Of a stretch of DNA of 64,000 nucleotides, positions 1-64,000 are shown in pieces. The notes below the pieces were generated by a model. The model ran no database searches and was not told the origin of the DNA. It was given only the letters and a program-made list of their open reading frames with translations. The stretch lies in contig JAOPYK010000263.1 in NCBI GenBank assembly GCA_025964695.1, positions 1 to 64,000 on the forward strand, given 5' to 3'. The DNA comes from Streptosporangiaceae bacterium (GTDB lineage Bacteria > Actinomycetota > Actinomycetes > Streptosporangiales > Streptosporangiaceae). The position numbers and the translations under genes are program-made. Each line of letters begins with the position of its first letter. The first letter of the stretch is position 1.

Positions 1-293
1 GGGTGCCGGGGGTGCGGGTGGCTGACCCGAAGGCGTGCCAGTGCGGTGAGGTGCTCAAGGGGGTGCTGAAGCCGTGGGAGTGCAAGGTCTTCGGGACCGC
101 TTGTACTCCGGAGACCCCGATCGGCACGTGCATGGTGTCCTCGGAGGGGGCTTGCGCGGCGTACTACAACTTCGGCCGCTTCACCCGCACCCGGGTGGAA
201 CAGGCCGTGCTGACCGGGCTCGACAGCGCGCTCGGGAGCGCGCCTGGCAGTGCGCATGACAGGACGCCTGGCAGGGCGGGGAGCCGGGCGTGA
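1..293 (+). CDS. hypD: HypD, hydrogenase maturation factor (3' end only)
   Basis: This is the C-terminal end of HypD; the frame is open through the left edge, so the N-terminal part lies outside the window. HypD works with HypC to assemble the Fe(CN)2CO group of [NiFe]-hydrogenases. The conserved cysteine-rich tail is visible: CQCGEVL, then EC, FG, CTP and MVSSEGAC, which carry [4Fe-4S] ligands in the family. After the conserved block comes a low-complexity Gly/Ala/Ser/Arg tail of about 25 residues that is unlikely to be structured. The stop overlaps the hypE start by 4 bp (GTGA), so the two are probably translationally coupled. Confidence 0.92.
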   Translation, partial: VPGVRVADPKACQCGEVLKGVLKPWECKVFGTACTPETPIGTCMVSSEGACAAYYNFGRFTRTRVEQAVLTGLDSALGSAPGSAHDRTPGRAGSRA

Positions 294-1390
294 CCGGCCG
301 GGCGACGGCGCCCGGCGGCACCGGCCGGGAACAGCGGGTGCTTGACCGCATCGACCGGGTCCGGCGGCGCAGGGCACGGGTCACCGATGAGCTGATCACC
401 ATGGCGCACGGCGCCGGTGGCAAGGCCACCCACACCCTCATCGAGGCGGTCTTCCTGGAGGCGTTCCGCAACCCGCTGCTGGAACCGCTGGACGACCAGG
501 CGGTGTTCGCGGTGAGTTCCCCCCGGCTGGCCTTCACCACGGACTCGTACGTGGTCTCGCCCCTGTTCTTCCCCGGCGGCGACATCGGCGACCTGGCCGT
601 CAACGGCACCGTCAATGACCTCGCGATGTCCGGCGCCCGGCCGCTGCACCTGTCGGCCGCCTTCATCCTGGAGGAGGGCTTCCCGGTCGCCGACCTGACC
701 CGGATCGCCGCGTCCATGGCGCGGGCCGCCGTAGCCGCGGACGTGCGGATCGTCACCGGCGACACGAAGGTCGTCGAGCGCGGCAAGGCCGACGGCTGCT
801 ACATCACCACCTCCGGGGTCGGCGCGCTCGACCATCCCGGCACGCTGGGCGCCGCGCGGGCCGGCGCCGGTGACGCCGTCCTGGTGTCCGGGCCGGTCGG
901 CGACCACGGCACGACGATCATGCTCGCCCGCGGCGAGCTGGAGCTGGAGAGCGACGTCGTATCCGACACCGCTCCGCTGGGCGGCCTGGTGGCCACCCTG
1001 CTCGCCGGGACGAGCGGCGTACGGTGCCTGCGCGACGCCACCAGGGGTGGGGTCGCCACGATCCTCAACGAGGTCGCCCGCGCCTCCGACGTCGCCGTCG
1101 TCATCGACGAGACGGCCGTTCCCGTCCGGCCTGAGGTCCGGGGCGCCGCGGAGATCCTGGGCATCGACCCGCTCTACGTCGCCTGCGAGGGCCGGATGAT
1201 CGTCGTCGTGGACGGCGCCCAGGCCGGCGCCGCCCTGGCCGCGCTGCGCAGCCATCCGCTGGGCGCGCAGGCGGCGATCATCGGGCGGGTCGCGGCCGAT
1301 CCGCCCGGTCTCGTGCTGCTCAAGACCGAGTTCGGCGGCACCCGCATCGTCGACGTCCTGATCGGCGACCCGCTGCCACGTATCTGCTGA
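290..1390 (+). CDS. hypE: HypE, hydrogenase maturation (carbamoyl dehydratase)
   Basis: HypE receives a carbamoyl group from HypF on its C-terminal cysteine and dehydrates it to a thiocyanate, which supplies the CN ligands of the [NiFe]-hydrogenase active site. The 366-residue product shows the MAHGAGGK N-terminal signature (about residues 38-45), an AIRS-like fold with DDQAVF and TDSYVVSP segments, and the diagnostic C-terminus ending PRIC with the acceptor cysteine last. GTG at 290 overlaps the hypD stop by 4 bp. This start gives roughly 35 extra residues before the conserved core compared with shorter HypE proteins, so a later start is possible. It implies hydrogenase genes upstream of the window. 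Confidence 0.95.
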   Translation: MTGRATAPGGTGREQRVLDRIDRVRRRRARVTDELITMAHGAGGKATHTLIEAVFLEAFRNPLLEPLDDQAVFAVSSPRLAFTTDSYVVSPLFFPGGDIGDLAVNGTVNDLAMSGARPLHLSAAFILEEGFPVADLTRIAASMARAAVAADVRIVTGDTKVVERGKADGCYITTSGVGALDHPGTLGAARAGAGDAVLVSGPVGDHGTTIMLARGELELESDVVSDTAPLGGLVATLLAGTSGVRCLRDATRGGVATILNEVARASDVAVVIDETAVPVRPEVRGAAEILGIDPLYVACEGRMIVVVDGAQAGAALAALRSHPLGAQAAIIGRVAADPPGLVLLKTEFGGTRIVDVLIGDPLPRIC

Positions 1391-1401
1391 GGAGGCACAC
1401 C

Positions 1402-1704
1402 ATGAACGATCCGGCCGGCCCGCCCGATGACAAGGGAGAGGATCCGCCGATCCAGCGGGATCCGATCTCACGCTCCAGCCACGTGCAGTCCGAGGAGGCG
1501 GTGAAGGGCGACAGAGAACCCACCGAGCACGAGGCCGGCACCGAGCCGGAGTCCCCGCACGGCGTGGGCGAGAGCGTTTCGGCTGGCGGAGAGGAGGGCG
1601 GTGGCGCCGAGCCCGAGGGGACAGAAGGCGCCGGCCGTCCCTACGGCACCGCCGAGGGCCCGGAGAGCAGCGCCCCCGTCGAGCCGGTCGACGAGGACGA
1701 GTGA
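1402..1704 (+). CDS. Small acidic, probably disordered protein
   Basis: The gene encodes 100 residues rich in Glu, Asp, Gly, Pro and Ser, with 27 acidic against about 6 basic residues and almost no hydrophobic clusters. A disordered, soluble protein is therefore expected. The ATG follows a strong ribosome-binding site (GAGGAGG) 11 bp after hypE, so it is probably the last gene of the hyp operon. I do not recognise a family. A role in hydrogenase maturation is suggested only by position; it could equally be an unrelated hydrophilic or stress-type protein. Confidence 0.7.
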   Translation: MNDPAGPPDDKGEDPPIQRDPISRSSHVQSEEAVKGDREPTEHEAGTEPESPHGVGESVSAGGEEGGGAEPEGTEGAGRPYGTAEGPESSAPVEPVDEDE

Positions 1705-1720
1705 TCCGGGTACGCCCTGG

Positions 1721-2956
1721 TCAACAGCGGCCGAGGACCGAGTCCCAGGGGTCGCCCGAGCCGGACGGCGACGGGATCGTGATGAGGTCGAGCGAGGTGA
1801 CCGGGCCGGAGTGCTCGGGCACCTCGCCGCCGAGCCGGAACGGAACCGCTCCGTGCGCGGGCAGGTCCGTGACGAACGCCGTCTGGCCGCCGACCAGCCT
1901 GCCCTGACGGTTGCGGAAGAGCGCCGTCACCGCCACCTCGTCCGCCGCGGCCGGGTAGGGGTTGACGAGCTCGCCGGTCACCGAGCAGGACCGGCCTTGC
2001 ACCAGGAACCGTACGTCCCGGTAGCCGAACGCGGGGAAGTCCTCCGGCTGAGCCGGGGTGGGATACCAGTCGGCGGGCTTCGGCGCGACCTCCAGCGTGT
2101 GCGGCGGGCCCTTGGTCCGCATGGAGCTCGCCCAGGCGATTCGCCCGCCGGGCGGGAAGAGGTGCAGGACCTGGTCGCCGGTGCCGACGATATGGCCGTT
2201 CTGATCGCGAGCGGTGATCTGGATCGCGGGCTGCTCGCAGTAGTGCCGGAGATTGGTGTTCTCCAGGACCACGGCCCACATGACCAGATGCCGGCCGGGC
2301 TCGGTCTCGGTGACGAACGAGCTCCAGCCGAGCTCGGCCACGCCGAACGACCGGACCTCCTGCCGCTGGGGGGCCGTCGAGGGCCCCGCCGCCCGCTGCT
2401 CGCGGGGCGCGGCGGCCGGTGGGGGAGTGCCGGCGGGTTCGGCCTGGGGTGTCGCGATCACCCTGCCGGGCGGATCGGCTCCGGCGGACGCCTGGACCGG
2501 TTCGAGCCCCAGTTGCCGGGCGGCCCACTGGACGGAACCGGCGTCCGGCCCGTCGATCTCCAGAAAGGGCGGCAGGCCGGGCCATTCGGCCAGGCTGAAG
2601 GTGAGGGCCTGCAGCCGCCACTCCTCGCGGTGGCTCTCCTGCCGGCGGGTCACCTCCAAGCCCAGCCCCTCCATGATGCGCTGGGCGAGCCCGAAGTCGG
2701 CGACGGCCACCTCGAGCTCCGGAGGCCGTCCGCCGGAGTCCGTCGCGGCGCCGCCCTGGGTGAAGGTCAGCACATGCTGCGCGCCGTCGGAGCGAACACT
2801 CGCCCAGCCTCCCCGGCCCCGGGTGGCGTCGTTCTCCAGGACCACCCTGCGGACGAGACGGCGGGGACAGACGCAGGCGGCGTTCAGCCCCACGAGCCGG
2901 TGCCGGATCAGCTCCAGGTCAACGTCGAAGAACCGCGCCTCGTGCCCCTGTTGCAT
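1721..2956 (-). CDS. CYTH-like domain protein with C-terminal FxLYD-like domain
   Basis: The first ~170 residues resemble a CYTH (class IV adenylate cyclase/thiamine triphosphatase) domain. It begins with a segment HEARFFDVD that matches the family's ExExK-like strand, and later shows a PPFLEIDG stretch. A Pro/Ala-rich linker of about 50 residues leads to a C-terminal region (about 220-411) of beta-rich FxLYD type, with VVLENTN and VAVTALFRNRQG segments, usually found on extracytoplasmic proteins. No signal peptide is seen. ATG at 2956 is preferred over the TTG two codons upstream because GGAGGGGG lies 6 nt before it. Catalytic Glu/Arg/Lys residues of the CYTH tunnel are only partly recognisable, so activity is uncertain. 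It converges on the hyp genes. Confidence 0.65.
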   Translation of the reverse strand: MQQGHEARFFDVDLELIRHRLVGLNAACVCPRRLVRRVVLENDATRGRGGWASVRSDGAQHVLTFTQGGAATDSGGRPPELEVAVADFGLAQRIMEGLGLEVTRRQESHREEWRLQALTFSLAEWPGLPPFLEIDGPDAGSVQWAARQLGLEPVQASAGADPPGRVIATPQAEPAGTPPPAAAPREQRAAGPSTAPQRQEVRSFGVAELGWSSFVTETEPGRHLVMWAVVLENTNLRHYCEQPAIQITARDQNGHIVGTGDQVLHLFPPGGRIAWASSMRTKGPPHTLEVAPKPADWYPTPAQPEDFPAFGYRDVRFLVQGRSCSVTGELVNPYPAAADEVAVTALFRNRQGRLVGGQTAFVTDLPAHGAVPFRLGGEVPEHSGPVTSLDLITIPSPSGSGDPWDSVLGRC

Positions 2957-3172
2957 GAACAACCCCCTCCGCTGCGCCTGCGTGCGTGTTCATCGTGGCG
3001 CAGCCGGGGCCCGGCGATCAACGGCTTCGGGCCGTACGAGTATGTGGGGGCGCCGATCAGGTGCCGAGCGCGCGCATCATCAGCGGCCAGGAGCGGTGCA
3101 GTTCGTTCCGCCAGTACGGCCGGCTATCTCCGGTAACCATTGTCACCAATAGGACAAAAGCGCCTGGTGGGG

Positions 3173-3757
3173 CTACGGGCGGGGCAGGGTCAGCGGAAGG
3201 AGGATGTCGTCCACGACGGAGACCAGGAAGTCCTCGGGGATGTCCATGCTCTCGGTGAGGCAGCGGTACATCACCATGGCCGGACCGATCCGGGCGATCT
3301 GCGGGGTGACCGCCTCCGGACGCACCTCACCGCGCTCCGCACCGCGTCGCAGCGCATCGAGGATCATCCGCCTGAGCGGCCCGACGACGCGTTCGCGGAC
3401 CACCGTGTGCAGCAGGAACGAGCTCTCGTCGGCCTCGATCTTCAGCACCTGGAAGACCGTGCCCTTGGTGACGTCGGTGACGTCCCGGTAGCAGCGCATG
3501 AGGGCGAGCAGGTCGTCCCGGACGTTGTCGTGCTCGGGTATCTCCGCCGGCGCGGGCAGGGCGTGCTCCAGGGCGTCGCGCAGCAGGTCGTCCTTGGTGG
3601 CCCACCGGCGGTACAGCGCGGCCTTGCCGGTCTGCGCGGCGGTGGCGACGCCCTCCATGGTCAGCTTGGCGTAGCCGACGGCGCTCAGCTGCTCGAAGAC
3701 CGCGTCGAAGATCGCCTTTTCCAGTGCGTCACCGCGCCGGCGGGTGGCCGGGGTCAT
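3173..3757 (-). CDS. TetR-family repressor of adjacent efflux gene
   Basis: The N-terminal helix-turn-helix is typical of TetR (LTMEGVATAAQTGKAALYRRW, roughly residues 33-53), followed by an all-helical ligand domain. About 194 residues are encoded from the ATG at 3757, which has a GGGGA element 7 nt upstream. A longer frame to 3799 exists but would place a putative operator inside the coding sequence, so the shorter form is preferred. It diverges from a DHA2-type exporter with two near-identical palindromes between them, the usual arrangement for a repressor that controls a drug pump and itself. The inducer is unknown. Confidence 0.85.
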   Translation of the reverse strand: MTPATRRRGDALEKAIFDAVFEQLSAVGYAKLTMEGVATAAQTGKAALYRRWATKDDLLRDALEHALPAPAEIPEHDNVRDDLLALMRCYRDVTDVTKGTVFQVLKIEADESSFLLHTVVRERVVGPLRRMILDALRRGAERGEVRPEAVTPQIARIGPAMVMYRCLTESMDIPEDFLVSVVDDILLPLTLPRP

Positions 3758-3774
3758 GGGCAGGTCCCCAAATT

Positions 3775-3843
3775 TAGTGAACGCAACCGTTCCCTCCATG
3801 GCCCGCGCGTGTTACGGTCGGCGCTAGTGAACGTAACCGTTCC
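3775..3843. promoter_or_regulatory. Twin TetR-type operators
   Basis: Two 19-bp sites, TAGTGAACGcAACCGTTCC at 3775-3793 and the same with T for C at 3825-3843, differ by one base. Each contains GAACG-N4-CGTTC inverted arms. They start exactly 50 bp apart (near five helical turns), lie between the TetR gene and the exporter, and should be the binding sites of the TetR protein. Confidence 0.7.
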
Positions 3844-3919
3844 TTATATCGGGAGCGCTGACGTCTCCATCTTAAGGGACATCGCCGTTCTGTAACCCGT
3901 GCTCTCCCCGGAGGTCCTG

Positions 3920-5380
3920 ATGTCGACGCCGTCCACCGCGCGAGCGAGAGTGGCCCCTGCCCCGGGCAACTCGCCACGTGTCCCGCATCCAAACCTCGTG
4001 CTGGCGGTCATCGTCGGCTGCCAGCTGATGATCGGTCTCGACACCGCGATCGTCACCATCGCCCTGCCGGACGTCCAGCGCGGACTGCACGTGTCCCCGG
4101 GCGGCCTGGCCTGGATCCAGAACGCGTACATGCTGACCTTCGGAGGCCTGCTGCTGCTCGGCGGCCGCGCCGGCGACATCCTGGGCCGCCGGAGGGTCTT
4201 CGTCACCGGGGTGGTGGTGTTCACCCTCGCCTCCCTGCTCGGCGGCCTCGCCACCGCGGGCGGATGGCTGGTCGCCGCGCGCGCTCTGCAGGGTCTCGGC
4301 GCGGCCATCGCCGGGCCCAGCGCGCTGGCGCTGATCGCCATCAGCTTCGAGGGACCGGCCAGGGTCCGGGCCCTCAGCATCTTCTCCGCGGTGGTCGGCG
4401 CGGGCGGTGCGATCGGCATGCTGGCCGGTGGCGTCCTCACCGACTGGGCCTCCTGGCGATGGGTGTTCTTCGTGAACGTGCCCCTCGGGGTCGTCCTCGC
4501 CCTGGCGGCCCCCCGCTGCATCCGGGAGACCGAGCGGCGTCCGGGCCGGTTCGACCTGGCCGGTGCGCTCACCTCGACCACCGGCATGCTCGCCCTGGTG
4601 TACGGGTTCATCCGCGCCGGTTCCGACGGCTGGCGTGACGCCCGGACCCTGATCTCCTTCGCCCTGGCCGCCGTGCTGCTCGGGCTGTTCATGGTCATCG
4701 AGAGGCGGGCGCGACAACCGATCATGCCGCTGCACCTGTTCGCCGACCGCGACCGTGCCGGCGCCTTCGCGAACATGCTGCTGCTGTGCGCGGGCATGTT
4801 CGGGATGTTCTACTTCCTCACCCAGTTCCTGCAGGACGTGCTGGGCTTCGGCCCGCTCCAGGCCGGGGCCGCGTTCCTGCCCATGGTGCTCATGCAGTTC
4901 GCCTGCGTGCGCACCGTCCCGCGGCTGCTGCCGAGGTTCGGCTCTAAGCCCGTCGTCGTCACAGGAGCCGCCCTGGTCACCGCCGGGCTGGCCTGGCTGT
5001 CCCTGATCTCCGACGGCAGCGGATACGCCACCTCGGTGCTCGGCCCGATGCTGCTGATGGGCATGGGCGGCGGCCTGTCGATCATGCCGCTGAACCTGAT
5101 CATCCTGTCCAGCGTGCCACCGCAGGAGTCCGGTGCGGCGTCGGGCCTGGCCCAGACCATGATCTGGGCAGGTGGCGGGCTGGGGTCCGCCGTGCTCGTC
5201 ACCGTCTTCGGGACCGCGAGCCGGCACGCGGCGGGGCGGCTGCCCGCCGGGATCAGGTCCACCGCACAGCAGCACCACGTCCTCACCCAGGGCATGGCGA
5301 GTGCGTTCACCGCATCTGCCGTCTTCGCCGTGTGCGCGCTGGCGGTCTCGCTGTTCGTGATCCGCCCGAACCGGGCATGA
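3920..5380 (+). CDS. MFS exporter, DHA2 (14-TM) drug:proton antiporter family
   Basis: The 486-residue product has 13-14 hydrophobic segments. It carries the family motifs LDTAIVTIALP in helix 1 (motif D1) and GGRAGDILGRRR in the loop after helix 2 (motif A), as in EmrB/QacA-type transporters of the cytoplasmic membrane. It probably exports a toxic or antibiotic compound in exchange for protons; the substrate cannot be read from the sequence. ATG at 3920 follows GGAGG at good spacing and is preferred to GTG at 3899. It is controlled by the divergent TetR gene through the twin operators. Confidence 0.88.
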   Translation: MSTPSTARARVAPAPGNSPRVPHPNLVLAVIVGCQLMIGLDTAIVTIALPDVQRGLHVSPGGLAWIQNAYMLTFGGLLLLGGRAGDILGRRRVFVTGVVVFTLASLLGGLATAGGWLVAARALQGLGAAIAGPSALALIAISFEGPARVRALSIFSAVVGAGGAIGMLAGGVLTDWASWRWVFFVNVPLGVVLALAAPRCIRETERRPGRFDLAGALTSTTGMLALVYGFIRAGSDGWRDARTLISFALAAVLLGLFMVIERRARQPIMPLHLFADRDRAGAFANMLLLCAGMFGMFYFLTQFLQDVLGFGPLQAGAAFLPMVLMQFACVRTVPRLLPRFGSKPVVVTGAALVTAGLAWLSLISDGSGYATSVLGPMLLMGMGGGLSIMPLNLIILSSVPPQESGAASGLAQTMIWAGGGLGSAVLVTVFGTASRHAAGRLPAGIRSTAQQHHVLTQGMASAFTASAVFAVCALAVSLFVIRPNRA

Positions 5381-5455
5381 GCTCCGCATGAGCATGAGCA
5401 GACGTTTGTGTGGGCAGGTCTACCCAGCAGACCGAGATCACGAGGGAGACGGCAG

Positions 5456-5857
5456 ATGCTGTTCGGCAAAGAGCACGTCAAACGCTACGTCGAGACAGAC
5501 GGCGAGGAGGGGCACGACTGGGAGGGCACTCAGACGCTGATCCTCACCACGACCGGCCGCAAGAGCGGGCAGCAGCGCAGCAACCCGCTGATCTACCAGC
5601 CGTACGGTGACGACCTGCTGGTGGTGGCCTCCAAGGGCGGCGACGACCAGCCGCCCGCGTGGTACCTCAACCTCCGCGACAATCCCGAGGTGCAGGTGCA
5701 GGTGAAGGGAGACCGTTTCGCCGCGCGTGCCCGTACCGCGACTCCCGAGGAGAAGCCGGACATGTGGCGGACGATGGTGAGCACCTGGCCCGCCTACGAC
5801 GAGTACCAGAAGAAGACCGACCGGGAGATCCCCGTCATCGTCCTGGAACGAGCCTGA
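5456..5857 (+). CDS. Nitroreductase/deazaflavin-dependent oxidoreductase (DUF385 family)
   Basis: The 133-residue protein has the hallmark of the F420-binding split-barrel family: LILTTTGRKSGQQRSNPLIY near the N-terminus, then WYLNLRDNPEVQVQV. Members such as Ddn use the deazaflavin cofactor F420, common in actinomycetes, to reduce varied substrates. ATG at 5456 follows GAGGGAG. It is a single-gene unit between the exporter and the Rieske oxygenase, and its substrate is unknown. Confidence 0.85.
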   Translation: MLFGKEHVKRYVETDGEEGHDWEGTQTLILTTTGRKSGQQRSNPLIYQPYGDDLLVVASKGGDDQPPAWYLNLRDNPEVQVQVKGDRFAARARTATPEEKPDMWRTMVSTWPAYDEYQKKTDREIPVIVLERA

Positions 5858-5902
5858 TCGCGGGAAACACGCCTGGAACACGGGGCCTTTACCGTCGAGG
5901 CC

Positions 5903-6967
5903 ATGGAGATCGAGACGGAGATCGATACCGAGATCGAGACTGACGGGCCGGCCCCCACGACACGGGTGACCCTTCTGAACAACTCCAGCCGCCGGGTGCG
6001 GCGTGCCTGGCACGCCGTCGCCGCCTCCGCCGAGGTGGGTGAGGGGCCCGCGCAGGTGTGGCTGCTCGGCGCACCCTGGGTGCTCGTACGGCTGGGCGGA
6101 GCCGTACGGGCCTTCCCGGACCGCTGCCCGCACCGGCTGGCCCCGCTCTCCGCAGGCCGGCTCACCGACGGCACCCTGCAGTGCGGCTACCACGGCTGGA
6201 GGTTCGCCGCCGACGGCGGCTGCGTCGAGATCCCGGCGCTCGGCAAGACGGACAAGATCAGCCGCCGCGCCACCCTGGCGGCCCCGTTCGGTGTGACCGA
6301 GCGGTACGGCCTGGTCTGGCTGGCGCCGGAGGAACCGCTCGCGCCGCTACCGGAGTTTCCCGAGTGGGAGGACGAGCGTTTCCAGACCGCCATGTGCGGG
6401 CTGGTCAGGACCCCGGCGAGCGCCGCCCAGCTGGTCGACAACTTCATGGACGCCTCGCACTTCCCCTACGTCCACCAGGAGACCTTCGGCGCGGGGGAGA
6501 GCGCCCGGGTGGTCGACGCCGGGGTGGACCGGGACGGCTGGTCGGTGTCGACCACCTTCTCGACCTGGTACCGCACGATGGACGACGCCAAGGCCGAGGC
6601 GGGGGAGCGGGGCACCCTCCAGCGTCAGAACCTGTTCAAGCAGGGCTTCGCGTCCTACAACGTCTACCTGCGACTGGACTTCCCCGACATCGACTGGACG
6701 TTCGGCATCATGTTCTGCTGCCAGCCCGAGACCGCCGACACCACCCGGGTCTACAAGCTGCTCGCCCGCCGAGACGACCTCCCGGCGGGCCCCGAGCGGC
6801 TGGAGACGTTCGTCAAGGACGAGGACCGCATCACCGCGGAGGATCTGGGCATCCTCGAGCGCTATCACCACCGGCACATCCACCTGGACCGGCAGGCCGA
6901 GATGCACACCAGGGCCGACCGGCTCAGCCTCGCCTGGCGCACCCTCATGGCAGAGATGGACGGATAG
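5903..6967 (+). CDS. Rieske [2Fe-2S] aromatic-ring oxygenase, large subunit type
   Basis: The 354-residue protein has a Rieske centre (Cys75-x-His77, 16 residues, Cys94-x-x-His97). Its C-terminal catalytic domain has mononuclear-iron ligands in the DNFMDASHFPYVH segment (His186, His191). This is the layout of vanillate-demethylase and phenoxybenzoate-dioxygenase-type oxygenases, which need a separate reductase; none is adjacent. The first 14 residues are a repeated Glu-Ile-Glu-Thr run encoded by a 12-nt tandem repeat, unusual in this family, and may sit upstream of the functional core. There is no good ribosome-binding site before ATG 5903. Its 3' end overlaps the convergent amidase gene by 23 bp. 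Confidence 0.88.
   Translation: MEIETEIDTEIETDGPAPTTRVTLLNNSSRRVRRAWHAVAASAEVGEGPAQVWLLGAPWVLVRLGGAVRAFPDRCPHRLAPLSAGRLTDGTLQCGYHGWRFAADGGCVEIPALGKTDKISRRATLAAPFGVTERYGLVWLAPEEPLAPLPEFPEWEDERFQTAMCGLVRTPASAAQLVDNFMDASHFPYVHQETFGAGESARVVDAGVDRDGWSVSTTFSTWYRTMDDAKAEAGERGTLQRQNLFKQGFASYNVYLRLDFPDIDWTFGIMFCCQPETADTTRVYKLLARRDDLPAGPERLETFVKDEDRITAEDLGILERYHHRHIHLDRQAEMHTRADRLSLAWRTLMAEMDG
5906..5941 (+). repeat. 12-nt tandem repeat, three units, in frame
   Basis: Three units of the form GAGATCGANACN follow the start codon of the Rieske oxygenase and encode EIET-EIDT-EIET. The period is exactly 12 nt, so copy-number change would keep the frame. Confidence 0.85.
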
Positions 6968-8348
6968 CCGCGTGGCCGGTGGCGTCGGTGAAGGCCTGGG
7001 CGATCTCCAGCAGCCTGACGTCGGAGCCGTACGGCCCGACGAGCTGAAGACCGACCGGCAGGCCCGCCGAGGTGAAGCCGGCAGGCACCGAGATCGCGGG
7101 ATGCGCCGTGACGGTGATCCGTGAGCAGGAGCGTATCCAGTCGATATAGGTCGCCTGCGGAACGCCGTTGATCTCCTGCACCCATTCCACGTCCGCGGAG
7201 AACGGCGTCACCTGGACCGTCGGCAGCGCCAGCACGTCGAAGCCGTTCTCCTCCGGGCGGAGGAACGCCCGCATCCGCTGGAAGATCTCCGCCCTGCGGG
7301 TGAGGGCGGCGGCGACGTCGGCACCGGTCAGTGCGAGGCCCTTCTCGATGTTCCAGACGAGGGTCTGCTTCATCTGGTCCCGGGAGGACTCCAGCAGCGG
7401 GCCCAGCGCGGCCATCAGCTGGGCACGCAGCACCTGGAAGACCTCGTCGGCGTCGCTCAGCTCGGGCGCGGCCGGGACGACCTCGCAGCCCAGCCCCTCC
7501 AGGGCCGTACGGGCCCGGTCCAGCACCGCGGTGACCTCGGATTCGACCGCCAGGTCGCCCAGGTCCGGCGTCCACGCGATCCGCAGGCCGCGCAGGCCGG
7601 CCGGGCGCAGGCCGAGGAAGTCCGCGGGCCGGTCCGGCCTGGACAGCGGCAGGCCCGCGTCCTGACCGGACAGCCCGGCCAGCAGCAGAGCGGCGTCGGC
7701 CGGGGTACGCGCGATGGGGCCGATCACCGACAGCGGATTGAACGGGTCGTCGGGCACCAGCCCCGGGGTCGTGCGCAGCCCCACCAGGTTGCAGAAGGCC
7801 GCGGGGTTACGGACGCTGGCCGCCAGGTCGGAGCCGTCGGCGAACGGCAGCAGCCCCGCCGTCACCGCTGCGGCGGCGCCCCCGCTGCTGCCGCCCGGCG
7901 TGAGCGTGCGGTCATAGGGGTTCCGTGTCGCGCCGAAGATCGGATTGAACGTCTGTGACCCGGCCCCGAACTCGGGGGTGTTGGTCTTCCCGACGATGAT
8001 CGCGCCGGCCCGCCGGAGATTCGCCACGTAGGCGGCGTCGCGTTCCGGCACGTTCGCGGCGAAGACCGGCGAGCCGAAGGTGGTGCGCAGCCCGGCGGTC
8101 TCCGCGAGATCCTTGATCGCCATGGGCAGGCCGTGCAGCGGCCCCAGCCCTTCGCCACCGGCCGCGGCTTCGTCGGCCTTGGCCGCCGCGGCCAGCGCCT
8201 GCTCGGGCGCCAGGGTGACGATCGCGTTGATCTCCGGGTTGATCCGCTCGATCCGGTCCAGGAAGGCGGCGAGCAGCTCCCGGGCCGACAGCTCACGCGA
8301 TCGCAGCATCCGGGCCAGCTCCACTGCCGGTGTTATGTACAGGTCCAT
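6945..8348 (-). CDS. Amidase signature-family hydrolase
   Basis: The 467-residue enzyme has the amidase-signature core: Lys79 in MAIKD, the GGSSGG loop with the cis-serine around 154-155, and the nucleophile Ser178 in DLAASVRNPA. Such Ser-cisSer-Lys enzymes hydrolyse amides, and some are GatA homologues. The lack of neighbouring gatB/gatC and the sequence style argue for a catabolic amidase. ATG at 8348 begins at the conserved N-terminus. The gene converges on and overlaps the Rieske oxygenase gene, so the two are not co-transcribed. Confidence 0.9.
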   Translation of the reverse strand: MDLYITPAVELARMLRSRELSARELLAAFLDRIERINPEINAIVTLAPEQALAAAAKADEAAAGGEGLGPLHGLPMAIKDLAETAGLRTTFGSPVFAANVPERDAAYVANLRRAGAIIVGKTNTPEFGAGSQTFNPIFGATRNPYDRTLTPGGSSGGAAAAVTAGLLPFADGSDLAASVRNPAAFCNLVGLRTTPGLVPDDPFNPLSVIGPIARTPADAALLLAGLSGQDAGLPLSRPDRPADFLGLRPAGLRGLRIAWTPDLGDLAVESEVTAVLDRARTALEGLGCEVVPAAPELSDADEVFQVLRAQLMAALGPLLESSRDQMKQTLVWNIEKGLALTGADVAAALTRRAEIFQRMRAFLRPEENGFDVLALPTVQVTPFSADVEWVQEINGVPQATYIDWIRSCSRITVTAHPAISVPAGFTSAGLPVGLQLVGPYGSDVRLLEIAQAFTDATGHAAIRPSLP

Positions 8349-8379
8349 CCGCCCATTGTGGTCCTGTGCGCGTACTTCC

Positions 8380-9216
8380 TCAGACCGGGGCGTCCTGACA
8401 GCGGTGGAGCTCGACCGGGTCGTGCGCGGAGATGATGTCGACCTCGTCGCCGTGCGCCACGGCCAGCTCGTGCAGGCGGTCCTGGTTGCGGCGGCGGGCC
8501 GTCCCGTCCTCCTGCACCACGGTCTGGAAGAGCCGCAGCCCCGGAGTGGAGCGCCGGTGGGCCGGGTCCACCTCGCCGCGGAAGAAGTACGCGTCGCCCG
8601 CGTGCAGCAGCCACCGGCCGCCGGTGCGCACGGCCACACCGCTGTGCCCCCGGGTATGACCCGCCAGCGGGATCAGCAGCAGGTCGTCGGGGAGCCCGGC
8701 CAGTTCCCGTACGGCCTCGAAGCCGAACCACCGCTCGCCCTCGGCCGTGCCGTAGGTGGCCCAGTCGGGCCCGTGCGCCCACTGGCCCGAGCGATACCGG
8801 CTGCGCTCACCGAGCGTGGCCGGCGACATCGCCGCCGCGAACTCGGTGTCGTGCACGTGGACCTTGGCCTTCGGGAAGTCCGCCAGCCCACCGGCATGGT
8901 CCAGGTCGAGATGGGTCAGCACGACGTGACGGACCTCGTCCGCGGTATGGCCGAGTGCCTCCACCTGGCGGATCGCCGTCTCGCCGGTGTCCAGCACCGG
9001 ACGGGTGGCCAGCAGGAACCCGCTGCCGAGCGACGCCCGCGGCCGCGCGACCGCCTCCAGGCCGATCCCGGTGTCGACCAGGACGAGGCCCGCCGCGGTC
9101 TCGATGAGCAGGCAGTGGCACACCATTGTGGCCGGGCGCAGCACCGACCCGCTGCCCCCGACGAGCCGGCCGCCGAACGGGCGCATGGTGCCGCAGTTCA
9201 AATGATGGACGCGCAT
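8380..9216 (-). CDS. Metallo-beta-lactamase-fold hydrolase
   Basis: The 278-residue protein carries the dinuclear-zinc motif THLDLDHAGG (His102, Asp104, Asp106, His107), a further histidine in the AGHTRGH segment near 187-191 and an Asp in LLHAGDAYF. HxDxDH resembles the AHL-lactonase branch of the superfamily, but the fold covers many hydrolases and the substrate is unknown. A TAGTCT hexamer ends 7 nt before the ATG and there is no ribosome-binding site, so translation is probably leaderless. It lies 31 bp upstream of the amidase and may be co-transcribed with it. Confidence 0.85.
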   Translation of the reverse strand: MRVHHLNCGTMRPFGGRLVGGSGSVLRPATMVCHCLLIETAAGLVLVDTGIGLEAVARPRASLGSGFLLATRPVLDTGETAIRQVEALGHTADEVRHVVLTHLDLDHAGGLADFPKAKVHVHDTEFAAAMSPATLGERSRYRSGQWAHGPDWATYGTAEGERWFGFEAVRELAGLPDDLLLIPLAGHTRGHSGVAVRTGGRWLLHAGDAYFFRGEVDPAHRRSTPGLRLFQTVVQEDGTARRRNQDRLHELAVAHGDEVDIISAHDPVELHRCQDAPV

Positions 9217-9306
9217 GGCGCGCAGACTAGATCGACTGGTCCGGTCGCCGCAACGGCCGGTGCCTCCGTGATCACTCGGATGATCGAATGATCATGGAGG
9301 TGCGGG

Positions 9307-10665
9307 TCAGCGGACGACGGTGACCTCGGCGAAGTCCAGCTTCTCCAAAGGCTCCTGGATCTGGTCGGCGTCGCCGACCGCGATGACGGTCAGGGCCTCG
9401 GGATCCACGTGCCGGGCGTACGCCGCCGCGGCTGCGTCATGGCCGGTCTCCCTCACCGCGTCGAAGTAACGCCGCGGATAGTCGGCGGGCAGCCCGTTGG
9501 CGACCGCGTCGGCGATCTCGGCGGCGACCGACCGGGCCGTCTCGTACCGGGTGGGCGCGCTGTCGGCCAGCGACCGCACGGCGGTGTGGCACTCGTCGGC
9601 CGTGATGCCCTGCAGCAGGCTGCGCAGCCCGGTCAGCGCGTCGGCGACCGCCGGGCCGGTGACCTCGGTGTGCACGGCGCCCTCGGCGAGGAACAGGCCT
9701 CGCTCCTGGAGCCGCATCAGCCCCGCGTGCATGCCGTAGGTGTAGCCCTTCTCCTCCCGTAGCACCGCGTTGAGCCGGGAGCTCAGGCCGCCGCCCAGCA
9801 CCTGGCCGGCCACCGTCAGCGCCGCCCAGTCCGGGTGATCGCGGCCCGGCACGTGGTGGCCGAAGGCGAGCTGGGTCTGGACCGCTCCGGTACGGTGCAC
9901 GATCACCAGCCGGGGGCCGTCGGCTCCCGTCACCGGTCCCGGCTCGGGCAGCGTCCGCTCCGGCGCGGCCCAGTCGCCGAGCGCCTGGGCCAGCAGCGCG
10001 TCGATGTCGACCCCGGAGAAGTCTCCCGCCGTCACCACGGTCGCCGCCGCCGGGTCGGTGCCGCCATAGAATGCCTGGACCTCCTCGCCGCCGAGGCGTG
10101 CGACGGTCTCCCGGTCGCCGCCGGTCGGCCGGGCCGTACGGCTTCCCTCGGTGAACATCACGGCGCGCAGTTCCCGGAGGGCGCGGGAACGCGGGTCGGC
10201 CTCCTCCTGCCCGATCTCGTCGATCCGCTCGCGGCCCAGCCGGCGGATCTCCGAGTCGGCCAGCGCCGGGGTACGGACCGCCTCGGCCAGCAGCCCCATC
10301 GCGTCCTCCAGCCTGGTCACCGGAACGTCCAGGGAGACCTGCAGGGTCACCAGGCCGGCGGAGCCGTACAGGGTCGCGCCGATCCGCTCCAGGGCCGCGG
10401 CGAACTCGTTGCCGCCCCGCGTCGTCGTCCCCTCCGTGAGCGCCCGCCCGGTCAGGGTCGCGACGCCGTCCAGGCCACCCGGCTCACGCGCCGCACCGGC
10501 GTCCAGGACGAGCCGCACCGCCGCGAGCCGCCGGCTGGGCAGCTCGCTGTGCAGCGTGGTCACTCCGTTGCCGAGCCGTCCGGCGGCCGCGAACGGGAAG
10601 GTCCACGCCGGGATCGCGCCGGGTACCGGCCGCGCCGGATAGGTGGAAGAGGTCTCCGTGGTCAT
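9307..10665 (-). CDS. M16 peptidase, non-catalytic partner subunit
   Basis: The 452-residue protein has the pitrilysin/M16 fold but lacks the HxxEH zinc motif at the expected place (the region reads GVATLTGRALTEGT). It keeps the substrate-binding Arg/Tyr motif typical of the partner subunit (SSRLNAVLREEKGYTYG, around residues 305-321). In two-subunit M16B enzymes this chain pairs with a zinc-bearing chain, here the gene immediately upstream. Its ATG overlaps that gene's stop by 4 bp, consistent with 1:1 synthesis. Confidence 0.88.
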   Translation of the reverse strand: MTTETSSTYPARPVPGAIPAWTFPFAAAGRLGNGVTTLHSELPSRRLAAVRLVLDAGAAREPGGLDGVATLTGRALTEGTTTRGGNEFAAALERIGATLYGSAGLVTLQVSLDVPVTRLEDAMGLLAEAVRTPALADSEIRRLGRERIDEIGQEEADPRSRALRELRAVMFTEGSRTARPTGGDRETVARLGGEEVQAFYGGTDPAAATVVTAGDFSGVDIDALLAQALGDWAAPERTLPEPGPVTGADGPRLVIVHRTGAVQTQLAFGHHVPGRDHPDWAALTVAGQVLGGGLSSRLNAVLREEKGYTYGMHAGLMRLQERGLFLAEGAVHTEVTGPAVADALTGLRSLLQGITADECHTAVRSLADSAPTRYETARSVAAEIADAVANGLPADYPRRYFDAVRETGHDAAAAAYARHVDPEALTVIAVGDADQIQEPLEKLDFAEVTVVR

Positions 10666-11939
10666 GCGGCACCGCCTTCGGGAGAGCCTTCGGGAGAGTA
10701 CGTCAGCACCGCGCCGGACTCCGGCGGGAGCCAGCGCGCGGCGGTGGCCTTGACGTCCGCGGAGGTGACGGCGGCGGCGCGGGCCGGAGCCGAGAACAGC
10801 AGCGCCGGGTCGCCGAACAACGTCGCGTGATGCGACAGCGCGTTGGCCAGCCCGGAAACGGTCTCGGTGCGTTCCAGATAGGCGCGCTCGGCCTGGGCGA
10901 CGGCGCGCTCGGTCTCGCCCTCGGCCGGACCCTCGGCCGCCAGCCGGGCGAGTTCCTCGTTGAGGGCCGCCTCGATGGCGGCCAGGTCGGGGCCCATCGC
11001 CTGCACGAACGCGCTGGAGGGCCCGGAGGCGAACCGCTGGACTCCCGCCCAGACCTCGGTCGCCACCTCATCGCGGCGGACCAGCCGGTCATAGAGCCGC
11101 GAGCCGGGCCCGCCGCCGAGGATCTCCACCGCGATCTCGGCGGCCTCGAGGTCGTGCGTGCCATCGGGAGGCAGCCGGAACATCGCGAAGTAGCCCGGCG
11201 TGGGCACGTCCGCGGTGACGTCCTCGCGGGCCGGTCCGGTGAGCGGCCCCAGCTCGGCGTCCGCCGCGGGCGGCACGGCCGGGCCGACCGGCAGATGCCC
11301 GAAGTAGCGCTCGACGGCGGCGAGGGCCTCCTCGGGCGTCACGTCGCCGACGACCGACAGCACGGCGTTGCCGGGCGCGTAGTAGGTGGCGAAGAAGTCG
11401 AGGCAGTCCTGGAGCGTCGTGGCGTCCAGGTCGGTCATCGACCCGATCGGGGTGTGGGCGTAGGGATGGCCCGCCGGGAAGGTCAGCGCGCACAGCCGCT
11501 CGAACGCGTCGCCGTACGGCACGTTGTCGTAGCGCTGGCGCCGCTCGTTCTTCACCACGTCCCGCTGGTTGTCCAGGTTGGCCTGGGTCAGCGCGGCGGG
11601 AAGCGAGCCCATCCGGTCGGCCTCCAGCCAGAGCGCGAGGTCGAGATGGCTGACCGGCACCGTCTCGAAGTAGTTGGTGCGCTCGAAGGAGGTCGTCGCG
11701 TTGAACGACGCGCCCGCGCTCTGCAGCACCGACGCGTGCTCGCCCTCGGCCACATGGGCCGAGCCCTGGAACATCAGATGCTCGAAGAGATGGGCGAGCC
11801 CGGTGCGACCGGCCTGCTCATGCCGCGATCCGACGCCGTACCAGAGGTTGACGGCCGCCAGCGGCACCACGTGGTCCTCGCAGACCACCACGCGCAGCCC
11901 GTTGCCGAGCGTGTATTCATGCAGCGGTCGTTCCGCCAA
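10662..11939 (-). CDS. M16 zinc peptidase, catalytic subunit
   Basis: This chain has the inverted zinc motif HLFEH (about residues 50-54 from the chosen start) and the distal Glu in a VKNERRQRYDN segment, as in mitochondrial-processing-peptidase-like M16B proteases. With the next gene it should form a heterodimeric clam-shell peptidase for small peptides or peptide export tags. The start chosen is TTG at 11939, preceded by GGGAG. The frame stays open to GTG at 12020, but a TATACG promoter element at 12021-12026 on this strand would put transcription start downstream of that GTG. The start remains the weakest part of the call. Confidence 0.88.
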   Translation of the reverse strand: MAERPLHEYTLGNGLRVVVCEDHVVPLAAVNLWYGVGSRHEQAGRTGLAHLFEHLMFQGSAHVAEGEHASVLQSAGASFNATTSFERTNYFETVPVSHLDLALWLEADRMGSLPAALTQANLDNQRDVVKNERRQRYDNVPYGDAFERLCALTFPAGHPYAHTPIGSMTDLDATTLQDCLDFFATYYAPGNAVLSVVGDVTPEEALAAVERYFGHLPVGPAVPPAADAELGPLTGPAREDVTADVPTPGYFAMFRLPPDGTHDLEAAEIAVEILGGGPGSRLYDRLVRRDEVATEVWAGVQRFASGPSSAFVQAMGPDLAAIEAALNEELARLAAEGPAEGETERAVAQAERAYLERTETVSGLANALSHHATLFGDPALLFSAPARAAAVTSADVKATAARWLPPESGAVLTYSPEGSPEGGAA

Positions 11940-12160
11940 GGCTCGCTCCCGACTTCGGTCCCTACCGCCCACGCGGACCAATCGGGATGATCCCGCGTCA
12001 CGGCGGTGCTTCCATCTCACCGTATAGGGCGTGGGGGCCCGGCCCGTACGCCGCCATCGGGTCCTCCTGCCGGTAGGGGGCGGCCGTCATGGATCATCGA
12101 TGGTCATCGACATAGATCATGTGATTCGGGGGTGTAACGGCCGGTTTCTGTTGAAGATTC

Positions 12161-13315
12161 TCACGCCGCCTGGACGCGCAGCGGCCAGGCGGTCAGATCG
12201 CCGAAGCGGTTCTCCGGGAGCGCCTGCAGCCGGGCCGCCGCGGCGGGGATGTCGGCGATCAGCCGGTCGGTGTCGAAGCAGCGGCTTTCACCGACGCTGA
12301 GGACCCCGTACAGCAGCGCCTCCGGGGTACGGACGATGACCAGCGGGCCGATCTGCACGAAGCCCTTGCCGAGTTCGTGCACCGCCAGCAGCAGCGACTG
12401 CATGGCCGCCAGCTCCGGCGTCGGCGCGCCGGGCCGGGTCTGGTCGCGGAGCGTGTCCAGCAGTGAGATGAACTCCCATTCGAGCTCGACCGGACCCCGG
12501 CCCGACGGGCACGCCAGGTAGTAACGGAGCCCCTCGGGCTCGTCCACCTGGAGCCGGACCTTCAGGCCGTGCTGGTCGAGCAGGTTCGCGTAGAGCAGCA
12601 GCAGGGTGTCGCCGAGCGGGGCGATGTCGGCCGAGAGCCCGCCGGCGACCGTGCCGGAGTCCGGCGGGTCCCCGCCGAGCGTCTCGACGATCTCGCGGTC
12701 GAGCTGGTTCTGGACGCGGTGGTGCACCCGGGCGACCACGCTCTCCACCGACTCCAGCGCACCGGTCAGGTCGTGCTGCAGCTCCCCGTCCTGCGCACTG
12801 GACCGCTCGACGACGTCCAGCCGGGCGACGATGTCCCTGACCTGGTCGCGCAGTGCCGACACGTTGGTCTCCAGGGCCCGGGCGAGATGATCGACCTGGG
12901 ACACCTGGTCATGCAGGTCGTCGGCGTCGACCCGGTCCTCCAGCGAGCCGAGCCGCAGCTCCTGCCGGCCGGCGCCCTCCTCCACCCGCTGCAGGGTGGC
13001 CACCAGCACGTCGAGGTCGCCCCGGTAGGCGTCCAGCCGGGTGTCGATTCCCGGCAGCCGGTGGTCCTCCAGCTGCGAGATGAGTGCGTCGAGCCTGGCG
13101 TAGATCTCCGACAGCGACCCTGTCTGCGCCGAACCCGCCTCCTCGGCCTTGGCCAGCCGTTCCTCGGTGACGGCCTGCGCCGCCTGCGCGGCCTCCCAGC
13201 GCGCCTCGAGCTCCCGCAGGCGCGCGGCCTCGGGGCTCGGCCGCTTGCGGTCGAAGGCCATGTACAGCTCGACCCCGGCAACGATCAGGCACAGCAGGAC
13301 CAGGATCCAGGTCAT
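12161..13315 (-). CDS. Membrane-anchored coiled-coil protein of unknown function
   Basis: The 384-residue protein starts with one transmembrane helix (TWILVLLCLIVAGVELYMAF). A long heptad-rich coiled coil follows (about 30-190) with regular Leu/Val and many Glu/Arg/Asp. A C-terminal globular domain begins around 215 and contains a conserved-looking ANLLDQHGLKVRLQ stretch. The topology is probably N-in with the coiled coil facing one side of the membrane. ATG 13315 has a strong GGAGGAG site. It stands alone between two minus-strand operons, and I do not recognise the family. Confidence 0.8.
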   Translation of the reverse strand: MTWILVLLCLIVAGVELYMAFDRKRPSPEAARLRELEARWEAAQAAQAVTEERLAKAEEAGSAQTGSLSEIYARLDALISQLEDHRLPGIDTRLDAYRGDLDVLVATLQRVEEGAGRQELRLGSLEDRVDADDLHDQVSQVDHLARALETNVSALRDQVRDIVARLDVVERSSAQDGELQHDLTGALESVESVVARVHHRVQNQLDREIVETLGGDPPDSGTVAGGLSADIAPLGDTLLLLYANLLDQHGLKVRLQVDEPEGLRYYLACPSGRGPVELEWEFISLLDTLRDQTRPGAPTPELAAMQSLLLAVHELGKGFVQIGPLVIVRTPEALLYGVLSVGESRCFDTDRLIADIPAAAARLQALPENRFGDLTAWPLRVQAA

Positions 13316-13426
13316 CGCACTCCTCCGGACTCCGGCGCAGGACACGTGCCTCTTACTGTGCCACTCCGGGCTGCCCCGGAACACCACAACTCCTGGCCCT
13401 TCGTGTCATCTGGCGGAAGAGATACG

Positions 13427-13570
13427 TTGGCCCCCACGAACGTCGGTGATGTATTGGCGGATTTCGACCCGCTCGACGACCGCGGCGAGATCCGGACCCC
13501 GAGCGGCCTGCCGGCCGACGGGCCGGTGGTCATGTTCTTCTATCCGGCCGCGATGACCCCCGGCACATGA
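13427..13570 (+). pseudogene. Truncated peroxiredoxin (PrxQ/Bcp-like) remnant
   Basis: An open frame of 47 codons from TTG 13427 encodes the N-terminal strand-helix region of an AhpC/TSA peroxiredoxin: VGDVLADFDPLDDRGE, then GPVVMFFYPAAMTPG. In the family the next residue is the peroxidatic cysteine; here the frame reads Thr and stop. About 100 residues, including the active site, are missing, and the space is taken by the convergent aldo/keto reductase gene. This is a decayed gene fragment rather than a small functional protein. Confidence 0.7.
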
Positions 13571-13609
13571 ACCCGTGGTCCCGGCCGGGCTGGACCAGGC
13601 GGGTGCGGA

Positions 13610-14497
13610 TCAGCCTTCCAGTTCGGCGAGGTCGGCGCCGGTGAGCCGGATGCCGCCGGCGGCGACGTTCTCCTCGAGATGGCCGAGGGAGCCCGTGCCG
13701 GGAATGGCCAGCAGCACCGGCGAGGTCGCCAGCAGCCAGGCCAGCGCGATCTGCACGGCGGTCGCTCCATGGCGGGCCGCGACCTTGCCCAGCCGGGCCT
13801 CGTCGAGCGGGCTGCTTCCGCCACCGATCGGGAAGAACGGCACATAGGCGATGCCCGCCGCCTCGCACTCGGCGAGCAGCGCGGCGTCGCCGGTGTTCTG
13901 CACGTGGAAGTGGTTCTGCACCGCGGTGACGGGCGCCACCGTACGCGCCTCGGCGAGCTGGGCGGCGTCGACGTTGCTGACGCCCAGATGCCGGATGAGC
14001 CCCTTCTCCCGCAGCTCGGCCAGCACCGCGAACCGGTCGGCGATCGACTCCCCGCCCGGCCCGGTCATGCCCCCGACCCGCAGATAGACCAGATCCAGCC
14101 GGTCCACGCCGAGAGTGCGCAGATCCTCCTGCACCAGGCCGCGCAGCTGATCGGGCGTCGCCTGGCCGCTCGGTACACCGTCGGGGCCGCGCAGCGGCCC
14201 GACCTTGGTGGCGATCACCAGGTCCTCGGTGTACGGGGCGAGCGCCGCGTGGATCAGTGCGTTGGCCCGCACCTCACCACGTGCGTAGAAGCCCGCCGTG
14301 TCGAGGTGGTTCACCCCCAGCTCCACCACGCGGCGAAGCACCGCGATCCCCGTCTCGGGGTCGCGTACTGCGCCGCGGAAGGTCCCGGCCGGAAGCCGCA
14401 TCGCGCCGAAGCCGAGCCTGTTGATCGGGAGGTCGCCGCCGAGAAGGAACCGGCCGGTCGCGGCGCCGGAGCCGTCAGAAGAATCATCGATCGTCAT
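13610..14497 (-). CDS. Aldo/keto reductase family protein
   Basis: The 295-residue (beta/alpha)8 protein shows the NAD(P)H-dependent AKR layout: catalytic Asp66 (HLDTAGFY), Tyr71 and Lys98 (IATKVG). The fourth tetrad position, usually His, is Arg140 in LVYLRVGG, a substitution I believe is common in one actinobacterial AKR subgroup. It probably reduces an aldehyde or ketone with NADPH; the substrate is unknown. It diverges from an HTH regulator across a region with a perfect 18-bp inverted repeat, so regulation by that neighbour is likely. Confidence 0.88.
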   Translation of the reverse strand: MTIDDSSDGSGAATGRFLLGGDLPINRLGFGAMRLPAGTFRGAVRDPETGIAVLRRVVELGVNHLDTAGFYARGEVRANALIHAALAPYTEDLVIATKVGPLRGPDGVPSGQATPDQLRGLVQEDLRTLGVDRLDLVYLRVGGMTGPGGESIADRFAVLAELREKGLIRHLGVSNVDAAQLAEARTVAPVTAVQNHFHVQNTGDAALLAECEAAGIAYVPFFPIGGGSSPLDEARLGKVAARHGATAVQIALAWLLATSPVLLAIPGTGSLGHLEENVAAGGIRLTGADLAELEG

Positions 14498-14537
14498 GAC
14501 ACCCAGGGTGGCCCGCCGCCCGATCCGTGGCGAGCGG

Positions 14538-14555
14538 GTGGCAGCTACCTGCCAC
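14538..14555. promoter_or_regulatory. Perfect inverted repeat, probable operator
   Basis: GTGGCAG-CTAC-CTGCCAC is a perfect 7+7 inverted repeat with a 4-nt spacer. It lies in the 94-bp gap between the divergent aldo/keto reductase and HTH regulator genes, and is the best candidate binding site for that regulator. Confidence 0.55.
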
Positions 14556-14591
14556 GGCCACCGCACGCGCCCGGTAGGGCAGACTGGAGGC

Positions 14592-15257
14592 GTGCGAGAC
14601 GATCAGGTCATGACGGTGCACGGGGACGACGAGCTCGTCGCCCGCGCCGGTCACCTCTTCGAGGGTGCCCGCACGGAGTTCGTGTGCGCCGCCCGGGACC
14701 TGGACACCTGGTCCCAGCCGCAGGCCCGGACGGCCATCAGGCACCGGATGCGCATCCCGGGCGGGGCGGCACTGGTGGTCCACAAGCTTCTCAGCCCCGT
14801 CGCCCTCGCCGATGAGGCACACCGCCTGCACCTCCGCCAGTTGACGGCGCGCGGCGCGCAGGTACGCATCAGCGCTTCGATGCTGCCGCACGAGACGATC
14901 ATCATCGACCGCAGGGTGATGATCCTGGCGGGACGTGAGGCGCCGGGCGGCCGCGAGTTCACCGTCACCACCTCACCGGCGCTGGCCGGTGGCGTGCACG
15001 CCCTGTTCCGCGCCGCCTGGGAGGCGGCCACCGACTTCGACGCCTACCTGCACCGCGACCTCCCGCACCTCGACCCGGAGGGCCGGACGATCCTGCGGGC
15101 GCTCGGGTCCGGCCTGACCGACGAGACCGCCGCCAGACAGCTCGGTGTCTCGTTGCGCACCTACCGCAGGCGGGTCGCGGACCTCATGGCCGCGCTGGAG
15201 GCCGAGTCCCGCTTCCAGGCCGGACTCCGCGCCGGGAGACTCGGTCTCACCGGCTGA
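14592..15257 (+). CDS. HTH transcriptional regulator with PLD/TrmB-like sensor half
   Basis: The C-terminus has a LuxR-type helix-turn-helix (LTDETAARQLGVSLRTYRRRVADLM). The N-terminal ~150 residues resemble the phospholipase-D-like effector part of TrmB-type regulators (RISASMLPHETIIIDRRVMILAG). About 221 residues are encoded from GTG 14592. A CAGACT hexamer ends 6 nt before this GTG and GGAGG is too close to serve it, which suggests leaderless translation. ATG 14610 is an alternative. It diverges from the aldo/keto reductase gene. Confidence 0.75.
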   Translation: MRDDQVMTVHGDDELVARAGHLFEGARTEFVCAARDLDTWSQPQARTAIRHRMRIPGGAALVVHKLLSPVALADEAHRLHLRQLTARGAQVRISASMLPHETIIIDRRVMILAGREAPGGREFTVTTSPALAGGVHALFRAAWEAATDFDAYLHRDLPHLDPEGRTILRALGSGLTDETAARQLGVSLRTYRRRVADLMAALEAESRFQAGLRAGRLGLTG

Positions 15258-15283
15258 ACAGCCGGGCCGCGATCATGCCGGTC

Positions 15284-16333
15284 TCAGGCGGCCATCTCCT
15301 CCGCGAGGGCGGCGATGAAGGCGTCGATGTCCTCTTCGGTGGTGTCGAAGGAGCACATCCAGCGAACCTCGCCGGTGTGCTCGTTCCAGGTGTAGAAGCG
15401 GAAGCGCTTCTGCAGCCGCTCGGTGACGTCCTTCGGGATGATCGCGAAGACGGCGTTGGCCTGCGCGGGCCGGGTCAGGGTGACGCCCGCAACGGCCCGT
15501 GCGCCCTCGTACAGGCGGGTGGCCATCGCGTTGGAGTGCCGGGCGTTGCGCAGCCACAGGTCGCCCTCCAGCAGCGCGATGAACTGGGCGGACACGAACC
15601 GCATCTTCGAGGCGAGCTGCATGGAGGACTTGCGGAGGTACTTCAGGCCGGTGGCCGCCTCCGGGTTCAGCACCACGACCGCCTCACCCGCCATCAGGCC
15701 GTTCTTGGTGCCGCCGAATGACAGCACGTCGATGCCGGCGTCGGTGGTGAAGGCGCGCAGCGGCACGTCGAGCGCCGCGGCGGCGTTGGCGATCCGGGCG
15801 CCGTCCAGGTGCACGAACATACCCCGCTCGTGGGCGTGCGCGCAGATCGCCGCGATCTCCTCGACCGTGTAGAGGGTGCCGAGCTCGGTGCTCTGGGTGA
15901 TGGAGACGATGTTCGGCTGGGCGCGGTGCTCGTCACCCCATCCCCAGGCCTGCCGGTCGATCAGCTCGGGCGTCAGCTTGCCGTCCGGGGTCGGCACCGA
16001 CAGCAGCTTCAGTCCCGCGACCTTCTCCGGCGCGCCGCCTTCGTCCACGTTGATGTGCGCGCTGTCCGCGCAGATCACGGCGGTCCAGCGGCGCGCCATC
16101 GACTGCAGCCCCACCACGTTGGCGCCGGTGCCGTTGAAGACGGGGTACGCCTCCGCGCGCTCGCCGAAGTGGCCGCGAAAGACCTCCTGCAGGTATCCGG
16201 TGTAGACGTCGTCGCCGTACGCCACCTGGTGGCCCCCGTTGGCCTCGCTCAAGGCGGCGAGGATCTCGGGATGGACGCCCGCGTAGTTGTCGCTGGCGAA
16301 TCCACGCACCGACGGGTCATGCAGTGAGGTCAA
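15284..16333 (-). CDS. Low-specificity threonine aldolase-type PLP enzyme
   Basis: The 349-residue fold-type I PLP enzyme has the beta-eliminating-lyase signature: DNYAGVHPEI at the N-terminus, HLDGAR with Asp177 for the pyridine nitrogen, and the Schiff-base lysine Lys210 in SFGGTKNG. Threonine aldolases cleave L-threonine or related beta-hydroxy amino acids to glycine and an aldehyde. The TTG start at 16333, with GGAAAG upstream, overlaps the end of the SDR gene by 17 bp. It is the last gene of a three-gene operon with the SDR and a large protein of unknown function, so its real substrate may be tied to them. Confidence 0.88.
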   Translation of the reverse strand: MTSLHDPSVRGFASDNYAGVHPEILAALSEANGGHQVAYGDDVYTGYLQEVFRGHFGERAEAYPVFNGTGANVVGLQSMARRWTAVICADSAHINVDEGGAPEKVAGLKLLSVPTPDGKLTPELIDRQAWGWGDEHRAQPNIVSITQSTELGTLYTVEEIAAICAHAHERGMFVHLDGARIANAAAALDVPLRAFTTDAGIDVLSFGGTKNGLMAGEAVVVLNPEAATGLKYLRKSSMQLASKMRFVSAQFIALLEGDLWLRNARHSNAMATRLYEGARAVAGVTLTRPAQANAVFAIIPKDVTERLQKRFRFYTWNEHTGEVRWMCSFDTTEEDIDAFIAALAEEMAA

Positions 16334-17018
16334 GGCGCTTTCCGTTCAGTTCGGCGGCGGGCCTGTCCCACAGGCCCGCCATGACATCGGCGAGTTCGTT
16401 GACATGGGTGTAGCCGGAGAAGGCGGCGTTCGGTTTCTGCTCCCGCATCGCGTCGGTGAGCAGTGCCTTCACCACCAGGATGGTGGCGGCGGAGTCGGCG
16501 CCGGTGAAGGCGTCGGCGAGGGCCAGCGTCCAGGCCTCGCCCGCCGCCTTCGCCGCGGCGTAGGCGGCGGTGCCCTGCGTGGGGTGCTGGGCTCCGGGCT
16601 GGGACACGATCGCCACCCGCGCCTGCGGGCTGCGGCTCAGCGCGTCGTGGAAGGCCAGCGTGGTGTGCTGGAGCGTGCGGAGCAGCGTGTCGTGCAGGAA
16701 CGCCCAGTCGGCCAGGTCGGTCTCGGCGAACGTCTTGCCGCCGCGCCATCCACCGACCAGATGGATCAGGCCGTCCACCCGGCCGTGCACCTCGACGACC
16801 TCGGCGGCCCAGTTCCGGGTGTCGTCGAAGTCCAGCAGGTCCACCAGGGCAGGCGAGATCGAGACATCGTCCCACTCGTGGGGCCGCTGGTCCGCGGCCA
16901 CCACGTGGGCACCGCCGGCGGCCAGTCTGCGGACCACGGCCTGCCCCGCCGGGCTGCCCGCCCCGGCCACCACGATCACCTTGCCGGTGAGAGTCACGGT
17001 CCCCGCTTGTGTGTTCAA
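16317..17018 (-). CDS. SDR-family oxidoreductase
   Basis: The 233-residue Rossmann protein has a nucleotide loop AGAGSPAG (a variant of TGxxxGxG), a LIHLVGG segment in place of the usual NAG, Ser139, and the catalytic pair Tyr153/Lys157 (YAAAK). It is therefore likely an active NAD(P)-dependent dehydrogenase or reductase of short length. The TTG start overlaps the stop of the upstream large gene by 4 bp (TTGA), and its own end overlaps the aldolase gene, which points to strict co-expression. Substrate unknown. Confidence 0.85.
   Translation of the reverse strand: MNTQAGTVTLTGKVIVVAGAGSPAGQAVVRRLAAGGAHVVAADQRPHEWDDVSISPALVDLLDFDDTRNWAAEVVEVHGRVDGLIHLVGGWRGGKTFAETDLADWAFLHDTLLRTLQHTTLAFHDALSRSPQARVAIVSQPGAQHPTQGTAAYAAAKAAGEAWTLALADAFTGADSAATILVVKALLTDAMREQKPNAAFSGYTHVNELADVMAGLWDRPAAELNGKRLDLTA
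16356..16380. other. Strong intragenic hairpin near the SDR 3' end
   Basis: GGCGGGCCTGT-CCC-ACAGGCCCGCC forms an 11-bp perfect stem with a 3-nt loop inside the SDR coding region, about 40 nt before its stop and just upstream of the aldolase start. There is no T tract. It could affect readthrough or mRNA stability in the operon. Confidence 0.5.
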
Positions 17019-19105
17019 CGCAGGCCCTTCGTCGATTCGACCACGTCACCGAGCTTCTTGCTCAGTGCCTCGTAGAACATACTGAGGGGGAATTCGTCGG
17101 GAAGTACGGCGTCCACCCATGCCTTCGGCGGTTCGTTGATCGGCAGCGCGTCGACCCCCTTGGCCCAGGCCGAGCCGGGATGCGGCTCGACGTACTGCGA
17201 GACCAGGCCGTAGGCGGCCAGCCAGTGCGCCAGCTTCGGCCGGTCGATGCTGTCTCGGTAGAGCTTCTCGACCGCCTCGCACAGATCGATGACCACGTCG
17301 CCGACCCGGTTCCAGTCCAGCGTGAGCCGGTTGTCGGTCCAGCGCAGCACATCGTGCTTGTGCAGATAGGAGAAGAGCAGTTGGCCACCGAGCCCATCGT
17401 AGTTGCGCACGCGGGCACCGGTGATCGGGAAGCGGAAGAGCCGGTCGAACAGGATGGCGTACTGCACCAGCCGGGCGTGCGGGACGCTGATCTCCGGGTT
17501 GCGCTCGAGCCGCACGGCCTCGCGGAAGGTGGTGAGGTCGCAGCGCAGCTCCTCCAGGGCGTACAGCCAGTACGGCATCCGCTGCTTGATCATGAACGGG
17601 TCGAAGGGCAGGTCGCCATGGCTGTGCGTGCGGTCGTGCACCAGGTCCCAGAGCACGAAGGTGTCCTGGGCGAGGTCCTGGCTGGCGATCAGCCGGGCCG
17701 CGTCCGGTGGTAGCGGCAGGCGCAGCATCTCCGCCGCGGCGGAGCTCACCCGGCGGAAGCGGGCCGCCTCCCGGTCGCAGAAGATGCCGCCCCAGGTGAA
17801 CCGCGGCGGAACCTCGCGCACGGCCACGGTCTCGGGGAAGAGCACCGCGGAGTTGGTGTCGTAGCCCGCGGTGAAGTCCTCGAAGGCGATCGGCACGAAC
17901 ATCGGGTTGTCGTAGCGGGTGGCCTCCAGCTCGGCCAGCCAGTCCGGCCACACCACCTTGAACACGACCGCCTCGAAGTTGCGGTCCGGGTTGCCGTTCT
18001 GGGTGTACATGGGGAACACGACCAGGTGCTCCAGGCCGTCGGCACGGTGCAGCTGCGGCTGGAACGCCGTCAGCGCGTCGAGGAAGTCGGGCACGCCCAG
18101 GCCGTCGGCCGCCCAGCGGCGCAGGTCCGCCGTCACGGCCTCCAGGTAGGCGTGGTCGTGCGGGAACAGCGGGGCGAGCTCCTGTACCGCGGCGGCGATC
18201 CGCTCGGTGAGCGCCAGAGCCTGTGGCCGGCCGTCCTCGCCGACCGAGCCGTCCTTGGCCTGCAGCGGGCGCAGCTCCTCGATGGACTCCTTGAGGTCCG
18301 TCCAGGCCGTGTGGTCGAGCGCGGGGGAGCGGGTCCCCCCACCTGCGTCGGCCGGCTCACCGGCGGCCCAGGTGACCACATTGGTCCAGAGTGCCGCCTG
18401 CTGGTAGTCGGCGATGGAGTCGTCGCCGAACAGGTCGGAGTCGGCGAAGACCGCGACGCGGCCCTTGCCCGCCCGAACGGTCACGGCGAGCGGCTCGCCC
18501 GCCGGATCGGCGGTCGGTGACGTGCGCATGAGCACCTGGGCCTCGGGCGAGGTCGAGCGCAGCACTCCGGCGCGGTAGAAACAGGCGGCCTGGACACCGG
18601 CGAGCAGGTCCTCGCCCGTCCGCCCGGGTTCGGGCCTGCCGAGCACCCAGGCGGCCACCCCGTTGTGGGTGTGGCCGGCGTCGGTCACCATCGTGTTGAC
18701 GACCTCGACGCCGAAGCGGCCCAGGAGCTCGCCGAGGTTGTTGCCGTACTTGTCCTGCTCGCACTCCGCCATGACGACCAGGCCGCCGCCGGCCCGCACG
18801 AACTGCTCGATCGCGTCGAGCTCGGCGTCCGCGAGCCGCGGGCTGCCGATCCCCGTCGTACGCTCCCAGCGGTCGTCGGCAGGATGCGCGATCACCAGCA
18901 CGTCGCGGTCCCGGAGCGCGGCGGGGTCCAGCGGCCCGCCGACATGCGGCTCGATCACGTGACCGTGGCCGCGCAGCAGCTCGGCCGCCCGCACGTAGCC
19001 GCTGTCGGCGGGGTTGCCCGGATTCATCTCCGTGGCGACCTCGCGGCGGATGCTCCAGGACTCTCGGTGGGACTCATCGAAGAGCACCCGCGCAAAGCCA
19101 CGCAT
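17015..19105 (-). CDS. Large conserved actinobacterial protein, DUF6421-like, with GATase-like N-terminus
   Basis: The 696-residue protein has two parts. Residues about 1-250 look like a class-I glutamine-amidotransferase or DUF4350-type alpha/beta fold (RDVLVIAHP, FVRAGGGLVVMAECEQDKYG, VAVFADSDLFGDDS) without an obvious catalytic Cys. Residues about 265-696 are a helical region that I recall as DUF6421, with DLVHDRTHSHGDLPFDPFMI as its clearest stretch (His and Asp could bind metal). No signal peptide is seen. ATG 19105 has GGAG at good spacing. It leads the operon with the SDR and threonine-aldolase-like genes. Function is unknown. Confidence 0.75.
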   Translation of the reverse strand: MRGFARVLFDESHRESWSIRREVATEMNPGNPADSGYVRAAELLRGHGHVIEPHVGGPLDPAALRDRDVLVIAHPADDRWERTTGIGSPRLADAELDAIEQFVRAGGGLVVMAECEQDKYGNNLGELLGRFGVEVVNTMVTDAGHTHNGVAAWVLGRPEPGRTGEDLLAGVQAACFYRAGVLRSTSPEAQVLMRTSPTADPAGEPLAVTVRAGKGRVAVFADSDLFGDDSIADYQQAALWTNVVTWAAGEPADAGGGTRSPALDHTAWTDLKESIEELRPLQAKDGSVGEDGRPQALALTERIAAAVQELAPLFPHDHAYLEAVTADLRRWAADGLGVPDFLDALTAFQPQLHRADGLEHLVVFPMYTQNGNPDRNFEAVVFKVVWPDWLAELEATRYDNPMFVPIAFEDFTAGYDTNSAVLFPETVAVREVPPRFTWGGIFCDREAARFRRVSSAAAEMLRLPLPPDAARLIASQDLAQDTFVLWDLVHDRTHSHGDLPFDPFMIKQRMPYWLYALEELRCDLTTFREAVRLERNPEISVPHARLVQYAILFDRLFRFPITGARVRNYDGLGGQLLFSYLHKHDVLRWTDNRLTLDWNRVGDVVIDLCEAVEKLYRDSIDRPKLAHWLAAYGLVSQYVEPHPGSAWAKGVDALPINEPPKAWVDAVLPDEFPLSMFYEALSKKLGDVVESTKGLR

Positions 19106-19155
19106 GTCACTCCTACGCGCTCAGTGATGCCAGTAAGGGTCGTCTGCGCAAGATA

Positions 19156-19183
19156 TTACGTCAATACCCCGGATTCGACGTAA
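19156..19183. promoter_or_regulatory. Inverted repeat upstream of the DUF6421-like operon
   Basis: TTACGTC (19156-19162) and GACGTAA (19177-19183) are perfect 7-bp arms in an AT-richer patch about 50-80 bp before the large gene. On the minus strand a TTGACG hexamer overlaps one arm, so this may be an operator at the promoter. The cognate protein is not evident among the neighbours. Confidence 0.5.
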
Positions 19184-19353
19184 GGTCTCCTTTCTTATAG
19201 GGATATAGAGGGATATCTGTCGCTCCAGGGCAACCTGGCGGTTTGCGCCGGCAACTTTGCGCACAGCAACGCGGCGGTCGGGCATCCTCGACCGGTGGCG
19301 GGCCGGAGGGCTTCACGGCCGGGCCGGGTGCCGGGGCGCCGGCGGGAGCGGGT

Positions 19354-19893
19354 TCAGGAGATGTCGAAGGCGGCCCAGACGGCCTTGCCGCCGGTGCCGA
19401 GCGGGGCCCAGCCCCAGCGGCTGCTGACGGCCTCGACGATCCGCAGGCCCCGTCCGGTCTCGGCGGTCTCGTCGGGCTGCGTGCGCACCGGGACCTGGTC
19501 ACTGGGATCCGTCACCACTGCCAGGAGCCTGCGCTCGTCACGGACCAGCACCAGCTGTACCGGATGCGGGCGCCGGGGCTGGCGCAGGCCGCGCAGGCCG
19601 TGGCGCAGGGCGTTGGTCACCAGTTCGGAGACCGTCATCTGCGAGTCGTCGAAGAGTTCGGCCAGCTGCCAGTCCGTCAGGGTCGACCGGGTGAAGTCAC
19701 GGGCGGTCTTCGGGGCACTGGGAACGGCTCGCAGGACGCAGCGGGCCAGCAGCGGGCCGCCGGAGGCCGACTGCAGCCGCCCGGGCCAGCGCCCGGCCGG
19801 CCGCGACAGCTGATCGACGGCCGAGAGCCACCAGTGCTCTCGTTGGTCACCGGCGGAGGAGTCGGTGATGGTGCATGCCCGCTGAAGAATCAT
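19354..19893 (-). CDS. RsbW-like anti-sigma-type ATP-binding protein
   Basis: The 179-residue protein has the GHKL/HATPase fold of serine-kinase anti-sigma factors: N box SELVTNALRHG, a short G1 segment (VVTDPSDQVPV) and the G2 segment GRGLRIVEAVSSRWG. Streptomyces and relatives have dozens of such orphan proteins, often next to DUF397/XRE genes as here. It may phosphorylate an anti-anti-sigma partner or act by protein binding. ATG 19893 is preferred because the upstream open frame lacks similarity. It diverges from the DUF397 gene. Confidence 0.82.
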   Translation of the reverse strand: MILQRACTITDSSAGDQREHWWLSAVDQLSRPAGRWPGRLQSASGGPLLARCVLRAVPSAPKTARDFTRSTLTDWQLAELFDDSQMTVSELVTNALRHGLRGLRQPRRPHPVQLVLVRDERRLLAVVTDPSDQVPVRTQPDETAETGRGLRIVEAVSSRWGWAPLGTGGKAVWAAFDIS

Positions 19894-20044
19894 GACCAGC
19901 CCTGCGATGTGTCGTGATCGGATCGCGTGTCCGTTATCTTGCTCCTCAACTCGTGCAGGTGCAAGAGCGTCTGCAAGAACGGATGCACGTGCATTCGGCT
20001 TACAGTGAGGTGCGGGGCGCTTCCGCGGCGTTGAAGGGGACATC

Positions 20045-20293
20045 ATGATCGGGGTCTACAGCGGTATGCCGGCCTCCGGCATCCAGAACGTGAACTGGAG
20101 AAAGAGCCGCCGGAGCAATCCGAGCGGCAACTGCGTCGAACTCGCGGAGCTGGGCGGCGGGACCATCGCGGTCCGTGACTCCCGGCAGCGGTCGGGGCCG
20201 GCCTTGATCTACTCGCGGACCGAAATCGCGGTTCTGATCAATCGTGCCCGGATCGGGTGCCTGGACCGTCCGTCCGGCGGGGGCACTCGATGA
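20045..20293 (+). CDS. DUF397 small protein
   Basis: The 82-residue protein has the standard DUF397 pattern: W-R-K-S-R-R-S near the N-terminus, then GNCVELAEL, IAVRDSR and a C-terminal helix with FxxF-like spacing partly replaced by IAVLINRA. DUF397 proteins (AbaA-OrfD-like) pair with XRE/DUF5753 regulators in actinomycetes, where they modulate development or secondary metabolism and have been discussed as toxin-antitoxin-like pairs. GGGG lies before ATG 20045. The partner regulator is immediately downstream. Confidence 0.88.
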   Translation: MIGVYSGMPASGIQNVNWRKSRRSNPSGNCVELAELGGGTIAVRDSRQRSGPALIYSRTEIAVLINRARIGCLDRPSGGGTR

Positions 20294-20300
20294 GATCGAC

Positions 20301-20329
20301 TTCACAGTCACAGGGATGAGTGGGATACT
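20301..20329 (+). promoter_or_regulatory. Candidate promoter for the XRE regulator
   Basis: TTCACA (20301-20306), a 17-nt spacer and GATACT (20324-20329) form a sigma-70-like promoter just after the DUF397 stop. The XRE gene can therefore be transcribed separately with a leader of about 180 nt. Confidence 0.5.
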
Positions 20330-20517
20330 TGCCCGTCCGGCGTCACTGGAGCCCGCAGGTGCACGGTTGCGGGTGCCAGATCATCGCAGAGCGAGCCCGA
20401 GACAGGCGAGTTCCGTGAGCGCATCGCCGGCCGGGCCGGGCGGGCCTGGGCGGCGGGGTGGCGTCGGCCGACGGGCGCCGGTGGTCGGCTGCCTGAGTCG
20501 AAGGCGAGGTGGGGCGG

Positions 20518-21426
20518 ATGAGCACGGCCCAGCCTGAGCGAGAGTCCACCGTTGCGAACCTGTTCGGCCAGCAGGGCAGTGGCGGCCCTACCGTGCTGCG
20601 GATCCTGCTGGGTGCCCAGCTGCGCCACCTGCGCGAGTCCCGCAACATCGGGCGCGACGCGGCCGGATACGCGATCCGTGCGTCCGGTTCCAAGATCAGC
20701 CGCATCGAGCTGGGGCGGGTGGGTTTCAAGGAACGCGACGTCGCCGACCTGCTGACCCTCTACGGCGTCGCGGATCCCAAGCGCCGTGAGGCGCTGCTGT
20801 CGCTGGCCAGCCGGGCGAACGTGCTCGGCTGGTGGCACGACTATGCCGACATCCTGGCCAGCTGGTTCGAGGTCTACGTCGGGCTGGAGGAGGCGGCCTC
20901 CCGCATCCGGGCCTACGAGGTGCAGTTCGTGCCCGGATTGCTGCAGACGGAGGATTACGCCCGCGCCGTCACGTTGCTCGGGCATCCCGACGCCACCACC
21001 GAGGAGATCGATCGCCGGGTGGCGTTGCGGATGACCCGCCAGCAGGTGCTCAGCGGTGAGGACGCCACCCACCTGTGGGCCGTCATGGACGAGGCCGCGT
21101 TGCGGCGGCCCCTCGGCGGGGTGGAGGTGATGCGGACCCAGCTCGACCACCTCATCGAGATGGCCGCCTCGCCCAATGTGACCCTGCAGATCGTGCCGTT
21201 CATGCGCGGCGGGCATGCCGCCGCCGGCGGCCCCTTCAGCATCCTGCGTTTCGCCGAGCCCGACCTGCCCGACGTGGTCTACCTGGAGCAGCTGACCAGC
21301 GCGGTCTATCTCGACAAGGCCGAGGACGTGGACCGCTATCTGGCCGTCATGGAACGCCTGTGCGTCGATGCCGAGCCAGCCGCCGCCACGACCGGCTTCC
21401 TCGCTCAGATTCGCGACGAGCTCTAG
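20518..21426 (+). CDS. XRE-family regulator with DUF5753 domain
   Basis: The 302-residue protein starts with an HTH of the Cro/CI type (about residues 30-75: LRHLRESRNIGRDAAGYAIR, SKISRIELGR). The DUF5753 ligand/partner domain follows, recognisable by FVPGLLQTEDYARAV and the C-terminal VVYLEQLTSAVYLDKAEDV. Proteins of this WhiJ-like type are abundant in sporulating actinomycetes and usually sit beside a DUF397 gene, as here. ATG 20518 follows a GAGGTGGGG site. A strong terminator follows the stop codon. Confidence 0.9.
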   Translation: MSTAQPERESTVANLFGQQGSGGPTVLRILLGAQLRHLRESRNIGRDAAGYAIRASGSKISRIELGRVGFKERDVADLLTLYGVADPKRREALLSLASRANVLGWWHDYADILASWFEVYVGLEEAASRIRAYEVQFVPGLLQTEDYARAVTLLGHPDATTEEIDRRVALRMTRQQVLSGEDATHLWAVMDEAALRRPLGGVEVMRTQLDHLIEMAASPNVTLQIVPFMRGGHAAAGGPFSILRFAEPDLPDVVYLEQLTSAVYLDKAEDVDRYLAVMERLCVDAEPAAATTGFLAQIRDEL

Positions 21427-21427
21427 A

Positions 21428-21454
21428 GCGGGCCCTGCCACTGGCAGGGCCCGC
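21428..21454 (+). terminator. Terminator hairpin after the XRE regulator
   Basis: GCGGGCCCTGCC-ACT-GGCAGGGCCCGC forms a 12-bp perfect stem with a 3-nt loop 1 bp after the XRE stop codon. There is only a C/T-rich tail, as is usual for actinobacterial terminators. It may serve both converging genes. Confidence 0.8.
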
Positions 21455-21502
21455 CCTTCCCATGAGCCTTCCCGTGAGCCCTTCCATGAGCCCTTCCATG
21501 AG
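21455..21502. repeat. 12-nt tandem repeat, four units, intergenic
   Basis: Four consecutive 12-nt units (CCTTCCCATGAG, CCTTCCCGTGAG, then CCCTTCCATGAG twice) fill the gap between the terminator and the 3' end of the convergent exporter gene. The array is exactly 48 bp. Confidence 0.85.
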
Positions 21503-21507
21503 TTCGG

Positions 21508-23052
21508 TCAGTGCATCGGCATCGGCTCGACGGGAGTCTCGGCCGGATCCCTGTCCGGCTTGCGCCGGGGCAGCAGCAACGCCGGAATGAACGCGATCAG
21601 CAGCAGGCCCAGTGCCACCAGGTAGGTGTGGGCGAACGCATCCGCGATCTTGGGGGCGAGCTTGGACATCAGCGCGGCAGGGACGTGCTGGGCCGCGCCG
21701 AGCCCGCCTGTCGCGCCGCCGCCGGGGAGCCGGTCGGCCAGGGCGTTGCCCAGGACCACCGACATCGTGGCCACGCCGATCGACCCGGCGACCTGCTGGA
21801 TGATGTTCATCATCGTGCTGGCCCGCGGCACCTCTGCGTGGCTGAGGGACTGGAAGGCCGCGGACATGGTCGGCATCATCGTCATGCCCATTCCCAGGCC
21901 CATCACGAACAGCGTGGACCCCAGGAAGAAGAACGAGGTGTCCGCGCTGACGCGGGTGAAGACGGCCATCGAGGCGACGACCACGGTCAGCCCGACCAGG
22001 ACGACCCGGCCGGGGCCGACGCGGTCGGTGAGCTTACCGCCGATCGGCATGGTGATCATCGCGCCGAACCCTTGGGGCGCCAGCAGCAGGCCGGCGTGCA
22101 GGGCGCTCTGGTGGCGTACCACCTGGTAGTAGAGCGGCAGCAGCAGCATGGCGCCGAAGAACGCCCCGCCGAAAAGCATCATGGTGCCCGCCGCCGAGAC
22201 CACCGACCGCCTCTTGAGCAGGCGCAGATCGATCAGCGGTGACTTGGCGGTCAGCGCCCGGGCGATGAAGCCGATCACCAGGACCGTGCCGGCGAGCGAC
22301 GGGATGAGCACGCCGGGCGAGTCGAACGCGCCCTTCTGGGCCCCCTTGGCCAGGCCGTAGATGAGCGAGGCCAGGCCGGGGGAGAGCAGCAGCAGACCGA
22401 GGAAGTCGAGCCGGTGGGTGGGCTGTGGCTTGTCCCTGGCCAGGATCCTCCAGGACAGCAGCAGCGTGAGGACCCCGATGGGGACGTTGATGTAGAAGAT
22501 CCACCGCCAGGAGACCTGGTCGACCAGGTAGCCGCCCAGGATCGGCCCGCAGATGGGCCCGAGCAGCATCGGCACGCCGACCACGCTCATCACCTGGCCG
22601 ACGCGCTGGGGGCCGGCGGCCTGGGTGAGGATCGTCATCGCGCATGGCATGATCATGCCGCCGCCCAGGCCCTGCACGACCCGGAAGGCGATCAGTGACG
22701 GTGCCGACCACGCCAGTCCGGCCAGCGCCGATCCGATGATGAACAGCGCGATCGAGATCATGTAGAGCCGCTTGGTGCCGAACCTGTCCGCGGCCCAGCC
22801 GCTGACCGGGATGACGGTGGCCAGCGCGAGCGTGTAGCCGGTGGCGACCCACTGGATGGTCGCCAGTGGCGACTTGAGCTCTTCGGAGAGGTGGTTGATG
22901 GCCACATTGACGACGGTCACGTCGAGGATCGACATGATCGCGCCCAGGACCACGACGCTCGCGACCGTCAGCAGGGCGCGGTCAAGGCCGCCGCCGCCGG
23001 TGGGAGAGTCGCCGGTGGCCGGGGCCACCTCGGGTGACGTGGAGGACTTCAA
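21508..23052 (-). CDS. MFS exporter, EmrB/QacA DHA2 family
   Basis: The 514-residue membrane protein has about 14 transmembrane segments, motif D1 in LDVTVVNVAIN, motif A in SGWAADRFGTKRLY and the motif-C GxxxGPxxGG pattern (LLGPICGPILGGYLVD) in helix 5, as in proton-driven multidrug exporters. The TTG start at 23052 overlaps the stop of the MarR gene by 4 bp (TTGA), so the pump is translated from the MarR transcript. The cytoplasmic C-terminus is rich in Arg, Asp and Pro. The substrate is not predictable. Confidence 0.9.
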   Translation of the reverse strand: MKSSTSPEVAPATGDSPTGGGGLDRALLTVASVVVLGAIMSILDVTVVNVAINHLSEELKSPLATIQWVATGYTLALATVIPVSGWAADRFGTKRLYMISIALFIIGSALAGLAWSAPSLIAFRVVQGLGGGMIMPCAMTILTQAAGPQRVGQVMSVVGVPMLLGPICGPILGGYLVDQVSWRWIFYINVPIGVLTLLLSWRILARDKPQPTHRLDFLGLLLLSPGLASLIYGLAKGAQKGAFDSPGVLIPSLAGTVLVIGFIARALTAKSPLIDLRLLKRRSVVSAAGTMMLFGGAFFGAMLLLPLYYQVVRHQSALHAGLLLAPQGFGAMITMPIGGKLTDRVGPGRVVLVGLTVVVASMAVFTRVSADTSFFFLGSTLFVMGLGMGMTMMPTMSAAFQSLSHAEVPRASTMMNIIQQVAGSIGVATMSVVLGNALADRLPGGGATGGLGAAQHVPAALMSKLAPKIADAFAHTYLVALGLLLIAFIPALLLPRRKPDRDPAETPVEPMPMH

Positions 23053-23525
23053 CAGCCGGGTCCGATCATCAGGGCCCGGATCTCCGGGCGGTTCAGGATG
23101 GGGGTGAGTGCCTCGATGAGGCGGGTGCGCTCCTGCTCGCCAAGGAGCTCCGCGAAGTGCCGCATTTCGTCCTGCCGGGCCGCCGACAGGCGCAGGATGA
23201 TGTCCCGGGCGGCCTGGGTGAGCGTGATCCGCTTGACCCTCCGGTCGAGTGGATCCTCGTGCCGGTCGAGCAGGCCGATCCGGACCAGCGCGTCGGCGGC
23301 GCGCCCGGTGGCGGCCATGGAGAGGCCGAGCCGTGCCCCCAGTTCGTGCAGGGCCGGGGCGTGCGGGGCCGCTTCGAGCAGGAAGAGCATACGCACCTGC
23401 GACATCGACAGGTCGAGCTCGGCGAGGGACTGGAACACCTCACCCCGCGTGGTCTTGGTCAAGCACGTGAAAAGCCCGCGGAGGCCGTCCGCGAGCTCGT
23501 CGACCGATGCCGAGGTTGATTGCAC
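23049..23525 (-). CDS. MarR-family regulator
   Basis: The 158-residue winged-helix protein has the MarR core: LSMSQVRMLFLL, HELGARLGLSMAATGRAADAL for the recognition helix and the wing LDRHEDPLDRRVKRITLT. It probably represses its own operon, which includes the exporter, until a ligand binds. GTG 23525 lies 7 nt downstream of a TATAGT hexamer (23533-23538 on this strand), so the mRNA is likely leaderless. GTTGCGC occurs twice around the promoter and may be part of the operator. Confidence 0.9.
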   Translation of the reverse strand: MQSTSASVDELADGLRGLFTCLTKTTRGEVFQSLAELDLSMSQVRMLFLLEAAPHAPALHELGARLGLSMAATGRAADALVRIGLLDRHEDPLDRRVKRITLTQAARDIILRLSAARQDEMRHFAELLGEQERTRLIEALTPILNRPEIRALMIGPGC

Positions 23526-23540
23526 CCGCGCAACTATAGC

Positions 23541-24242
23541 TCAGGCGCAACCATCGACGCCGTGGCCGTTGGGTGAGGCCAGGTCGTTGTAGCAGACCGG
23601 GTGCGCCGTGCCGCCCCGGTTGATCCACCAGGTCACCGAGCAGTTGGCGACCGTCGTCTTCTCGATCTCCAGAATGTCGGCTTCGCTCAGGTTCTCGAGA
23701 ATGTAGCGGGCCAGCACGATGACCACGTCATGGGCGAAGACGAGCACCCGCTCGCCGGGATGGTCACGGTCGAGGTCGGCGAGCAGGACCCGCAGTCGCA
23801 GGGCGACGTCAGCCCAGGACTCGCCCCCGGGCGGCCGGTAGTAGAACTTGCCGGTCCGCCGCTGGTTCGCCGCCTCCTGCGGGAAGCGGGCCGCGACGCC
23901 CTCCGGGGTCAGCCCGTAGAGACTGCCCAGCTCACGGTCCCGTAGCCGCTCGTCGAGACGGACTTTCGGGGAACCGATGCCGGCCAGCGAGATTCGCGCC
24001 GTCTCCAGTGCGCGGACGTACGGAGACGACAGCACCAGGGTCGGCCGCTCCTCGGAGGGCAGTGCGGCCAGCCAGTGACCCAGTGCCACGGCCTGGGCCC
24101 GCCCGTTCTCCGACAACGGGACGTCCACGTCCCGCTGGGGGATGTCCATCTCCTCCAGCCCGGCGTCCGCCGCGGCGGTCCGCGCGACGTTCCCCGTGCT
24201 CTCGCCGTGCCGGACCATGATCAGTGACTCCAGGCTCAACAC
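23541..24242 (-). CDS. Histidine phosphatase (phosphoglycerate-mutase-like)
   Basis: The roughly 233-residue protein has the RHG phosphohistidine motif near its N-terminus (MVRHGES), a DRELGSLYGLTPEGV segment carrying the acidic proton donor, and a second catalytic histidine in VFAHDVVIVLARYIL. It is a phosphatase-type member rather than a glycolytic mutase, going by its divergence and context. GTG 24242 is chosen. Only 8 residues then precede MVRHGES; TTG and ATG starts just downstream are possible. It ends 15 bp before the MarR start and shares its strand. Confidence 0.82.
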   Translation of the reverse strand: MLSLESLIMVRHGESTGNVARTAAADAGLEEMDIPQRDVDVPLSENGRAQAVALGHWLAALPSEERPTLVLSSPYVRALETARISLAGIGSPKVRLDERLRDRELGSLYGLTPEGVAARFPQEAANQRRTGKFYYRPPGGESWADVALRLRVLLADLDRDHPGERVLVFAHDVVIVLARYILENLSEADILEIEKTTVANCSVTWWINRGGTAHPVCYNDLASPNGHGVDGCA

Positions 24243-24357
24243 GAGACGGTTGTATCCCAATGCGAGCGGCTTCAGCAATGAGACGGGAGATTTGTCCTGC
24301 CGGAGGGCGGATCGACGGCTCTTTCCCGCCGGCCGGCGCGCCGCGGGACTCATTCCT

Positions 24358-24626
24358 GTGACAACCGCGTCGGAAGAGCACGGCACGATCCAGCGGCGCT
24401 TCGGGCTGGAGCGCCTCCCCACGCTCACCGTGATCGTGTTCGCGGTCACCGCGGTCCCGAACGCGCTGCAGTTCGCCGTCCACGGGATGCTGGAGCGGCG
24501 CTGGTCGCCGTGCGCGACCTCCACGGTGCCGCGCTGCTGGCCGGCGTGATCGTCGCCGCATCGCTCACGGGTCTGATCCCGGGTGAGGGCTTCCTCAGCC
24601 GGAAAGGCCGAGCTGCCGGGCGATGA
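24358..24626 (+). pseudogene. Rhomboid-like membrane protein remnant
   Basis: A GTG-initiated frame (24358-24549) encodes RFGLERLPTLTVIVFAVTAV and ALQFAVHGMLE, which resemble the first helix of actinobacterial rhomboid-type membrane proteins. The frame then runs into unrelated sequence. From about 24498, a different frame encodes DLHGAALLAGVIVAASLTG, like the last helix of the same kind of protein, ending at 24624-24626 inside the 3' end of the acyl-CoA dehydrogenase gene. The middle, with the catalytic Ser/His helices, is gone. It looks like an internal deletion with frameshift; the family assignment is from memory. Confidence 0.5.
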
Positions 24627-25740
24627 TCATCCGCTGGACCTCGGAGGTGCCCTCACCGATCTCGAGGATCTTGGCATCGCGGTAGAAACGGCCGACGGCG
24701 TACTCGTTCATGAAGCCGTACCCGCCGAAGATCTGCGTGGCGTCCCGGGAGTTGTCCATCGCCGCGTTGGAGGCGACCAGCTTGGCGATGGCGGCCTCCT
24801 TCTTGAACGGCTCGCCGATCAGCATCCTCGCGGCGGCGAGGTAGTAGGCGGCCCGCGCGGTGTGCGCCCGGACCTCCATGTCGGCGATCTTGAACTGGAT
24901 CGCCTGGTACTCGCCGATCGCCCGGCCGAACGCCTCGCGCTCCCGCACGTACCGCAGGCACTCGTCCACGCAGCCCTGGGCCAGCCCCACCGACAGCGCG
25001 GCGATCGCGATGCGGCCCTCGTCCAGGATCCGCAGGAACTGCGCATAGCCGCGCCCGCGGGGGCCGACCAGGTTCTCCTCGGGCACGCGTACGTCGTCGA
25101 ACGACAGCTCGCGGGTGTCCGACGACGACCAGCCGACCTTGGAGTACTTCCGGCCGACCCGGAAACCGGGAGTCCCGGACGGCACGATGATCGTCGAGAT
25201 CTCGCGCTCGCCGGTCAGCGCGGTCACCGTCACGAAGGCCGTGATGTCCGTGCCGGAGTTGGTGATGAACGACTTCGAGCCGTTGATGATCCAGTGCCCG
25301 TCCTCCAGCCGCGCGGTGGTGCGCATGCCGCCCGGCACATCCGAGCCGCCGCCGGCCTCGGTCAGCCCGAACGCGGCCAGCCGCTCACCCGAGCACAGCC
25401 GGGGCAGCCAGGTCCGCTTCTGCTCCTCCGAGCCGAACCGGAAGATGGGCATCGCACCCAGCGAGACCCCCGCCTCCAGGGTGATCGACACCGAGGAGTC
25501 GACCCGGGCGAGCTCTTCCAGCGCCAGGCAGAGCGTGAAGTAGTCACCGCCCATGCCGCCGTACTCCTCGGGGAACGGCAGCCCGAACAGCCCCATCTTC
25601 CCCATCCCGGCGACGATCTCGTAGGGGAACTCGCCCCGCTCATAGAGGTCCCCGATCACCGGGGCGACCACCTCGCGGGCGAACTCCGCGACCGTCCGCC
25701 GCAGTGCCTCCTGCTCGTCGGTGAGCCTGAAGTCGATCAT
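24595..25740 (-). CDS. Acyl-CoA dehydrogenase (branched-chain type likely)
   Basis: The 381-residue flavoprotein has the ACAD signatures (FGLTEAGGGSDVPGG for FAD/substrate binding and QIFGGYGFMNEYAVGRFYRD). The motif EIGEGTSEVQR places a Glu at the catalytic-base position used by short-chain and 2-methyl-branched enzymes, whereas true isovaleryl-CoA dehydrogenases use a different Glu. It may act on isovaleryl-CoA or another short branched acyl-CoA. ATG 25740 has AGGAGAG upstream. It is the last gene of an mccB-mccA-HMG-CoA lyase operon, which supports a leucine pathway role. Confidence 0.9.
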   Translation of the reverse strand: MIDFRLTDEQEALRRTVAEFAREVVAPVIGDLYERGEFPYEIVAGMGKMGLFGLPFPEEYGGMGGDYFTLCLALEELARVDSSVSITLEAGVSLGAMPIFRFGSEEQKRTWLPRLCSGERLAAFGLTEAGGGSDVPGGMRTTARLEDGHWIINGSKSFITNSGTDITAFVTVTALTGEREISTIIVPSGTPGFRVGRKYSKVGWSSSDTRELSFDDVRVPEENLVGPRGRGYAQFLRILDEGRIAIAALSVGLAQGCVDECLRYVREREAFGRAIGEYQAIQFKIADMEVRAHTARAAYYLAAARMLIGEPFKKEAAIAKLVASNAAMDNSRDATQIFGGYGFMNEYAVGRFYRDAKILEIGEGTSEVQRMIIARQLGLSG

Positions 25741-25749
25741 TTTCTCTCC

Positions 25750-26667
25750 TCAAGACGGGGACACGGCCTGGACGACGCGGGACGGGGAGGGACGGCCGAG
25801 CCGGCCGGCCATCCAGCGGCTGGTCTCGGCGAGCGCGGGCAGGTCGACGCCGGTCTCGATGCCGAGGCCGTCGAGCATCCAGACCAGGTCCTCGGTGGCC
25901 AGATTGCCGGTGGCGCTCTCGGCGTAGGGGCAGCCGCCCAGCCCGCCGGCCGAGGCGTCGACGGTGGTGACGCCGCACCGCAGCGCGGCCAGGGTGTTGG
26001 CCAGTGCCTGCCCGTAGGTGTCGTGGAAGTGCACGGCGATCCGGCCGATATCGGTGCCCGCCGTCGCCAGTGCCCCGATCAGGGCGGTGACATGCCCGGG
26101 GGTGCCGACGCCGATGGTGTCGCCCAGGCTGAGCTCGGTGCACCCGAGGTCCAGCAGCCGGGTCGCGACGGACACGACCTGGTCGATCGGGACGTCGCCC
26201 TCCCAGGGATCTCCGAAGCACATCGAGACGTACGCCCGCACCGCCAGGCCCTCGGCGCGCGCCCGTTCCACGACCGGCGCGAACATCGCGATCGACTCGT
26301 CGACCGTCCGGTTCAGGTTGCGCCGGGCGAAGGTCTCGGTGGCGCTGCCGAACACCGCGATCTCCTGGATACCGGCGCCCAGTGCCCGGTCCAGGCCGCG
26401 CTCGTTCGGCACCAGCACGGGGTAGCGGACGCCGGGCGTACGCGGGAGCACCCTGAGCAGCTCCTCGGCGTCGGCCAGCTGCGGCACCCATTTCGGGTGG
26501 ACGAAGCTGGTGGCCTCGATGGTGGTGAGTCCCGCGTCCGCGAGCCGGGTGATGAACTCCGCCTTCACCTCGACCGGCACGATCGCGGACTCGTTCTGCA
26601 GACCGTCGCGGGCACCGACCTCGTAGATCGTCACCCGCTCCGGCAGCCCCTCCAGGCCTGTGCGCAT
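25750..26667 (-). CDS. Hydroxymethylglutaryl-CoA lyase
   Basis: The 305-residue TIM-barrel protein shows the HMG-CoA lyase signatures: RDGLQNE at residues 20-26 with the catalytic Arg, the metal-binding VHFHDTYG and the glycine-rich loop GGLGGCPYAESATGN with the conserved Cys. It cleaves HMG-CoA to acetoacetate and acetyl-CoA, the last step of leucine degradation. ATG 26667 shares one base with the stop of mccA (TGATG). The hydratase that would link methylglutaconyl-CoA to HMG-CoA is not present in this operon. Confidence 0.93.
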   Translation of the reverse strand: MRTGLEGLPERVTIYEVGARDGLQNESAIVPVEVKAEFITRLADAGLTTIEATSFVHPKWVPQLADAEELLRVLPRTPGVRYPVLVPNERGLDRALGAGIQEIAVFGSATETFARRNLNRTVDESIAMFAPVVERARAEGLAVRAYVSMCFGDPWEGDVPIDQVVSVATRLLDLGCTELSLGDTIGVGTPGHVTALIGALATAGTDIGRIAVHFHDTYGQALANTLAALRCGVTTVDASAGGLGGCPYAESATGNLATEDLVWMLDGLGIETGVDLPALAETSRWMAGRLGRPSPSRVVQAVSPS

Positions 26668-28667
26668 CACTGCCGCCTTCCTTCGTCGTCGTCCGGGGCA
26701 GGGGTGATCTCGGCGAGCACCGCGTCCAGCGCGACCTGGGCGCCGGTCCGGGCGGGCAGGTCGGCGACGATCCCGTCGACCGGTGCCGTGACGGTGTGCT
26801 CCATCTTCATCGCCTCCACGATGACCAGCGGCTGACCGGCCGTGACCGCGTCGCCCTTGGCCACCTTCACCGCCAGCACCGTGCCGGGCATCGGGCTGCG
26901 CAGCACTCCGCCGCCCGCCACGCCGGCCGCCGAACCGGCCGCACCGGGCACGAACTCCCTGACCGCCCACGTCCGCCCGTCACGCCCCACCCACACGGTC
27001 CGCTCATCCGCCGCGAGCGCGTACGCCGTGGTACGCCCCCCGTAGGCGACCGCCGAGCCGCCGCGCTCCAGCCCGTGATCCAGCGCGGCCGGGACCGGGG
27101 CGGCGCCGTTGACGGAGATCTCGGCGGCCGCCGAACGGCCCCGGACCCTGACCGGCACGGGGTCGTGGCCGTCCACGCTGAAGCACCAGGTGGTCCAGGC
27201 GGGTTCGCCGAGCCGCCAGCCGTCGCGGATCGCCCACGGGTCCTGGTCACCGGTGGCCTCCAGCGCGCGCAGGCGTTCCAGGGCCGCGGCGGCGAGAACC
27301 TCGTCCGGTACGGCGTCGTGGACCAGATCGTCCAGCGAGCGCTCGACGAGGCCGGTGTCGAGCCGGCCCGCTGCCACGTCGGGATGGGCGATCAAGGCAC
27401 GCAGGAAGGCGATGTTGGTGGGCACCCCGAGCAGGGTGTACGAGGCGAGTGCCCGGTCCAGGCGGGTGAGCGCCGTGGTCCGCTCCGGGCCCCAGGCGAT
27501 CACCTTCGCGAGCATCGGGTCGTAGGAGCCGCCGACCTCGGTGCCCTCGGCGATCCCGGAGTCGACGCGTACGGCGGCGCCCGTCCCCGGCTCGGAAAGG
27601 GCGAGCACCGTGCCGCCCGTGGGCAGAAAGCCGCGTGCCGGGTCCTCCGCGTACACCCGGGCCTCGGCCGCATGGCCCCGGAGCCGTACGCCGTCCTGGG
27701 CGAAGGGCAGCGGTTCGCCGGCGGCGACCCGGAGCTGGAGCTCGACCAGGTCCAGGCCCGTGACCAGCTCGGTGACCGGATGCTCGACCTGGAGGCGGGT
27801 GTTCATCTCCATGAAGTAGTACTCGTCCGGCCGGTCGGCGGACAGGATGTACTCCACCGTGCCCGCCCCGACGTAGCCGACCGCCCGGGCCGCGTCGATG
27901 GCACTGGCGCCCATCCGCTCCCGCTGCTCCTCGGTCAGCAGCGGGGAGGGCGCCTCTTCGATGATCTTCTGATGGCGTCGCTGCAGGCTGCACTCACGTT
28001 CGCCCAGATGGACGACGGCGCCGTGGGTGTCGGCGAAGACCTGGATCTCGATGTGCCGGGGATTCTCGATGAACCGCTCGACCAGCAGGGTGTCGTCCCC
28101 GAACGCGCCCCGGGCCTCCCTGCGGGCCGAGTCGATCGCGGAAGGCACCTCGTCCGCCGACCGGATGAGGCGCATGCCCTTCCCGCCGCCGCCGGCCGAG
28201 GGCTTGAGCAGCACCGGCAGGCCGATCCGCGCCACGGCCTCGGCCAGCGCGGCGTCGGAGAGGCCCGCCTCGTCGCTGCCCGGGACCACCGGCACGTCGG
28301 CGGCGGTGACCGTCCGCTTGGCGCGGATCTTGTCGCCCATCGCCTCGATCGCCGCGGGCGGCGGCCCGACGAAGACCAGCCCCGCGGCGGCGCAGGCGCG
28401 GGCGAAGGCGGCGTTCTCGGCCAGGAAGCCGTATCCAGGATGCACCGCCTCGGCGCCGGTCGCGCGGGCCGCCCCGATGACGGCCTCGGCGTCGAGGTAG
28501 CCGGAGACGCCGACGGCCTCGTCGGCCTCCCGGACGTGGCGGGCGCCGAGGTCCGCCGGGCTGTAAACGGCGACGGAGCGGACGCCGAGTTCGCGGAGGG
28601 TACGGATGATCCGTACGGCGATCTCGCCCCGGTTGGCGATCAGGACTGCGGAGAACATGGGGCTCAC
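26667..28667 (-). CDS. mccA: Methylcrotonyl-CoA carboxylase alpha (biotin carboxylase + BCCP)
   Basis: The 666-residue protein has the biotin carboxylase N-domain ([13 protein letters not shown]), ATP-grasp loop ([14 protein letters not shown]), the [15 protein letters not shown] active-site block and a C-terminal biotinyl domain with EAMKMEH, Lys621 being the biotin site. It carboxylates biotin and hands the carboxyl to the beta subunit encoded immediately upstream. The GTG start overlaps the mccB stop by 4 bp; an ATG three codons later is possible. The neighbours (mccB, HMG-CoA lyase, acyl-CoA dehydrogenase) decide for methylcrotonyl-CoA over propionyl-CoA. Confidence 0.92.
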
Positions 28668-30229
28668 ATCCGGAAGACGCCGTAGCCGACCGGCTCCAGC
28701 GGGGCGTTGGCGGCGGCCGACAGGGCGAGACCGAGCACCCGGCGGGTGTCGAGGGGATCGATGACGCCGTCGTCCCAGAGCCGGGCCGTGGCGTAGTAGG
28801 GGTTGCCCTGGTGTTCGTACTGCTCGCGGATGACCTCCGGGTCGGTGTTACCCACCGAGGCCAGCACCGAGGCGGCCTGCTCGCCGCCCATGACCGAGAT
28901 CCGGGCGCCCGGCCACATCCACAGGAAGCGGGGGGAGTAGGCCCGTCCGCACATCGCGTAGTTGCCGGCGCCGAACGACCCGCCGATCACGACGGTGAAC
29001 TTCGGCACCCGGGCGCAGGCGACGGCGGTGACCATCTTGGCGCCGTGCTTGGCGATGCCGCCGGCCTCGTACTCGCGGCCCACCATGAAGCCGCTGATGT
29101 TCTGGAGGAACACCAGGGGAACCGACCGCCGGTCGCACAGCTCGATGAAGTGCGCGCCCTTGAGCGCGGACTCGGAGAACAGGATCCCGTTGTTGGCGAC
29201 GATCCCGACGGGATGCCCGTGGATGTGCGCGAAGCCGGTGACCAGGGTGGCGCCGTAGTCCTTCTTGAACTCCTGGAACCGGCTGCCGTCGACCACCCGG
29301 GCGATGACCTCACGCGCGTCGTACGGTGTGCGCGGGTCCGGCGGCACGACCCCGTACAGCTCGGCGGGATCGACCGCGGGTTCGCGGACGGCTTCGACGT
29401 CCCAGGGGCGGGGGGCCCGCGGGCCCAGGGTGGCGATGATCCCCCGCACGATCCGCAGGGCGTGCGCGTCGTCGTCGGCGAGGTGGTCGGTGACCCCGGA
29501 AACGCGCGAGTGCAGCTCGCCGCCGCCCAGTTCCTCGGCCGTGACGACCTCGCCGGTGGCGGCCCTCACCAGTGGCGGGCCGCCCAGGAAGATCGTCCCC
29601 TGGTTCCGGACGATCACGGCCTCGTCGCTCATGGCGGGGACGTAGGCTCCGCCGGCCGTACAGGAGCCGAGCACCGCGGCGATCTGCGCGATGCCCCGCG
29701 CCGACATGGTCGCCTGGTTGTAGAAGATCCGGCCGAAGTGCTCGCGGTCCGGGAACACCTCGTCCTGCTTGGGCAGGAAGGCGCCGCCGGAGTCGACGAG
29801 ATAGACGCACGGCAGGTTGTTGTGGAGCGCGACCTCCTGCGCCCGAAGATGTTTCTTCACCGTGATGGGGTAGTAGGTGCCGCCCTTGACCGTCGCGTCG
29901 TTGGCGACGATCACGCACTCCCGGCCGGAGACCCGGCCGATCCCGGTGATGATCCCGGCGCCGGGGGCGTCGCCGTCGTACATGCCGTACGCCGCCAGCG
30001 CGGACAGCTCCAGGAACGGGGAGCCGGGGTCGAGCAGCCCGTCCACCCGGTCGCGGGGGAGCAGCTTGCCGCGAGCGACGTGCTTGTCCCGGGCGCGCTC
30101 CGGGCCGCCCCGGCGGGCGTGCGCCAGCCGGTCCCGCAGCTGCGCGGCCAGGGCGTGATTGAGCTCGGCGTTGCGCTTGTACGCCTCGCCGGTGGGATCC
30201 GCCGCGGTCTCCAGCACAGGTGAGCTCAT
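28664..30229 (-). CDS. mccB: Methylcrotonyl-CoA carboxylase beta (carboxyltransferase)
   Basis: The 521-residue crotonase-fold carboxyltransferase matches MCC-beta closely in recognisable blocks: [55 protein letters not shown] and [16 protein letters not shown]. It transfers carboxyl from biotin to 3-methylcrotonyl-CoA. It is the first gene of the operon, started by ATG 30229, 78 bp from the divergent TetR gene. Two palindromes in that gap are its likely control sites. Confidence 0.93.
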
Positions 30230-30242
30230 GCCATCCCTCGTC

Positions 30243-30285
30243 AGTTAACGGTCGTTAACTCCACCGATGTTAATTAACGTTAACA
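30243..30285. promoter_or_regulatory. Two palindromic operators between mccB and tetR
   Basis: Site 1 is a perfect palindrome, AGTTAACG-GT-CGTTAACT at 30243-30260. Site 2, TGTTAATTAACGTTAACA at 30268-30285, shares the GTTAA outer arms. Their centres are 25 bp apart. They lie between the divergent mcc operon and the TetR gene and are the probable TetR binding sites. Confidence 0.7.
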
Positions 30286-30306
30286 CCGCTCGTCTAGACT
30301 GCGTAC

Positions 30307-30885
30307 ATGGCCGAGCCCGCCCCGTCGTACACATCGCCGCGCCGTGCGGAGATCCTCGCCGCCGCGGCGGAGCTGTTCGCGCGGCGCGGCTATCACGGGG
30401 TCTCCATCGGAGAGCTCGGCCGGGCTGTCGGACTCACCGGGCCGGCGCTGTACCGGCACTTCCGGGGCAAGGACGCCGTGCTGGCCGAGATGCTGCTCGA
30501 CATCAGCGAGCGGCTGCTGACCGAGGGATCGCGGCGCGCCGCGGCGGCCACCGGGCCGGCGCAGGCGCTGGAGGCCCTGCTGCGCTGGCACGTGGCGTTC
30601 GCGCTCGACAACCCCGCGCTCATCACCGTGCACGAACGCGAACTGGACAACGTGCCGGAGCCGCAGCGCCGCGAGATCCGCCGGGTGCAGCGGGCCTACG
30701 TCGAGGAATGGGTCCGCGTGCTGCGGCACCTGGACCGGGCACTGGCCGTCGACCGGGCCAGGGCGGCCGTGCACGCCACCTTCGGGCTGCTCAACTCGAC
30801 CCCGCACAGCGCCGGAGGGCTCGACCGGGACGCCATGGCCGCCCTGCTGCACGCCATGGCCACCACGGCCCTCACCGCCGTCTGA
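30307..30885 (+). CDS. TetR-family regulator of the mcc/leucine operon
   Basis: The 192-residue TetR protein has the HTH VSIGELGRAVGLTGPALYRHF and a helical C-domain. It diverges from mccB over two strong palindromes, the standard layout of acyl-CoA-responsive repressors of leucine and branched-chain acid catabolism. ATG 30307 lacks a ribosome-binding site but sits 6 nt after TAGACT (30295-30300), so it is probably translated from a leaderless mRNA whose promoter overlaps operator site 2, giving autorepression. Confidence 0.88.
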   Translation: MAEPAPSYTSPRRAEILAAAAELFARRGYHGVSIGELGRAVGLTGPALYRHFRGKDAVLAEMLLDISERLLTEGSRRAAAATGPAQALEALLRWHVAFALDNPALITVHERELDNVPEPQRREIRRVQRAYVEEWVRVLRHLDRALAVDRARAAVHATFGLLNSTPHSAGGLDRDAMAALLHAMATTALTAV

Positions 30886-30925
30886 CGCCTACCCGCCCTG
30901 GTCCGGACCCGGCTGCAAGCCTGCC

Positions 30926-31053
30926 TCAGGTCTGCGGCCAGGTGACCGGCAGCCGCTTCGGTCCCTGGACCATGCCGCCCTTCGCCCAGGGGACGCCCCC
31001 GGGGGGCACGTCGCCGCTCGGCAGGGTGATCTCCGGCAGGGCCACGTTCGTGC
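30926..31053 (-). pseudogene. Probable cytochrome P450 C-terminal remnant
   Basis: An open minus-strand frame without a start, bounded by an in-frame TAA, ends in VPWAKGGMVQGPKRLPVTWP and a stop. This resembles the last strand of bacterial P450s, which often finish with a GxxxLPVTW motif. The preceding residues (STNVALPEITLPSGDV) could match the strand region after the ExxR helix, with the haem-cysteine region deleted between them. No haem motif is present, so it would be non-functional. Identification rests on a short motif only. Confidence 0.4.
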
Positions 31054-31854
31054 TCAACAGGACTCCTTACGGCCCACGCCGCACAGGAAGTACCCGCTTC
31101 CCGTGGCCGGGGCGGGAGCGGTCGTGTCGTCCGGCCGCCATCGGTCCAGCGCCACCAGCCCCGGCTCGAGGAGGCCGAATCCGTCGAAGAAGCCGAGGAT
31201 CTCGTCCGGCGTGCGGTGGGTCATGGCGGTGCTGGCGTCCCGGTAGACCGTCGAGGAGTTCGCGGTGACCTCGTCGTCACCGCTGATGTGCGAGATCACC
31301 ACATGGCTGCCCGCCGGCAGGCCCTTGCGGAGGTCGGCCATGACCCGGTACGGCTCGTCGCCGGCATCGAGACAGTGCAGCACCGCCAGCAGCAGCAGCC
31401 CCACCGGTTCGCCCGGCCGGATGAGCTCGCGGATCTCCGGGTCGCCGAGCAGCTCGGCGGAGTGACGCAGATCCCGCTGGAGGACGACCGTGTTCCGGTC
31501 GACGCCCAGCAGCGCGCGGCCGTGGGTGACGACCACCGGGTCGTTGTCCAGGTAGACGACCCGGGCGTCCGGGCTGACCTGCCGGGCGACTTCATGGACG
31601 TTGCCCTGGGTGGGCAGGCCCGCGCCGATGTCGAGGAACTGGGTGATCCCGATCCCGGCCAGATACCGCACAGCCCGGGCGAGGAAGCTCCGGTTCTGCC
31701 TGGCCAGCCGGGGTGCGAACGGCGCCACCTGCAGCACCTTCGCGGCGGCCGCCCGGTCCGCCGCGAAGTTGTCCTTCCCGCCCAGGTAGTAGTCGTACAT
31801 GCGCGCCACGTTGGGAACGGTGACGTCGATGTGGGGTCGGTTGTTCTCAGCCAT
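31054..31854 (-). CDS. SAM-dependent methyltransferase, PF04672 (DUF574) family
   Basis: The 266-residue protein begins with the family signature VPNVARMYDYYLGGKDNF and has a SAM-binding motif at FLDIGAGLPT, followed by VVYLDNDPVV for motif II. These proteins are abundant paralogues in Streptomyces and Streptosporangium; their substrates are mostly unknown. The ATG at 31854 follows GAGAAGAGAT. It stands alone, divergent from the O-methyltransferase gene. Confidence 0.88.
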   Translation of the reverse strand: MAENNRPHIDVTVPNVARMYDYYLGGKDNFAADRAAAAKVLQVAPFAPRLARQNRSFLARAVRYLAGIGITQFLDIGAGLPTQGNVHEVARQVSPDARVVYLDNDPVVVTHGRALLGVDRNTVVLQRDLRHSAELLGDPEIRELIRPGEPVGLLLLAVLHCLDAGDEPYRVMADLRKGLPAGSHVVISHISGDDEVTANSSTVYRDASTAMTHRTPDEILGFFDGFGLLEPGLVALDRWRPDDTTAPAPATGSGYFLCGVGRKESC

Positions 31855-32087
31855 GGTGCCGATCTCTTCTCGCGATGCCGCATCCATGATCGCTCACTGA
31901 CGTGGGTCCTACCAGCCGTCCGAAGGATCTTTTCCCATCATGTCCCTATTCGGTAAGTCATGCGCAGCACTCCGGCGGCCGACCGCGCTCTGAACAGCTG
32001 TGGCGGGTGGCGGCGGCCCTGCCGGCTACGGCACGCTGGCCTTGCCCGATGATGTGATCAACGTGATGTGTGAGAACGGGGACGGCG

Positions 32088-32738
32088 ATGACCAAGACGG
32101 GGAACCTCGGCCCGGAACTGTACGACTATGTGCTGGCTCACGGCGTTCAGCCGGACGAGGTGCAACAGGAGCTGATCAAGGTCACGACCGCGTTGGGCGG
32201 CGCGTCCTCGATGCAGATCTCTCCGGACCAGGGCGCCTTCATGACACTCGTCGCCAAGGTGCTCGGCGCCCGGAACATGATCGAGCTCGGCACGTTCACC
32301 GGCTACTCCTCGATCTGCCTGGCCCGCGGTCTGGCCGAGGGTGGTCGGCTGATCTGTTGCGATGTGAGCGAGGAGTGGACCGGGATCGCCCGGCAACACT
32401 GGCGCAAGGCCGGGGTGGAGGACCGGATCGAGCTGCGCATCGGGCCGGCGCTGGACACCCTTCGGAGCCTGCCGTCCGATCCGGTGATCGATCTGGCCTT
32501 CATCGACGCCGACAAGCCCGGCTACATCGGGTACTGGGAGGAACTGATCCCGAGGATGCGCCCGGGCGGAGTGATCCTGGTCGACAACGTCTTCATGGGC
32601 GGGCAGGTGGTCGGCCCCGATCCTGGCGAGTCCGGAGTGGCCATCCGCGAGTTCAACGACCACGCGGCGGCCGATGAGCGTGTGGAACTGGTCATGTTGC
32701 CGATCGCCGACGGGCTCACCTTCGCGCGCAAGCGCTGA
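32088..32738 (+). CDS. O-methyltransferase, caffeoyl-CoA OMT-type
   Basis: The 216-residue class-I methyltransferase has the SAM motif MIELGTFTGYSSICLA, the metal-site sequence FIDADKPGYIGYWEELIPRM with the catalytic Asp, and VDNVFMGG. This is the divalent-metal-dependent family that methylates catechol-like hydroxyls, for instance in caffeoyl-CoA or natural products. ATG 32088 has GGGGAC at good spacing and is preferred to GTG 32070. No biosynthetic partner gene is adjacent. Confidence 0.9.
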   Translation: MTKTGNLGPELYDYVLAHGVQPDEVQQELIKVTTALGGASSMQISPDQGAFMTLVAKVLGARNMIELGTFTGYSSICLARGLAEGGRLICCDVSEEWTGIARQHWRKAGVEDRIELRIGPALDTLRSLPSDPVIDLAFIDADKPGYIGYWEELIPRMRPGGVILVDNVFMGGQVVGPDPGESGVAIREFNDHAAADERVELVMLPIADGLTFARKR

Positions 32739-32858
32739 CGACCCGGCGATTCCCGGGTGATCTCCGGAGTCGCCTGCGGAGGCGATCCGCCGCATCTAGG
32801 ATTTGCTCGTTCTCCCGGCGGGTCTGCCGCCGGGCGGCGAGATGGAGGTGGGACCGCC

Positions 32859-33359
32859 ATGGAGACAGCCGCGATCGTCACGCTGGCCCTCGGCCTCGTC
32901 GCGGGGGGCGCCGGCGGCTTCGGTGCGTCCCGCCTACGCAGAGGCGCGGCGCCGACACCGGCTCCCGCTCCCGACTCCGCCTCCGATCCCGCGTCTGGGC
33001 AGGCGGCGCCCGATGCAGAGGATCCCGCCGGGTTCCAGGATCCGGCGGGATTCGAGATCGTCGCGCAGCGACGAGCCCTGATCGACGCCTCCATCGGCAT
33101 CGCCGATCGCGTACGGGACAGCAACGAGGCCCTGTGGCGGCAGGTGACGGAGGGGTTGGCCGCCGCGGGCGTTGCCACGGTGTCGCCTGACGGACAGCCG
33201 TTCGACCCCGAACAGCACGTGTCGGTGCTCACCGAGCCCACCCAGGACGAGAAACTGCACCAGACCGTCGCGGCCACCGGCAAGGTGGGTTACCTCGACG
33301 GCAAGACCTGGCTGCGACGACCCGAGGTCGCGGTCTACCAGCAGGCGCAGCAGCCCTGA
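32859..33359 (+). CDS. GrpE-like nucleotide-exchange domain, membrane-anchored
   Basis: The 166-residue protein opens with a hydrophobic segment (TAAIVTLALGLVAGGAGGFG), then an Ala/Pro linker. From about residue 70 follows a stretch resembling the GrpE C-terminal domain: a helix with ADRVRDSNEALWRQV, then GVATVSPDGQPFDPEQH, a VGYLDG turn and WLRRPEVAVY. Canonical GrpE is cytosolic and carries a long dimerisation helix, which is shortened here. It may deliver or regulate DnaK at the membrane, but this is inferred from resemblance only. GGAGG precedes ATG 32859. Confidence 0.6.
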   Translation: METAAIVTLALGLVAGGAGGFGASRLRRGAAPTPAPAPDSASDPASGQAAPDAEDPAGFQDPAGFEIVAQRRALIDASIGIADRVRDSNEALWRQVTEGLAAAGVATVSPDGQPFDPEQHVSVLTEPTQDEKLHQTVAATGKVGYLDGKTWLRRPEVAVYQQAQQP

Positions 33360-33546
33360 TCGGCGTCGCCTGGAGAACGGGAGCCGGTGCGGCGGTAGCG
33401 TGGCGGGGATGTCAGCCGCATCTTCTCGTAGGACCGTCCGTGCCCGAAGCCACCGCCCAGGAGACCGAGCGCATTGGTGTTTCCCGGGCGATCGTCTCGG
33501 CGGTGACCCGCCGGAGCGCGGCCCGTAAGAGCTGATCCACGGCGGC

Positions 33547-34989
33547 TCACTGATAGGCGTAGCAGTAGTTGCTCTTGTTCTTGAAGTAGTGCCTGGCGGC
33601 AGGATTGCTGAACCGCCACTGGCAGCCCGCGTCGAGCTTGTCCTGGGTCAGGTACATCGTCTGCCCCTTGCGCATCACGCAGTAGGCGCCAGGCCGTGGG
33701 GATTCGCGATACTCCACCCACTCCCAGCCGAGCTTCTGGCAGTACTCCGTGAAGTGCCCTGGCCCGAGTTCGACGCGATGCCGCGGGGTCGGCGCGTTCG
33801 TCGACGGTTTCGGCCGGGGCCCGGAACCCGAGGTCCGGCCCGGTGCGGGCCCCGAAAGTGACCCCGCTGCGGCCGGAGTGGTCGGTGCGGCGGCGACGGC
33901 CGTGCCGGTCGACGGGAGTTGCGCTCCCTCGTTGGGCTTCGGCTGCGACCAGGCCCCGACGGAGGACTTCTGGCCACCCGCAGGGCCCGGGGACCCCTTC
34001 GCCGTTCCTCCCGGCAGCAGCCAGAGGGCACCGGCGCCGAGGGCCGCGAGTACGCACCCGAGGCCCGCGGCGGCGACCCACACACCGCGGCGCGACGTCC
34101 TACGGTCGCGGGTCGGGGGGCCGTCGTGTCCGCCCGGCTCGATCGGCGGCGCCTGCCCGTTCCGGCGTACCAGCCGGCCGAGGACCTGTTGCGCGGACGG
34201 ACGGCTCGCCGGATCCTTGGCGAGGCACTCGGTGAGCAGACCTCGCAGTGGCTCTTCGACCCCGTCGAGGTCGGGGGGCATCGTGGCGATCCGGTTCATC
34301 ACCGCGGGGACGGCCTCATTGCCGAACGGCGGGCGCCCGGTAGCGGCGAAGACCATGGTGGACGCCCAGGAGAACACATCAAGCGCTGGCCCCAGAACGC
34401 CGGGCGCCAACTGCTCCGGGGCCATGTACGCGGGCGTACCCACCACCTCACTGGTGAGCGTCTGGGCTCCGGCGACCACGCGGGCGATGCCGAAGTCGAT
34501 GACCCGCGGACCGTCGGGGCCGATCAGCACGTTGCTGGGCTTGAAATCGCGGTGCACGATCCCCGCGTCGTGCAGGGCGATCAGGGCGGTGGCGGTGCCG
34601 ATGGCGAGACGATCGAGAACGCTGCCCGAGTAGGGCCCCGTTGCGGTCACCACCTGCTGAAGCGACGGGCCCGGCACGTACTCGCTCACGATGTACGGAC
34701 GAGTGCCGACCATGCCGGAGTCCAGGACCTGGGCCGTGCAGAATCGGGCCACGTGCTTGGCGGTCTCCAGCTCACGGAGTGCACCCTGGCGGGCCGCAGG
34801 GCTGTCTCCGAAGGGGGCCAGGAAGAACTTCACCGCCACAGGAGGCCCGGACTCCGACTCGCTCAGGTAGACGACGGCCTGTCCACCCTGTCCCAGTCGC
34901 CCGGCCAGCCGGTAAGGGCCGAGTTGCCGAGGATCGGTCGGTTCCAGGGGCTGAACGGCCGGCGCCGAGTTTTCCGTGGGGGAGTTCAT
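33547..34989 (-). CDS. Ser/Thr protein kinase, membrane-spanning, Cys-rich extracellular tail
   Basis: The 480-residue kinase has Lys54 (VAVKF), the catalytic loop HRDFKPSN (146-153), DFG (165-167) and APE (190-192), so it is likely active. A transmembrane helix spans about 302-325. An outside Pro/Ser/Gly-rich stalk (to about 403) leads to a final domain of about 75 residues with four cysteines (417, 437, 456, 476), which may form two disulphides and act as sensor. The ATG overlaps the end of the diacylglycerol kinase gene by 4 bp, linking it to lipid enzymes. Confidence 0.92.
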   Translation of the reverse strand: MNSPTENSAPAVQPLEPTDPRQLGPYRLAGRLGQGGQAVVYLSESESGPPVAVKFFLAPFGDSPAARQGALRELETAKHVARFCTAQVLDSGMVGTRPYIVSEYVPGPSLQQVVTATGPYSGSVLDRLAIGTATALIALHDAGIVHRDFKPSNVLIGPDGPRVIDFGIARVVAGAQTLTSEVVGTPAYMAPEQLAPGVLGPALDVFSWASTMVFAATGRPPFGNEAVPAVMNRIATMPPDLDGVEEPLRGLLTECLAKDPASRPSAQQVLGRLVRRNGQAPPIEPGGHDGPPTRDRRTSRRGVWVAAAGLGCVLAALGAGALWLLPGGTAKGSPGPAGGQKSSVGAWSQPKPNEGAQLPSTGTAVAAAPTTPAAAGSLSGPAPGRTSGSGPRPKPSTNAPTPRHRVELGPGHFTEYCQKLGWEWVEYRESPRPGAYCVMRKGQTMYLTQDKLDAGCQWRFSNPAARHYFKNKSNYCYAYQ

Positions 34990-35942
34990 CGCCCGGCACT
35001 ATAACGACCCCGGCAGCCGATGACCGAAGCGTGCTGGTCAGGTCCGGTGTGCCAGTCGGCCGGCACCCGGAGCAGCAGCGCGCCGGGCTCCACCTGGACG
35101 GTCAGGGAGGCCGCCACGCCGATGGGCTCGCCATCGCACTCACGGGGATAGGGCCGGTCTGTGGTGATCTCGATGTGCTCGCCGCGCAGCCGGATGATCC
35201 GGTGGTCCTCGGCGCGGTGACGGCGCAGGATGCGCACGGCGATCCGGAACCAGTCGGCCGGCGTGGTGGGGGACAGGATCAGCACGTCCAGCACTCCGTC
35301 GTCCGCGACGGCGTCCGGCAGCAGGCAAAGGCCCGCGTGCAGTTCGCCGACGTTGCCGACGACGACCATACGGGCGCGCCGCCGGATCGGCCGCCCGCCG
35401 TCGACGCGCACGGTGACGTGCATCGGCCGCTCCCGCAGCTGCCGCACGACCCCGATGGCGTAGGCCGGCCAGCCCAGCCGCTTCTTCGCCGACTCGGGCG
35501 TGTCAGTGATCATTCCGGCATCGATGCCCAGCCCGGCCATGACCGCGAACCGGTGGCCGTCGGCGACACCGAGGTCGATCGGCCGGTCCCGGCCCGCCAG
35601 CCCGATCTCGAACGCCTCCTCCAGCCCGAAGGTCAGGCCCAGGTTGCGGGCCAGCAGGTTACCGGTCCCGGCGCAGAGCACGGCCAGCGGCACTCCCGTA
35701 CCGGCGAGCCCTTCGGCGACCGCGCGCACCGTACCGTCACCGCCGCAGGCGTAGACCAGGTCGACGCCCTCGCCGATGGCCTGTTTCGCCTGACCGGTGC
35801 CGGGATTCTCCGGGGTGGTCTCCAGCCAGTACGGCTCCGGATGACCGGACGCGGCGAGCGCTTGGATGACCGACTTGTGGTAGCCGTCCACATCGTCGAC
35901 CTTGGCGGGGTTGATGATCACCGCGGTACGGATCGGTTTCAT
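34986..35942 (-). CDS. Diacylglycerol/lipid kinase (DagK family)
   Basis: The 318-residue protein has the lipid-kinase signature ACGGDGTVRAVAEGL with GGDGT at 67-71, the AGTGNLLARNLGL substrate loop and the C-terminal DGEPIG metal motif. It should phosphorylate diacylglycerol or a related lipid with ATP at the membrane. ATG 35942 follows GGGAG and overlaps the stop of the PAP2 gene by 4 bp (ATGA). It is the middle gene of the PAP2-lipid kinase-protein kinase operon. Confidence 0.9.
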   Translation of the reverse strand: MKPIRTAVIINPAKVDDVDGYHKSVIQALAASGHPEPYWLETTPENPGTGQAKQAIGEGVDLVYACGGDGTVRAVAEGLAGTGVPLAVLCAGTGNLLARNLGLTFGLEEAFEIGLAGRDRPIDLGVADGHRFAVMAGLGIDAGMITDTPESAKKRLGWPAYAIGVVRQLRERPMHVTVRVDGGRPIRRRARMVVVGNVGELHAGLCLLPDAVADDGVLDVLILSPTTPADWFRIAVRILRRHRAEDHRIIRLRGEHIEITTDRPYPRECDGEPIGVAASLTVQVEPGALLLRVPADWHTGPDQHASVIGCRGRYSAGR

Positions 35943-36616
35943 CGTGGTCTCCCTACGAAAGGGAGTGACTGGACCTTCGCGAGCAGGGCGCGCGCGCAGA
36001 CCGCGATGCACACCGCGGCGTTGAGGAACGAGGCCGTGACGTCGCTCGGATGATGCATGCCCCGGTACAGCCGCGCGACCGCCACCGCGATAGGCACCGC
36101 GAGGAGCAGCACCCACCACGCGGCCGTCAGCGACCTGCGCCGGGCGTGCAGCGTGATCACCAGCGCGATTCCGCCGTACAGGGCGAGTGCGGCGCTGGTG
36201 TGACCGGAGGGGAAACTCGAGGTGGGCGGTGAGGCGTCAAGCTTCGGCACGCCCGGCCTGGCCCTGTCGACGGCCAGTGTGGTCAGCAGGAAGACCAGGG
36301 CCTGTGCGGCGACCGCCGTGATGAGGAACAGCGGCTCCCGGAAGTTGCGCAGTACCAGCCACATGACCAGGGCGGCGATCGCCGTGAGCGCGATGATCGT
36401 GGGGGTCTCGGCCATGAAGGAGAAGACCTTCGAGACCGTGTTCCACGTCGACGTGCGATCCAAGACCAGGTCCCGGTTCACTCCGTCCTCAGCCGTGAAC
36501 GGCCAGGAGTGATTGAGGATCTTGGTGATGAGGAGGCCCAAGCCGATCATGGCGGCGGTCCAGACCGCGATCGGTATAAGAATGCGCACAGCCGTGCGCC
36601 CGCTCTGTCGAAGCAT
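35939..36616 (-). CDS. PAP2-family membrane phosphatase
   Basis: The 225-residue protein has about six transmembrane segments and two intact phosphatase motifs: PSGH (136-139) and ARLYRGMHHPSD (Arg182, His188, Asp192). The first motif is degenerate: RARP is present but the Lys seven residues before the Arg is missing. It may dephosphorylate phosphatidic acid, isoprenoid pyrophosphates or similar lipids on the outer face. It is the first gene of the operon with the diacylglycerol kinase and Ser/Thr kinase. The start region lacks a clear ribosome-binding site. Confidence 0.88.
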   Translation of the reverse strand: MLRQSGRTAVRILIPIAVWTAAMIGLGLLITKILNHSWPFTAEDGVNRDLVLDRTSTWNTVSKVFSFMAETPTIIALTAIAALVMWLVLRNFREPLFLITAVAAQALVFLLTTLAVDRARPGVPKLDASPPTSSFPSGHTSAALALYGGIALVITLHARRRSLTAAWWVLLLAVPIAVAVARLYRGMHHPSDVTASFLNAAVCIAVCARALLAKVQSLPFVGRPR

Positions 36617-36679
36617 GCCTGACTGTTACCCCCGTGGTGGCGGATATGCTGACACGTGCTCTGAGCTGGGGCTGGATGA

Positions 36680-37537
36680 TCAAGCTGCGGGTTGGTGGCG
36701 TTGTTCCCGGGTCTGCGCGCCCACATACCGCAGCGTGCTGCGCAACGTCCAGTGGTTGAGGCGGCCGGGCACGACGTGGAAGCTCCGCCGGGTCGCCAGC
36801 GCCAGTGCCCGGAACTGTGCCTCGTCGGTGGCGCGCCACGGAATGTCGAACCGCTGGCGGAGGATCCTCGGCATGCAGCCGAAGGTGATGAGCCGCAACG
36901 GGCGCTCCAGCACGAACCGGCCGGCCCGGTCCATCATCGGCGGCCCGACGGGCACCAAGGAGAGCGAGGCCGAGCCGTTGCGGGCGATGTCCAGGGCGCG
37001 GGCGGCGGCGGGGGTGAGCTCGAGGATCCTGGTGCACAGGTGCCAGAACTTGGACTGGAACGAGCCGAAGTCCGGTGGCACCGGGCGCATGCTCACGCCG
37101 TAGCGGGAGTACCAGGTGACCGTCTCCGCGTAGAGCCGCTCATGCTGGTCGGCGGTGAGCTTCTCCGGGTGGAAGAGCTCGGCCGCCTTGAAGATCTCCC
37201 AGGTGAAGGTGGCGTGCGCCCACCAGAAGGTCTCGGGCTCCAGCGCGTGGTAGCGCCGTCCGTGCTCGTCGGCGCCGCCGATGCTCCGGTGCAGGTCGCG
37301 GATGCCCAGCCCGCGGCTGTCGCCGTCGTCGGTGAGGATCGTCGCCCAGATCTGCGGTACGGAACGGTAGATGCGGTCGAACGGGTCGTCGAAGAACGCC
37401 GAATGCTCGGCGACGCCCGCCCCGATCCCCGGGTGCATGAGCTGCATCAGTCCCGCGGTGGCCCCCGGCATGAGCGAGCGCATGTCGCTCGCGTACTTCC
37501 ACAGCAGCGAATCCTTGCCGATCGGAGCAGCCGCCAC
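36680..37537 (-). CDS. Oxygenase MpaB family protein (DUF2236)
   Basis: The 285-residue helical protein has DUF2236/MpaB-like features: the opening LMQLMHPGIGAGVAEHS, later RYHALEPETFWWAHATFTWEI (split here by no gap) and WYSRYGVSMRP. Members bind haem through a His and include the Lcp rubber oxygenase. The substrate here is unknown. GTG 37537 follows GGAGG closely. A perfect inverted repeat just upstream (37547-37564) suggests repression by a TetR-like protein not encoded nearby. Confidence 0.82.
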   Translation of the reverse strand: MAAAPIGKDSLLWKYASDMRSLMPGATAGLMQLMHPGIGAGVAEHSAFFDDPFDRIYRSVPQIWATILTDDGDSRGLGIRDLHRSIGGADEHGRRYHALEPETFWWAHATFTWEIFKAAELFHPEKLTADQHERLYAETVTWYSRYGVSMRPVPPDFGSFQSKFWHLCTRILELTPAAARALDIARNGSASLSLVPVGPPMMDRAGRFVLERPLRLITFGCMPRILRQRFDIPWRATDEAQFRALALATRRSFHVVPGRLNHWTLRSTLRYVGAQTREQRHQPAA

Positions 37538-37546
37538 GACGCCTCC

Positions 37547-37564
37547 AGTAAGGAACTGCTTACT
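37547..37564. promoter_or_regulatory. Inverted repeat at the MpaB-like gene start
   Basis: AGTAAG-GAACTG-CTTACT has perfect 6-bp arms and a 6-nt spacer. It directly abuts the ribosome-binding site of the MpaB-like gene, so a bound repressor would block transcription start. Confidence 0.5.
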
Positions 37565-37628
37565 ACGATAGCGGCAGCCGTCCCGGCGTCAAGAGCGCTG
37601 GAGGCCGCAGGCCCGGCATCGGTCAGGC

Positions 37629-39059
37629 TCAGACGAGACCGACGCGCTCGGCGGCCCCGGCCCAGGCGGTGTCGTCGCCGCACGGTTCGTAGCGCCGCAG
37701 CCGCTGGGTCGCGGCGACCAGCCCGCGCATCTCGGCGAGGTCCTTGACGACGCCGAACGCCCGTGCCTGGACCAGCACGTTGCCCAGGGCCGTCGCCTCG
37801 ACCGGGCCGGCGACGACCGGCAGGCCGCAGGCGTCGGCGGTGAGCTGGCACAGCAGCGCGTTGCGGGAGCCGCCGCCGACCAGATGGACCACCTCCGGTT
37901 CCCGGCCCGACAGCGCCGCGGCCTGCCGGAGGGCCGCGCGGTGGCCGAGGGCCAGGCTGTCGAGGATGCAGCGTACGGTCGCGGCCTCGCCCGCGGGCTC
38001 CTGCTGGCCGGTCCGGCGGCAGTATGCGGCGATGCGGGCCGGCATGTCGCCGGGCGGCAGGAACTGTGCGGCGTCGGGGTTCACCAGGGCGCGGAACGGG
38101 GGCAGCGCCGCGGCCGCGTCGAGCAGTTCGGGCAGCGACGGGGACCCCCACGCGCGCAGGGACTCCTGCAGCAGCCACAGCCCCATGACGTTGCGGAGAT
38201 AGCGCGTGGTCCCGTCGACGCCCGCCTCGTTGGTGAAGTTGGCGGCCCGGCTCGCGGCGGTCAGCACCGGCGTGGGTAGTTCCACCCCGACCAGTGACCA
38301 GGTGCCGCACGAGATGTAGGCGAACCGGTCGCCGGAGGCGGGCACGGCGGCCACCGCCGAGGCGGTGTCGTGCGACGCCACCGCCGTGACGGGGAGGCCG
38401 GTGGGCAGCCCGGTCTCGGCGAGCATGGTGCCGGCCGGGGTGCCGGGCTCGCGCAGCGCGGGGAACAGCCCGGCGGGGATGGCGAGCCGCTCCATCAGGG
38501 CCGTCGACCAGGTACGGGACCGTACGTCGAACAGCGCGGTGGTCGAGGCGTTGGTCAGCTCCGCCCCGGCCGAACCGGTCAGCCAGTAGGCCAGCAGATC
38601 CGGAATGAGCAGCAGGGTCTCCGCCCGGTCCAGCCCCCCGTTCCGCGCCGCCGCGACCAGCTGGTAGACGGTGTTGAACGGCAGGAACTGCAGCCCGGTC
38701 AGCTCGTACAGCACCTCGTCCGGGAGGTGCGCGCGCACCTCCCGCATGATCCCGTCGGTACGGCCGTCCCGGTAATGCACCGGGTTGCCCAGCAGGCTGC
38801 CGGAGGCGTCGAGCAGCCCGTAGTCGACCGCCCACGAGTCGATCCCCACCGACGTCAGCGGCCCCGCCGCGCGCAGACCCTCCAGGGCGTTGCGGTAGAG
38901 CGAGAGGATGTCCCAGTGCAGGGTGCCCCCGGCCCGGACGGGCTGGTTGGGGAAACGGCGCACCTCGGTGAGGTCGAGCAGCCCGTCACCGATCCGGGCG
39001 GTCATCACCCGGCCGCTGGAGGCACCCAGGTCCACGGCGGCGAAGACGCTCGCGGTCAT
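37629..39059 (-). CDS. rhaB: Rhamnulokinase
   Basis: The 476-residue FGGY-family kinase starts FAAVDLGASSGRVM, the RhaB form of the phosphate-binding loop, and has GIDSWAVDYGLLD, SHDTASAV (catalytic Asp) and the C-terminal VHLVGGGSRNALLCQLTADA. It phosphorylates L-rhamnulose to rhamnulose-1-phosphate. It is the last gene of the lacI-lutA-lutB-lutC-rhaB operon; its ATG overlaps the lutC stop by 4 bp. The isomerase and aldolase lie on the other arm of the regulon. Confidence 0.93.
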   Translation of the reverse strand: MTASVFAAVDLGASSGRVMTARIGDGLLDLTEVRRFPNQPVRAGGTLHWDILSLYRNALEGLRAAGPLTSVGIDSWAVDYGLLDASGSLLGNPVHYRDGRTDGIMREVRAHLPDEVLYELTGLQFLPFNTVYQLVAAARNGGLDRAETLLLIPDLLAYWLTGSAGAELTNASTTALFDVRSRTWSTALMERLAIPAGLFPALREPGTPAGTMLAETGLPTGLPVTAVASHDTASAVAAVPASGDRFAYISCGTWSLVGVELPTPVLTAASRAANFTNEAGVDGTTRYLRNVMGLWLLQESLRAWGSPSLPELLDAAAALPPFRALVNPDAAQFLPPGDMPARIAAYCRRTGQQEPAGEAATVRCILDSLALGHRAALRQAAALSGREPEVVHLVGGGSRNALLCQLTADACGLPVVAGPVEATALGNVLVQARAFGVVKDLAEMRGLVAATQRLRRYEPCGDDTAWAGAAERVGLV

Positions 39060-39679
39060 GTCGAAATGATCACTTCGAGCAGGCGCGGGCCGTGCACGCC
39101 CTCGACCCTGGAGAGCTCGATGTCGCTGGTGGCCGACGGCCCGGAGACGAAGGTCAGAGGCAGCGTGGGAGTGAGCCGGCCGAGCGCCTCGGGGACGTCC
39201 GGGGCGACCTGGCCGGCGGTGACGACGACGACATGGTGGTCGGGGACCAGGGTGAGCGCGCGGCGGCCCTGGCCCGGCCCGTGGTCGAGCACGATGGTGC
39301 CCGTCTCGGCGATCGCCACCGCACAGCCGGTGATCACCCCGGCCAGCTCGTCCAGATCGCCCGCCGCCTCCTCGGGCACCAGCCGGGCGGGATCCACCTC
39401 GGTGACCCAGCCGGTGGGCAGCCCGGTGGGCAGCACGTACGAACCCGTACGGGGCGACAGCGCCGCCGCGATGGCGGCCGGCAGCCCCTCCGGGGTCACC
39501 CGGTGCACGATCGCGCGGTAGTCGGCCACCCGCTCGGCGAACAGGTCGAGCACCCCGTCCTGGTGATGGCGGCTGAGATAGGGCCGGTCGATCGCGGCAT
39601 AGGCGGCGGCGACGTCCGCGACGGCACGGCCGGGGAGCACCGCCTCGATCCGGCCGAGGATCTCCTCACGGGCGGTCAT
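39056..39679 (-). CDS. lutC: Lactate utilization protein C (LUD domain)
   Basis: The 207-residue protein has the LUD-domain pattern ([33 protein letters not shown], in two parts [13 protein letters not shown] and [10 protein letters not shown]) of LutC/YkgG. With LutA and LutB it forms the iron-sulphur complex that oxidises L-lactate to pyruvate. It starts inside the end of lutB (14-bp overlap) and overlaps rhaB by 4 bp. In this cluster the lactate comes from rhamnose cleavage. Confidence 0.92.
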
Positions 39680-41114
39680 CCGTACCTCCGTTGGTCCGGT
39701 TCCACCAGGCGCGGAAGGACTCCGGCGGGGGAGCAGGCATGTCGCGCGTGTCGGTCCAGGCCCGCAGCGGGCCGGGCAGCCGGCGGATCCGCCCGCGGCG
39801 GGCGATGACGCGGCGGCTCAGCGAGCCGGCCCGCTGGGCCAGGGCGAGCCGTGCGGGGGAGCGCAGCGTCCAGCCCGCCACCGCCATCGCGGACCGCTCC
39901 AGGGGGTGCTTGTGCGAGGACTCGACCACCCGGGCGCGCAGATGGACCAGCACCTCGGGGATGTCGATGGCGACCGGGCACACCTCGTAGCAGGCACCGC
40001 AGAGCGTGGAAGCGAAGGGCAGGGAGGCGTCGATCTCCGACCCGATCCCGCGGATCTGCGGGGACAGGATCGCCCCGATCGGCCCCGGATAGACCGAACC
40101 GTAGGCGTGACCGCCGGCCCGTGAGTAGACCGGGCACACGTTGAGGCACGCCGAGCAGCGGATGCAGCGCAGAGCCTGACGGCCCACCTCGTCGGCGAGC
40201 GTCGCGGTGCGCCCGTTGTCGAGCAGGACCAGATGGAAGTCACGCGGCCCGTCGCCGGGGGTGACCCCGGTCCACATGGAGGTGTAGGGGTTCATCCGCT
40301 CCGCGGTCGAGGACCGGGGCAGCAGCTGGAGGAAGACCTCGAGGTCTTTGAAGGTGGGCAGGAGCTTCTCGATGCCGACCACCGAGATCAGGGTGTCCGG
40401 CAGGGTCAGGCACATCCGGCCGTTGCCCTCCGACTCCACCACGACGACCGTGCCGGTCTCGGCGATGGCGAAGTTGGCTCCCGAGACCGCCACCTTGGCG
40501 GACAGGAACTTGGCGCGCAGATGACGCCGGGCCGCCTCGGCCAGGTCGGCGGGGGCATCGGACAGGTCCGCCGGCGCGTCCGCCATCTCGTGCCGGAAGA
40601 TCTCCCGGATCTCGGCACGGTTGCGGTGGATGGCCGGCACCAGGATGTGCGATGGCCGGTCGTGGCCGAGCTGCACGATCAGCTCGGCCAGGTCGGTCTC
40701 GTACGCCGTGATCCCGGCCTCGGCCAGCGCCTCGTTGAGACCGATCTCCTGGGTGGCCATCGACTTGACCTTGACGACCTCGGTCTCGCCCGTGGCCTGG
40801 ACCAGCTCGGTGACGATCCGGTTGGCCTCCTGGGCGTCGCGTGCCCAGTGCACGGTGCCGCCCGCCGCGGTCACCCGCTCCTCCAGCAGACGGAGATAGT
40901 GGCCCAGATGCTCGAGGGTGTGGTCCTTGATCTGCTTGGCGGACTCACGCAGGCCCGGCCAGTCCTCGAGCTCGGCCACCGCCATCGCCCGCCGGTCCCT
41001 GATCGTGGTGGTGGCGTGGGCCAGGTTGCGGCGTAGCAGGGTGTCGTCGACGGCCTGCCGCGCTGCCTCGGGGAAGGCGGGCATTCCCACGTACGTGGGC
41101 ATGTGTTCAGTCAT
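39666..41114 (-). CDS. lutB: Lactate utilization iron-sulphur protein B
   Basis: The 482-residue LutB/YkgF has an N-terminal LUD domain ([20 protein letters not shown]) and two [4Fe-4S] ferredoxin motifs: Cys317/320/323/327 in [15 protein letters not shown] and Cys372/375/379 in CGACYEVCP. It carries electrons within the LutABC lactate dehydrogenase complex at the membrane. Its start overlaps lutA by 8 bp. The C-terminal 40 residues are basic and Pro-rich. Confidence 0.93.
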
Positions 41115-41838
41115 CGGTCCTCGCCAGGATCTCGGCCAGGTGCATGGTGCCCACCCCGGTGCGCATCCGCGACAGCGTGCCGCCGATGTGCATCAGGCAG
41201 GAGTTGTCGGCCGCGCAGAGGATCTCGGCACCGGTCCGGCGCACGTTGGTCACCTTGTCCGCGCCCATCGCCGCGGAGACGTCGGGGTTCTTCAGGGCGA
41301 AGGTGCCGCCGAAGCCGCAGCACTCGGCCGCGTCCGGGAGCTCGACCAGATCGATGCCGCGCACCGCGCGCAGCAGCCGCAGCGGCCGGTCGCCGACCTT
41401 GAGCAGCCGCAGCGAGTGGCAGGTGGGGTGGTAGGTGACCCGGTGCGGAAAGTAGGCGCCCACGTCGGTCACCCCCAGCACGTCCACCAGCAGCTCGGAC
41501 AGCTCGTACACCTTGGGCGTCACCCCGGCGGACGCCTCGGCGAGAGCGGTGTCGCCCGCGTCCGCCGCCACCAGTCCATGCCAGTCCCGGACCATCGCCG
41601 CGCAGGAGGCCGACGGGGTCACCACCACGTCGTACGGTTCGAAGGCCTTGGTGAATCCACGCACCAGCGGGACGCACTGCTTGCGGTAGCCGGTGTTGAA
41701 GTGCATCTGGCCGCAGCAGGTCTGGCCGGACGGGAAGTCCACCTCGTGGCCGAGCCGGGTCAGCAGCCGCACGATGGCCTTGCCGGTATCGGGGAACATC
41801 GTGTCGTTGACACAGGTGACGAACAGGGCGATCTTCAT
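41107..41838 (-). CDS. lutA: Lactate utilization protein A (CCG-domain)
   Basis: The 243-residue LutA/YkgE has two cysteine-rich CCG domains: [12 protein letters not shown] near residue 41 and [10 protein letters not shown] in the second half, typical of heterodisulphide-reductase-type [4Fe-4S] binding. It is the likely catalytic-side subunit of LutABC. ATG 41838 overlaps the lacI stop by 4 bp, and GGGAG precedes it, so expression follows the regulator gene. Confidence 0.93.
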
Positions 41839-42887
41839 TTGGTGGACTCCCTGATCACCAATTCCGGCTGGAACATCACTTGCTGGTGTGCGTGTCCCGC
41901 GGGGTTGTCGCACTCGTCGAGGAGCAGTTCGGTGGCGATCCGGCCGAGCTGGTAGGTCGGCTGCCGCACGGAGCTCAGGGGGATCGCCGCCGCGGCGGTG
42001 AACTCGATGTCGTCGTAGCCGATCAGAGACACCTCGCCGGGCACCTGGACGCCCGCCTGCAGCAGTGCCCGCAGCACGCCCATGGCGAGCAGGTCGTTGG
42101 CGCAGAAGATCGCGTCGGGCAGTTCCTGATCGGCCAGCAGCTTCTCCGTGGCCTCCTGCCCGGCGCGCGGCGACATGGCGGGGACGACCACATCGAGCAG
42201 CGCGTCCTCGCCGAATCCCGCGGCGGTCAGCGCGCGCAGGGCGCCGGTGCGCCGGTCCTCGCACTGGCGGATCGAGAGGGGGCCGCTGAGATAGGCGATC
42301 CGCCGGGCTCCGCACTCCAGCAGGTGCGAGACCGCGAGTTTGCCGCCGGCGACGTCGTCGACGGCGACCGAGCACTGATCGGGCCGGGTCGCGGTGTGGT
42401 CCAGCATGACCGTGGCGACCCCCCGCTCGCGGAGGAGGTCCAGTCGCCCGGCCTCGTCGTCCACGGGCGTGACCAGGACCCCGCGGACCTGCTGCTCGGC
42501 CAGCATGCGCAGATTGCGCTCCTCCCTGGCCACTGAGGCGCTGGAACTGCACAGGATGACGGCGTAGGCGCGTTCGCTCACCACGTCCTCGACGCCGCGC
42601 GCCACATCGGTGAAGAACGGGTTGCCGAGATCCAGGACCATCAGACCAATGGTACGGCCCTGGCCGGCGCGGAGCGTCGAGGCCGACCCGTTGCGCACGA
42701 AGCCCAGCTCCCGGATGGCCTGTTCGACCCGTACCCGGGTGTCCGGGGCGACCCGCTCCGGGCGGTTGAGGACGTTGGACACGGTGCCCGGAGAGACTCC
42801 GGCGCGCAGCGCGACCTGCTTGATCCCCACCGCAGGGGTCGGCTGCGGAGGGCCTGTAGGACGGGTGCCCTCGCCGCGTCTGCCCAT
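41835..42887 (-). CDS. LacI-family regulator of the rhamnose regulon
   Basis: The 350-residue regulator has the LacI HTH (IKQVALRAGVSPGTVSNVLN, about residues 22-41) with the hinge helix after it, and a periplasmic-binding-protein-like sugar domain. It is the first gene of the lut-rhaB operon and diverges from the importer operon. Two operator-like sites with the central CG typical of LacI family members occur in between, so it likely represses both arms until rhamnose or a metabolite binds. Confidence 0.92.
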   Translation of the reverse strand: MGRRGEGTRPTGPPQPTPAVGIKQVALRAGVSPGTVSNVLNRPERVAPDTRVRVEQAIRELGFVRNGSASTLRAGQGRTIGLMVLDLGNPFFTDVARGVEDVVSERAYAVILCSSSASVAREERNLRMLAEQQVRGVLVTPVDDEAGRLDLLRERGVATVMLDHTATRPDQCSVAVDDVAGGKLAVSHLLECGARRIAYLSGPLSIRQCEDRRTGALRALTAAGFGEDALLDVVVPAMSPRAGQEATEKLLADQELPDAIFCANDLLAMGVLRALLQAGVQVPGEVSLIGYDDIEFTAAAAIPLSSVRQPTYQLGRIATELLLDECDNPAGHAHQQVMFQPELVIRESTK

Positions 42888-42923
42888 CCCAGCCCCTCGT
42901 CGATCGGTGTGCTTGCTGCGCTC

Positions 42924-42953
42924 ACTTTGGCCAAGTCATTAAAACGTGTCAAC
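42924..42953 (-). promoter_or_regulatory. Promoter of the lacI-lut-rhaB operon with overlapping operator
   Basis: On the minus strand TTGACA (42952-42947), a 17-nt spacer and CAAAGT (42929-42924) form a promoter with a consensus -35 box. The operator-like TTAAAACGTGTCAA (42939-42952) covers the -35 box, so LacI binding would block RNA polymerase. Confidence 0.6.
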
Positions 42954-43048
42954 CCCTAAGTCATGAGCGTTCGGCCGGGGGAGGATGCCCGGAGGAGGCG
43001 CAGAAGGGCCGGTGGTGCAGCGGAAGAGAAGTTTTCCCACGCCGGGAC

Positions 43049-43108
43049 TTGACGAGTGCCGCAGGTCACATCTAGCGTCCTCCGCAACATCCTGATTAAA
43101 ACGTTTTA
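43049..43108 (+). promoter_or_regulatory. Promoter and LacI operator of the rhamnose importer operon
   Basis: TTGACG (43049-43054), an 18-nt spacer and TAGCGT (43073-43078) form the promoter. A perfect 12-bp palindrome TAAAACGTTTTA (43097-43108) lies about 20 nt downstream of the -10 box, in the position of a roadblock operator. It shares the TTAAAACG half-site with the operator on the lacI side. Confidence 0.65.
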
Positions 43109-43148
43109 GCCCCCCCACCCCACATTCACCCAGACGAGGAGGGTCTCC

Positions 43149-44672
43149 GTGAGTGAACCCGCTCCCTCGGCCCCGCCGACACTGGCGCTGGTCAACGTGA
43201 GTAAGTCATTCGGAGCCGTCCAGGCACTCCAGGGCGTCAATCTTGAACTGCGTGCGGGCCAGGTGCACGCGCTGGCCGGGGAGAACGGCGCCGGAAAGTC
43301 CACCGTCGTAAAAACGTTCGCAGGTGTGCATCGCCCGGACTCGGGCGAGATCCTGCTGGACGGCAGGCCGGTGACGTTCTCTGGGCCCGGCGACGCGCAG
43401 CACGCCGGGGTCGCGGTGATCTACCAGGAGCCCACCCTGTTCCCCGACTTGTCGGTGGCGGAGAACATCTTCATGGGCCGCCAGCCGCGCGCCCGCTTCG
43501 GCCGCATCGACCGGCGCGCGATGCACGCCGCGACCGCCGAGCTGTTCGGCAGGCTCGGGGTGTCCCTCGACCCCCAGCAGCCGGCCCGCGGACTCTCCAT
43601 CGCCGACCAGCAGGTCGTCGAGATCGCCAAGGCCATCTCCCGTGACGCCCGCGTGCTCATCATGGACGAGCCGACCGCCGCGCTGACCGGCCAGGAGGTC
43701 GCCCGGCTGTTCTCGGTGGTCCGGACCCTGCAGGAGCACGACTGCGCGATCCTGTTCATCTCCCACCGGCTGGAGGAGATCTTCACGATCTGCCAGCAGG
43801 TGACGACGCTCCGGGACGGCAAGTGGATCGCCAGCGAGCCCGTCGCCGGCCTGACCGCCGACGACCTGGTGCAGCGCATGGTCGGGCGGGAGCTCGGCGC
43901 CTTGTACCCCAAACAGGACGTCGCGCCCGGCAAGGTCGCGCTCAAGGTGTCCCGGCTGACCCGCGAGGGCGTCTTCACCGACGTGTCCTTCGAGGTGCGC
44001 CGCGGTGAGATCGTCGCGCTGGCCGGCCTGGTCGGGGCGGGACGCAGCGAGGTGGCGCGGGCGGTCTTCGGGGTGGACCGCTGGGACGCGGGCCAGGTAG
44101 AGGTGGCCGGACGGCGGCTGCCGCCCGCCAGCCCCACCGCGGCCATGGCGGCCGGGCTGGCGCTGGTCCCGGAGGACCGCCGCCAGCAGGGACTGGTCAT
44201 GGACGGCTCCATCGAGCGCAACATCGGGCTCACCCAGCTGCGCTCGCTCCGCCGCGGCCCGCTGATCTCCCGGAAGGCCGAACGCGACCGGGCCCGGGAC
44301 TGGGCCCTCCGGCTCCAGCTCAAGTACGGCCGGCTGTCGGACGGGGTCGGCGTGCTGTCCGGAGGCAACCAGCAGAAGGTCGTGCTCGCCAAGTGGCTCG
44401 CCACCGAACCCTCGGTGCTGATCGTCGACGAGCCGACCCGCGGCATCGACGTCGGCACCAAGGCCGAGGTGCACCGGCTGCTGTCGGAGCTCGCCGCCCA
44501 GGACCTGGCCGTCTTGATGATCTCCTCGGACCTTCCCGAGGTGCTGGGCATGGCCGACCGGGTGCTCGTCATGTACGAGGGACGCCTGGTGGCCGAGATC
44601 CCGCGCGACAAGGCCACCGAGGAGACCGTCATGGCGGCCGCGACCGGCAGCAGCGGAAAGGCGGCGGCGTGA
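43149..44672 (+). CDS. Sugar ABC transporter ATPase (rhamnose importer, two ABC domains)
   Basis: The 507-residue protein is an RbsA/RhaT-type double ATPase. The first cassette has Walker [10 protein letters not shown] (44-52), the signature [15 protein letters not shown] and Walker [12 protein letters not shown]. The second has a degenerate Walker A (GLVGAGRSE), [15 protein letters not shown] and [11 protein letters not shown]. It energises import by the two permeases and the binding protein downstream. GTG 43149 has GAGGAGG. Rhamnose is inferred from rhaM/rhaI in the same operon. Confidence 0.92.
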
Positions 44673-45718
44673 CCACGGCGGTGAAGGCCCCGGTGCCGAC
44701 CGCGCCGGGCGGACGTTCCCGCGGGAGCGGTCTGGTCGACCTGGTGCTGCGGGCCCGGGAGCTGAGCATCCTGGCCGCGTTGATCGTCCTGGTGGCGGCG
44801 ACCACGATCGCCAATCCGAGGTTCCTGTCCAGCCAGGGCGTCAAGGACATCTTCCTGAACGCCTCGATCCTGGCGCTGCTGGCGGTCGGGCAGACCATGG
44901 TGGTGATCACCCGCAACATCGACCTGTCCGTCGGATCGGTGGTCGGCCTGGTCGCTTTCGCCGCCGGCAAGTTCGTCCTCGGCCACTCCGACCGCAACCT
45001 GGTCCTGGTGATCATCGTCGGGATGGCGATCGGCGCGGGGTGCGGGGTGGTCAACGGGCTGCTGGTCAGCTTCTTCCGGGTACCCGCGCTGGTGGTCACC
45101 CTCGGCACGCTGTACGTCATCCAGGGCCTCGACTACTACTGGGCGCACGGCCAGCAGATCAACGCCGCCGACGTCCCCGCCGCACTGCTCGACCTGGGCA
45201 ACGGCAGCGTCCTGGGCGTCCCGTATCTGCCGCTCATCTCGGTGGGCGTCATGCTGCTGGTCGGCTACTACCTGCGCTCCTACCCATCCGGCCGGGAGTT
45301 CTACGCGATCGGGTCGAGCCCGGACGCCGCCCGCCTGGCGGGAGTGCCCCTCCGCAAGCGGGTGCTGACGGCGTACGTCTGCAGCGGCCTGCTGGCGGGC
45401 CTGGCCGGTGTGCTCTGGCTCGCCAGATTCGGCACGGTCGTCGCCGACGCGGCGCACGGCTGGGAGCTGAAGGTGGTCAGCGCCGTCGTCGTCGGTGGCG
45501 TCGCCATCGTCGGCGGGATCGGGACGGTGTACGGCGCCGCGCTCGGCGCCCTGCTGCTCACCACCATCGGCAGCGTCCTGGTCGTGGTGAAGGTCAACTC
45601 GTTCTGGCAGGACGCGATCGCCGGGTTGCTGCTGCTTCTGGCGATCAGCGTGGACCGCGTGCTCGGCATCCGCGTGACCCGCGCGCTGCGAAGGAGGAAC
45701 GCCCGTCATGGCGCCTGA
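44669..45718 (+). CDS. Sugar ABC transporter permease 1
   Basis: The 349-residue RbsC/RhaP-type permease has 8-10 membrane segments with the conserved [35 protein letters not shown] and the EAA-like loop [20 protein letters not shown] 44669 overlaps the ATPase gene stop by 4 bp. It forms the membrane channel together with the next permease. Confidence 0.92.
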
Positions 45719-46742
45719 GTCCGTCACCCGTATCCGTCTCTCGGGCCGGTTCCTCCGCTGGGACGTCATCGTCACGGCCCTGCTCATCGTGGTGTTCCTC
45801 GGCGGCGCGTCCGGCACGTCGGACTTCGCCACCGGCGGCAACCTCTCCTTCGCACTCGGCGACCTCAGCGAGATCGCGCTGATCGCGCTGCCGATGACCC
45901 TGCTCGTGGTGGCCGGCGAGGTCGATCTGTCGGTCGCCTCGGTGCTGGGACTGTGCAGCGCCCTGTTCGGGGCGCTGTGGGACGCGGGCTGGCCGATCGA
46001 GACGATCTTCCCGCTGCTCCTGGTGATCGGTGCCGTCGCGGGGCTGGTCAACGGCCTGCTCGTGACCCGGCTGGGACTGCCGTCGCTGGCGGTGACGATC
46101 GGCACCCTGACGCTCTACCGGGGCCTGGCCTACGTGGTCCTGGGCAGCAAGGCGGTCGCCGAGTTCCCGCAGCAGTACACCGACCTGGCCACCAAGACCG
46201 TCCCGGGCACGCCGATCCCCTACCCGTTCGCGCTGTTCCTGCTGCTCGCCATCGTCACCGCGACGGTGCTGCACGCCACCGGCCTCGGCCGGGCGCTGTT
46301 CGCGACCGGCGCCCAGGAGGAGACGGCGTTCTTCGCCGGGATCCGGGTCAAGCGCATCAAGCTGCTGCTGTTCGTCGTCTCCGGCGTGGTCGCGGCCTTC
46401 GCCGGCGCGGTCTTCACTTTGCGCTACGGCAGTGCCCGGGCCGACAACGGGATCGGCATCGAGCTCGCCGTCATCGCCGCCGTGCTGCTGGGCGGCGTCG
46501 ACTTCGACGGTGGCAAGGGGACCCTCGGCGGGGTCGTCGCCGGAGTGCTGCTGATCGGCCTGCTCCGCAACCTGCTGATGCTCCACGACGTGGCGACCGA
46601 GATCCAGTCGATCGTCACGGGCCTGCTCCTCATCATCTCCGTCCTCACGCCGCGGATCGCCGCACAGGTGCGTGAGGCATGGCGGCTCCGGCGCGTGACC
46701 CGCGCCGGGCCTCCAACGTCCACGGCGGTGCCGTCCCCATGA
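45708..46742 (+). CDS. Sugar ABC transporter permease 2
   Basis: The 344-residue RhaQ-type permease has the same family pattern (EVDLSVASVLGLCSALFG, VNGLLVTRLGLPSLAVTIGTL and GAQEETAFFAGIRVKRIK). The start ATG lies inside the end of permease 1 (11-bp overlap) with AAGGAGG upstream. The two permeases plus the double ATPase and lipoprotein make a complete importer. Confidence 0.92.
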   Translation: MAPESVTRIRLSGRFLRWDVIVTALLIVVFLGGASGTSDFATGGNLSFALGDLSEIALIALPMTLLVVAGEVDLSVASVLGLCSALFGALWDAGWPIETIFPLLLVIGAVAGLVNGLLVTRLGLPSLAVTIGTLTLYRGLAYVVLGSKAVAEFPQQYTDLATKTVPGTPIPYPFALFLLLAIVTATVLHATGLGRALFATGAQEETAFFAGIRVKRIKLLLFVVSGVVAAFAGAVFTLRYGSARADNGIGIELAVIAAVLLGGVDFDGGKGTLGGVVAGVLLIGLLRNLLMLHDVATEIQSIVTGLLLIISVLTPRIAAQVREAWRLRRVTRAGPPTSTAVPSP

Positions 46743-46800
46743 CCGGCCGGCCCCGCTGCTTCACCCCACCCCTCGTACACCTGTGAAAGGCAACTCGACG

Positions 46801-47889
46801 ATGACCCTCCGTTCTGTCATGGCCCCACGTGGCCTGGCCTCCGTGGCGATCGCCGCGGTGCTGGCCGTCGGCGTCTCCGCGTGCGGCGGCACCACCAAGT
46901 CGTCCACCAAGACCGACAGCAAGGCCACCGCGGCGGGAAAGGCCTCGGCCGACCCGAACGCGCCGCTCAAGAAGGGCCTGAAGGTCGCCTTCCTGCCCAA
47001 GCAGGTGAACAACCCGTACGAGACGATCGTCGACAACGGCGGCATCGGCGCGGCCAAGGAGTACGGCGGCACCGCCAAGGAGGTCGGGCCCTCCGACGCC
47101 TCCGCCTCTTCGCAGATCTCCTACATCAACACGCTCATCCAGCAGCAGCAGGACGCGATCCTCATCGCGGCCAACGACCCCAACGCGGTCTGCGGCCCGC
47201 TGAAGCAGGCGATGGCGAAGAACATCAAGGTCGTCGCCTACGACTCGGACGCCTCCAAGGACTGCCGCAACCTGTTCATCAACCAGGCCAGCTCCGAGGC
47301 CATCGGCCGCAGCGAGGTCGCCCTGCTGTCCAAGCAGATCGGCGGCAAGGGCAAGATCGCGATCCTGTCCGCCACCGCCAACGCGACGAACCAGAACACC
47401 TGGATCGACTTCATGAAGGACGAGCTGAAGAAGCCGGAGTACTCCGGCCTCCAGCTGGTCAAGGTCGCCTACGGTGACGACGACGACCAGAAGTCCTTCC
47501 AGCAGACCCAGGGACTGCTGCAGGCCTACCCGGACCTGAAGGGCATCATCGCGCCGACCACGGTCGGCATCGCGGCGGCGGCGCGCTACGTCTCCGGCTC
47601 GCAGTACAAGGGCAAGGTCGCCGTGAGCGGTCTCGGCACCCCCAACCAGATGCGCAAGTTCGTCAAGGACGGCACCGTCCAGGGCTTCGAGCTCTGGGAC
47701 CCGGCCAACCTCGGCTACCTCGCCTCGTACGCGGCGGCGGCGCTGGCCTCCGGCCAGATCACCGGTGCCGAGGGCGAGACCTTCAAGGCCGGCAAGCTCG
47801 GCCAGAAGACCATCGGCAAGAACGGTGAGGTCATCCTCGGCCCGCCGACCGTCTTCACCAAGGCCAACATCGACCAGTACAACTTCTGA
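46801..47889 (+). CDS. Rhamnose-binding lipoprotein (RhaS-type)
   Basis: The 362-residue protein has a lipoprotein signal peptide ending VSAC with Cys28 as lipid anchor, a Thr/Lys/Ser-rich linker and a periplasmic-binding fold (KVAFLPKQVNNPYE, then AVSGLGTPNQMRKFV). It captures the sugar outside the membrane and delivers it to the permeases. ATG 46801 is chosen over GTG 46783. A hairpin follows the stop, which may help keep its mRNA level above that of downstream genes. Confidence 0.9.
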   Translation: MTLRSVMAPRGLASVAIAAVLAVGVSACGGTTKSSTKTDSKATAAGKASADPNAPLKKGLKVAFLPKQVNNPYETIVDNGGIGAAKEYGGTAKEVGPSDASASSQISYINTLIQQQQDAILIAANDPNAVCGPLKQAMAKNIKVVAYDSDASKDCRNLFINQASSEAIGRSEVALLSKQIGGKGKIAILSATANATNQNTWIDFMKDELKKPEYSGLQLVKVAYGDDDDQKSFQQTQGLLQAYPDLKGIIAPTTVGIAAAARYVSGSQYKGKVAVSGLGTPNQMRKFVKDGTVQGFELWDPANLGYLASYAAAALASGQITGAEGETFKAGKLGQKTIGKNGEVILGPPTVFTKANIDQYNF

Positions 47890-47900
47890 CCCCTCTCCTG

Positions 47901-47942
47901 CCGTGATCATGCGATCGGTCACGTGATCACGGCGGGCCCGGG
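47901..47942 (+). other. Intercistronic hairpin after the binding-protein gene
   Basis: CCGTGATCA (47901-47909) and TGATCACGG (47934-47942) form a 9-bp perfect stem with a 24-nt loop between the binding-protein gene and rhaM. Such stems often stabilise the upstream mRNA or attenuate downstream expression. No T tract is present. Confidence 0.5.
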
Positions 47943-47961
47943 GGTGGTCGGGAGGGCCACC

Positions 47962-48279
47962 ATGAAGAGGGTCTGCTTCCTGCTGAAGGTGCGGCAGGAC
48001 CGGCTGGCGGAATACCGCGCGCGGCACGAGGCCGTCTGGCCGGACATGCTCGCCGCGCTGCGTGACACGGGCTGGCACAACTACTCGCTCTTCCTCCGTG
48101 ACGACGGGCTGCTCGTCGGCTACCTGGAGACCGCCGACTTCGACGCGGCGCTGGAAGGCATGGCCCATACGGATGTGAACGCGCGCTGGCAGAGCGAGAT
48201 GGCGCCGTTCTTCGAAGACCTGGAAGGCCACCCGGACCAGGGGATGACCCCCCTCGCCGAGGTCTTCCACCTCGATTGA
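47962..48279 (+). CDS. rhaM: L-rhamnose mutarotase
   Basis: The 105-residue ferredoxin-like-fold protein opens MKRVCFLLKV and has RARHEAVWPDML with His22, the position of the catalytic histidine in E. coli RhaM, and the later W-x-N-Y-S and FHLD segments. It interconverts the alpha and beta anomers of L-rhamnose so that the isomerase has its substrate. ATG 47962 has GGGAGGG. It is the first enzyme gene after the importer. Confidence 0.93.
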   Translation: MKRVCFLLKVRQDRLAEYRARHEAVWPDMLAALRDTGWHNYSLFLRDDGLLVGYLETADFDAALEGMAHTDVNARWQSEMAPFFEDLEGHPDQGMTPLAEVFHLD

Positions 48280-48291
48280 GATGAGTGAGAC

Positions 48292-49458
48292 ATGACGGAC
48301 AGAGCGCAGCTCAAGGCGGCGCTGCGGAACCAGCGGATCGAGACGCCCTCCTGGGCGTACGGCAACTCCGGCACGCGCTTCAAGGTGTTCGCGCAGGAAG
48401 GGGTGCCGCGCACCCCGCAGGAGAAGCTGGACGACGCAGGCCAGGTGCACCGGTTCACCGGGGTGGCGCCCAGCGTGGCGCTGCACATCCCGTGGGACAA
48501 GGTGGACGACTACGCGGTCCTGGCGGCCCACGCGGCCGACGCCGGAGTACGGATCGGAGCGATCAACTCCAACGTCTTCCAGGACGACGACTACATGCTC
48601 GGCAGCGTCACCAACCCGGACCCGGCCGTGCGCCGCAAGGCCCTGGATCACCTGCTCGCGTGCGTGGACGTCATGGACGCCACCGGGTCGCGGGACCTGA
48701 AGCTGTGGTTCTCCGACGGCACCAACTACCCGGGCCAGGACGACATCCGGGCCCGGCAGGACCGGCTCGCGTCGGCGTTGCAGGCGGTGTACGAACGGCT
48801 CGGCGACGACCAGCGGTTCCTGCTGGAGTACAAGCTGTTCGAGCCGGCCTTCTACACGATGGACGTGCCGGACTGGGGAACCGCATACGCGCACTGCCTC
48901 AAGCTCGGCCCCAAGGCGCAGGTCGTGGTGGACACCGGGCACCACGCGCCGGGCACCAACATCGAGTTCATCGTCGCCCTGCTGCTGCGTGAGGGGAAGC
49001 TCGGCGGCTTCGATTTCAACTCCCGCTTCTACGCCGACGACGACCTGATGGTGGGCGCGGCCGACCCGTTCCAGCTGTTCCGGATCATGCACGAGGTGGT
49101 CCAGGGCGGCGGCCTGGAGGACGCGACCGGGGTCGCGTTCATGCTGGACCAGTGCCACAACATCGAGCCGAAGATCCCGGGGCAGATCCGCTCGGTGATG
49201 AACGTGCAGGAGGCGACGGCCAAGGCACTGCTGGTGGACGCCGGCGCGCTTGCCGGGGCGCAGCAGGCCGGTGACGTGCTGGGCGCCAACGCCGTGCTCA
49301 TGGACGCCTACAACACCGACGTACGGCCACTGCTCGCCGAACTCCGCGAGGAGCAGGGGCTGGACCCGGACCCGATCGCCGCCTATCACCGGTCGGGGTA
49401 CTTCGAGAAGATCCGTGAAGCGCGTCAGGGCGGCCAGGCCGCCGGCTGGGGGGCCTGA
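48292..49458 (+). CDS. rhaI: L-rhamnose isomerase (RhaI type)
   Basis: The 388-residue TIM-barrel isomerase resembles the Pseudomonas stutzeri RhaI type rather than E. coli RhaA. Visible features are VALHIPWDKVDDY, LKLWFSDGTNYPGQDD, the metal-binding VVVDTGHHAPGTN and GFDFNSRFYADDDLMVG. It converts L-rhamnose to L-rhamnulose with Mn2+ or similar. It starts 12 bp after rhaM, and its stop shares a base with the aldolase gene start (TGATG). Confidence 0.93.
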   Translation: MTDRAQLKAALRNQRIETPSWAYGNSGTRFKVFAQEGVPRTPQEKLDDAGQVHRFTGVAPSVALHIPWDKVDDYAVLAAHAADAGVRIGAINSNVFQDDDYMLGSVTNPDPAVRRKALDHLLACVDVMDATGSRDLKLWFSDGTNYPGQDDIRARQDRLASALQAVYERLGDDQRFLLEYKLFEPAFYTMDVPDWGTAYAHCLKLGPKAQVVVDTGHHAPGTNIEFIVALLLREGKLGGFDFNSRFYADDDLMVGAADPFQLFRIMHEVVQGGGLEDATGVAFMLDQCHNIEPKIPGQIRSVMNVQEATAKALLVDAGALAGAQQAGDVLGANAVLMDAYNTDVRPLLAELREEQGLDPDPIAAYHRSGYFEKIREARQGGQAAGWGA

Positions 49459-51500
49459 TGAACGCCGAAGTCGCCAGGCTGCTGGAACGGTCCCACACCC
49501 TTGGGTCGGATCCGCGCAACACCAACTACGCCGGCGGGAACGCCTCGGCCAAGGGGTCGGAGACCGACCCGGTGACCGGCGAGCCGGTCGGGCTGATGTG
49601 GGTGAAGGGCTCGGGAGGGGACCTGGGCACTCTCACCGAGGCGGGGCTCGCCGTCCTGCGCCTCGACCGGCTCCGCGCCCTCACCGGGGTCTACCCCGGG
49701 GTGGAGCGCGAGGACGAGATGGTCGCCGCGTTCGACCACTGCGCCTTCGGCAAGGGAGGCGCGGCGCCGTCGATCGACACCGCCATGCACGGGCTCGTGG
49801 AGGCCGCCCACGTCGACCATCTGCACCCCGACTCCGGCATCGCGATCGCCACCGCCGCCGACGGCGAGGAGCTCACCCGTCAGATCTTCGGTGACCGGGT
49901 GGCGTGGGTCCCCTGGCGGCGGCCCGGCTTCCAGCTCGGCATGGACATCGCTGCCATCGCCTCCCAGAACCCCCAGGCCATCGGGGTGATACTGGGCGGG
50001 CACGGGATCACCGCCTGGGGCGAGACCAGCGAGGAGTGCCAGGCCAACGCGCTGGACATCATCGCCACGGCCGAGCGCCATCTGGCCGAGCACGGCCGAC
50101 CGGACCCGTTCGGGGCCGTCGTCGACGACACGCTGCCGGAGGCCGAGCGCCGCGCCCGGGCCTCCGCGCTGTTCCCGCTGATCCGCGGGCTGGCCTCCAC
50201 CGACCACCCGCAGGTGGGCCACTATACCGACACCCCCGAGGTCCTGGACTTCCTGGCCCGAGCCGAGCACCCCCGGCTCGCCGCCCTCGGCACCTCCTGC
50301 CCGGACCACTTCCTGCGGACCAAGGTGGCGCCGCTGGTCGTCGACCTGCCGGCGACCGCGCCCCTGGACGAGACCGTCGCCCGGCTCGCGGAGCTGCACG
50401 CCGAATACCGCGACGCCTACCGGTCCTACTACGAGCGGCACGCCGGCCCCGACTCCCCGCCGATGCGCGGCGCCGACCCCGCGATCGTGCTGGTGCCCGG
50501 CGTAGGGATGTTCAGCTTCGGCGCGAACAAGCAGACCGCCCGGGTGGCGGGCGAGTTCTACGTCAATGCGATCAACGTGATGCGGGGCGCGGAGGCGATC
50601 TCCGCCTACGCGCCCATCCCCGAGTCGGAGAAGTTCCGCATCGAGTACTGGACGCTGGAGGAGGCCAAGCTCCGGCGCATGCCCAGGCCCAAGCCGCTGG
50701 CCGCCCGGGTCGCCCTGGTGACCGGCGGCGGTTCGGGCATCGGAGCCGCCACCGCCCGCCGCCTGGCCGCCGAAGGCGCCTGCGTGGTCGTCGCCGACCG
50801 GGACGTGGCGGCCGCCGAGAAGATCGCCGCCGAGCTCGGCGCCTCGGCACTGCGGTGCGAGGACGTCGCGGTCGCCGTCGCGGTCGACGTGACCTCCGAG
50901 GAGCAGATCGCCGCGGCCTTCCAGGCGGCGGTGCTCGCGTTCGGGGGAGTGGACCTGATCGTCAACAACGCCGGGCTGTCGATCTCCAAGCCGCTGGCCG
51001 AGACCACCGCCGCAGACTGGGATCTCCAGCACGACGTCATGGCCCGCGGCTCGTTCCTAGTCTCCCGTGAGGCCGCCAGGATCATGACCGAGCAGCGGAT
51101 GGGCGGCGACATCGTCTACATCTCGTCCAAGAACGCGGTCTTCGCCGGGCCCAACAACGTGGCCTACGGGGCCGCCAAGGCCGACCAGGCCCACCAGGTG
51201 CGGTTGCTCGCCGCCGAACTGGGCGAGCACGGCATCCGGGTCAACGGCATCAACCCCGACGGCGTCGTCCGTGGCTCGGGGATCTTCGCCGGCGGCTGGG
51301 GGGCCAAGCGGGCCGCCGTGTACGGGGTGCAGGAGGAGAAGCTCGGCGAGTTCTACGCCCAGCGCACCCTGCTCAAGCGGGAGGTGCTCCCCGAGCACGT
51401 CGCCGCCGCCGTCTTCGCCCTCACCGGCGGGGAGCTCACCCACACCACCGGCTTGCACATTCCTGTCGACGCGGGCGTCGCGGCCGCGTTCCTGCGCTGA
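49458..51500 (+). CDS. Bifunctional rhamnulose-1-phosphate aldolase / lactaldehyde dehydrogenase
   Basis: The 680-residue fusion has an N-terminal class-II aldolase (about 1-400; zinc motif HVDHLHPDS around 116-124, and GGHGITAWGE) and a C-terminal SDR (about 412-680; TGGGSGIG around 421 and Tyr/Lys in YGAAK near 570-574). The first half cleaves rhamnulose-1-phosphate to dihydroxyacetone phosphate and L-lactaldehyde; the second oxidises lactaldehyde to lactate with NAD. Lactate can then enter the LutABC system of the divergent operon. This RhaEW-type fusion is known from Bacillus and actinobacteria. Confidence 0.92.
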   Translation: MNAEVARLLERSHTLGSDPRNTNYAGGNASAKGSETDPVTGEPVGLMWVKGSGGDLGTLTEAGLAVLRLDRLRALTGVYPGVEREDEMVAAFDHCAFGKGGAAPSIDTAMHGLVEAAHVDHLHPDSGIAIATAADGEELTRQIFGDRVAWVPWRRPGFQLGMDIAAIASQNPQAIGVILGGHGITAWGETSEECQANALDIIATAERHLAEHGRPDPFGAVVDDTLPEAERRARASALFPLIRGLASTDHPQVGHYTDTPEVLDFLARAEHPRLAALGTSCPDHFLRTKVAPLVVDLPATAPLDETVARLAELHAEYRDAYRSYYERHAGPDSPPMRGADPAIVLVPGVGMFSFGANKQTARVAGEFYVNAINVMRGAEAISAYAPIPESEKFRIEYWTLEEAKLRRMPRPKPLAARVALVTGGGSGIGAATARRLAAEGACVVVADRDVAAAEKIAAELGASALRCEDVAVAVAVDVTSEEQIAAAFQAAVLAFGGVDLIVNNAGLSISKPLAETTAADWDLQHDVMARGSFLVSREAARIMTEQRMGGDIVYISSKNAVFAGPNNVAYGAAKADQAHQVRLLAAELGEHGIRVNGINPDGVVRGSGIFAGGWGAKRAAVYGVQEEKLGEFYAQRTLLKREVLPEHVAAAVFALTGGELTHTTGLHIPVDAGVAAAFLR

Positions 51501-51510
51501 GGAGGATTTC

Positions 51511-52938
51511 ATGACGGCCACCACAGAACGCGTCACCACCCCGCGCGTGCGGGTCGGGCTCGTCGCGGGAGGGCTGGGCGCGTACTGGCCCCAGTTCCCC
51601 GATCTGCTGCCGCAGCTCCAGCGCTCCGCGGAACGGGTGTCGGAGCGGATGCGCGACCTCGGGGCCGACGTCGTCGACGTCGGTTTCATCTCCGACGCGC
51701 AGGAGGGTGCCGCGGCCGCCGAGAAGCTGCGGACGGCCGGCTGCGACATCATCGTCGGTTTCCTCACCACCTACATGACCGCCACCATGCTGGTCCCCAT
51801 CGCCCAGCGCAGCGACGCGCCCGTGCTGCTGATCAACCTGCAGCCGACCGAGTCGATGGACCACGCCACCTTCGACACCGGTCAGTGGCTGGCCTACTGC
51901 GGGGCCTGCCCGTTGCCCGAGATGGCCAACACCTTCCGGCGCTGCGACATCCCGTTCCGGTCGGTCTCGGGCTATCTGGAGGACGAGCGGGCCTGGGCGA
52001 AGATCGGCCGCTGGGTCCGCGCCGCCGGGGTACGGGCCGCGCTCCGCCGGGGACGCCACGGCCTCCTCGGGCATCTGTATCCGGGCATGCTCGACGTCGC
52101 CACCGATCTCACCCTGATCTCGGCCAACTTCGGTGGTCACGTCGAGGTGCTGGAGTTCGACGACCTGCGCGTACGGGTCGAGAAGGTCACCGACGCCGAG
52201 ACCGAGGCCACCAAGCGGACCGCCCGTGACCTCTTCGAGCTGGCCGGCTCGGTGAACGACGACGATTTCACCTGGGCGGCACGCGTGTCGGTCGGGCTGG
52301 ACCGGCTGGTAGAGGACTTCGGGCTGCACAGCCTGGCCTACTACCACCGGGGCCTGGACGGCGAGATCCACGAACGGCTCGGCGCCGGCATGATCCTGGG
52401 TGCGTCGCTGCTCACCGCCCGCGGCGTTCCCGCCGCAGGGGAGTACGAGCTGCGTACCTCGCTCGCAATGCTGATCATGGACCGGCTGGGCGCGGGCGGA
52501 TCGTTCACCGAGCTGCAGGCACTCGACTTCCTGCGGGGGCATGTCGAGATGGGGCACGACGGGCCCGCCCACCTGGCCATCAGCGACGCCAAGCCGCTGC
52601 TACGCGGGCTCGGCGTCTACCACGGCAAGCGCGGCTACGGTGTCTCGGTGGAGTTCGACGTCAAGCACGGCCCGGTCACCGCATTCGGGCTCATCCAGCG
52701 GCGCGACGGGCGCTTCGCCTTCGCCGCCTCCGAGGGAGAGGTCGTCGGGGGGCCGCTGTTGCAGATCGGCAACACGACCTCACGGGTCGACTTCGGCTGC
52801 GACCCGGGCGAGTGGGTCGACACCTGGAGCGCCACCGGCATCTCGCACCACTGGGCGCTGGGGCTGGGCCACCGGATCGACGACCTGCGTGCCCTGGCCG
52901 ACCTCATGGAGGTCGACCTCATCGAAGTGGGCGGTTAG
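51511..52938 (+). CDS. L-fucose/L-arabinose isomerase-family protein
   Basis: The 475-residue protein has the ligand-binding N-half of the AraA/FucI superfamily (VGLVAGGLGAYWPQFPDLLPQ, then FLTTYMTATMLVPIAQ) and a C-half with HWALGLGHRIDDLRAL (His and Asp that may bind metal). In arabinose isomerases the metal ligands are Glu, Glu, His, His; candidates here include Glu in FLRGHVEMGHDGP, but I cannot confirm them all. GGAGGATTTC precedes ATG 51511. A second isomerase in a rhamnose operon is unexpected: it may serve a related deoxy sugar. Confidence 0.8.
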   Translation: MTATTERVTTPRVRVGLVAGGLGAYWPQFPDLLPQLQRSAERVSERMRDLGADVVDVGFISDAQEGAAAAEKLRTAGCDIIVGFLTTYMTATMLVPIAQRSDAPVLLINLQPTESMDHATFDTGQWLAYCGACPLPEMANTFRRCDIPFRSVSGYLEDERAWAKIGRWVRAAGVRAALRRGRHGLLGHLYPGMLDVATDLTLISANFGGHVEVLEFDDLRVRVEKVTDAETEATKRTARDLFELAGSVNDDDFTWAARVSVGLDRLVEDFGLHSLAYYHRGLDGEIHERLGAGMILGASLLTARGVPAAGEYELRTSLAMLIMDRLGAGGSFTELQALDFLRGHVEMGHDGPAHLAISDAKPLLRGLGVYHGKRGYGVSVEFDVKHGPVTAFGLIQRRDGRFAFAASEGEVVGGPLLQIGNTTSRVDFGCDPGEWVDTWSATGISHHWALGLGHRIDDLRALADLMEVDLIEVGG

Positions 52939-52975
52939 AAGTGGGCGGTCGGCGGTGGTGACGCCCCCCGCGGGC

Positions 52976-53004
52976 TTGACCGGAATCTTCCGTGGGTCCA
53001 ACAT
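52976..53004 (+). promoter_or_regulatory. Candidate promoter for the ROK gene
   Basis: TTGACC (52976-52981), a 17-nt spacer and CAACAT (52999-53004) end 7 nt before GTG 53012, consistent with a leaderless transcript independent of the rha operon. Confidence 0.45.
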
Positions 53005-53011
53005 CGTTGCT

Positions 53012-54034
53012 GTGAGTGTGCCAGAACAGTGGGTCGTCGTAGGTCTGGACAACGGGGGAACCAGCAACAACGCCACGGTTCTCGATCGCTCGGGGCGTTT
53101 TCTGGTGGACCGGCTGGTCGAGACGCCCAGCCGGGTGCTGGAAGGCCCGGAGATCGCGGTCAAGGCGCTCGTCGAGGCGCTCGACCAGGTGCTGACACTC
53201 ACCGGCCTGTCCCGGGAGTCGGTGCGCGCCGTGGGGCTGGACACCCCCGGCCCCGCCAGCGCGGAGGGCATCATCTCTTCCAAGGGCGCCACCAACTTCT
53301 CCGAGCCGGTCTGGCACGGGTTCGACTTCCGGGGTGCCCTCGAGGACGGTGTGGGGCTGCCGGTCGTCTACAACAACGACGGTAACGCCGCCGCGCTCTA
53401 CGCCCACCATGCCTGCTTCGGCGCCGAGGCGGCCCGGCATTCCTCCATCTCGGCGATCGTCGGCACCGGCCTGGGCGGCGGCGTGATCGAGGCGGGGCAC
53501 GTCATCAAGGGCGCCGCGGGCATGGCCGGTGAACTGGGCCACGTGCACATCCCGTTGCAGGGACTGCTCGGCGAGGGACAGCCTTTGCCGGTCTGCAACT
53601 GCGGCTTCGTGGGCGACGCCGAGAGCGTCACCTCGCTGACCGGGATCGAGAAGAACCTCCTGCCCTACTGGCTGACCCGGTTCGAGGGCCACGAACTGGC
53701 TTCGCTGCCCATCGGCAAGGCCGCCAAGCTGCTGCGCGGGCTCGCCGTCGACGGGGACGAACTGGCCCTCCAGATCTTCGAGCAGCAGGCGATGGCGCTC
53801 GGACGGCTCTTCACGATCGCCGGCAACTTCACCGATCCGAGCGCGTACTTCGTGGGCGGCGGGGTGGTCGAGGCCGCGCCGCGATTCCGGGAGTGGTTCC
53901 TGGCCAGGGTGCGCGCCCACACCGAGCTGCGCGAGGAACAGGCACGGGCCGCGATCTTCGCGCTCGTGCCCGACCTGGACATGGCCGGGGCGCGCGGGGC
54001 CGCGCTGGCGGCACGTGACACCCTCACGGATTGA
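53012..54034 (+). CDS. ROK-family sugar kinase-like protein
   Basis: The 340-residue protein has the ROK/ASKHA ATP loop GLDNGGTSNNATVLD, the catalytic NNDGNAAAL, the GTGLGGG loop and AGELGHVHI. The zinc motif CxCGxxGCxE is degenerate: CNCGFVGDAES, with Asp replacing the third Cys. There is no HTH, so it is kinase-like rather than a repressor. GTG 53012 is inferred from the promoter; another GTG is two codons later. It follows the isomerase-like gene and could phosphorylate its product. Confidence 0.85.
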   Translation: MSVPEQWVVVGLDNGGTSNNATVLDRSGRFLVDRLVETPSRVLEGPEIAVKALVEALDQVLTLTGLSRESVRAVGLDTPGPASAEGIISSKGATNFSEPVWHGFDFRGALEDGVGLPVVYNNDGNAAALYAHHACFGAEAARHSSISAIVGTGLGGGVIEAGHVIKGAAGMAGELGHVHIPLQGLLGEGQPLPVCNCGFVGDAESVTSLTGIEKNLLPYWLTRFEGHELASLPIGKAAKLLRGLAVDGDELALQIFEQQAMALGRLFTIAGNFTDPSAYFVGGGVVEAAPRFREWFLARVRAHTELREEQARAAIFALVPDLDMAGARGAALAARDTLTD

Positions 54035-54058
54035 TCGCTCCTTAGGCCCTCAGCAGAT

Positions 54059-54301
54059 CTACATGATCACGTTGCGGGTGGCCTTGCGGGCCCGCACGCC
54101 TTCGGCGTCCAACGCCGTGCGCAGTTCGTCGGCATCGGAGCTGATGATGGTGGGGTCGATCCCCGCCGCCGGGTCGTGCAGGGTCGCGACCCAGTCGCCC
54201 GGCACGCCGTCGTGGCGGACCGACCGCCAGATCCGGTGCCCGGGATAGTCGGCGCGGAGCCGGGCAAGGGCCCGCTCTGCGGGGGTGGCTTGGGTGTTCA
54301 T
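54059..54301 (-). CDS. Conserved hypothetical small protein
   Basis: The 80-residue protein has a pattern seen in many actinobacterial small proteins: ALARLRADYPGHRIWRSVRHDG and VATLHDP, then a helix ending in RKATRNVIM. No transmembrane segment is present. Coding is supported by length, composition and a free-standing position; the function is unknown. It converges on the ROK gene. Confidence 0.65.
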   Translation of the reverse strand: MNTQATPAERALARLRADYPGHRIWRSVRHDGVPGDWVATLHDPAAGIDPTIISSDADELRTALDAEGVRARKATRNVIM

Positions 54302-54408
54302 CCTGGAGTCGCCTCACATCGTCGTGGTCGCTTTCCGTTACGAAACCCAAGCTTGCTGTGATCGGGCTACGCTCCGAAAGAGCTTTGACCACACGCAGAC
54401 AAACGACT

Positions 54409-54432
54409 CCGGCGCCGTAGAAAAGGCGCCGG
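54409..54432. other. Hairpin in the gap before the VOC gene end
   Basis: CCGGCGCC-GTAGAAAA-GGCGCCGG is an 8-bp perfect stem with an 8-nt loop in the 243-bp gap between the hypothetical gene start (54301) and the VOC gene end (54545). Both genes lie on the minus strand, so it can act as terminator for the VOC transcript. I see no gene in this gap. Confidence 0.5.
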
Positions 54433-54544
54433 GGTTTGCCACACCCGGAAGTGGACGGCAGCCTCGACCTCGCCTGATCTCCCGAACGCCACGTGAACGT
54501 TTCCGGGCATCGGGCGAGGCCTTACCTTCACCTCTCGGGGCTCG

Positions 54545-55330
54545 TCATGCGGTCGCGCTGGTGATGATGGAGAAGGGCGCACCGAAGGGGTCGACGAGCA
54601 GGCCCATCCGGCCGACTCCCGGCACGTCCTCCGGCGGCATGAGTACGGTCCCGCCCTGCTCGGAGACCTTGGCGGTCACCGCGTCGGCGTCGGTCACCTC
54701 GAAGTACGGCTGCCAGCGCGGCTGCATCCCCCCGCTGAGCATCTCGTCGCTGATCTCCATGATGCCGCCCTGGCCGGCCTCCTGTCCGCCGCCGGAGGGG
54801 CTGACGACGGTGTAGTTGAAGCCTTCCATCGGGTTGTCCTCGGCGTCCCAGCCGAACACCGAGTCGTAGAAGGCCTTCGCCCCCGCCTGGTCGGTGGTGT
54901 GCAGCTCGGTCCAGCACAGGCTGTTCGGGACGGTGACCGCGTCCAGGCCTCTGGTCTCACCCGGCTGCCAGACGGCGAACTGCGCGCCGGCGGGGTCGGT
55001 GAAGCCGCCCATCCGGCCCTGGGTGAAGATGTCGAACGGGGCGACGCGGACGGTGCCGCCGGCCTGCTCGACGGCCTTGGCGGTGGCGTCCGCGTCAACG
55101 GTGTGGAAGTACAGCGTCCAGGCCGAGTCGACGCCCTGCTCGGTGAGCGGGCCGACGGCCGCGACGGTCTTCCCGTCCTGCGTGAACATGCCGTAGCCCC
55201 CGGCGTCAGGGCCGGCGGACTGGAAGTCCCAGCCGAACACGGCGCCGTAGAAGGCGCTCGCGGCCGGGACGTCGGGAGTGCCGAGGTCCAGCCAGTTGGG
55301 TGCCCCGGGTACGAAATCGGTCGTGAGCAT
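54545..55330 (-). CDS. VOC-family protein, two glyoxalase-like domains
   Basis: The 261-residue protein has two tandem VOC modules: the first begins PNWLDLGTPDVPAASAFYGA and the second NSLCWTELHTTDQAGAKAFYD, each followed by FGWD. It is of the 27-kDa-antigen Cfp30B-like type. The metal-ligand positions are partly non-canonical, so binding rather than catalysis is possible. ATG 55330 has GGAGG. It lies downstream of the TetR gene on the same strand. Confidence 0.85.
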   Translation of the reverse strand: MLTTDFVPGAPNWLDLGTPDVPAASAFYGAVFGWDFQSAGPDAGGYGMFTQDGKTVAAVGPLTEQGVDSAWTLYFHTVDADATAKAVEQAGGTVRVAPFDIFTQGRMGGFTDPAGAQFAVWQPGETRGLDAVTVPNSLCWTELHTTDQAGAKAFYDSVFGWDAEDNPMEGFNYTVVSPSGGGQEAGQGGIMEISDEMLSGGMQPRWQPYFEVTDADAVTAKVSEQGGTVLMPPEDVPGVGRMGLLVDPFGAPFSIITSATA

Positions 55331-55464
55331 GGTGTTGGTCCTCCGAGCCTCCTGCTGCGGGGCCGCCCGGCCGACGAGGTCGGTTGGGCGGCAGGGGTGG
55401 ACGACTTCAGCATGGCACCGGCGTCGGGCATTGGACGGGGTTCTGACATTTTGGTCGCGACCGA

Positions 55465-56079
55465 TCAGGTCCTGACTTGCCGGAGCCCGTCGAAAGCGAT
55501 CTTGCAGACCGCGTCGGCGATCTCGGTGGTGTCGGAGCCTCTGCGCGGCCGGTACCACTCGATGAGCGAGTTGACCATGCCGAACAGCAGCCGGCTGGTG
55601 AGGGCGGGATCGACGTCCGGGCGGACGTCGCCCTCGGCCTCGGCCAGCACGACCAGATCGCTCACCAGCCGATCGAACTCACGGCGCCGGGCGAGCGCCC
55701 GCCGCTCCACCTTGGTGTTGCCGCGGACCCGCAGCAGCAGGGTGACGAACGGCAGCCGGTCTATGAGCACCGCGACGCTGCCGCGCACGAGCCGCTCCAG
55801 CCGGTCGATCGCCGGGCCCGGAGTCGGCTCGACCTCCCTGGCGACCTCGAACAGCCCGTCCAGCGCGCGGTCCAGTGCCAGCCGGAGGAGTTCCTCCTTG
55901 CTCGGTACGTGGTGGTAGATCGCGGACTTGGTGATGCCGAGCTTTCGGGATAGATCCTCCATGCTCGTGCCGTCATATCCGCGTTCGTTGAACAGCTTGA
56001 CCGCCACCTGGAGCAGGGACTCCAGGTCGTAGCCGGGCCTCCCGCGCCGCGCCGGCGCCGCCGTTCGTCCTGATGTCAT
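55465..56079 (-). CDS. TetR-family regulator, probable PaaR
   Basis: The 204-residue TetR protein has a basic N-tail (RRGRPGYD) and HTH TSMEDLSRKLGITKSAIYHHV, with a helical ligand domain. It lies 21 bp after paaK on the same strand and faces the paa operon, so it is probably the phenylacetyl-CoA-responsive repressor. Two palindromic sites upstream of paaI and paaZ are its likely targets. The assignment is by context, not by a diagnostic residue. Confidence 0.85.
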   Translation of the reverse strand: MTSGRTAAPARRGRPGYDLESLLQVAVKLFNERGYDGTSMEDLSRKLGITKSAIYHHVPSKEELLRLALDRALDGLFEVAREVEPTPGPAIDRLERLVRGSVAVLIDRLPFVTLLLRVRGNTKVERRALARRREFDRLVSDLVVLAEAEGDVRPDVDPALTSRLLFGMVNSLIEWYRPRRGSDTTEIADAVCKIAFDGLRQVRT

Positions 56080-56100
56080 GGCTCGATCATTCCAGCCGCC

Positions 56101-57408
56101 TCAGCGGGAACGTCCGCGCTCGTCGGCGACGCGTTGGAGCTTGCCCATCGAACGCTCCAGGGTCTCCGGGTCCAGCACGACGGTCTCGATGGTGACGCCG
56201 ACCCCCTCCTTGACTCCGCGTACCAGCTCCTCGGCTGCCGTGATCCGCCGCTCGGCCGGGATGCCGGCTCGCGCCTCCACCCGGACCGTCAGATGGTCCA
56301 TCCGGCCCCTGCGGCTCAGCACCAGCTGGAAGTGCGGGGACAGGCCCACCGTCCGCAGCACGATCTCCTCGACCTGGGTGGGGAAGACGTTGACCCCACG
56401 CAGGATGATCATGTCGTCGGAGCGGCCGGTGATCCTGTCCATCCTGCGGTAGGGGGCGCGCGCGGTCCCCGGCAGCAGCCGGGACAGGTCCCGGGTGCGG
56501 TAGCGGATGATCGGCAGCGCCTGCTTGGTGAGCGAGGTGAACAGCAGCTCGCCGGTCCGGCCCTCGCCGAGCACGCTCCCGTCGATGGGGTCGATCACCT
56601 CGGGGTAGAAGTGGTCCTCCCAGATGTGCAGCCCGTCCTTGGTCTCCACGCACTCCTGCGCGACCCCCGGGCCCATGACCTCGGACAGCCCGTAGATGTC
56701 CACCGCGTCGATCTCCATCCGTTCCTCGAGCTCGGTGCGCATCTGCTCGGTCCACGGCTCCGCGCCGAAGATCCCGACCCGCAGTGAGGAGGTGCGCGGG
56801 TCGATGCCCTGCCGCTCGAACTCGTCGAGCAGGGTGAGCATGTACGAAGGCGTGACCATGATGATCTCGGGCCGGAAGTCGCTGATGATCTGTACCTGGC
56901 GGGTCGTCATGCCGCCGGACGCCGGGATGACCGTGCAGCCGAGCTTCTCCGCGCCGTAGTGCGCGCCGAGCCCGCCGGTGAACAGGCCGTAACCGTAGGC
57001 CACGTGCACCCGGTGTCCCGGCCTGCCTCCCGCGGCACGGATCGAACGGGCCATCACCGTGGCCCAGGTGTCGAGGTCCTGCTCGGTGTAGCCGACCACG
57101 GTGGGCAGGCCGGTGGTGCCGCTGGAGGCGTGGATCCGGCGCACCCGCTCCTGCGGCACGGCGAACATGCCGAATGGGTAGTTGTCGCGCAGATCATGCT
57201 TGGTGGTGAAGGGGAACTTCGCCAGGTCCGCCAGGCTCCGGCAGTCCTCCGGCCGGACTCCCGCCTCGTCGAACTTCTTCCGGTAGTGCGGAACGTTGGC
57301 GTAGGCGTGCCGCAGGGTCCACTGCAGCCGCTCCAGTTGCAGTGCCCGGAGTTCGTCCGCGTCGAGCCGTTCGGCCGCGTCGAGGTCGCCGGGCGTCGGT
57401 CCGGTCAT
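56101..57408 (-). CDS. paaK: Phenylacetate-CoA ligase
   Basis: The 435-residue adenylate-forming enzyme has the ATP motif HASSGTTGLPTVVGYT, the VDIYGLSEVMGPG block, YRTRDLS and GRSDDMIILRGVNVFP with C-terminal Lys region SMGKLQRV. It activates phenylacetate to phenylacetyl-CoA, the entry step of the pathway. ATG 57408 overlaps the paaI stop by 4 bp with GGAGGAG upstream. Confidence 0.94.
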   Translation of the reverse strand: MTGPTPGDLDAAERLDADELRALQLERLQWTLRHAYANVPHYRKKFDEAGVRPEDCRSLADLAKFPFTTKHDLRDNYPFGMFAVPQERVRRIHASSGTTGLPTVVGYTEQDLDTWATVMARSIRAAGGRPGHRVHVAYGYGLFTGGLGAHYGAEKLGCTVIPASGGMTTRQVQIISDFRPEIIMVTPSYMLTLLDEFERQGIDPRTSSLRVGIFGAEPWTEQMRTELEERMEIDAVDIYGLSEVMGPGVAQECVETKDGLHIWEDHFYPEVIDPIDGSVLGEGRTGELLFTSLTKQALPIIRYRTRDLSRLLPGTARAPYRRMDRITGRSDDMIILRGVNVFPTQVEEIVLRTVGLSPHFQLVLSRRGRMDHLTVRVEARAGIPAERRITAAEELVRGVKEGVGVTIETVVLDPETLERSMGKLQRVADERGRSR

Positions 57409-57860
57409 TTCCGCTCCTCCTCCCGCTGGATGCTGCGGCTGCGGCCGCGGAACTCGGCGACGACGGTGTTCCCGCCGGGCTCGGTGTTCCCGCCGGGGTC
57501 CGCGCGGTGCACCGTGACGTCGTAGAGGCCGTTGCGTCCGTAACGGGTGCGTACCTCCGCGGTCGCGATCAGCTCGTCGCCGAGGCGGGCGGGGGAGACG
57601 AAGGAGATCTCTGCTCCGGCCGCCACGGTGACCGGGCCGTGGCTGTTGCAGGCACAGGCGAACGCGGTGTCGGCGAGCAGGAAGACCAATCCGCCGTGCG
57701 CGAGGTCGTGCCCGTTGACCATGGTCTCGGTGATCCGCATCCGGGCGACCGCGCGCCCGTCGCCGGCCCCCAGCAGCTCGATCCCGAGGGAACGGGAGGC
57801 CTGGTCCGCCTCGAACATGGCGTGCGCGGCCGTGCGCATCGGTGTAACGGGCTGTGACAC
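57405..57860 (-). CDS. paaI: Hydroxyphenylacetyl-CoA thioesterase PaaI
   Basis: The 151-residue hotdog-fold protein has the PaaI motif VNGHDLAHGGLVFLLADTAFA with the catalytic Asn/His/Asp region, and FVSPARLGDELIATAE. It hydrolyses CoA esters of stalled or dead-end phenylacetate intermediates. GTG 57860 is the chosen start. Near the C-terminus a 16-bp direct repeat gives a doubled PGGNT. It leads the paaI-paaK-tetR operon. Confidence 0.92.
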   Translation of the reverse strand: MSQPVTPMRTAAHAMFEADQASRSLGIELLGAGDGRAVARMRITETMVNGHDLAHGGLVFLLADTAFACACNSHGPVTVAAGAEISFVSPARLGDELIATAEVRTRYGRNGLYDVTVHRADPGGNTEPGGNTVVAEFRGRSRSIQREEERK

Positions 57861-57884
57861 TGGGGTTCCACCACCTCATTTACC

Positions 57885-57900
57885 GACCGAACGGACGGTC
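57885..57900. promoter_or_regulatory. Palindrome upstream of paaI (PaaR-type operator)
   Basis: GACCG-AACGGA-CGGTC is a perfect inverted repeat and contains ACCG-N2-CG-N2-CGGT, the form of the operator core I recall for PaaR of corynebacteria. It lies 25 bp before the paaI start. Confidence 0.55.
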
Positions 57901-57993
57901 CACAATGTGTGCCGCCAAGTAAAGGCAGCACCGCATCTGATGTCAAGAGGGCATGGGCTCTTTTCGGCGGCCCGCCCGGCGGGTTAGAGTAAA

Positions 57994-58015
57994 TTACTGA
58001 ACATATGGTTGGTAA
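57994..58015. promoter_or_regulatory. Imperfect palindrome upstream of paaZ
   Basis: TTACTGAACATATGGTTGGTAA has outer TTAC/GTAA arms and inner partial symmetry, 22 bp long, 57 bp before paaZ. It may be a second TetR site for the divergent operon; the match to the first site is weak. Confidence 0.4.
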
Positions 58016-58072
58016 ATCGAATCGGCGGGATCGAACCGTCACCAAGATCGAAGACCAGGGAGGTCGGGGCCG

Positions 58073-60103
58073 ATGGCTCTGCTGCGAAGCTACGTCTCAG
58101 GTCACTGGCACACGCCCACGGACGAGGGCGCGCCGTTGCGCGACGCGGTGACCGGGGCGGAGGTGGCGCGGATCTCCTCGGCCGGGATCGACCGGGCCGC
58201 GGCGCTGGAGCACGGGCGCGGGGTCGGCGGCCCGGCACTGCGCGAGCTGACCTTTCACCAGCGGGCGGCGCTGCTCAAGGCGCTGGGCTCGCGGCTGCGC
58301 GAGCACCGGGACGAGCTGTACGCCCTGTCGGCACGGGCCGGGGCGACGCTCGGCGACGCGAAATTCGACGTGGACGGCGGCATCGGCGTGCTGCTGGCCT
58401 ATGCGAGCAAGGGCCGGCGGGAACTGCCCAACGACACGGTGTACGCCGACGGCGCGGTGGAGCAGCTCGGCAAGGGCGGCACGTTCGTCGGGCGGCACAT
58501 CGCCACCCCGCTGCGAGGCGTGGCCGTGCAGATCAACGCCTTCAACTTCCCGGTCTGGGGACCGCTGGAGAAGCTCGCTCCGGCGTTCCTGGCCGGGGTG
58601 CCGAGCCTGGTGAAGCCGGCCGGGCAGACCGCCTACCTGACCGCCCGGCTGGTGGAACTGATCATCGACTCCGGGCTGCTGCCCGAGGGGACCCTGCAGC
58701 TGCTCTGCGGCGACGCAGGTGACCTGCTCGATCACGTCACCGGGCAGGACCTGGTCTCCTTCACCGGCTCCGCCTCCACCGCCCGCCTTCTGCGGGCCCA
58801 TCCGGCGGTCGTGCGTCACTCCGTGCGCTTCAACGCCGAGGCCGACTCGCTCAACTGTTCCGTCCTCGGTCCGGACGCCCGGCCCGGGACGGCGGAGTTC
58901 GACCTGTTCGTCCGGCAGCTGGTCACGGAGATGACCGTCAAGGCGGGGCAGAAATGCACCGCGATCCGGCGCGCGTTCGTACCGGCCGACCTGCTCGGCG
59001 ACGTGGCCGAGGCCGCCGGCGAACGGCTCGCGAAGGTCACCGTCGGAAACCCCGCCCACCCGGACACCCGGATGGGCGCGCTGGCGGGCCTCGACCAGCG
59101 CGAGGAGGTGCGCCGGGCGCTCAACACCCTGCTGCGGGCGGGCCGGGTGGTGTTCGGCGACCCCGAGAAGGTCGAGGTGCTGGACGCCGACGCCGAGCGG
59201 GGCGCGTTCCTGTCGCCGGTGCTGATCCGCGCCGACGACCCGGACCGGGCCGAGCCGCACGAGATCGAGGCGTTCGGGCCGGTGAGCACCCTGATGCCGT
59301 ACTCCTCGACCGACCGGGTGATCGCGCTCGCCGCGCGCGGCCAGGGCAGTCTGGTCGGTTCCGTCGTCACCGGCGACCCCGGGTTCGCCCGTGACGTCGT
59401 GCTCGGTGTCGCACCGTGGCACGGCCGGATGCTCGTGCTGGACGCCGAGGACGCGAAGGAGTCCACCGGGCACGGTTCCCCGCTGCCCGCCCTGGTGCAC
59501 GGCGGCCCCGGCAGGGCCGGCGGCGGTGAGGAGATGGGCGGCATCCGGGGCGTGCTGCACCATATGCAGCGCACCGCGGTGCAGGCCAGTCCCAGGGTGC
59601 TCGGCGCCATCACCGGCGAGTGGGTGCCGGGTGGCGAGCGGTCGGTCACCGAGGTGCACCCGTTCCGCAAGCCGCTGGCCGAGCTGAAGGTGGGCGACAC
59701 CGTGGTGGCCGGCCCGCGCATCGTGACGCTGGCGGACATCGGGCACTTCGCCGAGTTCACCGGCGACACCTTCTACGCGCACACCGACGAGGAGGCCGCC
59801 AGCGCCAACCCGCTCTTCGGCGGGATCGTCGCGCACGGCTACCTGGTCGTCTCCCTCGCGGCCGGCCTGTTCGTCTCCCCGGAACCCGGCCCGGTGCTGG
59901 CCAACTACGGCCTGGAGAACCTCAGGTTCCTCACCCCCGTCTACCCCGGGGACGAGCTGAGCGTGACGCTGACCGCCAAGCAGATCAGCCCGCGCGACAA
60001 CGCGGACTACGGCGAGGTGCGCTGGGACGCCGACGTCGCCAATCAGGACGGCGCCTCCGTGGCGAAGTACGACGTGTTGACCCTGGTGGCGAAGGAGGCG
60101 TGA
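58073..60103 (+). CDS. paaZ: PaaZ, bifunctional oxepin-CoA hydrolase/semialdehyde dehydrogenase
   Basis: The 676-residue fusion has an N-terminal aldehyde dehydrogenase (catalytic Glu256 in FNAEADSLN, Cys295 in GQKCTAIRR) and a C-terminal MaoC-type hydratase (about 530-676; [15 protein letters not shown] and [10 protein letters not shown]). The hydratase opens oxepin-CoA and the dehydrogenase oxidises the resulting aldehyde. GGGAGG lies before ATG 58073. It is the first gene of the paaZABCDE operon. Confidence 0.94.
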
Positions 60104-60105
60104 CG

Positions 60106-61077
60106 ATGGCTTCCGAGCAGGCCCTTTCCGAGCCGGAGCTGGAGCGGCACTTCGAGCGGACGATCGCGGCCGACCAGCGTCTGGAGCCGCGCGACTGGCT
60201 GCCCGAGGCCTACCGCAGGACGATGGTCCGGCAGATCGCGCAGCACGCCCACTCGGAGATCATCGGCATGCAGCCGGAGGGCGACTGGATCACCCGGGCA
60301 CCGTCGCTGCGGCGCAAGGCGATCCTGCTGGCCAAGGTGCAGGACGAGGCAGGTCACGGCCTGTATCTGTACTCCTCGGCCGAGACCCTGGGCGCGGACC
60401 GCGCAGACCTGACCGACAAGCTGATCAGCGGCCGCCAGAAGTACTCGTCGATCTTCAACTACCCGACGCCGACCTTCGCCGACGTCGGGGTGATCGGCTG
60501 GCTGGTGGACGGCGCCGCTATCTGCAACCAGGTACCGCTGTGCCGCAGCTCGTACGGGCCGTACGCCCGGGCCATGATCCGGATCTGCAAGGAGGAGTCC
60601 TTCCACCAGCGGCAGGGCTACGAACTGCTGATGACGATGATGCGCGGCACCGACGCGCAGCGGGCGATGGTGCAGGACGCGGTCCACCGCTGGTGGTGGC
60701 CGTCGCTGATGATGTTCGGGCCACCCGACGACGACTCGCCCAACACCGCGCAGTCGATGGCCTGGAAGATCAAGCGGCATACCAACGACGAGCTGCGGCA
60801 GCGCTACGTGGACATGTCCGCGGCGCAGGCCGGGGCGCTGGGGGTGACCTTGCCGGATCCGGAGCTGAGGTGGAACCCCGAGCGCGGGCATCACGACTTC
60901 GGCCCGATCGACTGGTCCGAGCTCAAGCGGGTGATCAGCGGCGACGGGCCGTGCAACGCCGAGCGCCTCGCACGGCGCCGCCAGGCTCAGGAGGACGGCG
61001 CGTGGGTGCGCGAGGCCGCCACGGCACACGCGGCCAAGCAGGCCGCCCGGGAGAGCGGGGAAGCGGTGACGGCATGA
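60106..61077 (+). CDS. paaA: PaaA, catalytic subunit of phenylacetyl-CoA epoxidase
   Basis: The 323-residue ferritin-like di-iron oxygenase has the two metal motifs [15 protein letters not shown] and [14 protein letters not shown] (ExxH) and a [12 protein letters not shown] segment. With PaaC (structural), PaaB, PaaD and PaaE it epoxidises the ring of phenylacetyl-CoA. ATG 60106 follows 2 bp after paaZ with AAGGAGG inside its end. Confidence 0.95.
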
Positions 61078-61373
61078 GCGCCGACGGCATGAGACCTGAC
61101 TGGCCGCTCTACGAGGTGTTCATCCGCGGCAAGCGCGGCCTGAACCACGTGCACGTGGGATCGCTGCACGCCGCGGACGACGAGATGGCGGTACGCAACG
61201 CCAGGGACCTCTACACCCGCCGCAATGAGGGCGTGAGCATCTGGGTGGTCAGGGCCACCGCCATCACGGCCTCCAGCCCGGACGAGAAGGACCCGTTCTT
61301 CGCGCCCAGCGGCGACAAGGTCTACCGGCACCCGACCTTTTATGACATTCCCGACAACGTTCCGCACATGTGA
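61074..61373 (+). CDS. paaB: PaaB, epoxidase subunit
   Basis: The 99-residue protein matches Paa[21 protein letters not shown], then [19 protein letters not shown] and a [13 protein letters not shown]-terminus. It bridges PaaAC dimers in the epoxidase complex. The ATG overlaps the paaA stop by 4 bp. Confidence 0.95.
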
Positions 61374-61380
61374 GCCCCTG

Positions 61381-62328
61381 ATGTCCTTCGACAACGCCTA
61401 CGAAGCACTCGCCGAGGCCACCGACGACTCCCGGTGGGCCTTCGGCACCGGCTTCACCGAGCCCCTGTCCGCGGTGGACGGCGCGCTGCCGTCCGCAGTG
61501 GACGGCGCGGACCTGGCCGCCTACTGCCTGATGCTCGGCGACGACGCGCTGATCATGTCGCACCGGCTGCAGGAGTGGTGCACGCGCGCTCCCGAGCTCG
61601 AGGACGAGATGGCGATCGCCAACATCGCGCTGGACCTGCTCGGCCAGGCCCGGCCGCTGCTGGCCAGGGCGGGCCGGGCCGACGGCTCGGGCCGGGGCGA
61701 GGACCACTACGCCTTCTTCCGCGGCGAGGACGAGTTCCGCAACGTGCATCTGGCCGAGACCCCGCGCGGGGACTTCGCCCGGCTGAGCGCGGTGCTGCTG
61801 ATCTTCTCCACCTGGCGGCTGGCCCTGCTGGACCGGCTGGTCTCCTCGGCCGACCCGGTCCTCGCCGCCATCGCCGCCAAGGGCGTCAAGGAGGTCACCT
61901 ACCACCGCGACTACGCGGCCCGGTGGACGGTACGGCTGGGCGACGGCACCGAGCTGTCCCACCAGCGGATGCAGGCCGGCCTGGACGCCGTATGGCCGCT
62001 GGTCGCGGAGCTGTTCGTCCCGCATGAGATCGAGCTCCGGCTGGCCGAGGCGCGTGTCGGGGTCGACCCGGCCACGCTGCGAGCGGAGTTCGACGGCGTC
62101 CTGGCACAGGTGCTCGGCGCGGCGGGACTGCGGACGCCAGAAGGGGGATTGCTGCAGGGATTGCCGCAAGGATTGCCGCAGCGAGTGCCGGAAGGCGCGC
62201 CGGCACCCTCCGGCCCGGCCGCAGCCCCCGGCGGGACCGGCCGGTCCGGCGTGCACACCGGCTCGATGGCCCCGTTGCTGGCGGAGCTGCAGAGCGTGGC
62301 CAGGGCGCATCCGGAGGCGACGTGGTGA
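61381..62328 (+). CDS. paaC: PaaC, structural subunit of the epoxidase (enlarged by repeats)
   Basis: The 315-residue protein has the PaaC pattern: LMLGDDALIMSHRLQEWC, EDEMAIANIALDLLGQARPLL, VTYHRDYAARWTVRLGDG and MQAGLDAVWPLVAELF. Typical PaaC is about 250 residues. The extra length here comes partly from a 24-nt duplication near the N-terminus and a 12-nt tandem repeat plus an Ala/Pro/Gly linker near the C-terminus. It is a ferritin-like fold without metal and holds PaaA. ATG 61381 has a weak ribosome-binding site. Confidence 0.93.
   Translation: MSFDNAYEALAEATDDSRWAFGTGFTEPLSAVDGALPSAVDGADLAAYCLMLGDDALIMSHRLQEWCTRAPELEDEMAIANIALDLLGQARPLLARAGRADGSGRGEDHYAFFRGEDEFRNVHLAETPRGDFARLSAVLLIFSTWRLALLDRLVSSADPVLAAIAAKGVKEVTYHRDYAARWTVRLGDGTELSHQRMQAGLDAVWPLVAELFVPHEIELRLAEARVGVDPATLRAEFDGVLAQVLGAAGLRTPEGGLLQGLPQGLPQRVPEGAPAPSGPAAAPGGTGRSGVHTGSMAPLLAELQSVARAHPEATW
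61468..61509 (+). repeat. 24-nt tandem duplication in paaC
   Basis: Two units, 24 nt apart, encode SAVDGALP and SAVDGA. The arrangement is in frame and the copies differ by one base over 18 nt. Confidence 0.75.
62146..62193 (+). repeat. 12-nt tandem repeat in paaC, four units
   Basis: Four in-frame 12-nt units encode GLLQ-GLPQ-GLPQ-RVPE, the outer units being diverged. It lies in the variable linker before the final helix of PaaC. Confidence 0.8.
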
Positions 62329-62834
62329 CGATGACGCGGGACACGGCGGCCCGGCGGGTCGCCGAGACGGTGACCGACCCGGAGCTGCCGGCGGTGACCC
62401 TCGCCGATCTCGGGGTGCTCCGCGACGTGCGGGTCACCGGGGACGGCGCCGTGATCGTGTCGATCACGCCGACCTACAGCGGCTGCCCGGCGATGCACGC
62501 CATGCGCGACGACCTCGTACACGCTCTTCAGGACGCCGGATACCGCGACGTGGACGTGCGCGTGGTGCTGCATCCGGCGTGGACCACCGACTGGATGAGC
62601 GACGCCGGCCGGCGCAAGCTCGCCGAGGCCGGGATCGCCCCGCCGGGTGATGCCCCGCCCAGGCGCGGGGGTCCCGTTCCGGTGACCCTGACCGCGCCGC
62701 CGCGCCGGATCCGCTGCCCGCACTGCGGCTCGGCCGAGACCGACCGGCTCTCGGACTTCAGCGGCACCGCCTGCAAGGCACTGTGCCGCTGCCGGGCCTG
62801 CCGCGAGCCGTTCGAGCACTTCAAGGAGCTGTGA
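62325..62834 (+). CDS. paaD: PaaD, Fe-S/MIP18-type assembly factor
   Basis: The 169-residue protein has the DUF59/MIP18 fold (VTDPELPAVTLADLGVLRDV, TYSGCPAMHAM) and a C-terminal zinc-ribbon (CPHCGS and CRCRACRE). It assists iron-sulphur supply to the epoxidase. GTG 62325 overlaps the paaC stop by 4 bp with GGAGG 7 nt upstream; ATG 62331 is an alternative. Confidence 0.93.
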   Translation: MTMTRDTAARRVAETVTDPELPAVTLADLGVLRDVRVTGDGAVIVSITPTYSGCPAMHAMRDDLVHALQDAGYRDVDVRVVLHPAWTTDWMSDAGRRKLAEAGIAPPGDAPPRRGGPVPVTLTAPPRRIRCPHCGSAETDRLSDFSGTACKALCRCRACREPFEHFKEL

Positions 62835-62836
62835 CG

Positions 62837-63937
62837 GTGACCATGGCCCAGACCGGTCCCGCCGCGGTGGCGGTGCGACGGCGTACGCGGTTCCGCCGGC
62901 TCGAGGTGAGCACCGTGGAGCGGCTGTGCGAGGACGCCGTCGCGGTGACCTTCGACGTGCCCGGCGAGCTCGCGGGGGAGTACGCCTTCGCTCCCGGCCA
63001 GTCCGTGACCGTACGGCGTCGCCTCGGGGGGCGCGAGGAACGCCGGTCCTACTCGATCTGCGCCGCCGCCGGTGAGCCCCTGCGGATCGGCGTGCGCGAG
63101 GTTCCCGGCGGGCTGTTCTCCAGCTGGCTGGTGCGCGAGGTGCGGCCGGGCGACCTGATCGAGGTGTCCGGCCCGGCCGGCACCTTCACCCCCGACCTGG
63201 ACGAACCCGGTCACCACGTGTTCGTCGCCGCGGGCTCCGGCATCACGCCGGTGCTCTCGATCGCCGCGTCCGTGCTGCGGCACCCGGCGGTGACGGCGAC
63301 CGTGCTGTACGGCAACCGGCGTGCGGGCACGGTGATGTTCTCCGACGAGCTCGCCGATCTGAAGGACCGGTACCCGGCGCGGCTCGAGCTGGTGCATGTG
63401 CTGTCGCGGGAGCCGCGTGCGGCGGAGCTGTTCACCGGCCGGCTGGACGCGGGCAAGCTGACCGCCCTCCTGCGGCTGCTGCCTGATCCGACACGGGTGG
63501 CCCACTGGTGGCTGTGCGGGCCCTACGAGATGGTGACCGGCGCGCAGGACGTGCTCGAACGGCATGGCGTCCCCGCCGAGCGGGTGCACCGGGAACTGTT
63601 CTTCGTCGAGGCGTCGCCGCCGGAACCGGCGCGGCATGGCGAGCCGGGCATCGAGGGTGCGGCCAGCCGGGTCACGCTGGTGCTGGACGGGCGGTCCACC
63701 ACGGTCGTGCTGCCGCGGGACACCACGGTTCTGGAGGGTGCTCAGCGCTTCCGGCCGGACCTTCCCTTCGCCTGCAAGGGTGGAGTGTGCGGCACCTGCC
63801 GGGCGAAGATCCTCGACGGCGAGGTCGACATGCGGCGTAACTTCGCCCTGGAGCCCGCCGAAGTGGCCGCCGGCTACGTGCTCACCTGCCAGTCGTTTCC
63901 GGCATCCGAGCAGGCAACGGTCGACTACGATGCTTGA
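62837..63937 (+). CDS. paaE: PaaE, epoxidase reductase (FAD, 2Fe-2S)
   Basis: The roughly 366-residue reductase has an FAD domain (RSYSICAA), an NAD domain (GSGITPVLSIAASVL and WWLCGPYEM) and a C-terminal plant-type [2Fe-2S] ferredoxin (ACKGGVCGTCRAKI and LTCQSFP). It passes electrons from NADPH to PaaA. Of three starts, GTG 62837 has GGAG at 8-nt spacing and is favoured; GTG 62831 and ATG 62843 are possible. It ends the operon. Confidence 0.93.
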   Translation: MTMAQTGPAAVAVRRRTRFRRLEVSTVERLCEDAVAVTFDVPGELAGEYAFAPGQSVTVRRRLGGREERRSYSICAAAGEPLRIGVREVPGGLFSSWLVREVRPGDLIEVSGPAGTFTPDLDEPGHHVFVAAGSGITPVLSIAASVLRHPAVTATVLYGNRRAGTVMFSDELADLKDRYPARLELVHVLSREPRAAELFTGRLDAGKLTALLRLLPDPTRVAHWWLCGPYEMVTGAQDVLERHGVPAERVHRELFFVEASPPEPARHGEPGIEGAASRVTLVLDGRSTTVVLPRDTTVLEGAQRFRPDLPFACKGGVCGTCRAKILDGEVDMRRNFALEPAEVAAGYVLTCQSFPASEQATVDYDA

Positions 63938-64000
63938 CGGGCGTTCGGCGTCGGGCCGTCAATGCCCGGATCAGCCGTTGACCTCCGCAGGCCCACGCGG
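63938..64000. other. Non-coding right edge
   Basis: These 63 bases follow paaE to the end of the window. I see no gene, hairpin or other element in them. Confidence 0.6.

Follow-up and report, generated by a model that had tools for sequence, protein, structure and literature searches.

What is accomplished by a large protein, an SDR and a PLP aldolase whose genes overlap on a single strand of an actinobacterial chromosome? In the 64,000-nucleotide stretch of Streptosporangiaceae DNA analyzed here (the window), the three open reading frames that an earlier note had described as overlapping by 4 and 17 bp were recovered at the same coordinates (Table 1), the first overlap consisting of TTGA at 17015-17018 and the second spanning 16317-16333. 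Both overlaps require TTG starts. For the aldolase, there is no other start 5' of the conserved N-terminus HDP..RGFASDN, while the SDR has an alternative GTG start at ~16997, the use of which would leave no overlap with the lead gene. As GTGA or ATGA occurs at the DUF6421 stop in 95/109 relatives, the 4-bp coupling of DUF6421 and SDR is likely to be the ancestral state. The GC content at codon position 3 is 0.92-0.95 in all three frames, and full-length, mostly unbroken orthologs of all three occur in more than 100 genomes; thus, they are genuine genes and not chance frames. Scans for promoters and terminators found none. The locus is an uncharacterized operon based on an enzyme family whose function was assigned only recently.

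Table 1. Positions of genes, domains and predicted functional residues of the operon in the window
Feature	Position	Strand	Remarks
Aldolase gene	15284-16333	minus	349 aa
PLP lysine K210 (FGGTKNG)	15704..15706	minus	119/119 relatives having that column
SDR gene	16317-17018	minus	233 aa
SDR catalytic S139, Y153-x3-K157	16548..16604	minus	each in 128/128 relatives
SDR GGWRG motif, aa 89-93	16740..16754	minus	128/128 relatives; QDPR-chain alignment
Lead gene, DUF6421 fusion	17015-19105	minus	696 aa
DUF6421 domain	17018..18319	minus	aa 263-696; Pfam, PDB sequence and Foldseek matches
Y569 (NYDG), equivalent of SnPolE Y280	17399..17401	minus	alignment; conserved
E518-E519 (LEELR), predicted third iron ligand	17549..17554	minus	phmmer alignment; invariant in about 124 relatives
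HDRTH (H490, H494), predicted iron-ligand motif	17624..17638	minus	inside HDRTHSHGDLPFD; aligns with SnPolE HEYHH
GATase1-like (DUF4350/GIFT) N-domain	18356..19105	minus	about aa 1-250

Taken together, Pfam, PDB sequence matches and Foldseek describe the lead protein as a GATase1-like N-domain fused to a DUF6421 C-domain. The latter, which makes up the C-terminal two thirds of the protein, matches PF19985 with E=1e-228 (aa 265-695, profile positions 1-434 of 437), so that the earlier assignment as DUF6421-like holds. The label 'unknown large protein' does not, as experimental work from 2025 identified a member of this family, PolE, as an Fe(II)/tetrahydropterin/O2-dependent L-isoleucine desaturase whose activity needs the residues of the HE/DxxH...E motif (PMC12614342). 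The same study found that many DUF6421 genes adjoin amino-acid-modifying enzymes and suggested that these neighborhoods make unusual amino acids (PMC12614342); a literature search on DUF6421, on PolE and pterin, and on Streptomyces threonine aldolase returned nothing directly relevant beyond it. By sequence and fold alike, the closest solved relatives of the domain are SnPolE and SmPolE. The model of the lead protein adopts the PolE/DPP III-like fold and matches PolE with a Foldseek E of 5e-16 and a target TM of 0.75-0.79, at ~18% identity over the structural alignment, and DPP III ranks lower. The family's metal motif, HE/DxxH-x(21-23)-E, is contained in the lead protein: the stretch HDRTHSHGDLPFD includes HDRTH at residues 490-494, in which both histidines are invariant in about 124 relatives, and it is followed by E518 at x23 and E519 at x24, the latter being the aligned partner of the PolE metal Glu in phmmer. 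The model is weak around the HDRTH loop (pLDDT about 50). By sequence, the His/Asp stretch carries a predicted iron motif, not a zinc-hydrolase-like site. A zinc-hydrolase/DPP III reading of this stretch was rejected because the motif is HDxxH instead of HExxGH and the nearest structure is PolE. Three SnPolE positions, F140, Y157 and Y280, have been mutated in PDB entries (Y280 in 9j30). Their conservation is incomplete: F423 and Y569 are kept and invariant in about 124 homologs, while the Y157 position is occupied by I441. By analogy with its family, the lead protein may carry out Fe(II)/tetrahydropterin/O2-dependent oxidation of an amino acid.

The N-terminal part gives a DUF4350/GIFT-like Pfam match at aa 30-243, and its fold matches that of IFT52 GIFT (Foldseek 3e-11) and ThuA-like GATase1. 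Its sole elbow-like Cys (AECEQ) is replaced by E, Y, H or T in relatives, in line with the previous impression of a GATase-like domain without a clear catalytic Cys, and a catalytic GATase role was rejected on this ground. In Streptomyces and several other families the domain is missing both as a fusion and as a separate gene. It is lineage-specific, and we take the GIFT/GATase1-like domain to be an optional accessory that is probably non-catalytic.

By enzyme class, the sequence of the third gene product is that of an L-threonine/phenylserine-type PLP aldolase. It matches Beta_elim_lyase in Pfam (1.4e-48), and its nearest solved structures are L-threonine aldolases and 1v72 (profile matches of 7.6e-115 to 5vye and 8.7e-99 to 1v72). 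The homology extends over the full length and includes the PLP Lys, the His base and the Asp/Arg residues of the PLP site; all catalytic positions that were checked are conserved among relatives. Retro-aldol activity on a beta-hydroxy-alpha-amino acid is predicted.

The order DUF6421-SDR-aldolase was present in 80/80 closest genome loci, and the operon is also found in a second actinobacterial class. In the window's family, DUF6421 occurs in 92 and the SDR in 99 of 201 genomes; both are found together in 90, where ~45 would be expected. An aldolase ortholog was identified in all 22 DUF6421 genomes checked, in two of them ~17 and ~26 kb away. The strong linkage proposed before is therefore real, and the relatives did not turn out to carry the genes unlinked. 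Nine genomes possess SDR-aldolase without DUF6421 and two DUF6421-aldolase without the SDR; one genus lacks the SDR with DUF6421-aldolase left, and changes mapped on trees indicate that DUF6421 was lost about 4-5 times with SDR-aldolase remaining. Because DUF6421 and the SDR each get lost while the aldolase stays, the aldolase is the constant partner and probably the hub of the operon, and the survival of SDR-aldolase without DUF6421 means that the oxidase is non-essential to the role of that pair. This dispensability of two members around a constant third was invisible to the earlier single-sequence reading. The spread of the operon is broad and mostly vertical across many soil actinobacteria; among the flanking genes no additional operon-wide member was detected, and conserved neighbors vary by family. 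It might be argued that SDR and aldolase conduct ordinary threonine/allo-threonine or phenylserine-like catabolism, with DUF6421 as a passenger or minor accessory, as both enzyme classes are known for threonine-like compounds (PMC2963168), and the pair persists without DUF6421. However, DUF6421 is linked too deeply and too consistently, second class included, to be a passenger, the aldolase lies far from E. coli LtaE by profile (67 vs 387 bits), and a second, separate aldolase (49-54% identity) in several genomes could serve threonine. We regard this explanation as quite improbable.

The second gene product is a classical SDR (Pfam adh_short, 1e-18; AF2 pLDDT 95) with a Rossmann fold, the Ser-Tyr-x3-Lys residues and a second strand that, in the alignment of relatives, mostly ends in an NAD-type Asp. 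This Asp would also suit a quinonoid dihydropteridine reductase (QDPR)-like enzyme that recycles tetrahydropterin for DUF6421, in which case the operon would combine oxidase, recycling enzyme and aldolase. Searches with aa 78-233 place dihydropteridine reductases on top (1ooe, 1dhr; 6/11 matches), the invariant GGWRG aligns with their pterin-site motif GGWxGG, a C-terminal R..P.A..S..T stretch is common to the SDR and the QDPR matches and missing from other matches, and addition of QDPR lifted PolE activity 2-3 fold (PMC12614342). In contrast, whole-length profile and fold searches rank FabG/17beta-HSD14-type SDRs first, with no QDPR among their best 60 or best 50 matches. Furthermore, the catalytic Ser is fully conserved, whereas QDPRs are not known to have it, and the SDR is not lost together with the pterin enzyme, as seen from the nine and two genomes mentioned above. 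A QDPR identity of the SDR was accordingly downgraded, and pterin recycling is a weaker alternative to our main proposal and unlikely.

That proposal, which we favor tentatively and at slightly less than even chances, is that the operon represents a co-transcribed O2-dependent amino-acid-oxidizing module which feeds a beta-hydroxy-alpha-amino-acid aldolase, and that the SDR uses metabolites of this same route. Based on its family membership, the DUF6421 enzyme would use Fe(II), tetrahydropterin and O2 to oxidize a free L-amino acid, probably a hydrophobic one, on its side chain, and hydroxylation at C-beta would fit best with the neighboring enzymes. The PLP aldolase would cleave (or form) the presumed beta-hydroxy-alpha-amino acid, yielding glycine and an aldehyde, and either that beta-hydroxy amino acid or the aldehyde might be the substrate of the NAD(H)-type SDR. 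In favor of this, SDR-family dehydrogenases for beta-hydroxy amino acids are known, L-phenylserine dehydrogenase being one (PMC2963168). DUF6421 may be one way to feed the aldolase hub, which would explain both its own loss with SDR-aldolase kept and the loss of the SDR with DUF6421-aldolase kept. The enzyme set fits the earlier notion of a pathway whose substrate is an aldehyde or a beta-hydroxy amino acid. Arguing against this proposal, desaturation by PolE, not hydroxylation, is the sole reaction demonstrated for the family (PMC12614342), and the replacement of Y157 by I441 likewise speaks against it, as do the low identity to PolE (about 18%), the weakly modeled HDRTH loop and the persistence of SDR-aldolase in genomes that lack DUF6421. 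A more specific version, a widespread and hitherto undescribed actinobacterial route of oxidative retro-aldol amino-acid metabolism in which DUF6421, as a non-heme iron, tetrahydropterin-dependent enzyme, hydroxylates an aromatic or non-aromatic L-amino acid at C-beta, a dedicated aldolase releases glycine and an aldehyde, and the SDR handles the aldehyde, appears somewhat unlikely. The term 'undescribed system' stands for the specific function of the operon but not for DUF6421, given the PolE family and the neighborhoods already noted.

With respect to cofactor supply, the window's own genome has PCD (pterin-4a-carbinolamine dehydratase) and a PTPS homolog, and no aromatic amino acid hydroxylase was found in it; as PCD is near-universal in the family (194/201 genomes), its co-occurrence is uninformative. 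The PTPS homolog adjoins zinc-dehydrogenase-like and glycosyltransferase-like ORFs. In favor of the main proposal, some loci have an amino-acid context: a divergent Lrp/AsnC regulator lies beside the operon in two genomes, and an amino-acid permease and LysR adjoin a second copy. It is also conceivable that the operon is a biosynthetic unit supplying an unusual amino acid for a conserved metabolite, by an aldolase running in the synthetic direction and/or by DUF6421 desaturation, just as PolE functions in biosynthesis of the antibiotic polyoxin and as suggested for DUF6421 neighborhoods (PMC12614342). Yet no NRPS, PKS, ligase or exporter adjoins the operon in the loci read, and its distribution is not strain-specific; we consider such a role improbable.

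DUF6421 was recognized as a new Fe/pterin oxidase class only in 2025, from a single antibiotic pathway. The present operon is a frequent home of its long-form members, chromosomal, deeply conserved and aldolase-linked, and thus offers a direct route to the function of most of the family. It can also show whether pterin-dependent amino-acid oxidation belongs to general actinobacterial metabolism, the natural losses of DUF6421 or SDR with the aldolase kept providing ready comparisons.

Among known systems, the N-domain shares its fold with IFT52 GIFT and ThuA-like GATase1 but is a bacterial fusion to a predicted iron oxidase. The SDR has GGWxGG and the C-terminal stretch in common with QDPR (1dhr, 1ooe, 8b5t) but differs in its complete Ser-Tyr-Lys triad and in a profile and fold nearer to FabG/17beta-HSD14. 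L-phenylserine dehydrogenase of Pseudomonas syringae NK-15, likened here by superfamily only, is an SDR that oxidizes the beta-hydroxyl of beta-hydroxy-alpha-amino acids and is encoded in an amino-acid-related operon; unlike the operon in the window, that of NK-15 contains neither DUF6421 nor an aldolase (PMC2963168). The operon aldolase shares full-length homology and catalytic residues with the L-threonine/phenylserine aldolase subfamily (5vye, 1v72, 7yvr), and yet forms its own orthologous group, tied to DUF6421/SDR and distinct from the additional aldolase that these genomes encode. PolE of polyoxin biosynthesis in Streptomyces cacaoi (PDB 9j2e/9j2r/9j3g) shares Pfam family and fold with the lead protein, and both keep the HE/DxxH...E iron motif, LEELR, NYD and LFPE. 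The lead protein, however, belongs to a distinct, longer clade of remote identity, with a core of about 465-490 aa and, here, an additional 250-aa N-domain, and its gene is linked to SDR and aldolase, whereas PolE is linked to PolF and the polyoxin cluster.

Our analysis establishes the families, the conserved catalytic residues, the linkage and the separability of three overlapping genes encoding a DUF6421 protein, an SDR and a threonine aldolase-like enzyme. The codon-position GC of the three ORFs matches that of real genes, and their orthologues are full-length across many genomes. Both overlaps claimed in the earlier note, of 4 and 17 bp, were found. In the shorter one (TTGA), TTG is the SDR start overlapping the lead gene's stop, and since GTGA or ATGA occurs at the equivalent DUF6421 stop in 95 of 109 relatives, translational coupling is supported; the window SDR might alternatively start at a GTG a few codons downstream. 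The longer overlap depends on the sole start codon upstream of the conserved HDP..RGFASDN beginning of the aldolase.

Coordinates of the operon genes in the window and of features at related genome loci (L numbers)
Feature	Location	Strand	Remark
Lead DUF6421 gene	17015-19105	minus	ORF
SDR gene	16317-17018	minus	ORF
Aldolase gene	15284-16333	minus	ORF
Second DUF6421-SDR operon, decayed aldolase	L118 (G030:C17:168000-182000)		permease PF00324, LysR regulator adjacent
Lrp/AsnC-type regulator	L123, 7496-7945	plus	divergent from DUF6421, family f21
Lrp/AsnC-type regulator	L126, 4627-5136	minus	divergent from DUF6421, family f21

Unlinked genes in relatives had been named as evidence against the proposed system; in the neighbourhood search, order and strand were conserved at each of the 80 closest genome loci, which are best matches rather than a random sample, and genomes from a different class show this order too (L029, L031). 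Of the 201 genomes covered from the window's family, 92 have full-length DUF6421, 99 have the SDR (E<=1e-30; 14 candidates per genome scored) and 90 have both, against about 45 expected by chance, a contrast inflated by relatedness. An aldolase orthologue occurs in 22/22 DUF6421 genomes checked, and two genomes of genus g46 keep it about 17 and 26 kb distant. A coiled-coil protein gene (window 12161-13387; directly upstream of the operon in L035, L136 and L137) recurs nearby in several relatives at variable relative position. By eye, ORFs at 24595-30229 of the window, about 5 kb from the operon, resemble an acyl-CoA dehydrogenase and subunits of a biotin-dependent acyl-CoA carboxylase, of the kind found in leucine catabolism; their nearness is probably incidental.

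The C-terminal part of the lead protein was correctly assigned to DUF6421 (Pfam, aa 265-695, 1e-228). Its solved relatives by sequence are SnPolE and SmPolE (E about 1e-12), and PolE was also the top PDB match to an AlphaFold2 model of mean pLDDT 88 (E 5e-16, target TM 0.75-0.79), with DPP III ranking below PolE and the IFT52 GIFT domain. Experiments have shown that PolE, the DUF6421 enzyme of polyoxin biosynthesis, desaturates L-isoleucine as an oxidase dependent on Fe(II), BH4 and O2, and mutation of its HE/DxxH...E residues led to loss of activity or to insoluble protein (PMC12614342). The His/Asp-rich stretch remarked on previously, HDRTHSHGDLPFD, begins with this motif, the iron motif of the family. 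H490, H494, E518, E519, Y569 and F423 are invariant in about 124 homologues, and E519 aligns with the metal Glu of PolE. Because model confidence is low here (loop 497-507 pLDDT <50; residues 490-496 also weak), the putative metal site at H490/H494/E519 is placed by conservation, not geometry.

The N-terminal part (aa 30-243) weakly matches DUF4350/GIFT in Pfam, and in the fold search it matched the IFT52 GIFT domain (E 3e-11, target TM about 0.8) as well as ThuA-like GATase1 folds, in line with the GATase-like domain lacking a clear catalytic Cys that had been described. An amidotransferase role is unlikely, since the elbow Cys varies among relatives. Relatives of the window carry the domain, as do Catenulispora and two families (f47, f55) that belong to a different class. 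It is absent in Streptomyces and families f5, f18 and f21; no stand-alone gene for it was found in 14 fusion-less genomes tested.

The aldolase groups with the L-threonine aldolases 5vye, 7yvr, 9l9g and 7w0i as well as 1v72 rather than with E. coli LtaE (387 vs 67 bits), and all active-site columns checked are kept. The SDR bears out its assignment: the catalytic set S139-Y153-K157 is complete, VGGWRG is invariant among relatives, and its model (pLDDT 95) matched FabG, 17beta-HSD14 and other classical SDRs. Dihydropteridine reductases ranked first in a fragment search because of GGWxGG and a C-terminal stretch, and were not brought up first by a whole-family profile search. The separability of the two genes across genomes fits poorly with an SDR dedicated to recycling the cofactor of DUF6421. 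Adjacent SDR and aldolase genes without DUF6421 occur in nine genomes (one a fragmented draft with a split aldolase), and in two genomes of genus g17 DUF6421 is followed directly by the aldolase, without SDR. Loci lacking DUF6421 are scattered to 4-5 places on quick aldolase and SDR trees of moderate support, on which gain and loss are indistinguishable by parsimony; in one case, L136 compared with L035, both loci share their flanking genes, so that DUF6421 alone is missing. By this loss pattern the aldolase is the steady partner, DUF6421 and SDR each being separable from it and from each other.

In the long DUF6421 clade, a free amino acid would be oxidised with Fe, tetrahydropterin and O2; the aldolase may act on a beta-hydroxy-alpha-amino acid, and the SDR on that compound or the aldehyde. 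L-phenylserine dehydrogenase is a precedent for an SDR active on a beta-hydroxy amino acid (PMC2963168). An amino-acid context is supported by the Lrp/AsnC-type regulators upstream of DUF6421 in two f21 genomes, which may offer a clue to the amino acid that acts as inducer, and by the amino-acid permease at the second of the two operons of G030. Elsewhere (L116, G000:C114 around 18045-18425), a 6-pyruvoyl-tetrahydropterin-synthase homologue adjoins zinc-dehydrogenase-like and glycosyltransferase-like ORFs, possibly a pterin-modifying cluster and cofactor source.

At L121 (G209:C1:6562000-6577000), a short PolE-like DUF6421 protein of 373 aa (6956-8077, minus) is encoded next to a flavoprotein of the tryptophan-halogenase family and NRPS-like ORFs, likely a natural-product cluster with a PolE-type desaturase; G510, G519, G559 and G573 also carry short copies of this sort. 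We found no description of the three-gene operon in the open-access papers searched, and the suggestion of an undescribed system holds for its specific function but not for the lead enzyme, whose class has been known since 2025: the PolE authors proposed the same chemistry class for DUF6421 in general and noted its amino-acid-modifying neighbours (PMC12614342).
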